From NCBI RefSeq assembly GCF_016774335.1, contig NZ_JAETWA010000006.1, positions 1 to 64,000 on the forward strand: a stretch of 64,000 bases of DNA. The letters run 5' to 3'. Below are positions 1 to 64,000 of the stretch, in pieces (position 1 is the first letter of the stretch; every line of letters starts with the position of its first letter). Made by a program: the position numbers and the translations under genes. The notes under the pieces are model-generated. The model was not told the origin of the DNA. It searched no databases and was given only the letters and a program-made list of their open reading frames with translations. The stretch comes from Luteimonas saliphila (GTDB lineage Bacteria; Pseudomonadota; Gammaproteobacteria; Xanthomonadales; Xanthomonadaceae).

Positions 1-57
1 ACGCCGCGGCGACCCGCGGCCGAGGCGGTTGCGCAGGCAAGGTTGCCGACCAGGCGG

Positions 58-137
58 TCGCGCCTGAAGGCGCTCCTACGGTGGCGGGTGAGCCGCAGGC
101 GGCAGACGCCGATATGCAGGAGGGGCTTCGGCCGCGG
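58..137. repeat. REP-like inverted pair
   Basis: Two facing copies of a short palindromic sequence lie upstream of trpF: 58-79 (tcgcgcctgaaggcgctcct plus ac) and a diverged mate at 116-137 containing aggggcttcggccgcgg. Each arm is itself a small hairpin (gcgcc-tgaa-ggcgc; cggc/gccg type). The same arm recurs between trpB and trpA and downstream of nuoN, so this is a dispersed intergenic family rather than part of a gene. The rest of 1-230 shows no coding sequence I can support; the end of an upstream gene lies outside the window. Confidence 0.6.
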
Positions 138-230
138 ATGGGCCGCAGCCACCACGTCGCCTCGCCTGCACGGCCTGTTCAATCCACGGCGGCATCGTCC
201 ACAATGCGCGCCACCGCCGAGGCCCGCCGC

Positions 231-884
231 ATGTCCCCGCTATTCCGCACCCGCATCAAGTTCTGCGGCATGACCCGGCCGGGCGACGTCCGCCTTGCCG
301 GCGAGCTCGGCGTCGACGCCGTCGGCTTCGTGTTCGCGGCGCCGAGTCCGCGCCGGCTCGAGCCCGACCAGGCGGCCGCGATGCGCGAGGCGCTGGCGCC
401 GATGGTCGACGCGGTGGCCCTGTTCATGGACAACGACGCCGAAGAAGTGCGCCAGGTGGTCGGCGTGGTCCGGCCGTCGCTGCTGCAGTTCCACGGCGAC
501 GAGGACGAGGCGTTCTGCCGCACGTTCGGCCTGCCGTACCTGAAGGCGGTGGCGATGGGGGCGGGCGTCGCGCCCGATCCGCTGGCGCTGCACGCGCGCT
601 ATCCCTCGGCGGCGGGATTCCTGCTCGACGCCCACGCCCCGGGCGAGGCCGGCGGCACCGGCCGTTCCTTCGACTGGACCCTGGCGCCGCGCGGCCTCAC
701 CAAGCCGATCCTCGTTGCCGGCGGACTGACGCCGGACAACGTCCACGATGCGATCCTGGCCACCCGCCCCTGGGGCGTGGACGTGGCCAGCGGCGTGGAA
801 GCGCCGGGCGAGGCGCCCGGCGTCAAGGACGGCGCACGCATGCGCAGGTTCGTCGAGGAAGTCCGGCGCGCGGACTGCGGCTGA
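231..884 (+). CDS. trpF: phosphoribosylanthranilate isomerase
   Basis: TrpF catalyses the Amadori rearrangement of N-(5-phosphoribosyl)anthranilate to the carboxyphenylamino-deoxyribulose phosphate, third step of tryptophan synthesis from chorismate, in the cytoplasm. The 217-residue protein opens with RIKFCGMT, the family signature carrying the catalytic Cys (C13), and ends with the phosphate-binding loops [10 protein letters not shown] and GVDVASGVE of a TIM barrel; length is normal. The start at 231 puts [10 protein letters not shown] close to the N-terminus as in related xanthomonad proteins; an in-frame ATG at 204 would add nine residues. It is separated from trpBA by a LysR gene on the opposite strand, an arrangement seen in Xanthomonas. 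Confidence 0.95.
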
Positions 885-887
885 GGC

Positions 888-1784
888 TCAGGCGTCGGCG
901 GCAAACTCGACGCGCAACCAGCCGGCGAGCCGTTCGAGCTGCGCGTCCCCGGCGACCGGCGCGCACAGGCACCATTGCGCCCCGGTGTCGATGAAGCCCC
1001 AAGGCGCGGCCAGCCGGCCTGCGGCGACGTCCGCCGCGACCAGCGGTTCGGGCGCGATCGCGATGCCGAGGCCAGCCACTGCGGCTTCGAGCAGGTAGTA
1101 CAAGTGTTCGAAGCCGGTGCCGAACCGGAGCCGCGCGGGATCGAGGCCCTGCCGCCGCGCCCATTGCGGCCAGGCCTGTGGTCGCGAGGCGGTGTGCAGC
1201 AGATCTTCCGCCGCCAGCGCCGCGGCCGGTTGACCGGACAGGCGCGCGAACGCGGGGTGGCCAGGATTGAGCACCGGGCCGATACGCTCCGGCGCCAGAG
1301 CATGCACGCGCCAGTGCGAAGGCCAGGGCGGCGCCCCGATCAGCAGTGCGGCGTCGAGGCCGGGCAGGGCAGGATCGAATTCGCCCTCGTGCGGCGACAG
1401 GTGCAGGTGCAGCCCGGGCAGGTCTGCATGCAGGCGCTCGAGGCGCGGGATCATCCAGCGTGCGAGCAGGCTGCCGGGGCAGCCGATGACGCGGGTGCCG
1501 GATGCCGTGCCCCGGCGCAGCGCACGTACGGTCGCCTGCAACTGGTCGAAGGCGGTGCGGGCCGCGTCGCTGAGCCGTTCCCCGGCATCGGTCAGGCGCA
1601 GGCCGCGACCCGCGCGCACGAACAGCTCGGTTCCGAGGTCCTCCTGCAGCAATCGCAGCTGGCGGCTGACCGCGCCGTGGGTGACGTGCAGTTCGCTGGC
1701 TGCGCGCGCCACGCTGCCCAGCCGCGCGGTCGCCTCGAAGGCGCGCAAGGCATTGAGCGGGGGCAGGCCACGGCTGGGCATCAT
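888..1784 (-). CDS. LysR-family regulator, TrpI/GcvA-like
   Basis: A 298-residue LysR-type transcriptional regulator. Residues 1-65 form the winged helix-turn-helix ([36 protein letters not shown] style), followed by a linker helix and a periplasmic-binding-protein-like effector domain to the C-terminus. It is transcribed divergently from trpB with 94 bp between start codons, exactly as trpI is from trpBA in Pseudomonas, where TrpI activates trpBA in response to indoleglycerol phosphate. The effector is therefore inferred, not seen; the sequence also resembles GcvA. Its 3' end lies three bases from the trpF stop, so the two genes converge with no room for a terminator. Confidence 0.85.
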
Positions 1785-1878
1785 TGAGTTTTCCTGACAT
1801 TTTCGTCAGATACTATCGGTTTCCCGTGATGGATACGTGCGTTAAGGTGGATCCATACCTGCCCGGCGCGACGCCCCC
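1785..1878 (+). promoter_or_regulatory. trpB / LysR divergent control region
   Basis: The 94 bp between the LysR gene and trpB contain a perfect 5-bp dyad, CTGAC-attttc-GTCAG, at 1794-1809, ten bases upstream of the LysR start codon, and an imperfect palindrome aggtggatccatacct at 1845-1860 near trpB. AT-rich stretches (tgagttttcctgac, atactatcgg) suggest overlapping promoters. LysR proteins usually bind interrupted dyads with a T-N11-A core; here the spacing is T-N12-A, so the match is approximate. No clear Shine-Dalgarno precedes trpB. Confidence 0.5.
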
Positions 1879-3092
<1,214 letters not shown>

Positions 3093-3096
<4 letters not shown>

Positions 3097-3168
3097 GAGC
3101 GGCTTCAGCCGCGACCCGTTCCAGTCCGAATGTCCCGCCGACCGCATCGCGCCTCAAGGCGCTCCTAC
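3093..3168. repeat. REP-like pair between trpB and trpA
   Basis: Two inverted arms face each other: 3093-3115 (gtaggagcggcttcagccgc then gac) and 3147-3168 (tcgcgcctcaaggcgctcct then ac). Each forms a small hairpin (cggcttcagccg; gcgcctcaaggcgc) and together they can pair as a longer stem. The right arm differs from the copies at 58-79 and 27514-27535 by a single base (c for g in the loop). The first arm contains the trpB stop codon. Such paired REP elements can act as mRNA-stabilising hairpins or transcription terminators; which applies here is not visible. Confidence 0.75.
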
Positions 3169-3182
3169 CCGGATTTCCCGAC

Positions 3183-3983
3183 ATGAGCCGTCTCGACAGC
3201 AGATTCGCCTCGTTGCGTGGCATGGGCCGCAAGGCCCTGATCCCCTTCGTCACCGCCGGCGATCCTTCGCTGGAATCGACGGTGCCGGTCATGCACGCGC
3301 TGGTCGAGGCGGGCGCGGACGTGATCGAACTCGGGGTGCCGTTTTCCGACCCGATGGCCGACGGGCCCACGATCCAGCGCAGCTCGGAACGGGCATTGGC
3401 GCGCGGCGCCGGGCTTACCTGGGTGCTGGACGCGGTGCGGGCCTTCCGCGGACGCGATGCGGACACGCCAGTGGTGCTGATGGGCTACCTCAACCCGGTC
3501 GAGATCCGCGGCGCGGAGCGCTTCGCGCGGGAGGCGGCGGAGGCGGGCGTGGACGGCGTGCTGCTGGTCGACCTGCCGCCGGAGGAGGCGCCGGAGTTCC
3601 GCGACGCGTTCTCCGGACACGGGGTCGACCTGATCCTGCTGGCTTCGCCGACGACCACCGAGGCGCGCCTCGCAACCCTGCTGGCGAACGCACGGGGATA
3701 CCTCTACTACGTCAGCTTCGCCGGAGTGACGGGCGCCTCCGAACGCCTGGACACGGCCGTGGCGACGGACCACCTAAGGCGGATCCGCGCCGGTGCCGCG
3801 GTGCCGGTGGTGGCCGGGTTCGGCATCCGCGACGCGGCCGGCGCGGCGGCGATGGCGGTGGATGCGGACGGCGTGGTGGTCGGCAGCGCACTGGTCTCGG
3901 CGCTGGCCGACGCAACCGGGGCCGCCGACGCGGCCGCCTGCGCCCGCAGCTTCCTCGCGCCACTGCGGGCCGCGCTGGACTGA
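3183..3983 (+). CDS. trpA: tryptophan synthase alpha chain
   Basis: TrpA cleaves indole-3-glycerol phosphate to indole and glyceraldehyde 3-phosphate, passing indole through the tunnel to TrpB. The 266-residue TIM-barrel protein carries both catalytic acids at the classical numbers: E49 in VIELGVPFSDP and D60 in PMADGP. Phosphate-binding GFGIRDAAGA and VVVGSALV are near the C-terminus. Start 3183 (ATGAGCCGTCTC) follows the REP-like pair and no strong ribosome-binding site is visible; an upstream in-frame start at 3027 would overlap trpB and add 52 arginine-rich residues with no family match, so I rejected it. Confidence 0.96.
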   Translation: MSRLDSRFASLRGMGRKALIPFVTAGDPSLESTVPVMHALVEAGADVIELGVPFSDPMADGPTIQRSSERALARGAGLTWVLDAVRAFRGRDADTPVVLMGYLNPVEIRGAERFAREAAEAGVDGVLLVDLPPEEAPEFRDAFSGHGVDLILLASPTTTEARLATLLANARGYLYYVSFAGVTGASERLDTAVATDHLRRIRAGAAVPVVAGFGIRDAAGAAAMAVDADGVVVGSALVSALADATGAADAAACARSFLAPLRAALD

Positions 3984-4202
3984 TCGCCACGCGCGCCGGC
4001 CGGCCGTCGCCCTGCGCAGGCGCGAGCGGCAACGTTCACTTCCGATTCAATGACTTGGACCGCCCGGACGGCCGTTGCGGCATTCGCTGATGCAGCGTCC
4101 CCGCGGGAAGCAGAGGTGTGGGGCTGCCGCCGGGGTGCTGCCGGACCTTGCGCTAAACTGCGCGCCTTCCGCGGCGCGACCGCGATCGGACTCGACCCTG
4201 GC

Positions 4203-5080
<878 letters not shown>

Positions 5081-5084
<4 letters not shown>

Positions 5085-6448
5085 GCCGGAAATACTTCGG
5101 CACCGACGGCATCCGTGGCCGCGTCGGCGAAGGCGCGATCTCGGCCGATTTCGTGCTGCGCCTGGGCAACGCCTACGGCCACGCCCTGCGTGCGGCGGCG
5201 GCGGCCGGGCAGGGTGGGGAGTGGCGCAAGCCGCAGGTGATCATCGGCAAGGACACCCGGATCTCGAACTACATGTTCGAGGCGGCGCTGGAGGCCGGGC
5301 TGGTGGCGGCGGGCGTGGACGTGCAGTTGATGGGGCCGATGCCGACGCCGGCTGTGGCGCATCTCACCCGCTCGATGCGCGCCGACGGCGGCATCGTGAT
5401 TTCCGCCTCGCACAATCCGCACTACGACAACGGCATCAAGTTCTTCTCCGCCGACGGCGAGAAGCTCGACGACGCCACCGAGCTGGCGATCGAAGCGTCG
5501 CTGGAAACGCCGTTCAGCACGGTATCGTCGGAACAGCTGGGCAAGGCGGTGCGCACGCGCGATGCGGTGGGCCGCTACGTCGAGGCCTGCAAGGGATCGG
5601 TCTCCCGCAGTTTCGATCTGGGCGGGATGCGGATCGTGGTCGACTGCGCCAATGGCGCGACCTACCAGATCGGGCCGATGGTGCTGGCCGAGCTCGGCGC
5701 GCAGGTCGAGACGATCGGGGTCTCGCCCAACGGCACCAACATCAACGACGGCGTCGGCTCGATGCACCCGGAAGGCCTGGCGGCGCGCGTGCGCGAGACC
5801 GACGCCGAACTCGGCATCGCCTTCGACGGCGACGGCGACCGCCTGCTGTTCGTCGACAGCGACGGCACCGTGCGCGACGGCGACGACCTGCTGTACGTGC
5901 TCGCGCTGGACTGGCAGGCCAGCGGCCGCCTGCGCGGCCCGGTGGTCGGCACGGTGATGACCAACTACGGCTTCGAGCAGGCGCTGGCGAAGGCCGGGAT
6001 CGGCTTCCTGCGCACAAAGGTCGGCGATCGCTACGTCCACCAGGCGCTGCTCGAGCATGGCGGCATCCTGGGCGGAGAAGCCTCCGGCCACCTGCTGTGC
6101 CTGGACCGCGCCACCACCGGCGACGGCATCATCAGCGCGCTGCAGGTGCTGGAGGTGCTGCGGCGCTGCGGCACCACCCTGCAGCAGGCGCTGGCCGGCG
6201 TGCGCAAGTTGCCGCAGAAGACGGTCAACGTGCGCTACGCCAATGGCGCGAAGCCGGCCGAGGCGGAGGGGGTGAAGGCCGCGCTCGCCGTCGCGCAGGC
6301 GGCGGTGGAAGGGCGGGGGCGCGCCTTCCTGCGCCCGTCGGGCACCGAGCCGGTGGTGCGGGTCACCGTCGAGGCCGACGACGAGGCCCTGGTGCTGTCC
6401 ACGCTCGAGACCCTGGCCGGGGCGGTGCGTGCCGCGGCCGAGCGCTGA
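5081..6448 (+). CDS. glmM: phosphoglucosamine mutase
   Basis: GlmM converts glucosamine 6-phosphate to glucosamine 1-phosphate for UDP-GlcNAc, hence peptidoglycan and lipopolysaccharide. The 455-residue protein has the phosphoserine loop ISASHNP (S110 is the phosphorylated serine), the magnesium loop DGDGDR near residue 247, the sugar-binding GEASGH, and the C-terminal phosphate loop RPSGTEP. Its ATG overlaps the accD stop by four bases, indicating translational coupling of a fatty-acid gene to a peptidoglycan-precursor gene. In enterobacteria glmM instead follows folP. Confidence 0.96.
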
Positions 6449-6531
6449 ACCATGCCCTTGATCGGGATCACGGCGGCCCGCGCGTGCGCGTGGCCCAATG
6501 TCCCGATCCGCCAGATGTCCCGGAGCCCAAG

Positions 6532-7470
6532 ATGAGTGCGCGTATCCCCACCCTCGACATCCGCCGTTTCGAAGGCGACCGCGACGCCTTCGTCGCCGAA
6601 CTCGGCGCGGCCTACCGCGAATGGGGCTTCGCCGGCATCAGCCATCACGGCATCCCCCAGGCGCTGATCGACGACGCCTACGCGGCGTTCCGTGCCTTCT
6701 ACGCACTGCCCGACGAAGTGAAGCGGCGCTACCACGTGCCGGGACAGGGCGGTGCGCGCGGCTATACGCCGTTCGGCATCGAGACCGCGAAGGGTTCGAA
6801 GCACTTCGACCTCAAGGAGTTCTACCACATCGGCCGCGAACTGCCGGAGGATTCGAAGTACCAAGACGTGATGCCGCCGAACGTGTGGCCGGAAGAAGTG
6901 CCCGGCTTCCGCGAGCATGGCCTGGCGCTGTACAACGCGCTCGACGCGCTGGGCTCGCGCGTGCTTTCGGCGCTGGCGCTGCACATCGGCCTGCCGGCCG
7001 ACTTCTTCGCGGACAAGACCAATTTCGGCAACTCGATCCTGCGCCCGATCCACTACCCGCCGATCACCGCCGACGACATCCCCAACGTGCGCGCCGGCGC
7101 TCACGGCGACATCAACTTCATCACCCTGCTGGTGGGCGCCTCCACCGCGGGCCTGGAAGTCCAGTCGAAGAAGGGCGAGTGGGTGCCGTTCACCTCCGAG
7201 GGCGATACCATCGTGGTCAACATCGGCGACATGCTCGAGCGCCTGACCAACCACGTCTATCCCTCGACCATCCATCGCGTGGTCAACCCGCCCGGCGATG
7301 CCGCGCGCCAGCCGCGCTATTCGGTGCCGTTCTTCCTGCACCCGAACCCGGACTTCCTGATCGACGTCCTGCCTTCGTGCATCACGCCGGAGAACCCGAG
7401 CCGGTATCCCGAGCCGATCACCGCGCACGGATTCCTCGAGCAGCGCCTGCGCGAGATCAAACTGAAGTAG
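6532..7470 (+). CDS. 2-oxoglutarate/Fe(II)-type oxygenase (isopenicillin N synthase family)
   Basis: A 312-residue cytoplasmic oxygenase of the isopenicillin N synthase-like family. The N-terminal DIOX_N region (to about residue 120) includes REWGFAGISHHGI; the double-stranded beta-helix core has the iron triad H191, D193 (AHGDINFITLL) and H248 (STIHRVVNP), and R262-x-S264 (PRYSVPFF), the usual 2-oxoglutarate carboxylate clamp. Members act on small molecules, amino acids or peptides; nothing here identifies the substrate. Start 6532 has ggag eight bases upstream. It lies 83 bp after glmM in the same direction and may be co-transcribed. Confidence 0.9.
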   Translation: MSARIPTLDIRRFEGDRDAFVAELGAAYREWGFAGISHHGIPQALIDDAYAAFRAFYALPDEVKRRYHVPGQGGARGYTPFGIETAKGSKHFDLKEFYHIGRELPEDSKYQDVMPPNVWPEEVPGFREHGLALYNALDALGSRVLSALALHIGLPADFFADKTNFGNSILRPIHYPPITADDIPNVRAGAHGDINFITLLVGASTAGLEVQSKKGEWVPFTSEGDTIVVNIGDMLERLTNHVYPSTIHRVVNPPGDAARQPRYSVPFFLHPNPDFLIDVLPSCITPENPSRYPEPITAHGFLEQRLREIKLK

Positions 7471-8009
7471 CCGCAGGCGTAACGTCGCTCAACGTCGGAC
7501 CGGCGCTGCACCAATCGCCTGCATGAGGCTTCTTCTCCCATGGGATCGCCGATGAGAGAGTCCCTGTCAGGGCTCCGGATGGACGCCGCGTCCTGGCGCC
7601 CGGGGATCGCTTTCCGCTCGGTCAGGGCCGCTGCGCGGTCCGGCCCGGCGCAGCGCGCCGTGCGTTCGCGCGGATGCGCGGCATGCCGCGCAAGCGATCC
7701 GCGCTCACCCTGCCCTGACTCGCGCGCAAAACATCCATGTTTTGCTTGCCGCGATCCCCAGGCGGCAGGACGCGGCTCACCGTTGTTCTGGCCGCGATGG
7801 CCCGGTGGCCATTTCCTTTGAAGTCACGCCAATGATAGGCCGATGGGCGTTCCGGGTCGGGGGTTGCGGAAAGCAGCGCGGGGATGCGCTGCTGCGGCGA
7901 GTCAGCCATGGATGGCTGACCGAGCCGAGTAGCAATCCCCGACCCGGAACGCCCCCGGTCGTAAGCCCGGGTCCGAACCCCGACAACTTTGCCAGACGCC
8001 CTCGCTGAG
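7471..8009. other. non-coding region with a long structured repeat
   Basis: About 540 bp without a credible gene. Up to about 7840 I see GC-rich sequence with short palindromes (caaaacatccatgttttg at 7727-7744 is a perfect inverted repeat) but no coding signal. The right half holds the 110-bp inverted-repeat structure annotated separately. The short open frames here overlap on several strands with no start context and no recognisable domain. Confidence 0.6.
7845..7954. repeat. cloverleaf-like long inverted repeat
   Basis: Outer arms of 23 nt at 7845-7867 and 7932-7954 are reverse complements at 22 of 23 positions (they begin gggcgttccgggtc and end gacccggaacgccc). Inside them lie two further hairpins: 7873-7892 (gcagcgc-ggggat-gcgctgc) and the near-palindrome gtcagccatggatggctgac at 7901-7920. 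The whole can fold as a stem with two internal hairpins. It lies in the convergent gap between the oxygenase and protease genes. The catggatgg core also occurs in the nuoK-nuoL repeats. Confidence 0.8.
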
Positions 8010-8044
8010 AAAAAAAAAGGGAGCGGGCCGCTGGCCCGCCCCCT
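8010..8044 (-). terminator. intrinsic terminator of the protease gene
   Basis: Read on the minus strand, the stem gcgggcc-agc-ggcccgc is followed by tccc and a run of eight T (plus-strand A run at 8011-8018). It starts about 25 bases past the protease stop codon, in the right orientation. This is one of the clearest rho-independent terminators in the window. Confidence 0.85.
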
Positions 8045-8064
8045 TCCTCAACGGTGGCTCGCGA

Positions 8065-9243
8065 TCAGCAACCGGCGACGTTGCAAAGCGGCACGATGTT
8101 GGCGCTGCTGAAGCGCGGGCCGACGTAGCTGTTGCCGAAGTCGCCGATGTGCGGACCGCTGACCACGCCGTTGACGTGGTTGCCGCCGTGCGAGTTGGGC
8201 GTGTAGTTGCGCAACCAGCCGCCGCCGCTGCTGCCGTAGGTCATGTCGCAGCCCTGCACCAGCACGTCGGTGCCCTCCCAGCTCGAGCTGTAGCTCTGGC
8301 CTGCGCAGATGTGGGTGTACTGGGTGCTGAGGTTGCTCGCGTAGCCATGCGAGTAGATCGATTGCGAGTAGTCCCAGTCCCAGCTGCGTCCCAGCCAGCC
8401 GACGTAGTTGGTCACCGGTTGCCCGGTGGTGGCTTCCCCGGCCAGCCTGATCACGGCCACGTCCCAGCGCCTGCCGCCGTTGTTGATCCACTCGTTGAGC
8501 ACCGTCGCCGACTGCCAGCCGTAGCGTCCGTACGGCGCGACGCCATAGCGGTCCGCCGGCACGAACACGAAGTTCCGGTTGAAGCCCTGGCCCCGGGTAT
8601 AGACGCAGTGCGCGGCGGTGACGAGCACCGAGTTGCCGCTGGCCACGTTCGCCGTGCAGTACGAGCTGCCGCCACTGGGAGTGGTGAAATACAGCTTGCC
8701 GATCTTGTTCCAGGGTGCCGCCGTCCACTGGAAGGTGTAGTAGTTGCCGGGATAGCGGATGTAAGGATGGTGCGCGCCGTCTTTCTCGCCGCCGTCCTTC
8801 GCGCCCTGGAGGGCGTCGTCGTCCTGCATCGCCTCGATCTTGCGCCAGGCGTCGCCGAACTGCTGGCGGGCCAGGTACTCGGCGAAGGGCAGCGCCGCGC
8901 CGCCAGCGGCCGAGGTATCCAGGTATGGGCGGCGCGGCGCCGGCAGCGCGCTTTCCGGTGCCCCCTTGGGTGCGGCCGTGTCGCCCTCCGGCCATGCCAG
9001 CGGCGTGGCCGCGGCACGTTGCCTTTCCGTGGCGAATGGATGCGCGGAGGCGCCTGAGGGGATCTTCTGCTGCGCGCCCCCCGGTGCGGTCAGCACGGTG
9101 ACGTCGCCTTCGGGGGTGCGCACCACCTTCTCGGACGCCTGCGTGGAGGTCGCTGCCAATGCGCCGAGAACGATCGCGGAGAAGGCGCCGGTACGAAGCG
9201 CTGCGCAGGTACGGTTGCTTGCGATGTTGGAACGGAGTGTCAT
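8065..9243 (-). CDS. secreted trypsin-like serine protease (S1 family)
   Basis: A 392-residue exported protease. Residues 1-37 are a Sec-type signal peptide (hydrophobic AFSAIVLGALAATS, Ala-rich cleavage region). A roughly 130-residue charged pro-region follows, then a chymotrypsin-fold domain with triad H212 (VTAAHC), D261 (RRWDVAVIRL) and S339 (YGSSGGGW). Several Cys pairs (C196/C213, C313/C332, C387/C392 are candidates) suit a periplasmic or extracellular enzyme. It resembles glutamyl-endopeptidase-like S1B proteins; cleavage specificity cannot be read. Secretion of peptidases is typical of Lysobacter-like predators. Own terminator follows; the 310-bp upstream gap implies its own promoter. 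Confidence 0.9.
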   Translation of the reverse strand: MTLRSNIASNRTCAALRTGAFSAIVLGALAATSTQASEKVVRTPEGDVTVLTAPGGAQQKIPSGASAHPFATERQRAAATPLAWPEGDTAAPKGAPESALPAPRRPYLDTSAAGGAALPFAEYLARQQFGDAWRKIEAMQDDDALQGAKDGGEKDGAHHPYIRYPGNYYTFQWTAAPWNKIGKLYFTTPSGGSSYCTANVASGNSVLVTAAHCVYTRGQGFNRNFVFVPADRYGVAPYGRYGWQSATVLNEWINNGGRRWDVAVIRLAGEATTGQPVTNYVGWLGRSWDWDYSQSIYSHGYASNLSTQYTHICAGQSYSSSWEGTDVLVQGCDMTYGSSGGGWLRNYTPNSHGGNHVNGVVSGPHIGDFGNSYVGPRFSSANIVPLCNVAGC

Positions 9244-9553
9244 TGCATGTGTACTCTTGCCGTGGGTCGTCGCGGCGGGAATTCGCCGCGACGGGACAGG
9301 CAGTACGACCCCTGCGATCCGCCGGGTGGCGGAGACGATGTCGTTGGCGGGAGCGGCGCGCGAATCGCGCCTTGCCGTCGTGTCCGTGGTTCCCTCGCGA
9401 CCCCTTCCGGCGATGGGAACGTCGATCTCCGTGCTGCGTGTCCAGTGCTACCAACGCCCGTCGCGAGGGCGCGCGGACAGCGCGACGCGTGTCCTACACG
9501 CGAATCAGGGTTTTCCTACAGGGCGAGCGCGTCCGGACCGTGGACAACGCGGT
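9244..9553 (-). promoter_or_regulatory. upstream region of the protease gene
   Basis: This 310-bp gap separates the SDR stop from the protease start, both on the minus strand. Minus-strand 9520 to 9505 reads tgtaggaaaaccctga, followed ten bases later by gtgtaggacac, so the tgtagga unit is repeated. A nearly identical 16-mer (one mismatch) occurs at 56613-56628. These AT-rich boxes in 70 percent GC DNA are likely regulatory, but I do not know the factor. No gene fits the gap; no strong Shine-Dalgarno precedes the protease ATG. Confidence 0.45.
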
Positions 9554-10354
9554 TCAATCGATGCTGCGGATGCGCGCGGAATTGCGCGCCATCCGCCGCA
9601 ACACGAAGCGGTCCGGCAGATGCTTGCTCGCGAAGCGCAGCAGCTTGTAGGCCGCGCCCGGCACCACCAGGACCTGGCCGCGCTCGACCGCATCGATCCC
9701 GGCGCGGGCAACGTCCTCCGCTTCCAGCCACATCCACTTCGGCAGCCTGGACATCATCGCGCGCGTGCCGGTGACGTCGTGGAACTCCGACCGGGTGAAT
9801 CCCGGGCACAGCGCGGTAGCGTGCACGCCGGCATCGGCGTTTTCCAGCGCCAGCGATTCGGTGAACCTGAGCATGAACGCCTTCGCCGGTGCGTACAGCG
9901 TCTGCCCGTCCGCCGACGGCACCAGCGCGGCGAACGAGGCGACGTTGAGGATGCGGCCATTGCCACAGGCGCGCAGCGCCGGCAGCAGGCGCCAGGTCAG
10001 CTCCGAGACCGCACCGACCATCACCTGCAGGAAAGCGGCGTGGGTCGGCCAGTCGCTCCGCAGGTAGCGGCCGGGCACGCCGTAGCCGGCGTTGTTGACG
10101 AGCACGCGCAGCGGCACGCCGAGCGCCGAGACGTCGTCGGCCAGCCGCTGCGGCGCGGCAGGGTCGGCGAGGTCGGCGGCGACCACGTGTACATCGACCC
10201 GGCCGCCGAGTTCGTCCGCGAGCGCCTGCAGCCGGTCCGTGCGCCTGGCGGTCAGGATCAACGGCACCCCGCGCCGCGCGTACTCGCGGGCGATCGCCGC
10301 GCCGATGCCGCTGGAGGCGCCGGTGACGAGGGCGTGGCCGCTTGCCTGGGGCAT
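9554..10354 (-). CDS. short-chain dehydrogenase/reductase
   Basis: A 266-residue classical SDR, NAD(P)-dependent, cytoplasmic. It has the cofactor motif TGASSGIG, the R-R pair after beta-2 (LTARRTDRL) that usually favours NADP, the structural NNAG, catalytic Ser in LNVASFAA and the YxxxK pair YAPAK. The substrate is unknown; annotations for this subgroup are generic. Start 10354 has ggact upstream; an alternative in-frame start at 10408 would overlap the tpiA control region. It is divergent from tpiA with 65 bp between starts. Confidence 0.9.
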   Translation of the reverse strand: MPQASGHALVTGASSGIGAAIAREYARRGVPLILTARRTDRLQALADELGGRVDVHVVAADLADPAAPQRLADDVSALGVPLRVLVNNAGYGVPGRYLRSDWPTHAAFLQVMVGAVSELTWRLLPALRACGNGRILNVASFAALVPSADGQTLYAPAKAFMLRFTESLALENADAGVHATALCPGFTRSEFHDVTGTRAMMSRLPKWMWLEAEDVARAGIDAVERGQVLVVPGAAYKLLRFASKHLPDRFVLRRMARNSARIRSID

Positions 10355-10419
10355 GGGAGTCCTTCGGTCGTTCTGGCGATCGGCTATCCTGTGCGGCATC
10401 GCACGCAACGGGGCCGGTC

Positions 10420-11172
10420 ATGCGCCGCAAGATCGTAGCCGGAAACTGGAAGCTGTACGGGACCCGCGAATTCGCGACGTCGCTGATGAACGCCGTGGTG
10501 GTGGAGCTGCCGCTGCCGGGTGTGGATGTCGTGGTGCTGCCGCCGCTGCCCTACCTCGGGGACCTGATCGAGGACTTCGAGGGCCATCCGGTGGCCTTCG
10601 GCGCGCAGGACGTCAGCCACAACGAGGAGGGTGCGTACACCGGCGAGGTGTCGGCGCGGATGCTGCTCGACGTGGGTGCACGCTACGGCCTGGTCGGGCA
10701 CTCCGAACGCCGCCAGCACCATGCCGAGGACAGCGAGCTGGTCGCGAAGAAGTTCCTCGCGGCGTCCAATGCCGGGCTGGTCCCGATCCTGTGCCTGGGT
10801 GAGACCCTGGACGACAGGGAGTCGGGGCGGACCGAAGCGGTGATCGCCTCGCAGCTGCAGCCGGTGCTGCACCTGGCGGGCGTGGCGCGTTTCGCCGGGG
10901 CGGTGGTGGCCTACGAACCGGTCTGGGCGATCGGCACCGGCCGGACCGCGAGTCCGGAGCAGGCGCAGGAGGTGCACGCCTTCATCCGTGGCCAGGTCGC
11001 GGCGCAGGATGCTAGAATTGGCGATTCGCTGCCGATCCTGTACGGCGGCAGCGTCAAGCCGGCCAATGCCGCCGAACTGTTCGCCCAGGCGGACATCGAC
11101 GGCGGACTGATCGGCGGCGCCTCGCTGGTAGCGGCGGATTTCCTCGCCATCGCCCGCGCGGCCGCCCGCTGA
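10420..11172 (+). CDS. tpiA: triosephosphate isomerase
   Basis: TpiA interconverts dihydroxyacetone phosphate and glyceraldehyde 3-phosphate. The 250-residue protein has the substrate lysine in GNWKLYG (K11), the electrophilic histidine in GHSERR (H94), the catalytic glutamate in AYEPVWAIGTG (E166) with the mobile loop, and the C-terminal phosphate loop YGGSVKPANA. Length is normal. The tpiA-secG-tRNA-Leu-nuoA order is conserved among xanthomonads and other gammaproteobacteria. Confidence 0.97.
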   Translation: MRRKIVAGNWKLYGTREFATSLMNAVVVELPLPGVDVVVLPPLPYLGDLIEDFEGHPVAFGAQDVSHNEEGAYTGEVSARMLLDVGARYGLVGHSERRQHHAEDSELVAKKFLAASNAGLVPILCLGETLDDRESGRTEAVIASQLQPVLHLAGVARFAGAVVAYEPVWAIGTGRTASPEQAQEVHAFIRGQVAAQDARIGDSLPILYGGSVKPANAAELFAQADIDGGLIGGASLVAADFLAIARAAAR

Positions 11173-11208
11173 GCGGCCGGTCCAAGAAGACATCCCGAGT
11201 ATGCCGCA

Positions 11209-11676
11209 ATGCTGCTGTTGACCCTCAACATCCTGTTCGTCCTGGTCGCGATCGCAATGATCGCCCTGATCCTCATGCAGCGCGGCGCCGGCGCATCGGC
11301 CGGCTCGGGCTTCGGCGGCGGCGCTTCCGCCACGGTGTTCGGCGCGCGCGGTTCCGCCAATTTCCTCAGCAAGGCCACCAAATGGCTGGCGATCGCGTTC
11401 TTCGCGATCACCCTGTTCATGGCGTGGTACGCGACGCGCCAGGCGGTCGATCCGGCCGCGGACGCCGATCTCGGCGTGATGTCGCAGGTGCCGGCGGCGC
11501 CGGCCGCCCCGGGCGCCGTGAGCGTACCCGCCGCGCCTGCCGCCACGTCGAGCGTCCCCACCGCGCCGGACGTGCAGCCGTCGGCCACGCAGGCGCAGGA
11601 TTCGACCGTGCCTGCTGCGCCTGCGGAATCGGCGCCGGTGGCGGAAGACGCCGACCCGCCTGCGCAAACGCAGTAG
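11209..11676 (+). CDS. secG: preprotein translocase subunit SecG
   Basis: SecG is the small inner-membrane subunit of SecYEG. The 155-residue protein has an N-terminal membrane segment (LLTLNILFVLVAIAMIALIL), the conserved loop with QRGAGASAGSGFGGG and the phenylalanine-rich second segment (about residues 60-78). From about residue 90 it carries a long Ala/Pro/Val-rich tail ending in acidic residues, longer than in E. coli SecG (110 aa) but common in this family. It lies 36 bp downstream of tpiA and is likely in the same transcript. Confidence 0.93.
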   Translation: MLLLTLNILFVLVAIAMIALILMQRGAGASAGSGFGGGASATVFGARGSANFLSKATKWLAIAFFAITLFMAWYATRQAVDPAADADLGVMSQVPAAPAAPGAVSVPAAPAATSSVPTAPDVQPSATQAQDSTVPAAPAESAPVAEDADPPAQTQ

Positions 11677-11730
11677 GAAGGCTTACAATTGCTGCAATGC
11701 CGCGGCGGTCTTCGCGGCAGCTTGAATTTG

Positions 11731-11815
11731 CCCAGGTGGCGGAATTGGTAGACGCACTACCTTGAGGTGGTAGCGGCTTCGGTCGTGGGGGTTCGAGTCC
11801 CCCCTTGGGCACCAC
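11731..11815 (+). tRNA. tRNA-Leu (GAG)
   Basis: An 85-nt class II tRNA with encoded CCA. Acceptor gcccagg pairs with cttgggc (one G-U), anticodon stem ctacc/ggtag closes a 7-nt loop TTGAGGT (anticodon GAG), the variable arm is cggcttcggtcg, and the T arm is ggggg-ttcgagt-ccccc. A promoter-like TACAAT lies at 11684-11689 without a good -35, so it may be co-transcribed with secG. It sits 73 bp upstream of nuoA. Confidence 0.97.
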
Positions 11816-11888
11816 TCATCGATTGCGCGCGTTCCGGCGCGCCGAGCAACGGCCGCGGCGACGCGGCAAGTAGCCGAGAGAACAACGC

Positions 11889-12245
11889 GTGCTGGCCGAA
11901 TACCTGCCGACCCTGCTGTTCCTGATCGTGGCCACCGGTATCGGCATCGCGTTGCTGATCATCGGCAACCTGCTGGGACCCAAGCGGCCCTCGCCGGAAA
12001 AGCTGTCGCCGTACGAATGCGGCTTCTCCGCGTTCGAGGACGCGCGCATGCAGTTCGACGTGCGCTACTACCTGATCGCGATCCAGTTCATCATCTTCGA
12101 CCTGGAGATCATCTTCATCGTGCCGTGGGCCACGGTATTCCGCGAGCTCGGGCCGCTCGGCCTGGTGGAGATGGGCATCTTCGCGGGCATGCTGCTGCTC
12201 GGATTCATCTACGTGTGGAAGAAGGGAGCGCTGGAATGGGAGTGA
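11889..12245 (+). CDS. nuoA: NADH-quinone oxidoreductase subunit A
   Basis: NuoA is a membrane subunit of complex I at the Q-chamber interface with NuoH and NuoJ. The 118-residue protein has three hydrophobic segments and the conserved cytoplasmic loop [21 protein letters not shown] region carrying the Cys and acidic residues of the ND3 loop. It starts with GTG at 11889 after gccgagagaacaac, a weak ribosome-binding site. It is the first gene of the nuo operon, and overlaps nuoB by 10 bp. Confidence 0.95.
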
Positions 12246-12820
12246 TCCAGGCGATCCGCGGCCTCGCGGATTCGGCCAGCAACCCGCTGCCCGAGGGCCG
12301 GCTCGACGACATCCTGCGTCCCGAGGGCGAGAATCCGCTGCTCGAGCGCGGCTTCGTCACCACAAGCTCCGACGTGCTGCTCAACTGGGCACGCACCGGC
12401 TCGATGTGGCCGATGACCTTCGGCCTGGCCTGCTGCGCGGTGGAAATGATGCACGCCGGCGCGGCGCGCCTGGACCTCGACCGCTACGGCGTGGTGTTCC
12501 GCCCGTCGCCGCGCCAGTCCGACGTGATGATCGTGGCAGGCACCCTGGTCAACAAGATGGCGCCGGCGCTGCGCAAGGTCTACGACCAGATGCCCAGCCC
12601 GAAGTGGGTCATCTCGATGGGCAGCTGCGCCAACGGCGGCGGCTACTACCATTATTCCTACGCGGTGGTGCGCGGCTGCGACCGCATCGTGCCGGTCGAC
12701 GTCTACGTCCCCGGCTGCCCGCCCACCGCCGAGGCGCTGGTCTACGGCATCCTGCAGCTGCAGAAGAAGATCCGCCGCGCCAGCAACTTCGGCGACGACA
12801 AGACGGGGCTGCGCGAATGA
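12236..12820 (+). CDS. nuoB: NADH-quinone oxidoreductase subunit B
   Basis: NuoB (PSST) carries cluster N2, the last iron-sulfur centre that reduces quinone. The 194-residue protein has the tandem cysteines C66-C67 ([10 protein letters not shown]), C131 (MGSCANGG) and C161 (VPGCPPT), all four N2 ligands. The start at 12236 (ATGGGAGTG) overlaps the end of nuoA; the sequence upstream in this frame is nuoA antiframe and not conserved. The stop overlaps nuoC by ATGA. Confidence 0.97.
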
Positions 12821-13575
12821 GCGAGCCGTTGTCCGCGTTCGTCGAGCGCCTGCGCGCGCGCTTCCCCGATGGCGTGGTCTCCGTGGCGATGCCGCGGGGC
12901 GAAGTCGGCATCGTCACCTCCGGCGACTGGCTGGAGGCCTGCGCAGCGCTGCGCGACGAGTTCGGCTTCGAGTCTCTGGTCGACCTGTGCGGCGCCGATT
13001 ACCTGGGCTACGGCGCCGACGAATGGGACACCGACGCTTCCTCGGAAGGCTTCAGCCGCGGCGTCGAGGGGCGCGGGCCTGGGCGCTTCGGCTTCGGCGA
13101 GGCGACGACGCAGCAACTGGCGCAGCCCGACGGTATCGGCGCGATCCCGGTGCCGCAGCGCCGCTTCGCCGCCGTCGCGCAACTGCTGTCGGTCCAGCAC
13201 AACCGCCGGGTGCGCGTGACCTGTTTCGCGCCCAGCGACGACCTGCCGGTGGTCTCGTCGCTGACCGGCCTGTGGCCGGTCGCCAACTGGTTCGAGCGCG
13301 AAGCGTTCGACCTGTTCGGCATCATCTTCCAGGGCCATCCCGACCTGCGCCGGATCCTGACCGACTACGGTTTCATCGGCCACCCGTTCCGCAAGGACTT
13401 CCCCCTGATCGGCAACGTCGAGGTCCGCTACGACGCCGAGAAGAAGCGCGTGATCTACGAGCCGGTGACCTCGGTCGAGCCGCGCGTCAACGTGCCGCGC
13501 GTGATCCGCGACGATGCGCGTTACCAGACCGCGGTCGGCGAACAGATGGCGCGGCGTACCGGAGACGCGAAGTGA
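12817..13575 (+). CDS. nuoC: NADH-quinone oxidoreductase subunit C
   Basis: NuoC (30-kDa subunit) is a peripheral-arm scaffold that packs against NuoD. The 252-residue protein has the family signature from about residue 160 ([19 protein letters not shown], then [15 protein letters not shown]). A polar insertion at about residues 66-110 (GYGADEW...GFSRGVEG...FGFGEA) is characteristic of xanthomonad NuoC and makes it longer than in many bacteria. It overlaps nuoB (ATGA) and nuoD (GTGA); it is a separate gene, not a NuoCD fusion. Confidence 0.95.
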
Positions 13576-14894
13576 GCGCCGTTCCGCATGTCCCCGTGCC
13601 GCAGTCGAGCGAAGGCTTCGCCAGCAGCGCTGCCGAGGGCCGCCAGGAGATCCGCAACTACACCCTGAACTTCGGCCCGCAGCACCCGGCCGCGCACGGC
13701 GTGCTGCGCCTGATCCTGGAGATGGACGGCGAGACCGTGGTCCGCGCCGATCCGCACATCGGCCTGCTGCACCGCGGCACCGAGAAGCTGGCCGAGTCCA
13801 AGCCGTTCAACCAGTCGATCGGCTACATGGACCGGCTCGACTACGTGTCGATGATGTGCAACGAGCACGCCTACGTGCTCGGAATCGAGACCCTGATGGG
13901 GATCGAGGCGCCGGAGCGCGCGCAGTACATCCGCACGCTGTTCGACGAGATCACCCGCATCCTCAACCACCTGATGTGGATCGGTTCGAACGCGCTCGAC
14001 CTGGGCGCGATGGCGGTGTTCCTGTACGCGTTCCGCGAGCGCGAGGAACTGATGGATGTCTACGAGGCGGTGTCGGGTGCGCGCATGCACGCGACCTACT
14101 ACCGTCCCGGCGGCGTCTACCGCGACCTGCCGGACCGCATGCCGCAGTACCGCGAGTCGCCGTGGCGCAAGGGCGACAAGCTCAAGCGCTTCAACGCCTG
14201 GCGCGAAGGTTCGATGCTCGACTATCTGGAAGCGTTCGCGAAGGACTTCCCGGCGCGCATCGACGAGTACGAGACGCTGCTGACCGACAACCGGATCTGG
14301 AAGCAGCGCACGGTCGGCATCGGCGTGATCCCGCCGGAGCAGGCGCTGGCCTGGGGCATGACCGGGCCGATGCTGCGCGGCTCGGGTGTGGCCTGGGACC
14401 TGCGAAAGAAGCAGCCCTACGCGAAGTACGACGCGGTCGATTTCGACATCCCGGTCGGCGTCAACGGCGACTGCTACGACCGTTACCTGGTGCGCGTGGC
14501 CGAGATGCGCCAGTCCACCCGGATCGTCGAGCAGTGCGTGCGCTGGCTGCGCGCGAATCCCGGCCCGGTGATGATCGACAACTACAAGGTCGCGCCTCCC
14601 TCCCGCGAGGAGATGAAGGACGACATGGAAGCGCTGATCCACCACTTCAAGCTGTTCACCGAGGGCTACTGCGTGCCCGCCGGCGAGACCTACTGCGCGG
14701 TCGAGGCGCCGAAGGGCGAGTTCGGCTGCTACCTGGTCAGCGACGGCGCAAACAAGCCGTTCCGAGTGCACCTGCGCGCGCCCGGATTCGCCCACCTGTC
14801 GTCGATGGACGAGATCGTGAAGGGCCACATGCTGGCCGACGTGGTGGCGATGATCGGCACCTACGACATCGTGTTCGGCGAGATCGATCGATGA
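13572..14894 (+). CDS. nuoD: NADH-quinone oxidoreductase subunit D
   Basis: NuoD (49-kDa subunit) forms the quinone-binding cavity with NuoB and NuoH. The 440-residue protein has [15 protein letters not shown] with the quinone-site histidine, HRGTEKLAE, the long helical core, and the conserved C-terminus DIVFGEIDR. The start is GTG at 13572, overlapping the nuoC stop by four bases; about 25 N-terminal residues precede the conserved block, as in Xanthomonas. It is followed by a 175-bp spacer filled with a heptad-repeat element instead of the usual overlap. Confidence 0.96.
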
Positions 14895-14898
14895 AGCA

Positions 14899-15058
14899 GG
14901 GAATCGGGAATCGGGAATCGGGGATGGCAGGAGCGGAGTCGACGCGCAGCCGGACCGTGCTCGTCCTGCGCGATTCGCTGGCCGCCAGGCAGAACCTGGT
15001 GGTTTCCGCGTCCCGCTCTTTGGCTATTCGATTCCCCATTCCCCATTCCCCATTCCCG
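14899..15058. repeat. heptad-repeat bracketed element, nuoD-nuoE
   Basis: A 160-bp intergenic element. The left end has tandem 7-mers GGGAATC at 14899, 14906 and 14913, then GGGGATG at 14920. The right end has ATTCCCC at 15031, 15038 and 15045, then ATTCCCG at 15052. The right heptads are the reverse complement of GGGGAAT, so the ends are inverted relative to each other and can pair into a long stem. The 104-bp interior has no coding frame. The right end stops 11 bp before the nuoE ATG and displaces any Shine-Dalgarno. A second element of the same design lies between infB and rbfA. Confidence 0.8.
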
Positions 15059-15069
15059 GCTCCACCCGC

Positions 15070-15596
15070 ATGAAAGCCACCGGCAACTTCGAGAATGCGC
15101 GCAACGTCGACCCGATGGTCGTGCTGAGCGATGCCACGCGTTCGCACATCGACCACTGGCTGGCGAAATTCCCGCCGGACCGCAAGCGCTCGGCCGTGCT
15201 GCAGGGTCTGCATGCGGCGCAGGAGCAGAACGGCGGCTGGCTGAGCGACGAGTTGATCGCGGGCGTCGCGAAGTATCTGGACCTGCCGCCGGTGTGGGCC
15301 TACGAGGTGGCGACCTTCTATTCGATGTTCGAGACCGAGCGGGTGGGGCGCAACAACGTCGCCTTCTGCACCAACATCAGTTGCTGGCTCAACGGCGCCG
15401 AGGAGATGGTCGCGCACGCCGAGAAGAAGCTCGGCTGCAAGCTGGGCGAGTCCACCGCCGACGGCCGCGTCTACCTCAAGCGCGAGGAAGAATGCGTCGC
15501 CGCCTGCTGCGGCGCGCCGGTGGTCGTGATCAACGGGCACTACCACGAAAAGCTCACGCCCGAGCGTGTGGACGAGCTGCTGGACGGGCTGAAGTG

Positions 15597-15597
<1 letters not shown>
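15070..15597 (+). CDS. nuoE: NADH-quinone oxidoreductase subunit E
   Basis: NuoE (24-kDa subunit) carries the [2Fe-2S] cluster N1a next to the FMN of NuoF. The 175-residue thioredoxin-fold protein has cluster ligands C100 and C105 (FCTNISCW) and C142 and C146 (ECVAACCG). Length is normal. The start at 15070 is supported by the conserved N-terminus MKATGNF; upstream cggctccacccgc offers no ribosome-binding site, because the heptad repeat element ends right there. It overlaps nuoF by one base (TGATG). Confidence 0.96.
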
Positions 15598-16960
<1,363 letters not shown>

Positions 16961-16964
<4 letters not shown>

Positions 16965-19222
16965 GCGCACAGCCCGTCAACCCGAACCTGCCGCCGGACC
17001 ACGTCACCGTCTTCATCGACGGCGTGGAGCTGGCCGCCCCCAAGGGCTCGATGATCATCCATGCCGCCGACAAGGCCGGCATCCCGATCCCGCGCTTCTG
17101 CTACCACGACAAGCTGTCGATCGCCGCCAACTGCCGGATGTGCCTGGTCGACACCGAGGTCGGCGGGCGGTCCGCGCCGAAGCCCTCGCCGGCCTGCGCC
17201 ACGCCGGTGATGGACGGGCTGAAGGTCTTCACGCGCAACGAGAAGGCGCTCAAGGCGCAGCGCAACGTGATGGAGTTCCTGCTGATCAACCATCCGCTCG
17301 ACTGCCCGATCTGCGACCAGGGCGGCGAGTGCGAACTGCAGGACCTCTCGCTCGGCTACGGCCGCTCGGTGAGCCGTTTCGTCGAGCGCAAGCGCGTGAT
17401 CGCCGACGAGGACATGGGACCGCTGGTCGCGACCGAGATGACGCGCTGCATCCAGTGCACGCGCTGCGTCCGGTTCACCGCGGAGATCGCCGGCACCTAC
17501 GAGCTGGGCGGGATGCAGCGCGGCGAGAACCTGCAGATCGGCACCTACGACGGCAAGCCGCTGACCACCGAGCTGTCCGGCAACGTGATCGACGTGTGTC
17601 CGGTGGGCGCGCTGACCAACAAGGTGTTCCGCTTCCGCGCGCGCCCGTGGGAACTGATCGCGAAGGAATCCCTGGGCTTCCACGACGCGCTCGGCAGCAA
17701 CCTGTTCCTCCACCTGCGCCGCGGCGACGTGATGCGCGCGGTGCCGCGAGACAACGAGGCGGTCAACGAGTGCTGGCTGTCGGACCGCGACCGCTATTCG
17801 CACCAGGGCCTGTACGCCGACGATCGCGCCGTGCAGCCGCTGGTGCGCGTGGCGTCCAACGGCGACGAAGGCGACTGGCGCGAAGCGACGTGGGACGAGG
17901 CGCTGGCGAAGGCCGCGCAGATCCTGCGCGACAACGCCGCCGACAACCTCGGCGTGCTGGTGCATCCGGCGACCTCGAACGAGGAGGGCGCGCTGCTGGC
18001 AAGGCTCGCCGAGGGCCTGGGGACCGGCAACCTCGATCACCGCATCGCCCAGCGCGACCTGTCCGACGGCGCGGTGGCCGAACCCTTCGCGGTGCCGGCA
18101 GCGGAGATCGAACTGGCCGACGCGATCGTGATCGTGGGCTGCAACCTGCGCCACGAGGTGCCTCTGCTGCACCAGCGCGTGCGCAAGGCGTTCCTGCGCG
18201 GGGCGAAGGTGCACGTGGTCGGCCCGGTCGATTTCGAGTTCGCGTTCGACATCGCCTCGAAGGCGATCGTCGCGCCGTCGCAGGTGCCCGCCGCGCTCGG
18301 CTCCGCGGAACTGGCGGAGGCGGTGAAGGGCGCGGAACGCATCGCCGTGATCGTGGGCGCCGTCGCCGAGAACGGCATGCATGCCGCTGCGATCCGTGCG
18401 GCTGCTGCCGACTTCGCCCGTACCGCCAACGCGTCGCTGTGCCGGATCCCGCAGGGCGCGAACGCGGTCGGCCTGGCGCGCCATGGCGTGCTGCCTTCCG
18501 CACTCGATGCAGGCGCGATGCTGGCGCAGCCGCGCAGCGCGTACGTGCTCTACGGCATCGAACCGGGCCTCGACTTCGCGGACCAGGCCGCCGCGCTCAA
18601 GGCGCTGGGCGGGGCGCAGGTGGTGACGTTCAGCCATTTCGCCTGCCAGTCGACGCGTCGCGTCGCCGACGTGATCCTGCCGATCGCGACGCTGTTCGAG
18701 AACGATGCGACGCTCACCAACCTCGATGGCCGCGACCAGCGTGCGGTTGCCGCCGGCAAGCTCCCCGGCGCGGCCCGACAGGGCTGGACGGTGTTGCGTG
18801 CGCTCGCGGCCGCCCTCGACCTGCCGAACTTCGCGTTCACCGACCTTGCCGGCCTGCGCAGCGGGTTGCAGACGACGCAACCGGCTGCTCCGCGCGGCGG
18901 GGCTGCCCCCGCGTCTTCGGGCGAAGGATTCGAACTGGCGGTCTCGCAGGCGATCTACCGTGTCGATGGGCTCACGCGGCGCGCGCAGGCGCTGCAGGCG
19001 CATCCGCTCAACGTCGGTCCGCGCATCAGCCTGCATCCGGGCGACGCGCTTGCGGCGAAACTGGAAAACGGCGCGATGGCGAAGGTCGTCAACGCCGCCG
19101 GCACCGCGACGTTGCAGGTCAACGTCAGCGAGGCCGTCGCCCCGGGCTGCGCCTGGATCGAATCCGGCCATGGCGCGACCGCGGCACTGGGTGCCGGCAA
19201 CGTCACGGTGGTGGCCGCATGA
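16961..19222 (+). CDS. nuoG: NADH-quinone oxidoreductase subunit G
   Basis: NuoG (75-kDa subunit) carries the iron-sulfur wire of the peripheral arm. In the 753-residue protein the ligands are visible: [2Fe-2S] N1b C47, C58, C61, C79; N5 with His ligand H111, C115, C118, C124 ([14 protein letters not shown]); N4 C163, C166, C169 (CIQCTRC) and C213 (DVCPVGAL). A molybdopterin-oxidoreductase-like domain lacking a cofactor follows. I see no extra N7 cysteine motif. Start is GTG, overlapping nuoF by four bases. The last 130 residues are more Ala-rich and variable. Confidence 0.96.
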
Positions 19223-20322
19223 GCGCGACCAATACCGCCACGCTGCTCTCGGGCTGGACCGCGCCGCTGCACGACTGGCTGTTGTCGCTGGGCGCGATCG
19301 GCGTGATCGTGTGGATCGTGCTCAAGGTACTCGCGATCGCGGTGCCGGTGATCCTCGCGGTCGCGTTCTACGTGGTCTGGGAGCGCAAGCTGATCGGCTG
19401 GATGCACGTGCGCCACGGGCCGATGTACGTGGGCTGGGGAGTGCTGCAGGCCTTCGCCGACGTGTTCAAGCTGCTGTTCAAGGAAGTCATCCAGCCGACC
19501 AACGCGCAGAAGGCGCTGTACATCCTGGCGCCGCTGCTCACGCTGGCGCCCGCGTTCGCGGCCTGGGCGGTGGTGCCGTTCGATGCGCAGCTGGTGCTGT
19601 CCAACGCGAATGCGGGACTGCTCTACCTGCTGGCGATGACTTCGCTGGGCGTGTACGGCATCATCCTGGCGGGCTGGGCGTCGAACTCGAAGTACGCCTT
19701 CCTCGGCGCGATGCGTTCGGCCGCGCAGGTGGTCAGCTACGAGATCGCGATGGGCTTCGCCCTGGTGGGCGTGATGGTCGGCGCGGGCAGCCTGAACCTG
19801 TCGCAGATCGTGATGGCGCAGTCGGGCGATGCCGGCCTGTTCGAATGGTTCTGGTTGCCGATGCTGCCGCTGTTCGTCGTCTACTTCATCTCCGGCGTTG
19901 CCGAGACCAACCGCGCGCCGTTCGACGTGGTCGAGGGCGAGTCCGAGATCGTCGCCGGCCACATGGTCGAGTATTCGGGCTCGGCGTTCGCGCTGTTTTT
20001 CCTGGCCGAGTACGCGAACATGATCCTGGTCAGCTTCCTGACCCCGATCTTCTTCCTCGGCGGCTGGCTCTCGCCGATCCCGGCGGCCTGGATCCCGGAC
20101 ATCCCCGTGCTGGGCGTGGTCCTGGGCGACGGCTGGTGGTGGCTGTTCGCGAAGGTGTTCTTCTTCGCCAGCTGTTTCATCTGGTTCCGCGCCTCGTTCC
20201 CGCGCTACCGCTACGACCAGATCATGCGGCTGGGCTGGAAGGTGTTCATCCCGCTGAGCATCGGCTGGATCGTGGTGGTGGCGTTGATGGCGTATTTCGG
20301 CGTGTTCGAGGCGGGCGTCTGA
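19219..20322 (+). CDS. nuoH: NADH-quinone oxidoreductase subunit H
   Basis: NuoH (ND1) is the membrane subunit that joins the peripheral and membrane arms and lines the quinone tunnel. The 367-residue protein has eight or nine transmembrane segments, the signature [15 protein letters not shown] (here WERKLIGW), and the acidic loop [19 protein letters not shown] near residue 230. It overlaps nuoG (ATGA) and nuoI (TGATG). Confidence 0.96.
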
Positions 20323-20810
20323 TGGACAAGCTGGTTTCCTGGTTCCGTAGCCTGCTGCTGCTCGAGCTGCTCGGCGGCCTGTGGCTGACGCTGAAGTACC
20401 TGTTCCGTCCCAAGTACACGCTGATGTACCCGATGGAGAAGACGCCGCAATCGCCGCGCTTCCGCGGCCTGCACGCGCTGCGCCGCTATCCGAACGGCGA
20501 GGAGCGCTGCATCGCCTGCAAGCTGTGCGAGGCGGTGTGCCCCGCGCTGGCGATCACCATCGATTCGGAACCGCGCGAGGACGGCACCCGCCGCACCACG
20601 CGCTACGACATCGACCTGTTCAAGTGCATCTACTGCGGCTTCTGCGAGGAATCGTGCCCGGTGGACTCGATCGTCGAGACCCACGTGCACGAATACCACT
20701 TCGAGAACCGGGGCGAGAACATTCTCACCAAGCCCAAGCTGCTGGCGATCGGCGACCGGCTCGAGGCCGAGATCGCCGAGCGCCGCGCCGCCGACGCCGC
20801 CTTCCGATAA
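20322..20810 (+). CDS. nuoI: NADH-quinone oxidoreductase subunit I
   Basis: NuoI (TYKY) is a ferredoxin-like subunit with clusters N6a and N6b, relaying electrons to NuoB. The 162-residue protein has two classic CxxCxxCxxxCP motifs: C63, C66, C69, C73 ([12 protein letters not shown]) and C102, C105, C108, C112 ([12 protein letters not shown]), preceded by an amphipathic N-terminal helix that anchors it to NuoH. Length normal; 10 bp separate it from nuoJ. Confidence 0.97.
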
Positions 20811-20820
20811 GCGACCGACC

Positions 20821-21468
20821 ATGGATTTCGCCCTTCTCGCCTTCCTCGCCTTCGCCGCCGTGGCCGTCGCCTCGGCCGGTGCGGTGATCAGCGTCAGGAA
20901 CCCGGTGCATGCCGCGCTGTTCCTGGTGCTGACCTTCTTCACCGTGGCCTGCACCTGGATCCTCGCCGGGGCCGAATTCCTGGGGGTGGCGCTGATCCTG
21001 GTCTATGTCGGCGCGGTGATGGTGCTGTTCCTGTTCGTGGTGATGATGCTCGACATCGACGTCGTGCCGTTGCGCGAGGGGTACGTGCGCTACCTCCCGG
21101 TGGGATTGCTGGTGGCGGTGGTGATGCTGGTCGAGATGCTCACCCTGATCGGGGTCAGGGGGCGGTTTGCGCCGTTCGGCGCCGACCCGGTCGATGCCGC
21201 GGGGGTGAACAACGTCAGCTGGATCGCGCGCCGCCTGTTCACCGAGTTCCTGCTGCCGTTCGAGGTCGCCGCCCTGATCCTGACCGTGGCCGTCATCGCC
21301 GCGGTCACCCTGACCCTGCGCCGTCGCCCGGGCACCAAGCACCAGAACCCGGGCGAGCAGTCGCGGGTGCAGGCGAAGGACCGTTTCCGCATGGTCAGCA
21401 TGCCCGCCGAGAAGCGGCCCGATGCTTCCGCGCAGGACGCCGTTATGGGCGAGGGAGAAGCCAAATGA
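20821..21468 (+). CDS. nuoJ: NADH-quinone oxidoreductase subunit J
   Basis: NuoJ (ND6) is a membrane-arm subunit with five transmembrane helices, the third of which contains the conserved [16 protein letters not shown] segment with the pi-bulge that changes during turnover. The 215-residue protein ends in a hydrophilic tail of about 45 residues (after [15 protein letters not shown]) that is probably cytoplasmic. It overlaps nuoK by ATGA. Confidence 0.95.
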
Positions 21469-21791
21469 CCGAATTCTTCGGCCAGGGCCTGGCCCTGGGC
21501 CACTACCTCGCGCTGGGCGCCGCGCTGTTCTGCATCAGCGTCGCCGGCATCTTCCTCAACCGCAAGAACGTCATCATCCTGCTGATGTCGATCGAGTTGA
21601 TGCTGCTCGCGGTCAACATCAACTTCATCGCGTTCTCGCGCCATTTCGGCGACGAGGCGGGGCAGATCTTCGTGTTCTTCATCCTGACCGTCGCCGCGGC
21701 CGAGGCCGCGATCGGTCTGGCGATCCTGGTCACGCTGTTCCGCAACCGGCGCACGATCAACGTCGCCGAAATCGATTCGCTGAAGGGGTGA
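21465..21791 (+). CDS. nuoK: NADH-quinone oxidoreductase subunit K
   Basis: NuoK (ND4L) is a 108-residue, three-helix membrane subunit in the proton path beside NuoJ and NuoN. The conserved glutamates lie in [13 protein letters not shown] (helix 2) and the following helix around [12 protein letters not shown]. It is followed by a 377-bp spacer made of hairpin repeats, a break in an otherwise overlapping operon. Confidence 0.95.
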
Positions 21792-21792
21792 G

Positions 21793-22140
21793 CCGCAGCG
21801 CTTGCGAGCCACCGGCTCGCGCTGCGGCGAACGCCCGGCCATGGATGGCCGGGCAGGGTCTCCCCGGGCCCAACGCGGTACCGCCATGGATGGCTGCGGT
21901 GCAAACGTGATGCAACGCAGCGCTTGCGAGCCACCGGCTCGCGCTGCGGCGAACGCCCGGCCAAGGATGGCCGGGCCGGGTTTCTCCGGAGCCCGTGCGG
22001 TACCGCCATGGATGGCGAAGGAAACACCGAGGCGCGGGGACGAGCCACCGGCTCGCGCCGCGGCGAGCGCCCGGCCATGGGTGGCCGGGCCGGGCTCTCC
22101 GGAGCCCATGCTGCATCGCCATGGACGGCAACAATGAAGG
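21793..22140. repeat. triple hairpin-array repeat between nuoK and nuoL
   Basis: Three diverged copies of a unit of about 115-120 bp fill the spacer. Landmarks: gcgagccaccggctcgc hairpins at 21804, 21926 and (cgagccaccggctcg) 22041, so periods of 122 and 114. Each unit then carries cgcccggccatggatggccg (copy 2 has ccaagg, copy 3 ccatgg-gtgg), a third hairpin of the ctccggagcccg type and a final ccgccatggatggc (copy 3 atcgccatggacggc). The stems tolerate substitutions, so structure seems conserved more than sequence. The 28 bp after the array lead to the nuoL start. Confidence 0.8.
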
Positions 22141-22168
22141 CTGGTACGACCTGGACACTGGACGAGAA

Positions 22169-24283
22169 ATGGCGATATCGACGACCCACCTGCTGATCAT
22201 CGTGCTGGCACCACTGCTGGGCGCGATCGTGGCCGGGTTCTTCGGCCGCCAGATCGGGCGTGCGGGCGCGCACTGGGTCACGATCCTCGGCGTCGCGCTC
22301 AGCTGCGCGCTGTCGTCGTACGTGCTGTACCAGCTGGTCGGGCAGGGCGCGGCGCCGTTCAACGAGAACGTCTACACGTTCTTCGAGGTCGGCAACTACT
22401 CCGCGCATATCGGATTCATGATCGACAAGTTGACCGCGATGATGATGGTCGTGGTGACCTTCGTGTCGCTGCTGGTGCACGTCTACACCATCGGCTACAT
22501 GGCCGAGGATCCCGGCTACCAGCGTTTCTTCAGCTACATCAGCCTGTTCACCTTCTCCATGCTGATGCTGGTGATGGGCAACAACTTCCTCCAGCTGTTC
22601 TTCGGCTGGGAAGCGGTGGGCCTGGTGTCCTACCTGCTGATCGGCTTCTGGTTCAAGCGGCCGAGCGCGGTGTTCGCCAACCTCAAGGCGTTCCTGGTCA
22701 ACCGCGTGGGCGACTTCGGCTTCCTGCTCGGCATCGCCGCGGTGCTGTACTGGTTCGGCACGCTCGACTACGCCACCGTGTTCGCCAACGCCGGCGACGT
22801 GCTCGACGGGCGCACGGTGGAGATCCTCGCCGGCCACGAGTGGTCGGTCGCCACGCTGATCTGCATCTGCCTGTTCATCGGGGCGATGGGCAAGTCCGCG
22901 CAGGTTCCGCTGCATGTCTGGCTGCCCGACTCCATGGAGGGCCCGACCCCGATCTCGGCGCTGATCCATGCGGCGACGATGGTCACCGCGGGCATCTTCA
23001 TGGTCGCGCGCATGTCGCCGATCTTCGAGCTGAGCGTGACCGCACTCAACTTCGTGCTGTTCATCGGCGCCACCACTGCGTTCTTCACCGGCCTGATCGG
23101 CATGGTGCAGAACGACATCAAGCGCGTGGTCGCCTATTCGACCCTGTCGCAGCTGGGCTACATGACGGTGGCGCTGGGCTTGTCCGCGTACTCCGCGGCC
23201 GTCTACCACCTGATGACGCACGCCTTCTTCAAGGCGTTGCTGTTCCTGGCCGCCGGCAGCGTGATCATCGGCATGCACCACGAGCAGGACATGCGCAAGA
23301 TGGGTGGCCTGCGCAAGTACATGCCCATCACCTTCTGGACCAGCGTGATCGGCACCCTGGCCCTGGTCGGCACGCCGTTCTTCAGCGGCTTCTACTCGAA
23401 GGACTCGATCATCGAGGCGGCGAAGTTCGGTGTCGAGCGTGGCGGCTGGATCGGGACCTACGCCTACTGGGCGGTGCTGCTGGGCGCATTCGTGACCTCG
23501 TTCTACAGCTTCCGCCTGCTGTACCTGACCTACTTCGGCGAGGAGCGTTTCCGCCACGCGACGCCTTCGCATCCGCACGCGACGCACGACGAGCATGGGC
23601 AGGAAACACGCCACGAGCCGCTGCACGAGGACGGTCACGGCCACCATGCCGATGATCCGCATCACGGCGCGCACGAGCCGCACGAGTCGCCCTGGGTGGT
23701 GACGCTGCCGCTGATCCTGCTGGCGATCCCGTCGATCGCGGTCGGTTTCTTCACCGTCGGCCCGATGCTGTTCGGCACCGACTGGAGCGGTCATCGCGAG
23801 ACCGCCCCGTTCTTCGCCGGTGCGATCGAGGTGCTGTCGGGCAACGATGTCATGGCGCGGCTCAAGGAAGAGCTCTGGCACGGCCCTGTCGCGTTCGCGC
23901 TGCACGGATTCGTCGCCCCGGCGTTCTGGCTGGTGCTGGCCGGATTCCTGCTCGCGACGCTGATGTACCTGTGGAAGCCGCAGCTGCCGGCGAAGGTCGC
24001 GCACGTGCTGCGCCTGCCGATCCGCGTGCTCGAGAACAAGTACGGCATGGACGACCTCTGGATCAAGGGCTTCGCCGGCGGCGGGCTGCTGCTCGGCCGC
24101 GGTTCTCGCGAGGTCGACGGCAGGCTGATCGACGGGCTGTTCGTCAACGGCGCCGCGCGGCTGGTCGATTTCACAGCCGGCCTCGTCCGCCGCATGCAGA
24201 CCGGTTACCTCTACCACTACGCGTTCGCGATGATCGTCGGCCTGATCGTGCTGCTGGCCGTCCTGATCCGCCTCTGGACCTGA
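22169..24283 (+). CDS. nuoL: NADH-quinone oxidoreductase subunit L
   Basis: NuoL (ND5) is the distal antiporter-like proton pump of complex I, with the long lateral helix near its C-terminus. The 704-residue protein has the antiporter core (NNFLQLFFGWEAVGLVSYLLIGFW with the key Glu; VPLHVWLPDSMEGPTPISALIHAATMV; KRVVAYSTLSQLGYM). Between about residues 460 and 512 is a His-rich hydrophilic loop with some 14 histidines in under 50 residues. The start at 22169 (ATGGCGATATCG) follows the repeat array; upstream in-frame codons are repeat sequence, so I did not extend it. Confidence 0.95.
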   Translation: MAISTTHLLIIVLAPLLGAIVAGFFGRQIGRAGAHWVTILGVALSCALSSYVLYQLVGQGAAPFNENVYTFFEVGNYSAHIGFMIDKLTAMMMVVVTFVSLLVHVYTIGYMAEDPGYQRFFSYISLFTFSMLMLVMGNNFLQLFFGWEAVGLVSYLLIGFWFKRPSAVFANLKAFLVNRVGDFGFLLGIAAVLYWFGTLDYATVFANAGDVLDGRTVEILAGHEWSVATLICICLFIGAMGKSAQVPLHVWLPDSMEGPTPISALIHAATMVTAGIFMVARMSPIFELSVTALNFVLFIGATTAFFTGLIGMVQNDIKRVVAYSTLSQLGYMTVALGLSAYSAAVYHLMTHAFFKALLFLAAGSVIIGMHHEQDMRKMGGLRKYMPITFWTSVIGTLALVGTPFFSGFYSKDSIIEAAKFGVERGGWIGTYAYWAVLLGAFVTSFYSFRLLYLTYFGEERFRHATPSHPHATHDEHGQETRHEPLHEDGHGHHADDPHHGAHEPHESPWVVTLPLILLAIPSIAVGFFTVGPMLFGTDWSGHRETAPFFAGAIEVLSGNDVMARLKEELWHGPVAFALHGFVAPAFWLVLAGFLLATLMYLWKPQLPAKVAHVLRLPIRVLENKYGMDDLWIKGFAGGGLLLGRGSREVDGRLIDGLFVNGAARLVDFTAGLVRRMQTGYLYHYAFAMIVGLIVLLAVLIRLWT

Positions 24284-24287
24284 TCCC

Positions 24288-25802
24288 GTGCAGAACTGGC
24301 CCCTCCTGAGTCTCCTGATCTGGTTGCCGATCCTCGGCGGCGCCGCCGTTCTCGCCCTTGGCGACAGACGCGCGCACCTCGCACGCTGGGTGTCGCTGGC
24401 GATCGCCGTGCTCGTGTTCCTGCTGAGCCTGCCGTTGTTCACGGGCTTCGACTATGCGGCCACGGCCATGCAGTTCGTCGAGCGCCGGGCGTGGATCCCG
24501 GCCTACGACATCCAGTACCACCTCGGCGTGGACGGCATCTCGGTCGCGCTCATCATCCTGACCACGCTGACCACGAGCCTGGTGCTGGTCGGCGCCTGGA
24601 CCGCGATCGACCGTCGCGTGAACCAGTACTACGCGGCGATGCTGATCCTGGAAGGGCTGATGGTCGGCGTGTTCTCGGCCGTGGACGCATTGCTGTTCTA
24701 CGTGTTCTTCGAGGGCATGCTGATCCCGATGTTCATCATCATCGGCGTCTGGGGCGGCCCGCGCCGGGTGTACGCGTCGATCAAGTTCTTTCTCTACACC
24801 TTCCTCGGCTCGGTGTTCATGCTGGTCGGGCTGGTGTATCTGTACCTCAAGGCCGGCAGCTGGCAGCTTCCCGACCTGTACGCGCTGCCGTTGAGCGTGA
24901 GCGAACAGATGTGGCTGTTCTTCGCCTTCCTCGCGGCGTTCGCGGTCAAGGTGCCGATGTTCCCGGTGCATACGTGGTTGCCGGACGCGCACGTGGAGGC
25001 GCCCACCGGAGGCTCGGTGATCCTGGCTGCGATCATGCTCAAGATCGGCGGCTACGGTTTCCTGCGCTTCAGCCTGCCGATCACACCGGACGCAGGCCAC
25101 GAATGGGCCTGGCTGGTGATCGCGCTGTCGCTGATCGCAGTTGTCTACGTCGGTCTGGTCGCGCTGGCACAGGAGGACATGAAGAAGCTGATCGCTTACT
25201 CGTCCGTGTCGCACATGGGCTTCGTCACGCTGGGCACGTTCATCGCCTTCGCGTTGATGCGGGACGTTCCCGGCGGCGAGGATGCGGCACGGCTCGGCCT
25301 GCAGGGCGCGATGGTGCAGATGATCTCGCACGGCTTCATCTCCGGCGCGATGTTCTCCTGCGTGGGCGTGCTCTACGACCGCATGCACACGCGGCAGATC
25401 CGCGACTACGGCGGCGTCGCCAACGTGATGCCGTGGTTCACCTTCTTCATGGTGCTGTTCGCGATGGCCAACGCCGGCCTGCCGGGCACGTCCGGCTTCG
25501 TCGGCGAGTTCATGGTGATCCTGGCCAGCTTCCAGCACCATCCGCTGATCGCCTTCGCGGCGGCGCTGACGCTGATCATCGGCGCTGCGTACACGCTGTG
25601 GCTGGTCAAGCGGGTCATGTTCGGCGAGGTGGCCAACGCCCATGTCGCCGAGCTGCAGGATATCAACTACCGCGAGTGGATCGTGCTCGGCGTGTTCGCT
25701 GCCGGCACGCTGCTGATCGGCGTGTATCCCAAGCCGCTGACCGACCTGATGGAGCCGGCCATCGCGCAGCTGGCCGGCCAGCTCGCTGCGAGCAAGCTGT
25801 GA
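24288..25802 (+). CDS. nuoM: NADH-quinone oxidoreductase subunit M
   Basis: NuoM (ND4) is the second antiporter-like proton-pumping subunit. The 504-residue, 14-helix protein has FYVFFEGMLIPMFIIIG with the conserved Glu, the lysine helix VKVPMFPVHTWLPDAHVEAPT, and KKLIAYSSVSHMGF. It starts with GTG four bases after the nuoL stop; the sequence gacctgatccc gives little Shine-Dalgarno, so translation is probably coupled to nuoL. A 175-bp spacer precedes nuoN. Confidence 0.95.
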   Translation: MQNWPLLSLLIWLPILGGAAVLALGDRRAHLARWVSLAIAVLVFLLSLPLFTGFDYAATAMQFVERRAWIPAYDIQYHLGVDGISVALIILTTLTTSLVLVGAWTAIDRRVNQYYAAMLILEGLMVGVFSAVDALLFYVFFEGMLIPMFIIIGVWGGPRRVYASIKFFLYTFLGSVFMLVGLVYLYLKAGSWQLPDLYALPLSVSEQMWLFFAFLAAFAVKVPMFPVHTWLPDAHVEAPTGGSVILAAIMLKIGGYGFLRFSLPITPDAGHEWAWLVIALSLIAVVYVGLVALAQEDMKKLIAYSSVSHMGFVTLGTFIAFALMRDVPGGEDAARLGLQGAMVQMISHGFISGAMFSCVGVLYDRMHTRQIRDYGGVANVMPWFTFFMVLFAMANAGLPGTSGFVGEFMVILASFQHHPLIAFAAALTLIIGAAYTLWLVKRVMFGEVANAHVAELQDINYREWIVLGVFAAGTLLIGVYPKPLTDLMEPAIAQLAGQLAASKL

Positions 25803-25816
25803 GCAGGGATGGGCAG

Positions 25817-25869
25817 GCCGCGAGATGCGGGCCGCATGAAAGCGTGCATGCGGACGCGCGCATCGCGGC
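25817..25869. repeat. inverted repeat in the nuoM-nuoN spacer
   Basis: Arms gccgcgagatgcg (25817-25829) and cgcatcgcggc (25859-25869) are reverse complements with one bulged base, and a small palindrome atgcgggccgcat (25824-25836) overlaps the left arm. It lies in the 175-bp nuoM-nuoN spacer. I see no relation in sequence to the nuoD-E or nuoK-L elements. Confidence 0.5.
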
Positions 25870-25977
25870 GCACGGCGACAGGACGGTGCCGGCGGCGATC
25901 GCATGCGGCGCCAGGCGTGGAAGTGCAGTGTTACGAGCATGGGCGGTCCGCGGGATTGCCGAGGGATGTTTGAAGTG

Positions 25978-27438
25978 ATGATGACCGCCATGACGCCGCC
26001 TCCCGTCCGCTCCTTCGCCGAGCTCGCGCCGTTGGCGCCCGAGCTGGTCGTGGTATTCGGTGCGTTCGCGTTGCTGATGCTCGACCTGTTCCTCGACGAC
26101 CGCCGCCGGGTGGTCACGCACGCGCTGGCGATCGCGACCCTGCTGGTCGCTGCGGCGATGGTCTGGTTCGACATCGGCGGGCAGGGCACCACGCTGACCG
26201 GCATGTTCGTGCGCGACGAGGGCGCCGATGTCCTCAAGCTGGTCACGCTCCTGGTCAGCGCCGGAGCGCTGGCCTACATCTGGCCCTTCCTGCGCGAGCG
26301 CGGACTGTACAAGGGCGAGGTCGCGGTGCTGGTGCTGTTCGCCGTGGTCGGCATGATGCTGCTGGTGTCGGCGGGGAACCTGACCATGGTCTACGTCGGG
26401 CTGGAACTGCTGGCGCTGTGTTCGTATGCGCTGGTCGCCACCGATCGCGACAGTCCGCTGGCGTCGGAAGCGGCGATGAAGTACTTCGTGCTCGGCTCGC
26501 TGGCCTCGGGTCTGCTGCTGTACGGCATGACCCTGGTGTACGGCGCGACCGGCACGCTCGACCTGGTCGCGATCCGCGACGCGGCCTACGGCGTTTCCGG
26601 CGAAGACCGGACCCTGCTGCTGACCGGTGCCGTGTTCGTGCTGGTCGGCATCGCCTTCAAGTTCGGCGCGGCACCGTTCCACATGTGGCTGCCCGACACC
26701 TACCACGGCGCGCCGACTCCGATCACGCTGTTCATCGGCTCGGCGCCGAAGCTCGCGGCCTTCGGCATGACCTGGCGCCTGCTCGACGGCGGGCTGGGTC
26801 CGCTCCACGAGCAGACCCAGTTGCTGCTTGCGGCACTCGCGGCGCTGTCGCTGGCCGTCGGCAACGTGTTCGCGATCGCGCAGACCAACCTCAAGCGCAT
26901 GCTCGCGTACTCCACCATCTCGCACGTGGGCTTCCTGTTCCTCGGCCTCGCCGCCGGTGGCAGCGGTGGCTACGCGGCGGCGATGTTCTATGCGATCAGC
27001 TACGCGATCATGTCGGCCGCGGCGTTCGGCGCCATCGTCATGCTTTCGCGCCGCGGTTTCGAGGCCGACCGGATCGACGACTTCCGCGGGCTGGGCTCCC
27101 GCAGTCCGTGGATGGCGGGCCTGGTGCTGCTGGTGATGGCGTCGCTGGCCGGGGTGCCGCCGCTGCTGGGCTTCTGGGCCAAGCTGGCGGTGCTGCGCGC
27201 GGCGCTGGAGGGAGACCTGCTGTGGCTGGCGATCGTCGGCATCGTGTTCGCGGTGATCGGCGCGTTCTACTACCTGCGCGTGATCAAGGTGATGTACTTC
27301 GACCAGCCCGCGGGCGAACCGATCACGGTGCGCGGCGGCGCGCTGCAGGTCGTCTTCGCGGTGAACGCGCTCGGCCTGCTGGGCCTGGGGCTGTTCTGGA
27401 GCCCGATCATGGCCTGGTGCCAGCAGGCGTTCGCCTGA
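25978..27438 (+). CDS. nuoN: NADH-quinone oxidoreductase subunit N
   Basis: NuoN (ND2) is the third antiporter-like subunit. The 486-residue protein has MVYVGLELLALCSYALVA with the conserved Glu, the lysine helix FKFGAAPFHMWLPDTYHGAPTP and KRMLAYSTISHVGFL. Candidate starts are ATGs at 25966, 25978, 25981 and 25990; I chose 25978, with gaggga 11 bases and gaag 4 bases upstream. It ends the nuo operon; no T-run terminator follows, only a REP-like pair at 27460-27535. Confidence 0.93.
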   Translation: MMTAMTPPPVRSFAELAPLAPELVVVFGAFALLMLDLFLDDRRRVVTHALAIATLLVAAAMVWFDIGGQGTTLTGMFVRDEGADVLKLVTLLVSAGALAYIWPFLRERGLYKGEVAVLVLFAVVGMMLLVSAGNLTMVYVGLELLALCSYALVATDRDSPLASEAAMKYFVLGSLASGLLLYGMTLVYGATGTLDLVAIRDAAYGVSGEDRTLLLTGAVFVLVGIAFKFGAAPFHMWLPDTYHGAPTPITLFIGSAPKLAAFGMTWRLLDGGLGPLHEQTQLLLAALAALSLAVGNVFAIAQTNLKRMLAYSTISHVGFLFLGLAAGGSGGYAAAMFYAISYAIMSAAAFGAIVMLSRRGFEADRIDDFRGLGSRSPWMAGLVLLVMASLAGVPPLLGFWAKLAVLRAALEGDLLWLAIVGIVFAVIGAFYYLRVIKVMYFDQPAGEPITVRGGALQVVFAVNALGLLGLGLFWSPIMAWCQQAFA

Positions 27439-27459
27439 CCGAACGGAGCGGGTGCGGGT

Positions 27460-27535
27460 GCGCCTCCGGGCGCGATGCTTTTCGTTCCGAATCGGGGGTC
27501 ATCCAGAGAACGGTCGCGCCTGAAGGCGCTCCTAC
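27460..27535. repeat. REP-like pair downstream of nuoN
   Basis: The right arm at 27514-27535 is identical to the copy at 58-79. The left part has a diverged hairpin gcgcc-tccg-ggcgc at 27460-27473 followed by ga, in the same orientation as the right arm rather than clearly inverted. It lies 22 bp after the nuoN stop and may protect the 3' end of the nuo transcript or halt transcription; neither can be read from sequence. Confidence 0.6.
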
Positions 27536-27602
27536 AGGGTTGGACCGGCCAACGGGTCGGAAGGGCGTCGGCCCGGCGTTCAGCGCGGGCGAGCGCCCGG
27601 GG

Positions 27603-27631
27603 TTGTAAAAAAATCCGCACATCCCCATAAT
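27603..27631 (+). promoter_or_regulatory. sigma-70 promoter of the initiator tRNA gene
   Basis: TTGTAA (27603-27608) and CATAAT (27626-27631) are separated by 17 bp, and the tRNA begins 12 bases past the -10 box. The AT-rich stretch stands out in this GC-rich genome. It probably also drives rimP-nusA-infB by read-through. Confidence 0.7.
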
Positions 27632-27642
27632 TCCGCGTCTGC

Positions 27643-27719
27643 TGCGGGGTGGAGCAGTCTGGCAGCTCGTCGGGCTCATAACCCGAAGGTCGCAGGTTCA
27701 AATCCTGCCCCCGCTACCA
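27643..27719 (+). tRNA. initiator tRNA-fMet (CAT)
   Basis: A 77-nt tRNA with encoded CCA. The anticodon loop CTCATAA reads CAT, and the stem has three consecutive G-C pairs (tcGGG/CCCga), the hallmark of initiators. The acceptor stem is tgcgggg against ccccgct, so positions 1 and 72 are T and T, unpaired; initiators need a weak 1:72 pair, most often C-A. T arm is gcagg-ttcaaat-cctgc. Its place upstream of rimP-nusA-infB matches metY of E. coli. Confidence 0.96.
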
Positions 27720-27833
27720 GTTTCGCCGGGTCGTGGAAGGCGCTGAAGCCTTCCTCGGACGCCGGGAAACCGGGCTTCATCGAGGCAACTGCCGCCTCGA
27801 TGCCGAAATCCGGCCACGCGGCCGGACATTCAG

Positions 27834-27865
27834 GACAAGGGGCCCATTGGGCCCCTTGTCGTTTT
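27834..27865 (+). terminator. terminator or attenuator between tRNA-fMet and rimP
   Basis: A perfect 12-bp stem (gacaaggggccc / gggccccttgtc) with loop att is followed by gtttt. It lies 114 bases after the tRNA and 33 bases before rimP. In E. coli the metY-rimP-nusA leader also contains terminators through which NusA limits its own operon, so partial read-through here is plausible. The short T-run suggests incomplete termination. Confidence 0.7.
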
Positions 27866-27897
27866 CGAAGATTGCATGACGCGGTACGGACGAGGAC

Positions 27898-28476
27898 GTG
27901 ACGGAAAAGGCGACACAGCTCTCGGCACTGCTCGCGCCCACGGTGGAATCGCTGGGCCTGCAACTGCTGGGCATCGAATACCTGCCTGCGCCGGGCGGTT
28001 CGGTGGTGCGTGTGTACCTCGACGTGCCGGAGCCGGAGTCCGAAACGCGGCACGTGACGATCGAGGACTGCGAGGCGGTGAGCCGCGAGATATCGGCGCA
28101 ACTCGACGTCGAGGATCCGATCTCCGGCAACTACACGCTGGAGGTGTCCTCGCCGGGCGTCGACCGGCCGCTGTTCGCGCCGGCGCAGTTCGCGCGCTTC
28201 GTCGGCGAACGCGCGAAGGTCGGGTTGAAGCTGCCGCAGGACGGGCGCCGGCGGTTGACCGGCACGATCGTCTCGGTGGAAGGCGGGTCGATCGCGTTCG
28301 ATGTCGATGGCCAGCTGCTGACGGTGGCCTTCGACAACATCGACAAGGCGCGTCTGGTACCGGACTGGGCCGCGCTCGGGCTCGCGCCCGCCCGCGACGG
28401 CGCTGGTGGCGACGCGCGACCGGGCAAGCCGGGTCGCAAGTCGGCGGCGGGAAAACGGCCGCCGAAAGCGGGGTGA
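27898..28476 (+). CDS. rimP: ribosome maturation factor RimP
   Basis: RimP assists 30S subunit assembly. The 192-residue protein has an N-terminal alpha/beta domain ([19 protein letters not shown]...[16 protein letters not shown]) with the family block [15 protein letters not shown], a C-terminal SH3-like domain ([17 protein letters not shown]), and a basic Ala/Gly/Lys-rich tail of about 30 residues. Start is GTG at 27898 with gagga directly upstream. It is first protein gene of the rimP-nusA-infB operon. Confidence 0.93.
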
Positions 28477-28585
28477 GTTTCAGGTGCCACGTTCGCCGGT
28501 CGCGTGCGGACGGGGCGTAGTGGAGCCGGGCGGTTGGCCTGGCGTGGATGACGAATCGAGCCGGTTTTCCTGAGGTCTGACAGAG

Positions 28586-30097
28586 ATGAGCAAAGAGTTG
28601 TTGCTGGTGGTGGACGCGGTCGCCAACGAGAAGGGCGTGCCGGAGTCTGTGATCCTCGAAGCGATCGAGGCCGCGCTGGCCACGGCGGCGAAGAAGCGCT
28701 ACGCCGAAGAGGACGTGCTGACACGGGTCGCGATCGACGCGAAGGACGGCAGCTACGAGACCTTCCGCCGCTGGGAAGTGGTCGCCGACGACGTGGTCAT
28801 GGAATCGCCCGACCGCCAGATCCGGCTGATGGACGCGGTCGACGAGGTCGAGGGCGTGGAGGTCGGCGACTACATCGAGGAGCAGATCGAGAACGTCGAC
28901 TTCGGCCGCATCGCCGCGCAGGCCGCCAAGCAGGTGATCGTGCAGCGCGTGCGCGAGGCCGAGCGCCAGCAGGTGGTCGACGCCTGGAAGGACCGCATCG
29001 GTGAACTGGTGACGGGCGTGGTCAAGCGCGTGGAGCGCGGCAACGTCTACGTCGACCTCGGCGGCAACGCCGAGGCCTTCATTCCCAAGGACAAGGCGAT
29101 CCCGCGCGACATCGTGCGCGCCGGCGACCGCATCCGCGGTTACCTGTACGACGTGCGCAGCGAGCCGCGCGGCCCGCAGCTGTTCATCAGCCGCGCCGCG
29201 CCCGAATTCATGATGGAACTGTTCAAGCTCGAGGTGCCGGAAGTCGGCCAGGGCCTGGTCGAGATCAAGGCCTGCGCGCGCGATCCGGGCGATCGGGCCA
29301 AGATCGCCGTCATCGCCTACGACACCCGCACCGATCCGATCGGCGCCTGCATCGGCATGCGCGGTTCGCGCGTTCAGGCGGTATCGAACGAGCTCAACGG
29401 CGAACGCGTCGACATCGTGCTGTGGTCGGACAACCCGGCGCAGTTCGTGATCAACGCGATGGCGCCGGCCGAGGTGCAGTCGATCGTGGTCGACGAGGAC
29501 AAGCACTCGATGGACCTGGCCGTGGCCGAGGACAAGCTGGCCCAGGCGATCGGCAAGGGCGGGCAGAACGTGCGCCTGGCCAGCCGCCTGTCGGGCTGGC
29601 AGCTGAACGTGATGACCCAGGACCAGGTGGCTGCGAAGTCGGAGGCCGAACAGGCCGCCGCGCGTGCGCTGTTCCAGGAGAAGCTGGAAGTCGACGAGGA
29701 AATCGCCGGCATCCTGGTCGCGGAAGGTTTCAACACGGTCGAGGAAATCGCCTACGTGCCGGTCGGCGAACTGTTGGCGGTCGAGGGCTTCGACGAGGAC
29801 ATCGTCGAGGAACTGCGCGCCCGCGCCCGCGACGCGCTGCTCAACGACGCGCTCGCGGTCGAGGAGGAACTCGACGAGAACGCCCCGAGCGAGGATCTGC
29901 TGGCGCTCGAGGGCATGGACGACGAGACCGCCTACGCGCTGGCCTCGCACGGGGTGCGCACCAGCGAGGACCTGTCCGACCTGGGCGCGGACGAAGTGGT
30001 CGAGTTCGGCATCGACGGGCTCGACGAAGCGCGCGCCGCCGCGCTGATCCTCGCCGCCCGCGCCGAAGAGATCGCACGCCTGGAGCGCGGCGAATGA
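28586..30097 (+). CDS. nusA: transcription termination/antitermination protein NusA
   Basis: NusA binds RNA polymerase and nascent RNA and modulates pausing, termination and antitermination. The 503-residue protein shows the N-terminal RNAP-binding domain (about 1-125), an S1 domain (GELVTGVVKRVERGNVYVDLGG, from about 133), KH1 (with RDPGDRAKIAV and IGACIGMRGSRVQ) and KH2 (AIGKGGQNVRLASRLSG), and two C-terminal helix-hairpin-helix acidic repeats (about 365-500) of the E. coli type. Start ATG 28586 follows cctgaggtctgacagag. Confidence 0.97.
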   Translation: MSKELLLVVDAVANEKGVPESVILEAIEAALATAAKKRYAEEDVLTRVAIDAKDGSYETFRRWEVVADDVVMESPDRQIRLMDAVDEVEGVEVGDYIEEQIENVDFGRIAAQAAKQVIVQRVREAERQQVVDAWKDRIGELVTGVVKRVERGNVYVDLGGNAEAFIPKDKAIPRDIVRAGDRIRGYLYDVRSEPRGPQLFISRAAPEFMMELFKLEVPEVGQGLVEIKACARDPGDRAKIAVIAYDTRTDPIGACIGMRGSRVQAVSNELNGERVDIVLWSDNPAQFVINAMAPAEVQSIVVDEDKHSMDLAVAEDKLAQAIGKGGQNVRLASRLSGWQLNVMTQDQVAAKSEAEQAAARALFQEKLEVDEEIAGILVAEGFNTVEEIAYVPVGELLAVEGFDEDIVEELRARARDALLNDALAVEEELDENAPSEDLLALEGMDDETAYALASHGVRTSEDLSDLGADEVVEFGIDGLDEARAAALILAARAEEIARLERGE

Positions 30098-30192
30098 CCA
30101 GGCGATGAACGCCGCCCTGCACCGCCCAGGGCGTAGAATCCGCGTTTCCCTTGCTTCTGGCGGGGGGGCGCCAAACAGAGCATAGGATCCGA

Positions 30193-32799
30193 ATGTCGCA
30201 ACAAACCACCATCCGCAAGCTTGCCGCCCTGGTCAACACCCCGGTGGAGAAGCTGCTCGAGCAGTTGTCCGAAGCGGGCATGGCGTTCAGCGACCCCGAC
30301 CAGGTCGTCACCAGCACCGAGAAGGTCAAGCTGCTGGGCTTCCTGCGCCGCACCCACGGCAAGGCCGACAAGCCGGCCGAGGATGCGGTCGCGCCGAAGA
30401 AGATCACGCTCAACCGCACGCGCAAGCAGGAGATCACCGTCGGTGGCGGCAAGAACCGCGCCACGGTCGACGTGGTGGTGCGCAAGAAGGTCACGCTGGT
30501 CAAGCCGAGCGAGGCTACGGAGAGCGCCGGATCGGCCGCTGCGCCGGTGGACGACGAGCAGGCCGAGATCCTGCGCAAGCTCGAGGAATCGCGCCAGCGC
30601 AACCTCTCCGAGCAGCAGCGCCTGGCCGAGGAAGACAAGCGTCGCGCCGACGAGGCCGCCGAGCGCAAACGCCAGGCGGACGCCGAGGCCGAGCGCCTGC
30701 GTCAGGAAGCCGAGCTCGCGGCCGTGGTGCCGCCGCCGGGCGAAGACGCCGCGGCCCGCAAGCCGGTCGGCCACGGGCATGGGCATCCCAAGCCCGCGCC
30801 GCCGCGCAGCGAGGAGCGCGGCACCGGCCCCAAGCACAAGGGCAACCGCGGCTCGCACGTGATGGTCGCCGGCGTCGAGGACGACGAGAGCACCGCGCGC
30901 TTCGCCGGCCAGCTGCACCTGAGCGCCTCCGAGCGCGCGCGTCGCAGCAGCACGCGCGGCAAGCCCAAGTCGCGTCGCCATGTCGAGCAGTCGCGCAGCG
31001 GCGCCGGTCCGCACGGCTTCGAGCGCCCGACCGCGCCGGTGGTGCGCGAAGTCGCGATCGGCGAGGCGATCACCGTCGCCGACCTGGCGCAGAAGCTCGC
31101 GCTCAAGGGCGGCGACGTGGTCAAGGCGCTGTTCAAGATGGGCGTCATGGCGACGATCACCCAGAGCATCGACCACGACACTGCGGTGCTGGTGGTCGAG
31201 GAGCTCGGCCACAAGGCCGTCGCCGCCGAGAGCGACGATGCCGAGTCGGAACTGCTGGCGCATGCCGAACAGGTGCAGGGCGACCGGGTCGCGCGTCCGC
31301 CGGTGGTCACGATCATGGGCCATGTCGACCACGGCAAGACCTCGCTGCTGGACTACATCCGCCGCACCAAGGTGGCCTCGGGCGAGGCGGGTGGCATCAC
31401 CCAGCACATCGGCGCCTACCACGTCGAGACCGACAAGGGCGTCATCAGCTTCCTCGACACTCCGGGCCACGCCGCGTTCACCTCGATGCGCGCGCGCGGG
31501 GCGAAGCTGACCGACATCGTGATCCTGGTGGTGGCGGCCGACGACGGCGTGATGCCGCAGACGATCGAGGCGATCCAGCACGCGAAGGCGGCCAAGGTGC
31601 CGCTGATCGTGGCGATCAACAAGGTCGACAAGTCCGGAGCCGATCCGGAGCGGATCAAGAACGAGCTGCTCGCGCACGACATCGTCGCCGAGTCGTTCGG
31701 CGGCGACACCCAGATGGTAGAACTGTCGGCCAAGACCGGGCAGGGCGTGGACGAACTGCTCGACGCGATCTCGCTGCAGGCCGAGGTGCTGGAACTCAGG
31801 GCGGTGGCCACGGGTCGCGCCACGGGTACGGTGATCGAGTCCTCGCTCGACAAGGGCCGCGGTCCGGTCGCGACCGTGCTGGTGCAGCAGGGCCTGCTGG
31901 AGAAGGGCGATTACCTGGTCTGCGGCGTGCAGTACGGCCGCGTGCGCGCGCTGTTCGACGAAACCGGCTCGCAGGTCCCCGCGGCCGGCCCCTCGATTCC
32001 GGTGCAGGTACTGGGCCTGTCTGGGGTGCCCGACGCCGGCGACGATTTCGTCGTGGTCGAGGACGAGCGCCTGGCCAAGGAAGTCGCGCAACAGCGCGAG
32101 GCCAAGCGTCGCGAGATGCGGCTGGTGCAGGCGGCCGGCAACCGCATGGAGGACATCATGGCCCAGATGGGCCAGGGCGAGGCGCAGCAGCAGCTCAACC
32201 TGGTCATCAAGGCCGATGTGCAGGGTTCGGTCGAGGCGTTGCGCCAGGCGCTCACCGCGCTGTCGAACGAGCAGATCCGCATCAACGTCATCGTCTCGGG
32301 CGTGGGCGGCATCACCGAGTCCGACGCCAATGCCGCGGCCACCGCCAAGGCCACGATCATCGGCTTCAACGTCCGCGCCGACGCTTCGGCGCGCAGGGTG
32401 ATCGAGAACAGCGGCCTGGACCTGCGCTACTTCTCGATCATCTACGACGTGATCGACCAGGTGAAGCAGGTGGCGTCCGGCCTGCTGGGCGTGGAGATCC
32501 GCGAGGAGATCATCGGCATCGCCGAGGTCCGCGACGTGTTCCGCAGCTCGAAGTTCGGCGCGGTGGCCGGCAGCATGGTGATCGAGGGCGTGGTCAAGCG
32601 CTCCAAGCCGATCCGTGTGCTGCGCGACAACACGGTGGTGTTCGAGGGCGAGCTGGAGTCGTTGCGCCGCTTCAAGGAGAACGTCGACGAGGTGCGCAAC
32701 GGCACCGAATGCGGCATCGCCGTGAAGGCCTACAACGACGTGCAGCCGGGCGACCAGATCGAATGCTTCGAGCGCATCGAGGTGCAGCGGACGCTGTAG
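30193..32799 (+). CDS. infB: translation initiation factor IF-2
   Basis: IF-2 is the GTPase that brings initiator tRNA to the 30S subunit and promotes subunit joining. The 868-residue protein has the N-terminal IF2_N subdomain, a charged coiled-coil linker (about residues 130-180), a second IF2_N domain at about 285-335, and the G domain: G1 GHVDHGKT (376-383), G3 DTPGHAAF, G4 NKVD, then domains II-IV with the C-terminal fMet-binding barrel. Start 30193 has agga five bases upstream; the 14 codons upstream in frame are not conserved. Confidence 0.97.
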
Positions 32800-32816
32800 C
32801 GCGCGCTGGCGCGCGT

Positions 32817-32916
32817 GATTCGTGGATTCGTGATTCGTGATTCGTAAAGGCGGGTCACGATCACGATCCGGCGGCTGCCGCTTCTTCGAATCACCAATCA
32901 CTAATCACTAATTCAC
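32817..32916. repeat. heptad-repeat bracketed element, infB-rbfA
   Basis: A roughly 100-bp intergenic element of the same design as that in nuoD-nuoE but with another heptad. Left: GATTCGT at 32817, 32825, 32832 and 32839 (one extra g after the first). Right: AATCACC at 32889, AATCACT at 32896 and 32903, then aattcacg. The right heptads are the reverse complement of agtgatt, so the ends face each other and can pair. The interior (32846-32888) is non-coding. It ends next to the rbfA start and leaves no ribosome-binding site. Confidence 0.8.
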
Positions 32917-32924
32917 GAGTTCAC

Positions 32925-33296
32925 GTGCCCACGAAATCCTTCCATCGCACCGACCGTGTCGCCGCACAGCTCCGCCGTGAGCTGGGCACGCTGGTGCGCG
33001 CCGCGGTCGCCGAGCACGGGCTGCCGTCGGTGAGCGTGTCGGATGTCGAGGTGACTCGCGACATGGCGCACGCCAAGGTGTTCGTGACTGCGTTGCAGGC
33101 CGAGCGAGCGGACGAGGCCATGAAGGGCCTGCGCGCGGCGGCGCCCGAAATCCGCTACCGGCTCGCGCGCGCGGTCAAGCTCCGGCACGTGCCGGAGCTG
33201 CATTTCCACTACGACGATTCGGTCGATCGGGGCGAGCGCATCGACAACCTGCTCCGCGACCTGCCCGATGTGGGCGAGGGCGAACCTTCGCCGTAG
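32925..33296 (+). CDS. rbfA: ribosome-binding factor A
   Basis: RbfA is a KH-fold 30S maturation factor needed for 16S rRNA 5' end processing and cold adaptation. The 123-residue protein has the family N-terminus FHRTDRVAAQLRRELGTLV and the block LRHVPELHFHYDDSVDRGERIDNLL. The start is GTG at 32925, which preserves the conserved N-terminus; upstream is repeat sequence with no Shine-Dalgarno. The 126-bp gap after infB is occupied by the heptad element. Confidence 0.94.
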   Translation: MPTKSFHRTDRVAAQLRRELGTLVRAAVAEHGLPSVSVSDVEVTRDMAHAKVFVTALQAERADEAMKGLRAAAPEIRYRLARAVKLRHVPELHFHYDDSVDRGERIDNLLRDLPDVGEGEPSP

Positions 33297-33428
33297 GGCG
33301 CTGTCCATGGCACGCCGCCTCCAGTGGCGTGGCCGCACCGTCCGCGATTCGTCCCCACCGCCTGCTGTTCCGTGCGGCCGCTGGGGCCGACGGACGGCCG
33401 GCCCGAGCCGGCCCTATACAATCGACCG

Positions 33429-34400
33429 ATGACGGCCCGCCCACGCACGAAGTTCAGGAAGCTCGACGGCATCCTGCTGCTCGACAAGCCGCGCGGGCTC
33501 AGCTCGAACCAGGCGCTGCAGCGCGTGCGCCACCTGTTCCGCGCGGAGAAGGCGGGCCACACCGGCAGCCTCGATCCCCTTGCCACCGGCCTGCTGCCGG
33601 TCTGCTTCGGCGAGGCGACGAAAATCGCGGGCGGGCTGCTCGGCGCGCGCAAGGCCTACGACACCGTCGCGCGGCTCGGCATCGTGATGGATACCGACGA
33701 CGCCGAGGGTCAGCCGATCCGCGAGCGACCGGTGCCACCCCTGCGCATCCCGCAGATCGACCAGGCGCTCGCCGCGCTGACCGGCCGCATCCGCCAGCGC
33801 CCCCCGATCTATTCGGCGCTCAAGCGCGGCGGCGAACCGCTGTACGCGAAGGCGCGCCGCGGCGAGGTGGTGGAGGTGGAAGAACGCGATGCCGACGTGC
33901 ACGAGTTCAGCCTGCAATCGGCCGGCGACCTGCTCGACGACCTGCACGGCGTGTCACCGCAACTCCGGCTCCACGTAGAGTGCGGTTCGGGCACCTACGT
34001 GCGCAGCCTGGTGCGCGACCTGGGCGAGGCATTGGGCTGTGGCGCCCATGTCGCCGAGTTGCGACGACTGTGGGTCGACCCGTTCAGGGATCCCAGGATG
34101 TGGACGCTGGATGAGCTCCAGGTCCTCGCGACGCGCGGCGATCGCAGCCTGCTCGCCTGCCTGCTGCCGCTGGAGCGGGGGATGGCGTCGTGGCCACCGG
34201 TCGACCTGGACGAAGCCCAGGCCCGGCGCCTGGGGCGGGGCCAGCCGGTCGAGGGCGAATTCCATCCGTGCGGAGCCGTGGCCGTGTACGGGCCGGGGGG
34301 GCGTGCACTGGGGCTGGGCGAGGTGGCCGAGGGCCGCCTGCGGGCCCGCCGCCTGTTCAGTTGGGCCAGCGCCCAGGCCGCGGCGGGCGCCGGTGGCTGA
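33429..34400 (+). CDS. truB: tRNA pseudouridine(55) synthase
   Basis: TruB makes pseudouridine 55 in the T loop of tRNAs and also acts as a tRNA chaperone. The 323-residue protein has the catalytic aspartate D49 in [24 protein letters not shown], the thumb-loop region [18 protein letters not shown], and the C-terminal PUA-like domain. Start 33429 (ATGACGGCCCGC) is preceded by an AT-rich ctatacaatcg. It follows rbfA by 132 bp, in the conserved infB-rbfA-truB-rpsO-pnp order. Confidence 0.96.
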
Positions 34401-34402
34401 AC

Positions 34403-34431
34403 TTGTCCGGTCCGCCGCGGACAGCTATAAT
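34403..34431 (+). promoter_or_regulatory. rpsO promoter
   Basis: TTGTCC (34403-34408) and a consensus TATAAT (34426-34431) are spaced by 17 bp, directly after the truB stop. This would start transcription of rpsO about 135 bases upstream of its ATG, leaving a leader in which S15 autoregulation, known in E. coli, could operate. I did not identify the S15 binding site itself. Confidence 0.85.
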
Positions 34432-34575
34432 TTCGCGGCTTTTTTCAAGCACTTCCGTTCGTTCCAGGGAACCCCGTCCGGGGCCTCCCGATCACCCTTG
34501 ACGAACCTGGCGGTACGCCGCACGCGTCGACGACGCTGCGCCGGGATCTGCAGGTTTCGCGACTACGAGGCAATC

Positions 34576-34836
34576 ATGTCCATCGACAACAGCAAGATCA
34601 TCGAAGAACACGCGCGCGCCGCCAACGATACCGGTTCCCCGGAAGTCCAGGTCGCCCTGCTCACCGCCCGCATCGTGCATCTCACCGAGCACTTCAAGAC
34701 CCACAAGAAGGATCACCACAGCCGGCGCGGCCTGCTGCAGATGGTCAACCGTCGGCGCAGCCTGCTCGACTACCTGCACCGGAAGGATGCGAACCGCTAC
34801 AAGGCGCTGATCGAGAAACTCGGTCTGCGGCGCTAG
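34576..34836 (+). CDS. rpsO: 30S ribosomal protein S15
   Basis: S15 binds 16S rRNA helices 20-22 early in 30S assembly and contacts the 50S subunit. The 86-residue protein carries the conserved core [43 protein letters not shown] and the C-terminus [12 protein letters not shown]. Start 34576 has gaggcaatc upstream. Own promoter before it and a strong terminator after it. Confidence 0.98.
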
Positions 34837-34846
34837 AACCGACCCC

Positions 34847-34883
34847 CGCCGCGGCGCAGCGATGCGCCGCGGCGTTGTTTTTT
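34847..34883 (+). terminator. intrinsic terminator of rpsO
   Basis: A perfect 12-bp stem (cgccgcggcgca / tgcgccgcggcg) closed by the tetraloop GCGA is followed by ttgttttttg. It begins 10 bases after the rpsO stop. In E. coli rpsO also has a leaky terminator before pnp. Confidence 0.9.
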
Positions 34884-35016
34884 GGGTGCGCCGATTTGCG
34901 GCGGTCGCGCCCGGGCAGGACGCCCGTCCGCAAGCAAGCGGCCACGCAAACGTGGCCACCCGTCCGGGGCATGGGCTCCGTCCGGTTTCATCGATCAAGA
35001 CTCAAGGACATCCAAC
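34884..35016 (+). promoter_or_regulatory. pnp leader with hairpin
   Basis: The 133 bases between the rpsO terminator and pnp contain the hairpin ggccacg-caaa-cgtggcc at 34940-34957 and a smaller gggcaggacgccc. In E. coli the pnp leader has an RNase III-cut hairpin through which PNPase represses its own synthesis; position and context make the same role possible here, but this is inference. Shine-Dalgarno aagga lies nine bases before the GTG. Confidence 0.4.
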
Positions 35017-37125
35017 GTGGCGAAAGTGACCAAGACCTTCCAGTACGGCAACCAGACCGTGACCCTCGAGACCGGCGAGATCGCGCGCCAGGCAGGCGGC
35101 GCGGTGATGGTGTCGTGCGAAGGCACCGTGCTGCTGGTGAGCGCGGTGGCCAACCGGACCGCGCGCGAAGGGCAGGACTTCTTCCCGTTGACCGTGGACT
35201 ACCAGGAGAAGTTCTATGCCGGTGGACGCATTCCCGGCGGCTTCTTCAAGCGCGAGGGTCGCCAGACCGAGAAGGAAACTCTGATCTCGCGCCTGATCGA
35301 CCGCCCGATCCGTCCGCTGTTCCCGGAAGGGTTCCGCAACGAAGTGCAGATCATCGCCACCGTGATGTCGATGAACCCCGAGGTCGACGGCGACATCCTC
35401 GCCCTGATCGGCGCTTCGGCCGCGCTGTCCCTTTCGGGCGCGCCTTTCGACGGCCCGATCGGCGCCGCCAAGGTCGGCTACAAGGGCGGCCAGTACCTGC
35501 TCAACCCGACCGTCAGCGAGCTGAAGGACTCGGAGCTGGAGCTGGTGGTCGCCGGTACCGCCGCCGCGGTGCTGATGGTCGAATCCGAGGCCCGTGAACT
35601 GTCCGAGGACGTGATGCTGGGTGCGGTGATGTTCGGCCACCAGCAGATGCAGGTCGCGATCGACGTGATCAACGAACTGGTCGCCGAAGCCGGCAAGCCG
35701 AAGTGGGACTGGCAGCCGCCGGCCGCCAACGAAGGCCTCGTCTCGGCGATCCGCCACGCGGTCGGCGAGCAGCTCGCCAGCGCCTTCCAGGTGCGCGACA
35801 AGCTCGAGCGCCGCGACGCGATCTCCAAGGTGAAGAAGGCGATCATCGAGACACTGAGCCCGCAGGCCGAAGCCAACGCCTGGTCGACCGGCGAGCTGTC
35901 GAAGGAGTTCGGGGAGCAGGAATACCAGACCATGCGCGACTCGGTCCTCAAGACCAAGGTCCGCATCGACGGCCGCGCGCTGGACACGGTGCGCCCGATC
36001 AGCGCCAAGGTCGGCATCCTGCCGCGCGTGCACGGCTCGTCGCTGTTCACCCGTGGCGAGACCCAGGCGATCGTCGCGGTCACCCTGGGCACCGCGCGCG
36101 ACGGCCAGATCATCGACGCCGTCGCCGGCGAGTACAAGGAACACTTCCTGTTCCACTACAACTTCCCCCCGTACTCGGTGGGCGAAGCCGGCCGCATGAT
36201 GGGCCCGAAGCGCCGCGAGATCGGCCACGGCCGCCTGGCCAAGCGCGGCGTGCTCGCGGTGATGCCGACGATGGAGGAGTTCCCCTACACGATCCGCGTG
36301 GTCTCCGAGATCACCGAGTCGAACGGTTCCTCGTCCATGGCCTCGGTCTGCGGCTCGTCGCTGGCGCTGATGGACGCGGGCGTGCCGATCAAGGCGCCGG
36401 TCGCGGGCATCGCGATGGGCCTGGTGAAGGAGGGCGACGACTTTGTCGTGCTGTCCGACATCCTCGGCGATGAGGACCACCTCGGCGACATGGACTTCAA
36501 GGTCGCGGGCACCACCAGGGGCATCTCCGCGCTGCAGATGGACATCAAGATCCAGGGCATCACCGAGGAGATCATGAAGGTCGCCCTGGCCCAGGCGAAG
36601 CAGGGCCGGCTGCACATCCTCAAGGAGATGGAGGCCGCCCTCAGCGCGCCGCGTGCCGAGCTCAGCGAGTTCGCGCCGCGCCTGATCACGATCAAGATCC
36701 ATCCCGACAAGATCCGCGAAGTGATCGGCAAGGGCGGTTCGGTGATCCAGGCGATCACCAAGGAAACCGGCACCCAGATCGACATCCAGGACGACGGCAC
36801 CATCACCATCGCCTCGGTCGACGCCGCTGCCGGGCGCGCCGCCAAGGAACGCATCGAGCAGATCACCTCGGACGTCGAGCCGGGCCGGATCTACGAAGGC
36901 AAGGTCGCCAAGATCATGGACTTCGGCGCGTTCGTCACGATCTCGCCCGGGAAGGACGGCCTGGTGCACGTCTCGCAGATCTCGAGCGAGCGCGTGGAGA
37001 AGGTCTCCGACAAGCTCAAGGAAGGCGACCTGGTCAAGGTCAAGGTGCTGGAAGTCGACAAGCAGGGCCGCATCCGCCTGTCGATCAAGGCCGTGGAAGA
37101 AGGCGAGGGCGTGTCCGGCGAGTGA
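35017..37125 (+). CDS. pnp: polyribonucleotide nucleotidyltransferase
   Basis: PNPase degrades RNA 3' to 5' phosphorolytically and can add tails; it is a trimer and degradosome partner. The 702-residue protein has two RNase PH-like domains (first with [14 protein letters not shown], second with [19 protein letters not shown]), the linking helical domain, then a KH domain ([21 protein letters not shown] region, about 560-620) and a C-terminal S1 domain ([17 protein letters not shown]). Start is GTG at 35017; the usual N-terminus [17 protein letters not shown] follows. A terminator follows 25 bases past the stop. Confidence 0.97.
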
Positions 37126-37150
37126 TGGTCGCCGCTGAATCGAGCTGGAG

Positions 37151-37182
37151 AAAAGCGGGCTTCGGCCCGTTTTTCTTTTTTC
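37151..37182 (+). terminator. intrinsic terminator of pnp
   Basis: The stem aaaagcgggc / gcccgttttt with a UUCG-type loop is followed by cttttttcc. The run of A on the 5' side also gives a four-T tract on the minus strand, so it may serve the converging DUF1501 gene weakly as well. Confidence 0.9.
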
Positions 37183-37336
37183 CAGCGGAAGAAAGAACTG
37201 TTGCGAAAAGCCGCCGCGCCCGCAGCCAGGACTCGCTGCGGGCGCGGCGGGTGCCGAGTCGGCAGTACGCCGCGGCCTTCGTTGGCGGCATCGCCGAACA
37301 TCCCGTGCCCCGCAACGGCGCACGGAACGTGGATCG

Positions 37337-38869
37337 CTACAGCCGGTGCTGCTGCATCAGCCGGTAGAGCTTCAGGCGCAGGCGCAGCAGCGGCTGGGAG
37401 AGGCGCTCGGGCATGCGCACCGTGCCGCGGCTGTGGCGGATCGGTACTCCGGATGACGACGTCACCGCGTCGACCGTCGTCGTCGGCTGCGGCTGGCTGC
37501 TGATATTGATCAGCGGTGCCTGCGCCGCAGGCTGGGCAGAGGCGGACGCGCCGCTGGCGCTTGCGAACAGGCCCAGCGCGCTGTAACCGGCGTAACCTGG
37601 GAACACCTCCGCGGTCCGGGTGTGGCCCATGCGCGCCCGCAGCAGTTCGGTGAACACCCGTCGGAAATCCGTGGTTACCGGGACGTCGCCGAAGTAGGGC
37701 GACAGAATCTCCGGGTGCAGGCCGGGCCAGTTGCCGTAGAAGCGCCGCCCGTTCACCGGTCCGCCCAGGACCAGCAGCGGATTGCCGTAGCCGTGGTCGG
37801 TGCCGCCGCTGCCGTTCTCGCGGACGCGACGGCCGAACTCCGACTGCACCACCACCGTCACCCTCGCACCCTCGCCACCGCTGTTCATTTCGGCATAGAA
37901 GGCGGCGAGTGCCTGCGACAGCTCGCCCACCCGGCCGTGGTAGTAGCCGCCACCGCCATTGCCCTGACCCTCGTGCGTGTCCCAGCCGCCGAGATCGACG
38001 GCCGCATAACGCAGGCCGAGGTTGAAGCGGATGGACTGCGCCACGCTCCACAGCTGCCGGGCGAAGTTCGAGGTCGGCCAGCCGGCGGGCAGGGTCGAGG
38101 TGAAGGGCTGCTGCGCCACCGTACGCAGCGCGCCATCCGCGGCACGGCCGCTGTGTTCGAGGCCGACGTTGCCCTGCCACATGCTGGCGAGGGTCTCGTT
38201 GACGCCGCGGTAGCCGGCAGGCGAGTTGTCGCGCGCCCGCTGCCAGGCATAGGACCCGGAATTGAGCTGGAAGTCGGTCGGGCTGCCCATCGTCAGCGCC
38301 TGGGTGGCGCCGAGGAGGTTGGCCGGCATGCGGCTGTTGACCGCCAGTGCCGGCATGACCACCGACGAAGAGTTCCCGGGTTGCGTGCTCCAGGCACGCG
38401 CGATCCAACCGGTGCCGTTGCCCTTGCTGCCGGGCGTGCCGAAATCCAGGTATTGCTGGGCGTCGAAATGGCTGCGAGTGACCGTGGTCTGCATGCCGCA
38501 GCAATGCACGATCGCGAGCTTGCCGTCGACCCAGATGTCGCGCAGCCCGCTCGCGGCTGCGTGCAGACCGAATCCGGTCGCGCTGCCATTGGCCAGCGTG
38601 AGCGGCAGCGCGGCGTTGTCGCCGCTGAGCGGAACCCGGAGGTCGGGTCGCGCCTGCTCGTAGAAATCGCGGTCGTTGCCGGAGACCGGCACGACGAGGT
38701 TGAGCCCGTCGATGCCGCCGCGCAGGAACACGTGGACGATGGTGTCGTAGCTGTTGACTGCGGCTTCGGCGGGGCTGGCGAAGAACAGTGCCGGCCCCGC
38801 GGCGCCGACCGCGGCGGTGGCGCAGCAGCCTTTCAGGAATTCACGGCGATCGAGTTCGATCCTGGTCAT
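37337..38869 (-). CDS. DUF1501 protein, Tat-exported
   Basis: A 510-residue protein of the DUF1501 family (sulfatase/alkaline-phosphatase-like fold). It begins with a twin-arginine signal, LDRREFLKG (R8, R9), then an Ala-rich hydrophobic stretch and an ASPAEA cleavage region, so it is folded before export to the periplasm. The body has HVFLRGGIDGLNLVVP, VQSEFGRRVRENGSGGTDHGYGNPLLVLGG, both typical of the family. The precise function is unknown; partners are always DUF1800 proteins. It follows the DUF1800 gene by 10 bp and is surely co-transcribed. Confidence 0.88.
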   Translation of the reverse strand: MTRIELDRREFLKGCCATAAVGAAGPALFFASPAEAAVNSYDTIVHVFLRGGIDGLNLVVPVSGNDRDFYEQARPDLRVPLSGDNAALPLTLANGSATGFGLHAAASGLRDIWVDGKLAIVHCCGMQTTVTRSHFDAQQYLDFGTPGSKGNGTGWIARAWSTQPGNSSSVVMPALAVNSRMPANLLGATQALTMGSPTDFQLNSGSYAWQRARDNSPAGYRGVNETLASMWQGNVGLEHSGRAADGALRTVAQQPFTSTLPAGWPTSNFARQLWSVAQSIRFNLGLRYAAVDLGGWDTHEGQGNGGGGYYHGRVGELSQALAAFYAEMNSGGEGARVTVVVQSEFGRRVRENGSGGTDHGYGNPLLVLGGPVNGRRFYGNWPGLHPEILSPYFGDVPVTTDFRRVFTELLRARMGHTRTAEVFPGYAGYSALGLFASASGASASAQPAAQAPLINISSQPQPTTTVDAVTSSSGVPIRHSRGTVRMPERLSQPLLRLRLKLYRLMQQHRL

Positions 38870-38879
38870 GGTCTCGTCC

Positions 38880-40649
38880 TCAGCGGCTCAGGAATTCGGG
38901 GGACATCAGGATCAGCGACACCATGCTGCGGATGCGTTCGTGGTTGTAATGCCGTTTGAGGTCGTTCTGGGCCCAACTGTTGGTGTCCTCGATCACGTAG
39001 CTGGCCCGGTCGCCGTTCTGGGCGAGGAAAGCACGCAACGCCGAGACCCGCTGGGACTTGGGCATGTAGCCCAGGATGCGCCCGCACCAGAACTCGACCA
39101 GCCGGTTCGTGGTCCACTGGCCGACCGGCACGCCGGCGCGGGTCGTCTCGATGATCGGCAGGAGCTTGCCGTTACCGGCGACGTTGTCGGTTTCGGTGAG
39201 CCAGTTGAGGAGTTTCCAGGTCATGCCGAAGGTGCTGGCGCCGGACCAGGCGGTGGCGACGTCGGGATAGCCATTCGGCGCCGGCCAGTCGTAGGGCTGG
39301 TGGCCGGTGAAGCCCATGCGCCAGTTCAGGTCGTTGCTGCGGTTCTCGTCGAAGGTGTAGGTCCATTCGCAGCCGAGCACGCGCAAGGAAGCCGCGACCG
39401 CCTCGAACGGACGTCGCACCTTGCGTCCCCAGGCATGCTGCGCCTCGTCCGACAGCAGAATGTGCCGGAGCGTTTTCCTGATCTGGTCCGGCGCCTGCCA
39501 ATTAGCGCGGAACACCGCTGCGGCACTGTCCACCAGCGCCTGTGGCGGGTCGTCGCCGAGGAAGCGGCGGACCAGCTTCCTGCAGACGAACCGGGCGACG
39601 CGCGGGTGGCTGGCGATGCGGTCGAGGATGTCGCGCCCGTCCTGCAGCGCTGGCCGCTCCGGGTAGATGAAGGTGCCGAGTACGAACTTCGGCCCGGAGT
39701 CGTGCCAGTCGGCGTGGTAGTAGAAGGTACCGTCGTCCTTGTTGGCGTGCTGGAACTCCCAGTGGTTGTTGTTGATCGACCAGCCGGTGAACGCCGCGGC
39801 GGTCTCGTAGACGTCGATGTCGGTGTAGCCGATCGGATAGTTGCGGTCTTCGGGACAGGGCGGTACTTCGAACGGGTCCATGAAGCCCAGGTAGTTTTCC
39901 GCGCCGAAGGTGTGCAGCTCCAGCAGTTCCCGCGCGAAGTTCTCGTTCGGTCCCGAGCGGCGGTTCGATTTGTTGTCGAGGTAGATCATCATCGCCGTGC
40001 TCCTGGCCACCGCCTCGAGCATGGTGCGGAAATTGCCGAGCGCGTTGGCGCGGATCACGTCGCGGTCGTAGTGGCCGTAGACCGGGCAGCAGTCGTAGTC
40101 GCTGACCATCACGTTGAAATGGTCGTGCCAGAATCCGGTCACGACCTCGAACAGCTGCCGCTTCGAGTAGACCGCGCGCACCAGGGCCTCGCGCTGCACT
40201 TCCCAGCCCGGGCGCATGCGCACGGACCAGTCGACGTCGGCACGCACGTGCTGCGACCACTGCTGGGCCAGGGTCTTGGAGAGGGTGTTGTAGCCGGCGG
40301 CGGCGAGCCGGGTGGCGACGGCGCCGTCGTCGATGGCGGCCGGGTTGAGCTGGCGATCGACCCAGGCCGTGAGCCGCGCCAGGTCGCTGCTGCCCAGCGC
40401 GTTGAACTCGGCGATCGACGCTGCGGTCGCGCCGTAGCTCATGTTGTTGAGCACCCGCACGGCGAACGGCGGCTTGGCCAGCGTCAGCAGGCGGCGACGC
40501 GAGGACTTCTCCATTGCGGGCACAGCGGGGGCGTGCGCCGCGTGGTCCTCGGGAAGGGGCTGGAAACGGGGTGCGCGGGCAAGCTTGTAGCGCTGGCGGT
40601 GCGCGCGCTCGAGCATGGCGCGCTCCGCCTGTGAAAGGCCTGGAGTCAT
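38880..40649 (-). CDS. DUF1800 protein
   Basis: A 589-residue DUF1800-family protein. Recognisable blocks: NNMSYGATAASIAEFNALG near the start, WHDHFNV, NKSNRRSGPNENFARELLELHTFG (the family signature), TAAAFTGWSI, RFVCRKLVRRFLGDDPP, and WGRKVRRPFEAVAASLRVLG. Its function is not established; members pair with DUF1501 in Xanthomonadaceae, Planctomycetes and others. No clear N-terminal signal peptide is visible; an Arg-rich segment (EKSSRRRLLTLAK) lies at about residue 50. Start 40649 has a weak gcctggaag context. First gene of the DUF1800-DUF1501 operon. Confidence 0.87.
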   Translation of the reverse strand: MTPGLSQAERAMLERAHRQRYKLARAPRFQPLPEDHAAHAPAVPAMEKSSRRRLLTLAKPPFAVRVLNNMSYGATAASIAEFNALGSSDLARLTAWVDRQLNPAAIDDGAVATRLAAAGYNTLSKTLAQQWSQHVRADVDWSVRMRPGWEVQREALVRAVYSKRQLFEVVTGFWHDHFNVMVSDYDCCPVYGHYDRDVIRANALGNFRTMLEAVARSTAMMIYLDNKSNRRSGPNENFARELLELHTFGAENYLGFMDPFEVPPCPEDRNYPIGYTDIDVYETAAAFTGWSINNNHWEFQHANKDDGTFYYHADWHDSGPKFVLGTFIYPERPALQDGRDILDRIASHPRVARFVCRKLVRRFLGDDPPQALVDSAAAVFRANWQAPDQIRKTLRHILLSDEAQHAWGRKVRRPFEAVAASLRVLGCEWTYTFDENRSNDLNWRMGFTGHQPYDWPAPNGYPDVATAWSGASTFGMTWKLLNWLTETDNVAGNGKLLPIIETTRAGVPVGQWTTNRLVEFWCGRILGYMPKSQRVSALRAFLAQNGDRASYVIEDTNSWAQNDLKRHYNHERIRSMVSLILMSPEFLSR

Positions 40650-40774
40650 GGCGGCGTCCTGGAAGTCCCCTGTCGGACAGAGTATCGGTCGGAAGGCGGC
40701 GCCAGCTGTGATCCTGCCCACAATCCGGGTGTCGCGTCCGGCACGGTGGTACGTACTGGGGACCGCCGGCCCGC

Positions 40775-42673
40775 TCAGGCGCCGACGGAGTACCTGCGCC
40801 AGTCGGCGATGGAGGTGTCGAAGTACTGGCGGAACCAGGTTTCGGTCGACAGCCACGTCCACAGGCCGGGCAGGGCGGCCCGGCCATCGCGCCAACGCTC
40901 GAACGCGGCGCCCGCGGCTGCGGCGTCGAAGACCCCGCGTTCGCGGAACGAGCGCGAGCCGATGGTGTCGCCGGCGTATTCGACGCCGAAACGACGCAGC
41001 CAGTCGTTGGCCGGCGTCGGGTAGCCCTGCTTGTCCCGGCGGTCGAGGATGTCGTCGGGCACGATGCCGCGCATCGATTCGCGCAGCACGACCTTGGTGA
41101 CGCCGCCATCGATCTTCTGTTCCGGTGGCAGCGCGACGCCGAATTCGACGAATGCCCGGTCCAGGAACGGCACCCGGCTCTCGATCGAGAAGGCCATGCT
41201 GAAGCGGTCCTCGGCCTGCAGCAGTTCCGGCAGCCGGGTCGTGGTCAGGTCGCTGAGGAGGTGGGCGTCCAGGTCCGAGAAGGCGCGCCTGGCCAGCGCC
41301 TCCGCGGCCGGCGAGACCGCCGCCCGCAACTGCGGGTCCAGGAAGCCGTCGTCGAATGCGGCGGCGCGACCGGCCAGCCGCGCCGCCCGGCGCATCCAGT
41401 CGGGCCAGAACGGTGTCGCCAGCTCGCGCCACAGGCCCGACCGGGACAGGTCGCCCTGCTGCGCCCGGAAGGCCGCGAAATTGCGACGGAAGGTGGGCCA
41501 ACGGCCCGCCAGCAGCTGGCGCAGGTAGGTCGGGTAGTAGCGCGGATAGCCGGCGAGCAGCTCGTCGGCGCCCTGGCCGTTGAGCACCACCTTGATGCCG
41601 CCGGCGCGGACCGACTTCATCACCTGCCACCACGAATACACGCTGCCGCCCCACACAGGTTCCTCGTAGTGCCAGGTGGAGCGCTCCAGGACATCGACCA
41701 GATCGCTGCCGTCGGGCGAGGTCTCGCTGCCGTCGAGGTTGTCGACGCGCTCGTGCAGGGCCCGGATGTAGCGCGACTCGTCGTAGGCGGTCCCGGGATA
41801 GGTGACCGAGAAGGTGCGCAGCGGCGCGGCGTTCTCCCGCGCGGCCAGGGCGACCAGGGTGCCCGAGTCGAGCCCGCCGCTGAGGCAGGCGCCGACCGGG
41901 ACGTCGCTGCGCAGGTGCGAGCGTACGGCCTGGCCGATCAGCTCTCGGAAGCGCGCGGCAGGGTCGCCGCGGCCGCGCTCGCGGGTGGCGAGCGCGTCCT
42001 CGGCGTTCCAGTAGCGGCTGTGCACCAGGCGTCCGCCCGCGAACACGGCGTTGTGCGCCGGCGGAAGCTGCAGCACGCCGTCGAAGCAGGTCGTCTCGCT
42101 GCTGGCCCGGGCGCGGTAGACCAGTTGCAGGCGCAGCGCCTCCGGGTTGTGCCTGACCGGCACCAGTCCGCTGGCGAGCACCGCCTTGATCTCCGAGGCG
42201 AAGGCGAGGCCGGTCGATGTCAGCGCATAGTAGAACGGCTTGATCCCGAGCCGGTCGCGCGAGCAGAACAGCCGTTGCCGCGTGCGATCCCAGATCGCGA
42301 ACGCCCACATCCCCTCGAACCGCTGCACGCAGGCCTCGCCCCACTGGCGGTAGGCGGCGAGGATCACCTCGGTATCGGTGGTGGAACGGAACCCGTGGCC
42401 GAGCGCGACCAGCTCCGCGCGCAGCGACGCGTGGTTGTAGATCTCGCCGTTGAACACGATCCACAGCGAGCCATCGGCGCAGGACATGGGCTGGTGGCCG
42501 GCCGGGCTCAGGTCGACGATGCTCAGCCGGCGGTGGCCGAGGCCCACGGGACCATCGACGTGCACCCCCGCGTCGTCAGGGCCCCGGTGTGCGATCAGGT
42601 CGGTGAGCTGTCCGATCTGGTCCGCGCTGACGTGGACGCCGTCCAGACGCACGATTCCGGCGATTCCACACAC
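40775..42673 (-). CDS. asnB: asparagine synthetase (glutamine-hydrolysing)
   Basis: AsnB makes asparagine from aspartate, ATP and glutamine. The 632-residue protein has a class II glutaminase domain with Cys2 exposed after Met removal (MCGIAGIVRL), RGPDD, FNGEIYN, and the ATP-pyrophosphatase synthetase domain with the PP-loop SGGLDS (265-270). Start is GTG at 42673, required to expose Cys2, with aaagga six bases upstream. Such free-standing AsnB paralogues also amidate peptides or sugars in exopolysaccharide and antibiotic clusters; no such genes are adjacent, so a housekeeping role is the simpler reading. Confidence 0.92.
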   Translation of the reverse strand: MCGIAGIVRLDGVHVSADQIGQLTDLIAHRGPDDAGVHVDGPVGLGHRRLSIVDLSPAGHQPMSCADGSLWIVFNGEIYNHASLRAELVALGHGFRSTTDTEVILAAYRQWGEACVQRFEGMWAFAIWDRTRQRLFCSRDRLGIKPFYYALTSTGLAFASEIKAVLASGLVPVRHNPEALRLQLVYRARASSETTCFDGVLQLPPAHNAVFAGGRLVHSRYWNAEDALATRERGRGDPAARFRELIGQAVRSHLRSDVPVGACLSGGLDSGTLVALAARENAAPLRTFSVTYPGTAYDESRYIRALHERVDNLDGSETSPDGSDLVDVLERSTWHYEEPVWGGSVYSWWQVMKSVRAGGIKVVLNGQGADELLAGYPRYYPTYLRQLLAGRWPTFRRNFAAFRAQQGDLSRSGLWRELATPFWPDWMRRAARLAGRAAAFDDGFLDPQLRAAVSPAAEALARRAFSDLDAHLLSDLTTTRLPELLQAEDRFSMAFSIESRVPFLDRAFVEFGVALPPEQKIDGGVTKVVLRESMRGIVPDDILDRRDKQGYPTPANDWLRRFGVEYAGDTIGSRSFRERGVFDAAAAGAAFERWRDGRAALPGLWTWLSTETWFRQYFDTSIADWRRYSVGA

Positions 42674-42873
42674 AGGCGGTCCTTTGAACGGGGAAGCCGG
42701 CGTGTCGCGACGCATCGCGACGCCGTTCAGGGGCATCCGCGGCGGCCGCAGCGCGAGGTCGGCGGGCGATTCAGGAAAAACGAACGGCAACCGGGCTGCG
42801 ATCCGGTCACGAGCCGGCTTCGGGGCATCCACCGCGCCTGTTGTCCGACGCCGCGGGTGCCCGGCGGCGGCCT

Positions 42874-44277
42874 TCAGACCAGCCCGGTCGCGTAGAACAC
42901 ACCGACGATCACGAACACCGCGGCGGTCTTGATCAGGGTGATCGCGAAGATGTCCTTGTAGGACTGGCGATGGCTCAGCCCGGTGACCGCGAGCAGGGTG
43001 ATCACCGCGCCATTGTGGGGCAGGGTGTCCATGCCGCCCGAGGCCATCGAGGCCACCCGGTGCAGCACCTCCATCGGGATGCCCGCCGCCTCGGCGTTGG
43101 CGATGAAGGTCTCGGCCATCGCCGCCAGCGCGATGCTCATGCCGCCCGAGGCCGAGCCGGTGATGCCGGCCAGCGCGGTCACGGTCACGGCCTGGTTGAC
43201 CAGCGGGTCCGGGATCGCGCCGAGCGCATTGGCCACCACCAGGAAACCCGGCAGCGCCGCGATCACCGCGCCGAAGCCGTACTCCGAGGCGGTGTTCATC
43301 GACGCCAGCAGGGCGCCACCGATCGCGCTCCGGGTGCCCTCGGCGAAGCTGGCGAACACCGGCCTCCAGGCGAACACCAGGATCGTGGCGATGCCGACCA
43401 GCAGCGCGCCCTGGACCGCCCAGATGGCCGCGATCTTCGGCACTTCCTGCACCACCGGGGCGGCATTGCCAACCACAGACGGTACGAACTCGTGGGTCGC
43501 GCCATAGGCCTTCGGGATCCAGCGCGTGAACAGCAGGTTGCTCAGGCCCACCAGCAGTAACGGCAGCAGCGACACCAGCGGGTTGGCGAGGCGGTCGCCG
43601 GCGAACGGCGCCGGCTCGTTGAGCAGGGTGGCCGGATCGCCGTAGCCCTCGCCCGCGTGCTGCGCGGCACGCCGGCGCCACTCGAGGTAGCTCATGCCCA
43701 CGAGCAGGATGAACACGCCACCCACCGTGCCGAGCACCGGCGCGGCCCAGGCGGTGGTGCCGAAGAACGCGGTCGGGATGATGTTCTGGATCTGCGGCGT
43801 GCCCGGCAGGGCATCCATCGTGAAGGTGAACGCCCCCAGTGCGATCGTGCCGGGAATGAGGCGTTTGGGGATGTCGCCCTGGCGGAACAGTTCGGCCGCG
43901 AACGGGTAGACCGCGAACACCACCACGAACAGCGACACGCCGCCGTAGGTCAGCAGGGCGCAGACCAGCACGATCGCGAGCATCGCCCGCTGCGCGCCGA
44001 CCACCCGGATGGTCGCGGCGACGATCGATTTGGAGAACCCCGAGATCTCGATCAGCTTGCCGAACACCGCGCCCAGCAGGAACACCGGGAAGTACAGCTT
44101 CAGGAAACCGACCATCTTGTCCATGAACAGGCCGGTGAACATCGGCGCCACCAGCGACGGGTCGGTCAACAGCACCGCGCCCAGCGCCGCGATCGGCGCG
44201 AACAGGATCACGCTGTAGCCGCGGTAGGCCACCAGCATCAGGAAGCACAGCGCCGCCAGGACGATCAGGAAATCCAT
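42874..44277 (-). CDS. GntP-family permease
   Basis: A 467-residue inner-membrane transporter of the GntP (gluconate:H+ symporter) family with about 12 to 14 hydrophobic segments. Characteristic blocks include FKLYFPVFLLGAVFG-like KLYFPVFLLGAVFGKL, LVCALLTYGGVSLFVVVFAVYP, TMDALPGTPQIQNIIPTAFFGTT, and TGSASGGMSIAL with MASGGMDTLPHNGAVITLL. The substrate could be gluconate, hydroxybutyrate or another organic acid; I cannot decide. It is divergent from a TonB-dependent receptor, which may bring the substrate across the outer membrane. Confidence 0.85.
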   Translation of the reverse strand: MDFLIVLAALCFLMLVAYRGYSVILFAPIAALGAVLLTDPSLVAPMFTGLFMDKMVGFLKLYFPVFLLGAVFGKLIEISGFSKSIVAATIRVVGAQRAMLAIVLVCALLTYGGVSLFVVVFAVYPFAAELFRQGDIPKRLIPGTIALGAFTFTMDALPGTPQIQNIIPTAFFGTTAWAAPVLGTVGGVFILLVGMSYLEWRRRAAQHAGEGYGDPATLLNEPAPFAGDRLANPLVSLLPLLLVGLSNLLFTRWIPKAYGATHEFVPSVVGNAAPVVQEVPKIAAIWAVQGALLVGIATILVFAWRPVFASFAEGTRSAIGGALLASMNTASEYGFGAVIAALPGFLVVANALGAIPDPLVNQAVTVTALAGITGSASGGMSIALAAMAETFIANAEAAGIPMEVLHRVASMASGGMDTLPHNGAVITLLAVTGLSHRQSYKDIFAITLIKTAAVFVIVGVFYATGLV

Positions 44278-44446
44278 TCGCTATGCCTCGGGCGTGGTGC
44301 CGACGGAACCGGCCGCCAGTGTCCGGACCCCCGCCGGCCCGTCCCATTGTCCGAAGGTACGATGCCGCCGCATCGGAGCGGTCCTTAACCTCTGCGCCAT
44401 GTGGCCGTCCGGCCGCACGCCATGCATCCCGTGGGAGGGGTCGACC
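44278..44446. promoter_or_regulatory. permease / TonB receptor divergent region
   Basis: 169 bp between divergent starts. I see short dyads (gtccggac at about 44321, atgccgccgcat at 44361-44373) and ttaacctctgcgccat as the most AT-rich part, but no confident -35/-10 pair. The receptor start GTG has gggagggg seven bases upstream. Confidence 0.35.
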
Positions 44447-46657
<2,211 letters not shown>

Positions 46658-46775
46658 GAGGGGAACCCGTGAGGTCGCGGGCCGCGGCTGGTCCGCGGCC
46701 CGTCGCGCTATCCTCGTCGCCCGGTAGAGGCAGGGCGATGGCGGCATCCATGACGAACCCGCAGGCGCAGGCGCG

Positions 46776-49700
46776 ATGCTGAGCATCGGCGCGGTCGTGG
46801 TCGCTGCCACGCTGTGGCTTGCGGTGCTGTTCGCGACCGCGGTCTACGCCGAGCGCCACTCCGGGGTGCTGGCGCGGTACTGGCGGCACGTCTACGCGCT
46901 CTCGCTGGCGGTGCACTGCACCTCGTGGACCTTCTACGGCACCGTGACCCAGGCCGCGCGCTACGGCTGGCCGTTGCCGCCGACCTTCGTCGGGGCGATC
47001 CTGTTCTACGCCTTCGCCGTGTTCTTCCTGATCCGCCTGGTGCGGCTGGCACGCGAGACCAACGCCACCTCGCTGGCCGACCTGATCGCCACGCGGCTGG
47101 GGAAAGATCCGTGGCTGGCCGCCACCGTGACCCTGGTCGCCGCACTCGGCCTGATCCCGTACATCGCGCTGCAACTGCAGGCGATCACCCAGAGCTTCGC
47201 CACGCTGACCGCGGGTGCGGTGGATGGCGGCGACGTAGCACCGCCGCCGTGGCGCGACGGCGCGCTGTACGTGGCGCTGGCGATGGCGCTGTTCGCGATG
47301 CTGTTCGGCACGCGCCGTGCCAGCGCCACCGAGCACAACCCGGGGCTGGTGCTGGCGATCGCGTTCGAGTCGCTGTTCAAGCTGGTGGCGATGCTGGCGC
47401 TGGGCGCCTTCGTATGGTTCGGGCTGCAGGGCGCGATGACATCGGCGTCGCCACCACCACCGGCGCCTGCGTCGGCGTCGGCGGGCGGCTTCATGCCGCT
47501 GGTGCTGCTCGGCGCGCTCGCCATGTTCATCATGCCGCACCAGTTCCACGTCGGGGTCGTGGAATGCCGCGACGATCGCGACATCCGCACCGCGCGCTGG
47601 CTGTTCCCGATGTACCTGCTGCTGATCGCGATCCCGGCACTGCCGCTGGCGCGCGCGGGCGAAGCGTTGCTGGGCGACCGAGTGCCTTCGGACATGTACG
47701 CGCTGGCGTTGCCGCTGGCCGCTGGCAGCGACGGCATCGCGCTGCTGGTATTCCTGGGCGGGCTGAGCGCGGCGACCGGCATGGTGATCGTCAGCACGCT
47801 CACCCTGAGCCTGATGATCGGCAACCACTGGTTCGCGCCGGGCCTGTTGCGCGGCGCCTGGTCGCGCGGACGCGGGGACGATCACCGCGGCGCGTTGCTG
47901 GCGCTGCGCCGGGGCGGGATCGTCGCGATCATGCTGCTGGGCTGGGTCTACAGCCGGCGGGTGGGAAGCAACGAGGCGCTGGCGGACGTCGGTGCGGTGT
48001 CGTTCTCGGCACTGGCCACGCTGGCGCCGGCGCTGGGCTTCGCGGTCTGGCGACCACAGACGCCGGCACGCGCGGCGGTGGCGGGGGTGCTCGCTGGATT
48101 CGCCGCATGGGCCTGGGTGATGTTGCCGCCGATGCTGGCGCCGGGACAGGCGTGGCTTCAGGCCGGGCCGTGGGGGCTGTCGTGGCTGGCGCCCGAATCC
48201 CTGTTCGGCCTGACCGGCTGGAGCCGGCTCGGCCGCGCGGTCGGGGTGAGCCTGTTCGCCGGCACTGCGCTCACCCTGCTGGTGGCCGGCTTGCGCAGCA
48301 CGCCGCATCGCAGCGAGGCGCGCGGCTCCGACCGGCAGACGCTGCGCAACGCCGGTCGCCGCTTCCTGCCGGCGCCGCGCGTCGACCAACTGCTGCGCGA
48401 AGCGCCCGCGGACGGGCCGGTGCCGGCCCCGATCGAGCTCGGGCTGGAACGCGAACTCGCGGCGGTGCTGGGCAGCGCATCCGCGCGCCTGCTGCTCGAT
48501 GCCGCGCGGCGCGACGCCGGTCCCGACCTCGATACGGTGGCCGCGATCGTCGGCGAGGCCTCGCAGGACCTGCGCTTCAACCAGCGCGTGCTCGAGGCCG
48601 CGCTGGAGAACATGAGCCAGGGCATCAGCGTGGTCGACAGCGACCTGCGGCTGGTGGCCTGGAACCGGCGCTACCTCGAGCTGTTCCACTATCCGGAAGA
48701 ACTGATGCATGTCGGCGTGCCGGTGGAGCGCCTGGTGCGGCACAACCTGCGGGGCGGGCTGATCGGCGCGGTGGACGTCGACCGTGAGGTCGAGCGGCGC
48801 GCGCGGCACATGCGTGCCGGTACGCCCTACATCGCCGAGCGCCGTTTCCCGGATGGCACGATGGTCGAGATCCGCGGCAACCCGATGCCGAACGGCGGTT
48901 TCGTCGCGACCTTCACCGACGTGACCGCGTTCCGCGACGCCGAGGCCGAGCTCAAGCGCAGCAACGAGACGCTGGAACTGCGCGTGGCGGAGCGTACCGA
49001 AAGCCTCGACCAGGCGCGGCGCGAAGCCGAGCGCGCGAACGACGCCAAGACCCGGTTCCTCGCCGCGGTCGGCCACGACCTGTTGCAGCCGCTGCATGCC
49101 GCGCAGCTGTTCACCGATTCGCTGGCCCGGCAACTCGCGCCGCCGCAGCGTGCTGCGCTGTCGCAGGTACGCGGCGCGCTCGATTCCACCACCGACCTGC
49201 TGACCGGGCTGTTCGACATGTCGCGGCTGGAGGCGGGCGGGCTGGTGCCGCAGCCGCGGGATTTCCCGCTGGCGGAGGTGCTGGAACCGCTCGCCTCCGA
49301 GTTCCGCGCACTGGCGGCGGAGCGGGGGCTGGTGTTGCGCGATGTCGCCACGGCCGCATGGGCGCACGGCGATCCGCAACTGCTGCGGCGCGTGCTGCAG
49401 AACTTCCTCGCCAACGCCGTTCGTTACACGATCGCGGGCGGTGTCCTGATCGGCGTGCGTCGCGAAGGCAGCGGGCTGCGCGTGGAGGTACACGACACCG
49501 GTCCCGGCATCGAGGCCGCCCAGCAAGGGCCGATCTTCGAGGAATTCCGGCGCGGCGACGGCGCCCCCGGACAGGGGCTGGGGCTCGGGCTGGCGATCGC
49601 CGACCGCATCGCGCGCCTGATGCGGGCAAGCATCGGGCTACGCAGCGAGGTAGGGCGCGGCACCGTGTTCTCGCTGCACCTGCAGCGGGTCGCCGCCGCG

Positions 49701-50108
49701 CCGCGCAGCGAGGCAGGCGCCGCGCGGACCGGATTGTCGGGATGCAGGGTGCTGGTGGTCGACAACGATCCAGCCGCGGTGGCGGCGTTGCGCGCGCTGC
49801 TCGAAGGCTGGGGCTGCCTGGTCGACGCCGCCGTCGACGGCGCCAGTGCGCAGGCGTTGTTGCAGCGGCATCCAGCCGCATTGTGGCTGTTCGACTATCA
49901 CCTGGACGATGGCGACACCGGAATCGCCCTGCACGCCCGCCTGGCCGCGCGCTTCGGCCCGTGCCCGACACTGATCCTCAGCGCCGACGACAGCGGCGAC
50001 GTGCGCCGCGCCGCACTCGAGCACGATCTGGCGCTGCTGCGCAAACCGGTACGGCCGCTGGCGCTCAAGTCCACCCTCGACCGGCTGCGCGCGATGCGCA
50101 TGGGCTGA
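46776..50108 (+). CDS. hybrid histidine kinase with sodium/solute symporter-like sensor
   Basis: A 1110-residue membrane sensor. Residues 1 to about 505 form 12-13 transmembrane segments resembling the SSS (PutP/SLC5) fold, as in CbrA-like kinases. A PAS domain (about 600-715), coiled coil, HisKA with phosphoacceptor H767 (VGHDLLQPLHAA), HATPase (NFLANAVRYT; DTGPGIE; GLGLGLAI) and a C-terminal receiver (D1040 in FDYHLDDG, K in LLRKPVRP) follow. No separate output regulator is next to it. In Pseudomonas such kinases control carbon use; role here inferred from receptor and permease upstream. Confidence 0.9.
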   Translation: MLSIGAVVVAATLWLAVLFATAVYAERHSGVLARYWRHVYALSLAVHCTSWTFYGTVTQAARYGWPLPPTFVGAILFYAFAVFFLIRLVRLARETNATSLADLIATRLGKDPWLAATVTLVAALGLIPYIALQLQAITQSFATLTAGAVDGGDVAPPPWRDGALYVALAMALFAMLFGTRRASATEHNPGLVLAIAFESLFKLVAMLALGAFVWFGLQGAMTSASPPPPAPASASAGGFMPLVLLGALAMFIMPHQFHVGVVECRDDRDIRTARWLFPMYLLLIAIPALPLARAGEALLGDRVPSDMYALALPLAAGSDGIALLVFLGGLSAATGMVIVSTLTLSLMIGNHWFAPGLLRGAWSRGRGDDHRGALLALRRGGIVAIMLLGWVYSRRVGSNEALADVGAVSFSALATLAPALGFAVWRPQTPARAAVAGVLAGFAAWAWVMLPPMLAPGQAWLQAGPWGLSWLAPESLFGLTGWSRLGRAVGVSLFAGTALTLLVAGLRSTPHRSEARGSDRQTLRNAGRRFLPAPRVDQLLREAPADGPVPAPIELGLERELAAVLGSASARLLLDAARRDAGPDLDTVAAIVGEASQDLRFNQRVLEAALENMSQGISVVDSDLRLVAWNRRYLELFHYPEELMHVGVPVERLVRHNLRGGLIGAVDVDREVERRARHMRAGTPYIAERRFPDGTMVEIRGNPMPNGGFVATFTDVTAFRDAEAELKRSNETLELRVAERTESLDQARREAERANDAKTRFLAAVGHDLLQPLHAAQLFTDSLARQLAPPQRAALSQVRGALDSTTDLLTGLFDMSRLEAGGLVPQPRDFPLAEVLEPLASEFRALAAERGLVLRDVATAAWAHGDPQLLRRVLQNFLANAVRYTIAGGVLIGVRREGSGLRVEVHDTGPGIEAAQQGPIFEEFRRGDGAPGQGLGLGLAIADRIARLMRASIGLRSEVGRGTVFSLHLQRVAAAPRSEAGAARTGLSGCRVLVVDNDPAAVAALRALLEGWGCLVDAAVDGASAQALLQRHPAALWLFDYHLDDGDTGIALHARLAARFGPCPTLILSADDSGDVRRAALEHDLALLRKPVRPLALKSTLDRLRAMRMG

Positions 50109-50154
50109 GACTGGCTGCGCGAGGCCCAAGGGCGCACGACCGCCCACGTCGAGG

Positions 50155-50634
50155 TCACAGCAACGGGCTGCGCCGGTTCGCGAAGCGGTGGCCGTCGTCC
50201 ATCTCGTCGTTGACCGCGCGCACCGCCAGCGAGGCCTCGCTGGCCAGCAGCAGGCTCGAGCCGAACATGGCCAGCACGCCCAACACCGCCATGATCGTCG
50301 GCCAGGGACCGAAGACGTGGTCGAAGAACGAGTCGCCGGCGACCAGCAGGCTGGTGGCGACGAAGCAGCTGATCGCCACGTACAGCAACTGGCTGGCGCG
50401 CAGGATGGTCAGGCTGCGGCGGCGCTGCACGGCGATCCGTCGTTCCAGCAGCGCGCGTTCCTCGACGTCCTCGCTGTCGGCCAGGTCCTTGAGCAGGGTC
50501 CGCGCGCGGTCGATGATGCGGGCCAGGCGCGCATTGGCCGATGCCAGCAGCGCCGCAGTCGCGGTCAGGAAGAACGCCGGCGCGAGCATGGCGGTCAGGA
50601 TCGCGTAGTGGGCCAGGGAGGCGTTCGGGGGCAT
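50155..50634 (-). CDS. DUF2721 family membrane protein
   Basis: A 159-residue protein with an N-terminal membrane segment ([21 protein letters not shown]), a charged helical stretch ([38 protein letters not shown]), and two more membrane segments. This layout and the RxxRIIDRAR motif fit DUF2721, function unknown. It is divergent from orn with 61 bp between starts and ends 46 bp from the converging kinase gene. Confidence 0.75.
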
Positions 50635-50695
50635 GGGGGTCGGGGCGGATGGGCGCCGGGGTATGATGCCGCGTCCCGGCAACGACTGCGAGCGC

Positions 50696-51277
50696 ATGGC
50701 ACTGCACGACACCGCACAGGGCGAGGGTCGCCTGGTCTGGATCGACCTGGAGATGACGGGTCTCGACACCGACCGCGACTCGATCCTCGAACTCGCCACC
50801 GTGGTCACCGATTCGGCGCTCAACGTGCTGGCGGAAGGTCCGGTGTTCGCGATCGCGCATCCGATGTCCGCGCTCGAGGCGATGGACGACTGGAACCGCA
50901 CCCAGCACGGTCGGTCGGGTCTGTGGCGGCGGGTGCTGGAGGAGGGCGTGTCGGCGGCGGACGCCGAGGCCGGCACGCTCGAGTTCCTGGCGCGCTGGAT
51001 CGGACCGGGCCAGTCGCCGATGTGCGGCAATTCGATCTGCCAGGACCGGCGCTTCCTGCATCGCGAGATGCCGGCGCTGGAGCGGTACTTCCACTACCGC
51101 AACCTCGATGTCAGCACGCTCAAGGAGCTGGCGCGGCGCTGGGCACCGCAGGTGCTGGCGGGGGTGAAGAAGAGTGCCGCGCACACCGCGCTCAGCGACG
51201 TGCGCGATTCGATCGAGGAACTGCGCCACTACCGTCGTTTCATGGGCGAACTGGCGGGGTCCGCGGCCGTCTCGTGA
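50696..51277 (+). CDS. orn: oligoribonuclease
   Basis: Orn degrades two- to five-base RNAs, including pGpG from cyclic di-GMP breakdown, to mononucleotides. The 193-residue DEDDh exonuclease has D17 and E19 in [11 protein letters not shown], the second Asp in the [10 protein letters not shown] block and the [17 protein letters not shown] active-site His/Asp. Start 50696 gives the usual short N-terminus. Length normal. Confidence 0.95.
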
Positions 51278-51337
51278 ACCGGGCTGCGTCCACGTTCCGG
51301 TGTGCACCGGCGGTGTCGTGAGACGGCGGGCGCTGGC

Positions 51338-52195
51338 ATGACGCGCACGATCGCACACGCGAGCGGCATCGAGGCGGACAGCCTCGACCATGCGAACCTG
51401 CGGCGCGCCGTCGAACTGCTCGAGGCGCCGACGATCACCGCGCGCATGGCCAACCTGGTCGGCGCACCGCTCGAGTTCGCGGTGCGGGCACTGCCGGAGA
51501 GGGTGTCCGCGCGGATCCACGGCGCGGTCGAGGCGGCCCTGTACAAGTCGGCGCAGGCCGCGTTGTGGAGCATGGCCAACGTTCCCGGCCGCGCCGCCTC
51601 GACGCGCTGGCACAAGCTGGCCGCGGCCGGCACCGGTGCGGTGGGCGGTGCGTTCGGCTTCGCCGCGCTGTTCCTGGAGCTTCCGGTGTCGACCACGATC
51701 ATGATGCGCGCGGTGGCCGACGTGGCGCGCAGCGAAGGCTTCGACCTCGCCGACCCGTCCACCCGGCACTCGTGCCTGGAAGTGTTCGCCCTCGGCGGCC
51801 CCTCCGGCCAGGACGACGCCAGCGAAACCGGCTACTACCTCGCGCGCGGCTTCACCGCCGACGTCATGCGCCACCTGTCGGCGGAACTGGCCGGGCGCAC
51901 TGTGGCGGGGCGGGGAATGACCACCGGACTGGGATCCAAGGAGGCCGGCAAATGGCTGGCCAAGCTGGTCGAGCGCGTGGCCACCCGCTTCGGCGTGGTG
52001 GTGACGGAGAAGTTCGCGGCACAGGCGGTGCCGATCGTGGGCGCCGCCACCGGCGCGGCGCTGAACACGATGTTCACCGACTACTACCAGGACGTGGCGC
52101 GCGGCCACTTCATCGTCCGCCGGCTCGAGCAGCGCTACGGCGAGGCGGTGGTGCAGGAGGCCTACGCCGAGATGGCGCTGCACCGGCACGGTTGA
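51338..52195 (+). CDS. EcsC family protein
   Basis: A 285-residue protein matching the EcsC family by its Gly/Ala-rich amphipathic core (WHKLAAAGTGAVGGAFGFAALFLELPVSTTIMMRAVADVA, read in parts) and the C-terminal TEKFAAQAVPIVGAATGAALNTMFTDYYQDVARGHF block. EcsC in Bacillus lies with an ABC transporter implicated in protease processing; function in proteobacteria is unknown. Start 51338 is chosen over 51302 because the first 12 residues of the longer form are Arg/Cys-rich and lack a ribosome-binding site. Follows orn by 60 bp. Confidence 0.8.
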   Translation: MTRTIAHASGIEADSLDHANLRRAVELLEAPTITARMANLVGAPLEFAVRALPERVSARIHGAVEAALYKSAQAALWSMANVPGRAASTRWHKLAAAGTGAVGGAFGFAALFLELPVSTTIMMRAVADVARSEGFDLADPSTRHSCLEVFALGGPSGQDDASETGYYLARGFTADVMRHLSAELAGRTVAGRGMTTGLGSKEAGKWLAKLVERVATRFGVVVTEKFAAQAVPIVGAATGAALNTMFTDYYQDVARGHFIVRRLEQRYGEAVVQEAYAEMALHRHG

Positions 52196-52212
52196 TTGCG
52201 GCGGGTGCGACA

Positions 52213-52235
52213 CCTTCCCCGGAGGTTGGGGAAGG
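52213..52235. terminator. hairpin between converging ecsC-like gene and ppsA
   Basis: A perfect 8-bp stem ccttcccc / ggggaagg with a 7-base loop lies midway in the 60-bp gap between two converging stops. No T-run on either side, so it is at best a weak bidirectional terminator or an end-protecting hairpin. Confidence 0.4.
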
Positions 52236-52255
52236 CGCCTGCAGGAATCGCGGCA

Positions 52256-54667
<2,412 letters not shown>

Positions 54668-54778
54668 GGTGGACACTCCAAAGGAAGAACGACGCAAGGA
54701 TCGGGCGTTGCCCGACCGAAAACGCTATTTTAGCCCCTACATCGGCCACGGCATCCGCCAGGGGCCCGGGAGACAGCG
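54668..54778. promoter_or_regulatory. ppsA / ppsR divergent promoter region
   Basis: 111 bp between two TTG starts. It contains a perfect palindrome tcgggc-gtt-gcccga at 54701-54715 and an AT-rich gaaaacgctattttagcc right after it. In enterobacteria FruR (Cra) controls ppsA; the sequence does not match a Cra site clearly. The ppsR start has gggaga five bases upstream. Confidence 0.45.
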
Positions 54779-55600
54779 TTGTCAACGATCAGACCGGTGT
54801 TCTACGTCTCCGATGGAACCGGTATCACTGCCGAGACCATCGGCCACAGCCTGCTCACGCAGTTCGCGGGCACCAAGTTCAGCACCAACCGCATCCCGTT
54901 CGTCGACAGCGTGGAGCGTGCGCTCGAAGTCGCCGACCGCATCCGCGCCACCGGAGAGGCGCAGGGCGTGCGTCCGATCGTGGTCAATTCCTCGGTCGAT
55001 CCGGACATTTCGGCGGCGATCGCCCGGAGCGGTGCGCTGATGCTGGACGTGTTCGCGCCCTTCATCGATCCGCTCGAGGCCGAACTCGGCGAGAAGCGGC
55101 AGCCGAAGGTGGGGCAGGCGCACGGCATGGTCGACTTCGAGACCTACCACCGGCGCATCAACGCCATGAACTTCGCGCTGACGCACGACGACGGCATGTC
55201 GATCAACTACGACCACGCCGACGTGATCCTGGTCGCGGTCTCGCGCGCCGGCAAGACGCCCACCTGCATCTATCTCGCGCTCCACCACGGCGTGGCCGCG
55301 GCCAACTATCCGCTCACCGACGAGGATCTGGAGCACGACCGCCTGCCGCCGCGCCTGCGCGCGCACCGGTCGAAGCTGTTCGGCCTGACGATCGACCCCG
55401 TGCGCCTGCAGCAGATCCGTCAGGAGCGCCGTCCCGACTCGCGCTATGCGCGGCTGGATACCTGCCAGCGCGAGGTGAGCGCGGCGGAGAAGCTGTTCCG
55501 CGCGGAGCGCATTCCCGTGCTCAGCACCACGCACGTGTCGATCGAGGAAATCTCGAGCAAGGTGATGTCCACGCTGGGCATCCAGCGGGTCATGTACTGA
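54779..55600 (+). CDS. ppsR: PEP synthase regulatory protein (kinase/pyrophosphorylase)
   Basis: A 273-residue bifunctional enzyme that inactivates PpsA by ADP-dependent threonine phosphorylation and reactivates it by phosphate-dependent dephosphorylation. The family N-terminus [19 protein letters not shown] and the P-loop VSRAGKTPT (154-162) are clear, as is [18 protein letters not shown]. Start is TTG at 54779; the next ATG would delete the P-loop-containing N-terminal domain. Pairing with ppsA supports the function strongly. Confidence 0.95.
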
Positions 55601-55754
55601 GGCCTGCGACCGCAGGGCCGGGCGGGCACGCAGCCCCGCGATCGGGACGGTACGGTACCGATCCATGAATGCATCGCAGGAACACTTAACGTAGGCGCTC
55701 GCAGCGGATCCGTCAATGCTGCACGCGCGCGATTCCAGCGTGTAGGATCGGGCC

Positions 55755-56255
55755 ATGCACGAAGTCGTCGCCCGCACTCCCGTCATCCCCAGGCTGGGCC
55801 GTTTCGGCTGGCTGATGGCGCTGTACGCGGAGAACTTCCGGCGCATGACCCGCCTGTTCGAACCCGCCGACCTCGAGGCCGGGCGCTATGTCTCGACCAT
55901 CGGCGACGGGCTCGACATCCAGCTCGATGTCCTGCATCAGCACGTCTACACGACGGAACTCCGGCTGACCTACGGCGTGATCGACCCGGTGACCGGGGAG
56001 CCGGACCCGTCCGCGTTCCTGCGCCTGTATCGCGACGCCAAACAGGCCGAGGCCACCCACTGCTACGTCGGAAGGCGCTGGCAGGACGTGATCGGCATGT
56101 ATCCGCCGCCGGCCGAGGTGCTCGACCATCGCATGCGCATGAACACCTTCCTGGGCAAGTGGCTGCAGTACCTGGCCGAGAGCGGCCATGGGGTGGCCAC
56201 GCTGCGGCACAGCCCGGATGCGCTGGAGGCGGGAGCGGGTTCGGCCGCCCGCTAG
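55755..56255 (+). CDS. DUF1249 (YqiB-like) protein
   Basis: A 166-residue protein of the DUF1249 family, related to E. coli YqiB. Typical blocks: MALYAENFRRMTRLF at the start, ELRLTYGVIDP, LRLYRDAKQAEATHCY and MRMNTFLGKWLQYLAESGH. Function unknown; probably cytoplasmic, no signal or membrane segment. It stands alone; gcgtgtaggatcgg just upstream may include a -10 element. Confidence 0.85.
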   Translation: MHEVVARTPVIPRLGRFGWLMALYAENFRRMTRLFEPADLEAGRYVSTIGDGLDIQLDVLHQHVYTTELRLTYGVIDPVTGEPDPSAFLRLYRDAKQAEATHCYVGRRWQDVIGMYPPPAEVLDHRMRMNTFLGKWLQYLAESGHGVATLRHSPDALEAGAGSAAR

Positions 56256-56300
56256 ATCCCGCGGCCGCTGGCCGGGGGCGAGAACGACCTGACGGATCGT

Positions 56301-56513
56301 TCAGCCGCAGGCACCGACCAGCACGTTGTCTCCGCAGCGCATGCGCACCCGTACTCCGGTGGGGACGCCGATCGAGGCGTGGCAGTCGCGCGCCATCTCG
56401 ATGGCGCATTCGATCGCGATCGCCCGCTCCACGTTGCGCGCGACCTGATAGTGGTCGATCCGGACCTGCCAGCCCGGCCCGTCCGGCTCCACGGCGATCA
56501 ACGTGCGTTCCAT
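56301..56513 (-). CDS. small DUF2188-like hypothetical protein
   Basis: A 70-residue protein, MERTLIAVEPDGPGWQVRID at the start. The pattern (VxPxxxGWxVRxD, then a helix with AIAIECAIEMARD and a final strand) resembles DUF2188-like proteins but I rate that low. Shine-Dalgarno cgggag lies seven bases before the ATG at 56513, which supports real translation. Three cysteines. Upstream longer frames to 56801 are Arg/Pro-rich and rejected. Confidence 0.6.
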   Translation of the reverse strand: MERTLIAVEPDGPGWQVRIDHYQVARNVERAIAIECAIEMARDCHASIGVPTGVRVRMRCGDNVLVGACG

Positions 56514-56913
56514 GTGGCGACTCCCGATCACGCTGCCTTCCGGCCTGATCGGCCGTGGTGACAGCATCCGCCGGCGGCGGCCGCGGCGCAGTCGGACGAT
56601 GGGGCGGGTCGCTGTAGGAAAAACCTGACCTGCCGGAACCGGGACGGGCCCTCGGATGAATGGCGGGGTGCGAGGCCGGTCCCGCAGCGGGCCTGACGCG
56701 ATGCGGGCGCACAGCGAGCCGCGGTCATGGCATGGGGCGAGCGGACGCCAGGCAGGCTGGCGCGGCGTGGCCAGCCGGAGCGTCTCCCGACGTCCCGCCA
56801 CACCCGTGTCGACAGAAGCCGCCGCGTCGCTGGCGCGAAGAAGAAGAGGCCGAGGCGCAGGAGGCGCCGACGGCCCCTGATCGGCCCGGCCGCCATGCCG
56901 ATCCCGACAGCCA
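56514..56913. other. intergenic region with a 16-mer shared with 9505-9520
   Basis: About 400 bp without a credible gene. It holds tgtaggaaaaacctga at 56613-56628, matching the minus-strand box upstream of the protease at 15 of 16 positions. The rest is GC-rich and I see no tRNA, repeat or promoter in it that I could defend. Confidence 0.5.
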
Positions 56914-56944
56914 CGAAAAACAAGGGCCCGGTTGCCCGGGCCCC
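56914..56944 (-). terminator. intrinsic terminator of the tRNA unit
   Basis: On the minus strand gggcccgg-gcaa-ccgggccc is followed by ttgtttttcg. It begins ten bases after the CCA of tRNA-Glu. Confidence 0.9.
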
Positions 56945-56953
56945 TGCATGAAT

Positions 56954-57029
56954 TGGCGTCCCCACGGGGATTCGAACCCCGGTCGCTACCGTGAAAGGGT
57001 AATGTCCTAGGCCTCTAGACGATGGGGAC
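56954..57029 (-). tRNA. tRNA-Glu (TTC)
   Basis: A 76-nt tRNA with encoded CCA. Acceptor gtcccca pairs with tggggac; anticodon loop CTTTCAC gives TTC; T arm is cgggg-ttcgaat-ccccg. The anticodon stem ttacc/ggtag begins with a T-G wobble. Co-transcribed with tRNA-Ala 62 bp upstream. Confidence 0.97.
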
Positions 57030-57091
57030 GCGGTGAAGCTGATGTCCGGCTTCCACGCGGCCTGTGCGCGGAAACTTGTCGACGGAAAATC

Positions 57092-57167
57092 TGGTGGAGC
57101 CAGGCGGGATCGAACCGCCGACCTCCTGCATGCCATGCAGGCGCTCTCCCAGCTGAGCTATGGCCCC
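57092..57167 (-). tRNA. tRNA-Ala (GGC)
   Basis: A 76-nt tRNA with encoded CCA. Acceptor ggggcca pairs with tggctcc (one G-T mismatch pair included); anticodon stem cctgc/gcaggg-type closes loop ATGGCAT, anticodon GGC; T arm gcggg... reads ggcgg-ttcgatc-ccgcc. First gene of the minus-strand tRNA unit. Confidence 0.97.
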
Positions 57168-57185
57168 ACGGCTGGAAAGCGCGGA

Positions 57186-57215
57186 ATTGTAGTGGTGCCA
57201 CGCTGTCACCGTCAA
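57186..57215 (-). promoter_or_regulatory. promoter of tRNA-Ala / tRNA-Glu
   Basis: On the minus strand TTGACG (57215-57210) and TACAAT (57191-57186) are separated by 18 bp, with the tRNA starting 18 bases past the -10 box. A near-consensus sigma-70 promoter. Confidence 0.85.
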
Positions 57216-57479
57216 CAGTGACCCGGTTGGCGACGCACGGAAGTTCAGGGGATTTCGCACCGTTGCCGCTCTCGGCTCGCGGTAGCTCTGGGCTTGGCAC
57301 TAGGCTCGGCCCGGTTACTGGCCGACGGTGCCGGCATCGCGATCGTATTCGGGGCGATGAACCGCGATCTGGTTGTGAGCGCATTCGTCGGCGGGAAATG
57401 GGCTCGCGTCGGGTCCGCCGTCGTGGCTGCTCCGACGCCGGAGGTAGGATGCTGCATCCCGTGTCGTATCCCCACCGCG
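57216..57479. other. upstream region of the GlxA-type gene
   Basis: About 260 bp between the tRNA promoter and the regulator gene. An open frame runs through it in phase with the regulator (from 57294), but its residues (ALGSARLLADGAGIAIVFG) have no family match and the regulator family begins at the downstream Met. gaggtaggatg at 57451-57461 is the only promoter or ribosome-site-like element I see. Confidence 0.4.
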
Positions 57480-58466
57480 ATGTCCAGACTCGTCTGCATG
57501 CTGATCTTCGACGGCGCCCAGTCGCTGGACATCAGCGGCCCGCTGGAGGTGTTCGCGCTTGCCAGCCGCCAGACGCAGGAGGATGCGCCCGGCGCGCTGC
57601 CGCCGTATGCGCTGCGCGTGGTAGCCCGCGATGCCGGCGCGGTGACGCTGGCCTCCGGAATGCGCCTGCTGGCGGACGCGAGCTGTGCGCAACTGCCCGA
57701 GGATGTCGACACGCTGCTTGTCAGCGGCGGCATGGGTGATGCGCTGGACCGGGCGCGCGCCGATCCTGCGCTGACGGACTGGCTGCGTGCCGCCGCACCC
57801 CGCGCCCGGCGCATCGGATCGATCTGCAACGGCGCGTTGCTGCTCGCCGAGACGGGCCTGCTCGACGGCTGCGAGGCGACGACGCACTGGAGCGACATCG
57901 CCGAACTGCAGCGGCGCTATCCATCGGTGCGGGTGGTTCCCGATGCGATCTACACCCGGAGCGACCGGATCTGGACCTCGGCCGGCATCACCGCGGGCAT
58001 GGATCTCGCCCTTGCGATGGTGGCCGAGGACTGCGGCCTGCCGCTGGCCTGGAAAGTGGCCAGGCGGATGGTGCTGGCGACGCGGCGTTCCGGAGGCGAC
58101 AGCCAACTCGGCCGCCTGCTGGCCGAGCTGGACCTGCCCGACCACTTCGCCGAACTGGCGCAGTGGATCCGTGCGCAGCTGCATGCCCGGCTCGACGTCG
58201 GACGCCTGGCCGAATGGGTGCACATGAGTCCGCGACAGTTCACCCGTCGTTTCCGTGCCGCGTTCGGGACGACACCGCAGAAGTACGTGGCCCGGTTGCG
58301 CATCGAGGCGGCGAGGGCACAGCTCGAACACACCGCCAAGGACCTCAAGCGGATCGCGGCCGACTGCGGCTTCTCCACGGAAGAGGCGATGCGCCGCAGC
58401 TTCGTGCGTGAGCTCGGCGTGCGCCCCGGCGAATATCGCCAGCGCCTCGCGCCGTCGCGGGTCTGA
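57480..58466 (+). CDS. GlxA-type transcriptional regulator (DJ-1/PfpI + AraC)
   Basis: A 328-residue regulator. Residues 1-190 are a DJ-1/PfpI-like glutamine-amidotransferase domain (VCMLIFDGAQSLDISGPLEVF; nucleophile-elbow C119 in GSICNGALLL), and the C-terminal 100 residues an AraC double helix-turn-helix (RLAEWVHMSPRQFTRRFRAAFG and IAADCGFSTEEAMRRSFVRELG). Such regulators bind metabolites with the DJ-1 domain. It is followed at 86 bp by an exported DJ-1 homologue, which may be its target. Start 57480 is set by the conserved N-terminus; no good Shine-Dalgarno. Confidence 0.9.
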   Translation: MSRLVCMLIFDGAQSLDISGPLEVFALASRQTQEDAPGALPPYALRVVARDAGAVTLASGMRLLADASCAQLPEDVDTLLVSGGMGDALDRARADPALTDWLRAAAPRARRIGSICNGALLLAETGLLDGCEATTHWSDIAELQRRYPSVRVVPDAIYTRSDRIWTSAGITAGMDLALAMVAEDCGLPLAWKVARRMVLATRRSGGDSQLGRLLAELDLPDHFAELAQWIRAQLHARLDVGRLAEWVHMSPRQFTRRFRAAFGTTPQKYVARLRIEAARAQLEHTAKDLKRIAADCGFSTEEAMRRSFVRELGVRPGEYRQRLAPSRV

Positions 58467-58552
58467 TCTGTCCGGATTGGCGGGCGGAATGTCCGTATCC
58501 GCCGGCCCGCGCGTTTCAGACTGACGGCTCTCCGGTTATTGGAAACACCGCG

Positions 58553-59602
58553 ATGGTGCGTGCATCGATCCGGGCGCTTGCGCTCGCGTTCCTGCTGTCT
58601 TCCCTCGGACTGGCCGCGACCGCGGATGCCGCGCATGCGGGGCGCGGCGCGGCCCCGGTGCGCGTAGGTATCGTGCTGTTCGATGGGGTCCAGATCATCG
58701 ACTTCGCCGCGCCCTACGAGGTGTTCGGGCAGGCCGGTTTCAGCGTGGCGACGGTATCGCCCGACGGCAGGGCGGTGAGCACCGCGATGGAACTGTCCGT
58801 GTCCCCGGACCATGGCTTCGCCGATGCGCCCGCGTTCGATGTGCTGCTGGTGCCCGGTGGCGATGTCCACGCCGCGGCGGCGGACGAGGCCATCCTGGCT
58901 TTCGTCCGTGCGCGCAGTGCCGGGGCCAAGCACGTCCTGTCGGTATGCACCGGGTCGCACATCCTGGCAGCCGCCGGGATGCTCGATGGACTGACGGCCA
59001 CGACGTTCTATCCCGCCGTCGGCCAGCTCGCCGCGGACTATCCGAAGATCCGAGTCGTCAGCGACCAGCGCTGGGTCGACAGCGGCAGGATCGTCACCTC
59101 GGCCGGACTGTCCTCCGGCATCGACGCCGCGCTGCACGTGGTCGCGCGCCTGCGCGGCGAGGATGCGGCACGAACCACCGCGTTGCACCTGGAATACGAC
59201 TGGCGTCCGGACGACGGCTTCGTCCGCGGGCGCATGGCCGACCGCTACCTGCCCGGTCTGCGGGACGTGGCATGGCCGTCCGACATCGCCTTCGAGCGCC
59301 TCGTTGCGGTCGGCGACGAGGACAGGTGGCGCATGCGCTACCGCGTCGCCAGCCAGACGCCGCGGGAGAAACTGCTCTCGCGCATCGCCCACAGCATCGA
59401 CGGCGACGGCGATGGCTGGCGGCGCGATCCGGACGAAGACGGTTACCGCTGGCAACGCAACGTCGATGGCCGGCGACTTGTCCTCACCGTTGCGACCTGG
59501 CCCGGGGAACGCGACGGCATGTTCGAACTGGAGTCCCGCCTCGTGATCGCTCAAGGCTTCGCGCAAGAAGGGCAGCCGGACAAGCCGGGCGCACGACGCT
59601 GA
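58553..59602 (+). CDS. exported DJ-1/PfpI-family protein with C-terminal extension
   Basis: A 349-residue protein with a Sec signal peptide (LALAFLLSSLGLAATADAAHA) and a DJ-1/PfpI domain (about 36-215: VGIVLFDGVQIIDFAAPYEVFG, elbow C132 in SVCTGSHIL, TSAGLSSGIDAALH). A further 130 residues have no match I know and include DGDGDG at 283-288, an EF-hand-like DxDxDG run that could bind calcium. Periplasmic DJ-1 proteins with such tails are uncommon; related enzymes are isonitrile hydratases, but that function is not shown. Likely co-regulated with the GlxA-type gene. Confidence 0.82.
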   Translation: MVRASIRALALAFLLSSLGLAATADAAHAGRGAAPVRVGIVLFDGVQIIDFAAPYEVFGQAGFSVATVSPDGRAVSTAMELSVSPDHGFADAPAFDVLLVPGGDVHAAAADEAILAFVRARSAGAKHVLSVCTGSHILAAAGMLDGLTATTFYPAVGQLAADYPKIRVVSDQRWVDSGRIVTSAGLSSGIDAALHVVARLRGEDAARTTALHLEYDWRPDDGFVRGRMADRYLPGLRDVAWPSDIAFERLVAVGDEDRWRMRYRVASQTPREKLLSRIAHSIDGDGDGWRRDPDEDGYRWQRNVDGRRLVLTVATWPGERDGMFELESRLVIAQGFAQEGQPDKPGARR

Positions 59603-59627
59603 CGCGCGTGCCACGAGCCGGCTGCCG

Positions 59628-61106
59628 GTGTGGTCATCGGATTCGCGTCGCCTGGCGCTCGCCACGCGCTTGAGCTATTCATCGCTGCCCTCGACCGGCG
59701 ACGATGCCTGCTGGGAAGTCGACATCGCCACGCGTTCGGTCCGTCACTGGTCGGCGCTTTCGGTTGCCGACGCCGAGTACATCGCCGCGCTCGTTGCCGC
59801 GACACCGGCCGCGGACGTGGACGCGGTGGTGAATGGCCGGCAGGCGCTGGCGGATCCGCCCATGGGCATGGGCGGCGGCCAGGTGATGGCGCGCGCCTGG
59901 ATGCTGGCACCCGGCTTGGTGTCCAGTTGGGCCGGCGAGACCCTGAGCCTGGCGCAGGGCTCCGAAGTGCGTGTGCTGAGCGACGCCTGCGCGACGGTCG
60001 CTTCGCCGGTGGCGATGCGCAATGGTGGTCAGTTGATCGTGGTCACGCGCAAGGACGGTCGCTTCGAGGCGATCCGCGTGCACGACGGACAGCATCGAGT
60101 GCATACGCTCGAGATGCCGGCGACGGCCAGCCTGCTGTCCGCGACCGTGGACGGACGCGTGTGGTGTCGGTTGGACGCGAACGATGGCAGTTGGCTCTAC
60201 GTGGCCGGACGCGACGCATCCGACGTGACGTCACCGCTCGTGCTCAACCGGCATCTCGCTGAGATTCGCCGGCCACGTGCACGCGAAGTGGAACGGACCT
60301 CCTCGGACGGCAAGCGCCTGACCGGGGTGCTGATGACGCCTACCAGTACACCCGCGGGAACGCGGTCACCGGTGATCCTCTGGGCCTATCCCAATTCAGT
60401 GCCGCGTCTGGATGGCTGGTTGAGCCGGCTCAACGACGATTCAGCGATCACCTATCCGTTTCAGTATCTGCTGGCGCAGGGTTTCGCCGTGTTCCAGGCG
60501 CCGCTGCCGATGCTGGACCGGCCGGACGCTGCGGAACCGCTGGACTACGTCTCCGGCCTCATCCTGCCTTGGCTGGGCGTGCTGGACCAGCAACCGGAGG
60601 TGCAGGCCGGGCAGTACGGGTTCTGGGGGCATTCCGACGCCGGCTATGTCGCCCTGGCGTTGCTGGCGACGACCGACCGCTTCAAGGCGATCGCCGCGGC
60701 ATCGACCTTTCCCGATCTTGCGGCAACACTGTATTCGGCGCGATTGCCATTCCAGACTTTGGACTGTGCGGCGCACCTGATCCAGACCGACCGCTGGTAT
60801 TACGAGGCTGATACCCAGCGTTACCGCGTGGGCGGAAGCCTGTGGCGCAATACCGAGCGCTTCGTTCGCAACAGCGCGCTCTTTCGCTTGGAGCATGCGA
60901 CCACGCCGACGTTATTGATGGTCGGCGAGTACGATGCCGTGCCGCGGTCGATGGAACAGGTCTACTCCGTCCTGCACGGGAAGGGCGTGCCGGTGGAGCT
61001 GGCCTACTACTGGGGTGAGGGGCACATGATCTCCAGTCCCGAGAACCTCCACGATCTTTGGACCCGCAGCGAGCAGTTCTTCCGGCGCAATCTCTGGCTG
61101 TCTTGA
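59628..61106 (+). pseudogene. S9-family hydrolase, N-terminally truncated
   Basis: 492 residues of a prolyl-oligopeptidase-type protein. The alpha/beta-hydrolase domain (about 230-492) has S336 in GHSDAGY, D436 in GEYDAVP and H466 in GEGHMI as a likely triad. The frame begins with WSSDSRRLAL, which looks like the interior of a beta-propeller blade, and lacks a signal peptide and the earlier blades; family members are usually 650-800 residues. The first codon is GTG, no Shine-Dalgarno, 25 bp after the DJ-1 gene. It may be a 5'-deleted remnant or a short functional form. Hand-counted rows inside it are 58-60 percent GC against 72 percent next door. Lasso-peptide isopeptidases belong to this family. 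Confidence 0.65.
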
Positions 61107-61314
61107 CCCGATGCGGCCGCGTTCGCGTACCACTCGATACACGAGCACTCGAGGGAAGCAGCGACGGGTCCGTGCCCACCCTGACGATCTACCGACTGCG
61201 AGGCGAGATCGAAGGCGCAGAGCCGTGCATTTCATGACATATGTGGCCGCGCGGGTTCAGGTCGGCCACTTGCAGTGCATTAGGCATTAGGGCAAGAAGG
61301 GGCGGGAAGGTCGA
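61107..61314. other. gap before the ECF sigma promoter
   Basis: About 210 bp with lower GC than most of the window. I looked for a small precursor-peptide gene of the lasso type on the plus strand and found none. gcattaggcattagggcaag at 61277-61296 is a short direct repeat. The promoter motif follows at 61315. Confidence 0.4.
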
Positions 61315-61344
61315 GGTACCCACATTTCCCCATTGGACGCTCTT
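61315..61344 (+). promoter_or_regulatory. predicted ECF-sigma promoter 1
   Basis: GGTACCCAC (61315-61323) and GACGCTCTT (61336-61344) are separated by 12 bp. The identical first box and near-identical second box, with identical spacing, precede the STN-receptor gene at 63045. This fits a -35/-10 pair of the FecI-like sigma encoded just downstream, predicting autoregulation. The distance to the sigma start codon is 76 bp. Confidence 0.7.
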
Positions 61345-61420
61345 GTTGATCAGGAGCATCCTTGGGCGTGGCCGGCGCTGGTCGCGGCCAGGGATGACGG
61401 CCATCCACTCATCCATCCGC

Positions 61421-61975
61421 ATGCCCCAGAGCTGGAAACACACGTTCCTGACTACGATGGCCTCCCTGCACGGGCGGCCGCTGCTGCGTTTCTTCGTTTC
61501 CCGGCTGCCCGACGCCGCGGAGGCCCCGGACATGGTGCAGGAGGTCTACCTGCGCCTGTTGCGTCTCAACCGGCCCGATCTGATCCAGTCCCCGGAGGCC
61601 TACCTGTACACCATCGCCGCCAACATCGCGCGGGAGCAGCGACTGAAGCTGGTGACTCGCCCGGCGAATATCGCGCTGGACGACGCCCCGGCCGAGGCAT
61701 TGCCGGCCGATACGGATCCCTTCGCGGCCGCCACGCCGGAAAGCGCCGCCCTGAACGCGGATCGCCTGGAGCGGCTGCAAACCGTGCTGATGCAACTCTC
61801 GCCCAAGGCCCGCGCCTGCTTGGTCTGGCACCGCCGCGACGGCCTCACCTACAAGGAGATCGGCGCGCGGCTGGGCATTTCCACCAACATGGTCAAGAAG
61901 TACCTGTCCCAGGCGATGGCGCATTGCCACCAGCGCCTGGGCGCCGAGCAGGGAGGACCCGAGCGTGTCGCGTGA
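61421..61975 (+). CDS. ECF sigma factor, FecI-like
   Basis: A 184-residue extracytoplasmic-function sigma factor. Region 2 (LLRFFVSRLPDAAEAPDMVQEVYLRLLRL) and region 4 (LSPKARACLVWHRRDGLTYKEIGARLGISTNMVKKYLSQAM) are clear; region 1.1 and 3 are absent as expected. Directly followed by fecR, overlapping by 11 bp. An in-frame ATG at 61394 has cagggatg upstream and would add nine residues; I prefer 61421 from the family N-terminus. It would recognise the bipartite motif found at 61315 and 63045. Confidence 0.9.
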   Translation: MPQSWKHTFLTTMASLHGRPLLRFFVSRLPDAAEAPDMVQEVYLRLLRLNRPDLIQSPEAYLYTIAANIAREQRLKLVTRPANIALDDAPAEALPADTDPFAAATPESAALNADRLERLQTVLMQLSPKARACLVWHRRDGLTYKEIGARLGISTNMVKKYLSQAMAHCHQRLGAEQGGPERVA

Positions 61976-63044
61976 CCCGCACGCCATCGCGCCGCAGATC
62001 AGCCAGGCTGCTGCCGAGTGGTTCATCATCATGCGTGAACCCGTGGTGTCCGAAGCCGACCGGGCCGCGTTCGCCGCCTGGCTGCAGGCTTCGCCCGTGC
62101 ATGTGCGTGCCTACCTCGAAGTGACCCGGCTCTGGGGAGACGCCGCGCAGCTCGATCCGGAACTACCGGTAGCAGAGGATTTTGAACTAGCCGCCGCCAA
62201 CGTGCTGCCGATGCGCGAAGCGGTGCAGCCACGCAAGGATGCCGCAACGGCCAGCCGCGAACCTGCATCCGCGGCGCCCCCGCGAAAGACACGCCGCCGA
62301 CCCTTCGCTGTTGCCGCCTCCATCGCACTCATGGCTGGGTTGGTGGGCGCCGCCATTTGGTGGCAGTTCCATCAGCCGCCGACCTACATCACGGACGTCG
62401 GCGAACAGCGCGTCCTCACCTTGGAGGATGGTTCGATCATCCGGCTGAACTCCCGCTCCGAGGTCAAGGTGCGGATGCTCCCGACGCAGCGCCTGATCGA
62501 ACTGGTCGACGGCCAGGCCCTGTTCGAAGTAGCCAAGGATGCACAGCGCCCGTTCATCGTGCGCAGCGGCAACGTCACCACGCGCGCAGTCGGCACCCAG
62601 TTCGACGTCTACCGCAAGCCGACCGGCACCGTGGTCACGGTGGTGGAAGGGCAGGTGGAAGTGCGCACCGAACCGGCCGTCCGGAAGGCCGATGCCGACA
62701 TCGCAGGATTGGCATTGTCGGTATCCGTCAAGGCGGGCGAACAGGTGATCGTCGGCCGCGCCGGCGCCGTCGAGCAGCACAGGGACGCCAACGTCAACGC
62801 CGCCACCCGCTGGCTGCAGCAGGAACTGGTGTTCGAAGAGCAGCCGCTGAGCGCAGTGGTGGAGGAGTTCAATCGCTACCAGCGCATCCCCATCGTCCTC
62901 CACGATCCCGCGCTGGGCGAACTGCGCGTCAATGCCGTGTTCAACACCACCGGCCCCGAGCCCCTGCTGCGCTTCGTCGGTCGCATGGAGGATGTGCAGG
63001 TGGAACGCACTGCCCGGGAAATCCGAATCACCAGAAAACAATGA
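61965..63044 (+). CDS. fecR: FecR-family transmembrane signal protein
   Basis: FecR-like proteins hold an ECF sigma and pass the signal from an outer-membrane receptor. The 359-residue protein has an N-terminal DUF4880-type cytoplasmic domain (AAAEWFIIMREPVVSEADRAAFAAWLQASP), one membrane segment (about 113-135, VAASIALMAGLVGAAIWWQF), the FecR periplasmic domain (VLTLEDGSIIRLNSRSEVKV, ELVDGQALFEVAKD, RAVGTQFDVY) and a C-terminal STN-interacting part. Start GTG 61965 has gggagga seven bases upstream. Its stop is followed at once by promoter motif 2. Confidence 0.92.
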   Translation: MSRDPHAIAPQISQAAAEWFIIMREPVVSEADRAAFAAWLQASPVHVRAYLEVTRLWGDAAQLDPELPVAEDFELAAANVLPMREAVQPRKDAATASREPASAAPPRKTRRRPFAVAASIALMAGLVGAAIWWQFHQPPTYITDVGEQRVLTLEDGSIIRLNSRSEVKVRMLPTQRLIELVDGQALFEVAKDAQRPFIVRSGNVTTRAVGTQFDVYRKPTGTVVTVVEGQVEVRTEPAVRKADADIAGLALSVSVKAGEQVIVGRAGAVEQHRDANVNAATRWLQQELVFEEQPLSAVVEEFNRYQRIPIVLHDPALGELRVNAVFNTTGPEPLLRFVGRMEDVQVERTAREIRITRKQ

Positions 63045-63074
63045 GGTACCCACTTTTGCCGCGCGAACGCTCTT
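63045..63074 (+). promoter_or_regulatory. predicted ECF-sigma promoter 2
   Basis: GGTACCCAC (63045-63053) and AACGCTCTT (63066-63074), 12 bp apart, begin at the base after the fecR stop codon. Same first box and spacing as promoter 1 and eight of nine matches in the second box. The receptor ATG lies 70 bp downstream. Confidence 0.7.
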
Positions 63075-63143
63075 ACTCCAGGTGACAGATCAATGACACG
63101 CCTCGGGCGCCTGCCTGCGGCATCACTTGGGGAGAAAGGTTTC

Positions 63144-64000
63144 ATGATCAAGCGTTCCTGTCTGTGCGCAGCCCTGCTGCTGGCGTTGGCCGGCACAACG
63201 CCCGTGTTGGCGCAATCCGAAGCCCGGCATGCTGTTGAGCTTCAGGCGCAGGATCTGGGGACGGCGCTCAAGCTGCTGGCGCAGCAGACGAAGCTCCAGA
63301 TCGTGTACTCGGCCGATCTGGTGCAGGGGAAGCGAGCGCCGGCACTCGATGGTTCGCTGACGGCGACAGAAGCCTTGAGCGAGCTACTGAGGGGGACTGG
63401 CCTCAAGTACGAGTTTCTGGATCCGCAGACGGTGACGTTGTCGCCGCTCGGTGCCGCTGCCCAGCGGCTCTCGGGAGGGGCAGGACAAGCAAGCGCCTCG
63501 GGCTCCGCCGGCGACGCAGAGAGAGGCGCTTCCGCCACACCGCCTGCATCAGCCCAACAGGATCAGCTGCAGCCTGCGACAGGAGGAAGAGACCAAGCGC
63601 TGGATCTTGAAAAGGTCGTGGTCACGGGAACGCGTATCCGCGGAGGTGCTACACCATCCCCAGTGATCGCCATCGGTTCGGAGCGGATCCGGGAAGAAGG
63701 CTTCACCGATCTCGGCGAGGTGATTCGCAGCGTGCCACAGAACTCATCGGGCGGTCAGAACCCAGGTGTCCTGATGGGGAACGTGATCGGAGCCGGCGTT
63801 CAGAACCAGAATCTGACCGGAGGATCCGCATTGAACCTGCGAGGCCTCGGCCCGGACGCGTCGCTGACGCTGCTCAACGGGCGCCGCATGGTTTACAGCG
63901 GTTTCGTGCAGGCGATCGATATCAGCGCGATTCCGATCGAGGCGGTGGAGCAGATCGAGATAGTTGCCGATGGTGCTTCCGCCATCTATGGCTCCGATGC
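63144..64000 (+). CDS. TonB-dependent receptor with STN signalling domain (partial)
   Basis: The gene runs off the right edge; 285 codons are visible. Residues 1-23 are a signal peptide (CAALLLALAGTTPVLA-Q). Residues 28-100 form an STN domain (VELQAQDLGTALKLLAQQTK, LDGSLTATEALSELLRGTGL), the part that contacts FecR. A Ser/Ala/Gln-rich linker is followed by the TonB box-like LDLEKVVVTGTRI and the plug domain (ALNLRGLGPDASLTLLNGRRM, VEQIEIVADGASAIYGSD). Start 63144 has ggagaaagg six bases upstream; an in-frame ATG at 63093 would add 17 residues. Substrate unknown; the adjacent S9 hydrolase suggests peptides. Confidence 0.93.
   Translation, partial: MIKRSCLCAALLLALAGTTPVLAQSEARHAVELQAQDLGTALKLLAQQTKLQIVYSADLVQGKRAPALDGSLTATEALSELLRGTGLKYEFLDPQTVTLSPLGAAAQRLSGGAGQASASGSAGDAERGASATPPASAQQDQLQPATGGRDQALDLEKVVVTGTRIRGGATPSPVIAIGSERIREEGFTDLGEVIRSVPQNSSGGQNPGVLMGNVIGAGVQNQNLTGGSALNLRGLGPDASLTLLNGRRMVYSGFVQAIDISAIPIEAVEQIEIVADGASAIYGSD

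Follow-up and report, generated by a model that had tools for sequence, protein, structure and literature searches.

Two near-identical promoter-like sites in the Luteimonas saliphila genome, one ahead of a FecI-like ECF sigma factor gene and its fecR partner and the other ahead of a TonB-dependent receptor gene with a lasso-peptide isopeptidase gene downstream of it, are probably promoters of the adjacent sigma factor. The sigma-fecR unit would then be autoregulated and the receptor-isopeptidase unit activated by the same sigma factor, with a lasso peptide as the most likely ligand. The sites lie in the window, by which we mean the whole stretch of 64,000 nucleotides that was analysed (positions 1-64000 of the 113,329-base contig C4), and belong to K1, one of five tandem fecI-fecR-receptor cassettes (K1-K5) on this contig (Table 1).

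Table 1. Features of cassette K1 and of the five-cassette array on contig C4
Feature	Position	Strand	Remarks
Predicted ECF promoter, sigma-fecR unit	61315..61344	+	GGTACCCAC (putative -35) N12 GACGCTCTT (putative -10)
FecI-like ECF sigma factor gene	61421..61975 (start 61421 or 61397)	+	Sigma70 r2 and r4; sigma70-ECF superfamily 73 bits, cut-off 43
fecR-like anti-sigma gene	61965..63044	+	GTG start; 11 bp overlap with sigma gene; FecR 77 bits, DUF4880 51 bits
Predicted ECF promoter, receptor-isopeptidase unit	63045..63074	+	GGTACCCAC N12 AACGCTCTT; putative function
TonB-dependent receptor gene	63144..64000, on contig to 65834	+	STN (54 bits, cut-off 28), plug, barrel
Lasso-peptide isopeptidase gene	65861-68014 of contig		26 bp past receptor stop; 717 aa; NF033523 617 bits, cut-off 400
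K1	61-68 kb of C4		Cassette with the site pair; isopeptidase over family cut-off
K2	70-76.5 kb of C4		Isopeptidase over family cut-off
K3	76.7-83.3 kb of C4		Isopeptidase over family cut-off
K4 (L008, L051)	C4 83776-90265		Distantly related peptidase in the isopeptidase's place, 124 bits, under cut-off
K5	93.2-99.6 kb of C4		Isopeptidase over family cut-off

Two matching sites around the sigma and fecR genes

The common form of both sites is GGTACCCAC-N12-RACGCTCTT, with 17 of the 18 fixed positions alike and a distance of 17 bp from GGTACC to CGCTCT in each. The first-pass annotation had described two sites of equal spacing that differ at one base over 18 fixed positions, the second starting one base past the fecR stop; the coordinates and the difference were re-found, and the fecR TGA occupies 63042-63044 with the site running from 63045. 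The sigma ATG lies at 61397 or 61421, with the upstream boxes ending 53 or 77 bp before it, and the receptor ATG lies at 63144, which is followed by a signal peptide (70 bp from the boxes), or at 63093 (19 bp).

Likeness alone is weak evidence, because 107 distinct pairs of places within the window (opposite-strand pairs being listed twice) match at 17 or more of the 18 positions in the same 9-12-9 geometry; the significance of the pair comes from its position. In a comparison limited to the upstream stretches of the sigma gene (314 bp) and the receptor gene (99 bp), with spacings of 8-18 allowed, one of 5000 dinucleotide shuffles attained a 17/18 match. A two-box score was also calculated for 62 fecI-fecR cassettes, made up of 35 collinear fecI-fecR-receptor cassettes and 27 of 30 further loci in which a receptor was not required (L194 and L196 gave none), and here the K1 pair scored 36.6 and ranked second. 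Among 1600 cross-cassette pairs, a sample of the possible off-diagonal pairs, three scored above this value, all through one interspersed repeat, and after removal of the six repeat-bearing rows the top of 1300 cross pairs was 31.8. The repeat, which contains GGAGCGGCTTCAGCC, was found in fecI or receptor upstream regions of 6/62 cassettes, including L180, L214, L216 and L223.

The expectation of a matched pair in every cassette was rejected, with a pair at p<0.01 in 6 of the 62 (L184, K1, L173, K5, L177 and L215) and p of 0.01 or more in the other 56. The L215 pair is GC-rich and unconvincing, the L173 site lies 280 bp ahead of the sigma match, and the p value of the K5 pair depends on scoring (0.07 with fixed boxes, <0.01 with the two-box score). 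Since most cassettes are without a matched pair, autoregulation is not the rule in such systems.

Search for further sites and other regulatory elements

The two boxes had been offered in the first-pass annotation as a genome-wide search key for the regulon. In the scan of the genome the many random matches that would discredit such a key did not appear, and besides the two exact sites there was no match at one or two mismatches over the 18 fixed positions. At up to three mismatches 6 places were found (2 exact, 4 at three mismatches; reversed control 9), and with 14 fixed positions and up to two mismatches 24 places were found (2 exact, 22 at two mismatches; control 45). The key works, but the regulon that it returned consists only of the two known sites. 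As the genome holds no further site at up to two mismatches, the regulon is predicted to be private to sigma-fecR and receptor-isopeptidase. No regulon extending past the cassette was found, the extra matches lying at the mismatch limit and being fewer than those of the reversed control. Across 297 genomes of the family, a scan at up to one mismatch returned, besides the two K1 sites, a single isolated site (G201), with 4 places in the control.

A variant pair (GGTAGCCAC / GGTAGCCAT) was present in L184, a cassette from another family of the order, where it precedes a sigma gene whose product is 39% identical to that of K1 and also precedes the STN receptor gene of that cassette. The L184 receptor gene is followed by apparent transporter and PLP-enzyme genes (assigned by eye), with no isopeptidase gene there. 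The motif was absent from the other 60 cassettes when these were scored with a matrix derived from the four known sites, the best score of 7.6 falling below the reversed-sequence maximum of 10.4, and the nearest relatives of the K1 sigma factor (41-50% identical) were without it.

No sigma-70-like promoter was found in 61100-63200 by a scan that covers one promoter type. A convincing Fur box was found neither before the sigma gene (best 11/19, equalled by 153 of 1000 shuffles) nor before the receptor gene (best 8/19, equalled by 975 of 1000 shuffles). A dyad operator was without support, the best self-complementarity being 10 and 12 matching positions, values that have no control for comparison.

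Genes of cassette K1 and the five-cassette array

In the K1 anti-sigma protein FecR and DUF4880 were over their cut-offs and FecR_C, at 20.4 bits, was under its cut-off of 24.4. The K1 isopeptidase aligned with AtxE2 (E 1.2e-42), including the serine (GLSFG) and histidine contexts, whose catalytic role rests on part of PMC9266682 and on general background. An S9 peptidase gene lies directly upstream of the cassette (window 59628-61106) and scored 31 bits with the lasso isopeptidase model (cut-off 400). All five array receptors gave an STN match, that of K5 being under the Pfam cut-off (25.4 against 28.4 bits). The K4 receptor is 50-51% identical to those of K1-K3 despite the distantly related peptidase of its cassette. 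The first-pass annotation had covered neither the isopeptidase gene after the receptor nor the five-cassette tandem, nor the fact that autoregulation is unusual for FecI-type sigma genes.

No lasso B gene (PF13471) was found on contig C4, and the sole Asn-synthase match on this contig (40829-41950) lies about 20 kb upstream; the adjacent B and C genes of an isopeptidase-containing lasso cluster are thus missing at K1. At least two other isopeptidases over the cut-off are encoded in the genome, on contigs C20 and C44, beside lasso B and Asn-synthase (C-like) genes. None of the eight FecR genes of the genome is located on C20 or C44. The C44 receptor is without STN, and the C20 receptor is cut off at the contig end, so that a front end at C20 is possible. 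Ahead of the lasso B and C-like genes of C20 (L141), a 59-aa ORF on the + strand (5688-5867) ends in ...ETKGPLGPQEGTGEGRPVIPGISDE and is, by pattern only, a candidate lasso precursor.

Proposed mechanism and alternatives

We propose that the boxes form a promoter, with GGTACC(CAC) as its -35 and CGCTCTT as its -10 element, that the sigma factor whose gene lies between the two sites would recognise it, and that FecR would hold this sigma factor inactive. Arrival of a ligand at the STN-bearing outer-membrane receptor would be signalled by STN to FecR and release the sigma factor, which could then transcribe its own gene together with fecR in a positive feedback, and also the receptor gene with the isopeptidase gene behind it. 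The ligand would most likely be a lasso peptide, imported by the receptor and linearised by the isopeptidase. A sigma factor reading both sites is the simplest reading given the 17-bp ECF layout and the lack, in the regions scanned, of a sigma-70-like promoter and of a convincing Fur box. The autoregulated ECF promoter pattern that the first-pass annotation had recognised gains support from this spacing and from the placement before the sigma gene and its receptor gene, and it also fits the lack of a sigma-70-like promoter, the variant pair in L184 and the absence of other copies in the genome.

Identical sites ahead of two co-functional units would also be expected for a shared operator, and the boxes could belong to another regulator that co-regulates both units while transcription starts from an unrecognised promoter. 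We regard this as improbable in view of the two-box, 17-bp promoter layout, the lack of a dyad (judged from the uncontrolled self-complementarity values above), the position of the second site directly past the fecR stop, and the lack of a sigma-70-like promoter nearby in the scan of one promoter type. A likeness due to chance, or left as the functionless trace of a small duplication, would agree with the equally good matches elsewhere in the window at the same geometry, but is very hard to reconcile with the rarity of such a match among shuffles of the two upstream stretches and with the lower scores of all the repeat-free cross-cassette pairs sampled.

A possibly exchangeable front end

The front end of these cassettes looks like an exchangeable sensory cartridge with its own promoters. 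Between K1 and K2-K4, identity is 27-30% for sigma, 31-32% for FecR and 28-36% for STN, whereas the plugs are 79-86% and the barrels 49-59% identical; the isopeptidases of K1-K3 are 57-60% identical. K5 is more distant from K1 (plug 42%, barrel 30%), and the STN-less C44 receptor is as close to K1 as those of K2-K4 are (plug 80%, barrel 54%). GC3 within K1 is 0.89 in the sigma gene, 0.81 in fecR, 0.61 in the receptor gene and 0.64 in the isopeptidase gene, and inside the receptor gene it is 0.77 for STN, 0.58 for the linker, 0.72 for the plug and 0.56 for the barrel; this drop is in line with a join, yet marks no single point. In the searched genomes nothing close to the K1 front end was found, the best sigma match being 50% identical, and all plasmid relatives of its sigma factor were below 60% identity. 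Its movement is therefore argued from other cassettes.

Similar front ends were found on dissimilar receptors, as in K4 and L145 (10471), which share 79% identity in sigma and 73% in STN but 51% in the barrel, and in L143 and L174 (sigma 85%, STN 56%, plug 37%). Similar receptors were conversely found with different front ends, L145 (10471) and L143 being 31% identical in sigma and 29% in STN but 92% in the plug and 79% in the barrel. L154, with STN and fecIR, and L142, the C44 receptor with neither, form a natural with/without pair of the front end (plug 95%, barrel 92%). In AU tests on groups that were named after the trees had been seen, the receptor data rejected three of four front-end-sharing groups, namely K4+L145 (p 4e-4), L143+L156+L174 (9e-7) and K2+L160+L177 (0.04), and did not reject L154+L053 (p 0.13), while the sigma data rejected L145+L143 (2e-12) and K1+K2. 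On receptors, K1 and K2 were grouped in a 53-row tree (SH-aLRT 97) and unresolved in a 19-row tree.

Across 13 lasso-type cassettes, sigma identity tracked that of FecR (3/2000 permutations as high) and STN (40/2000), but not that of the plug (591/2000) or barrel (1244/2000). Against a clean cut, STN identity tracked plug identity (5/2000); plug identity tracked barrel identity weakly (223/2000). Because fecR and the STN region flank the predicted receptor promoter, sigma factor and promoter would stay matched if the block moved. Receptor upstream regions of front-end-sharing pairs scored above all 163 other pairs in 6/8 cases, although L177/K2 aligns at the start codon and not at the promoter, and sigma upstream regions did so against all others in 4/8; some of this likeness would be expected from common descent alone.

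We tentatively suggest, as one possibility, that a self-wired block (promoter-sigma-anti-sigma-promoter-STN) moves whole and joins one family of isopeptidase-associated lasso receptors near the STN-plug linker, giving each a private switch. The tandem array, in which no lasso B gene was found, might thereby enable the cell to recognise, take up and open multiple lasso peptides, among them those made by neighbours. Alternatively, no exchange may have occurred, and the sigma, FecR and STN parts of tandem cassettes may have changed rapidly in concert, driven by selection against cross-talk, with the plug and barrel remaining constrained. This would equally yield low identities in the front end beside well conserved plugs, and it draws support from the tracking of STN with plug identity and from the fact that L154+L053 was not rejected as a receptor clade. 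We nevertheless judge it rather unlikely, since similar front ends sit on dissimilar receptors (K4/L145; L143/L174), similar receptors carry a different front end or none (L145/L143; L154/C44), and the receptor and sigma data reject most of the groupings named above.

Isopeptidase loci in other genomes

An isopeptidase over the cut-off was found in at least 25 of 120 genomes, the source genome included; the family search scored part of the candidates in each genome, and the counts are lower bounds. Stretches around most of these places were taken and annotated with small models built from proteins of the source genome. They gave 45 rows, in which one L143 row repeats the L144 gene and L175 stands for two pieces of one gene; L054 and matches that did not exceed 200 bits are not among them. 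Ten rows had fecI/R together with an STN receptor but no B/C genes, 24 had B/C genes alone and 7 had B/C genes with STN; two rows had fecI/R and B/C without STN, one had all three and one had none. L173, counted among the seven rows with B/C and STN, belongs to the L177 fecIR and hence has all three.

Ten of the 14 sigma-linked rows were without a biosynthesis gene in stretches that extend only about 4.4 kb beyond the isopeptidase start, which suggests that sigma-linked systems take up and sense lasso peptides made elsewhere. Isopeptidases are described in part of PMC9266682 as restricted to the lasso peptide of the cluster that encodes them, a specificity that would fit one switch per peptide. 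STN domains were also seen in isopeptidase-linked receptors for which no fecI/fecR was found upstream (L146, L159, L164, L167, L168 and L171; the L167 contig has only about 5 kb of upstream sequence), and these may be orphan STN domains or may depend on a sigma factor acting from elsewhere.

Relation to known systems and significance

K1 shares with FecIR-FecA signalling (E. coli fec, Serratia has) an ECF sigma factor with regions 2 and 4, FecR and an STN-bearing TonB receptor, in the same order. E. coli fecIR and Serratia hasI are described in part of PMC9249621 as Fur-controlled and without autoregulation; in contrast, the K1 sigma gene has the predicted promoter of the receptor gene and no convincing Fur box. 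K1 thus appears to work like a Fec system yet to depart from the prototype wiring of a Fur-controlled, non-autoregulated sigma gene. With positively autoregulated ECF operons it shares one predicted promoter motif before the sigma operon and the target operon. Part of PMC8103513 lists FecI-like ECFs among the exceptions to positive autoregulation, and for VreI of P. aeruginosa self-induction is called unusual in part of PMC2729926.

Lasso isopeptidases accompanied by a TonB receptor and a sigma/anti-sigma pair are described in part of PMC9266682, and K1 has all of these in common with the isopeptidase-containing clusters of astexin (AtxE2), sphingopyxin and rubrinodin. Unlike in those clusters, its contig is without a lasso B gene, and the B and C-like genes of the genome are on C20 and C44, where there is no FecR gene. 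A literature search, with most subscription journals outside its range, found no prior description of an orphan sigma-isopeptidase array, of a promoter motif in a cassette of this type or of front-end exchange among lasso receptors.

Methods that predict the target promoters of ECF sigma factors rely on autoregulated cases (stated in part of PMC8103513), and K1 supplies a FecI-type sigma factor together with its likely promoter. Natural joins between an STN front end and a receptor also point to places at which receptors of this kind may be separated and reconnected. In part of PMC9266682 the role of isopeptidase-linked lasso peptides is described as enigmatic, and the predicted private, self-amplifying switch of K1 would provide a direct assay for which lasso peptide activates its promoter.
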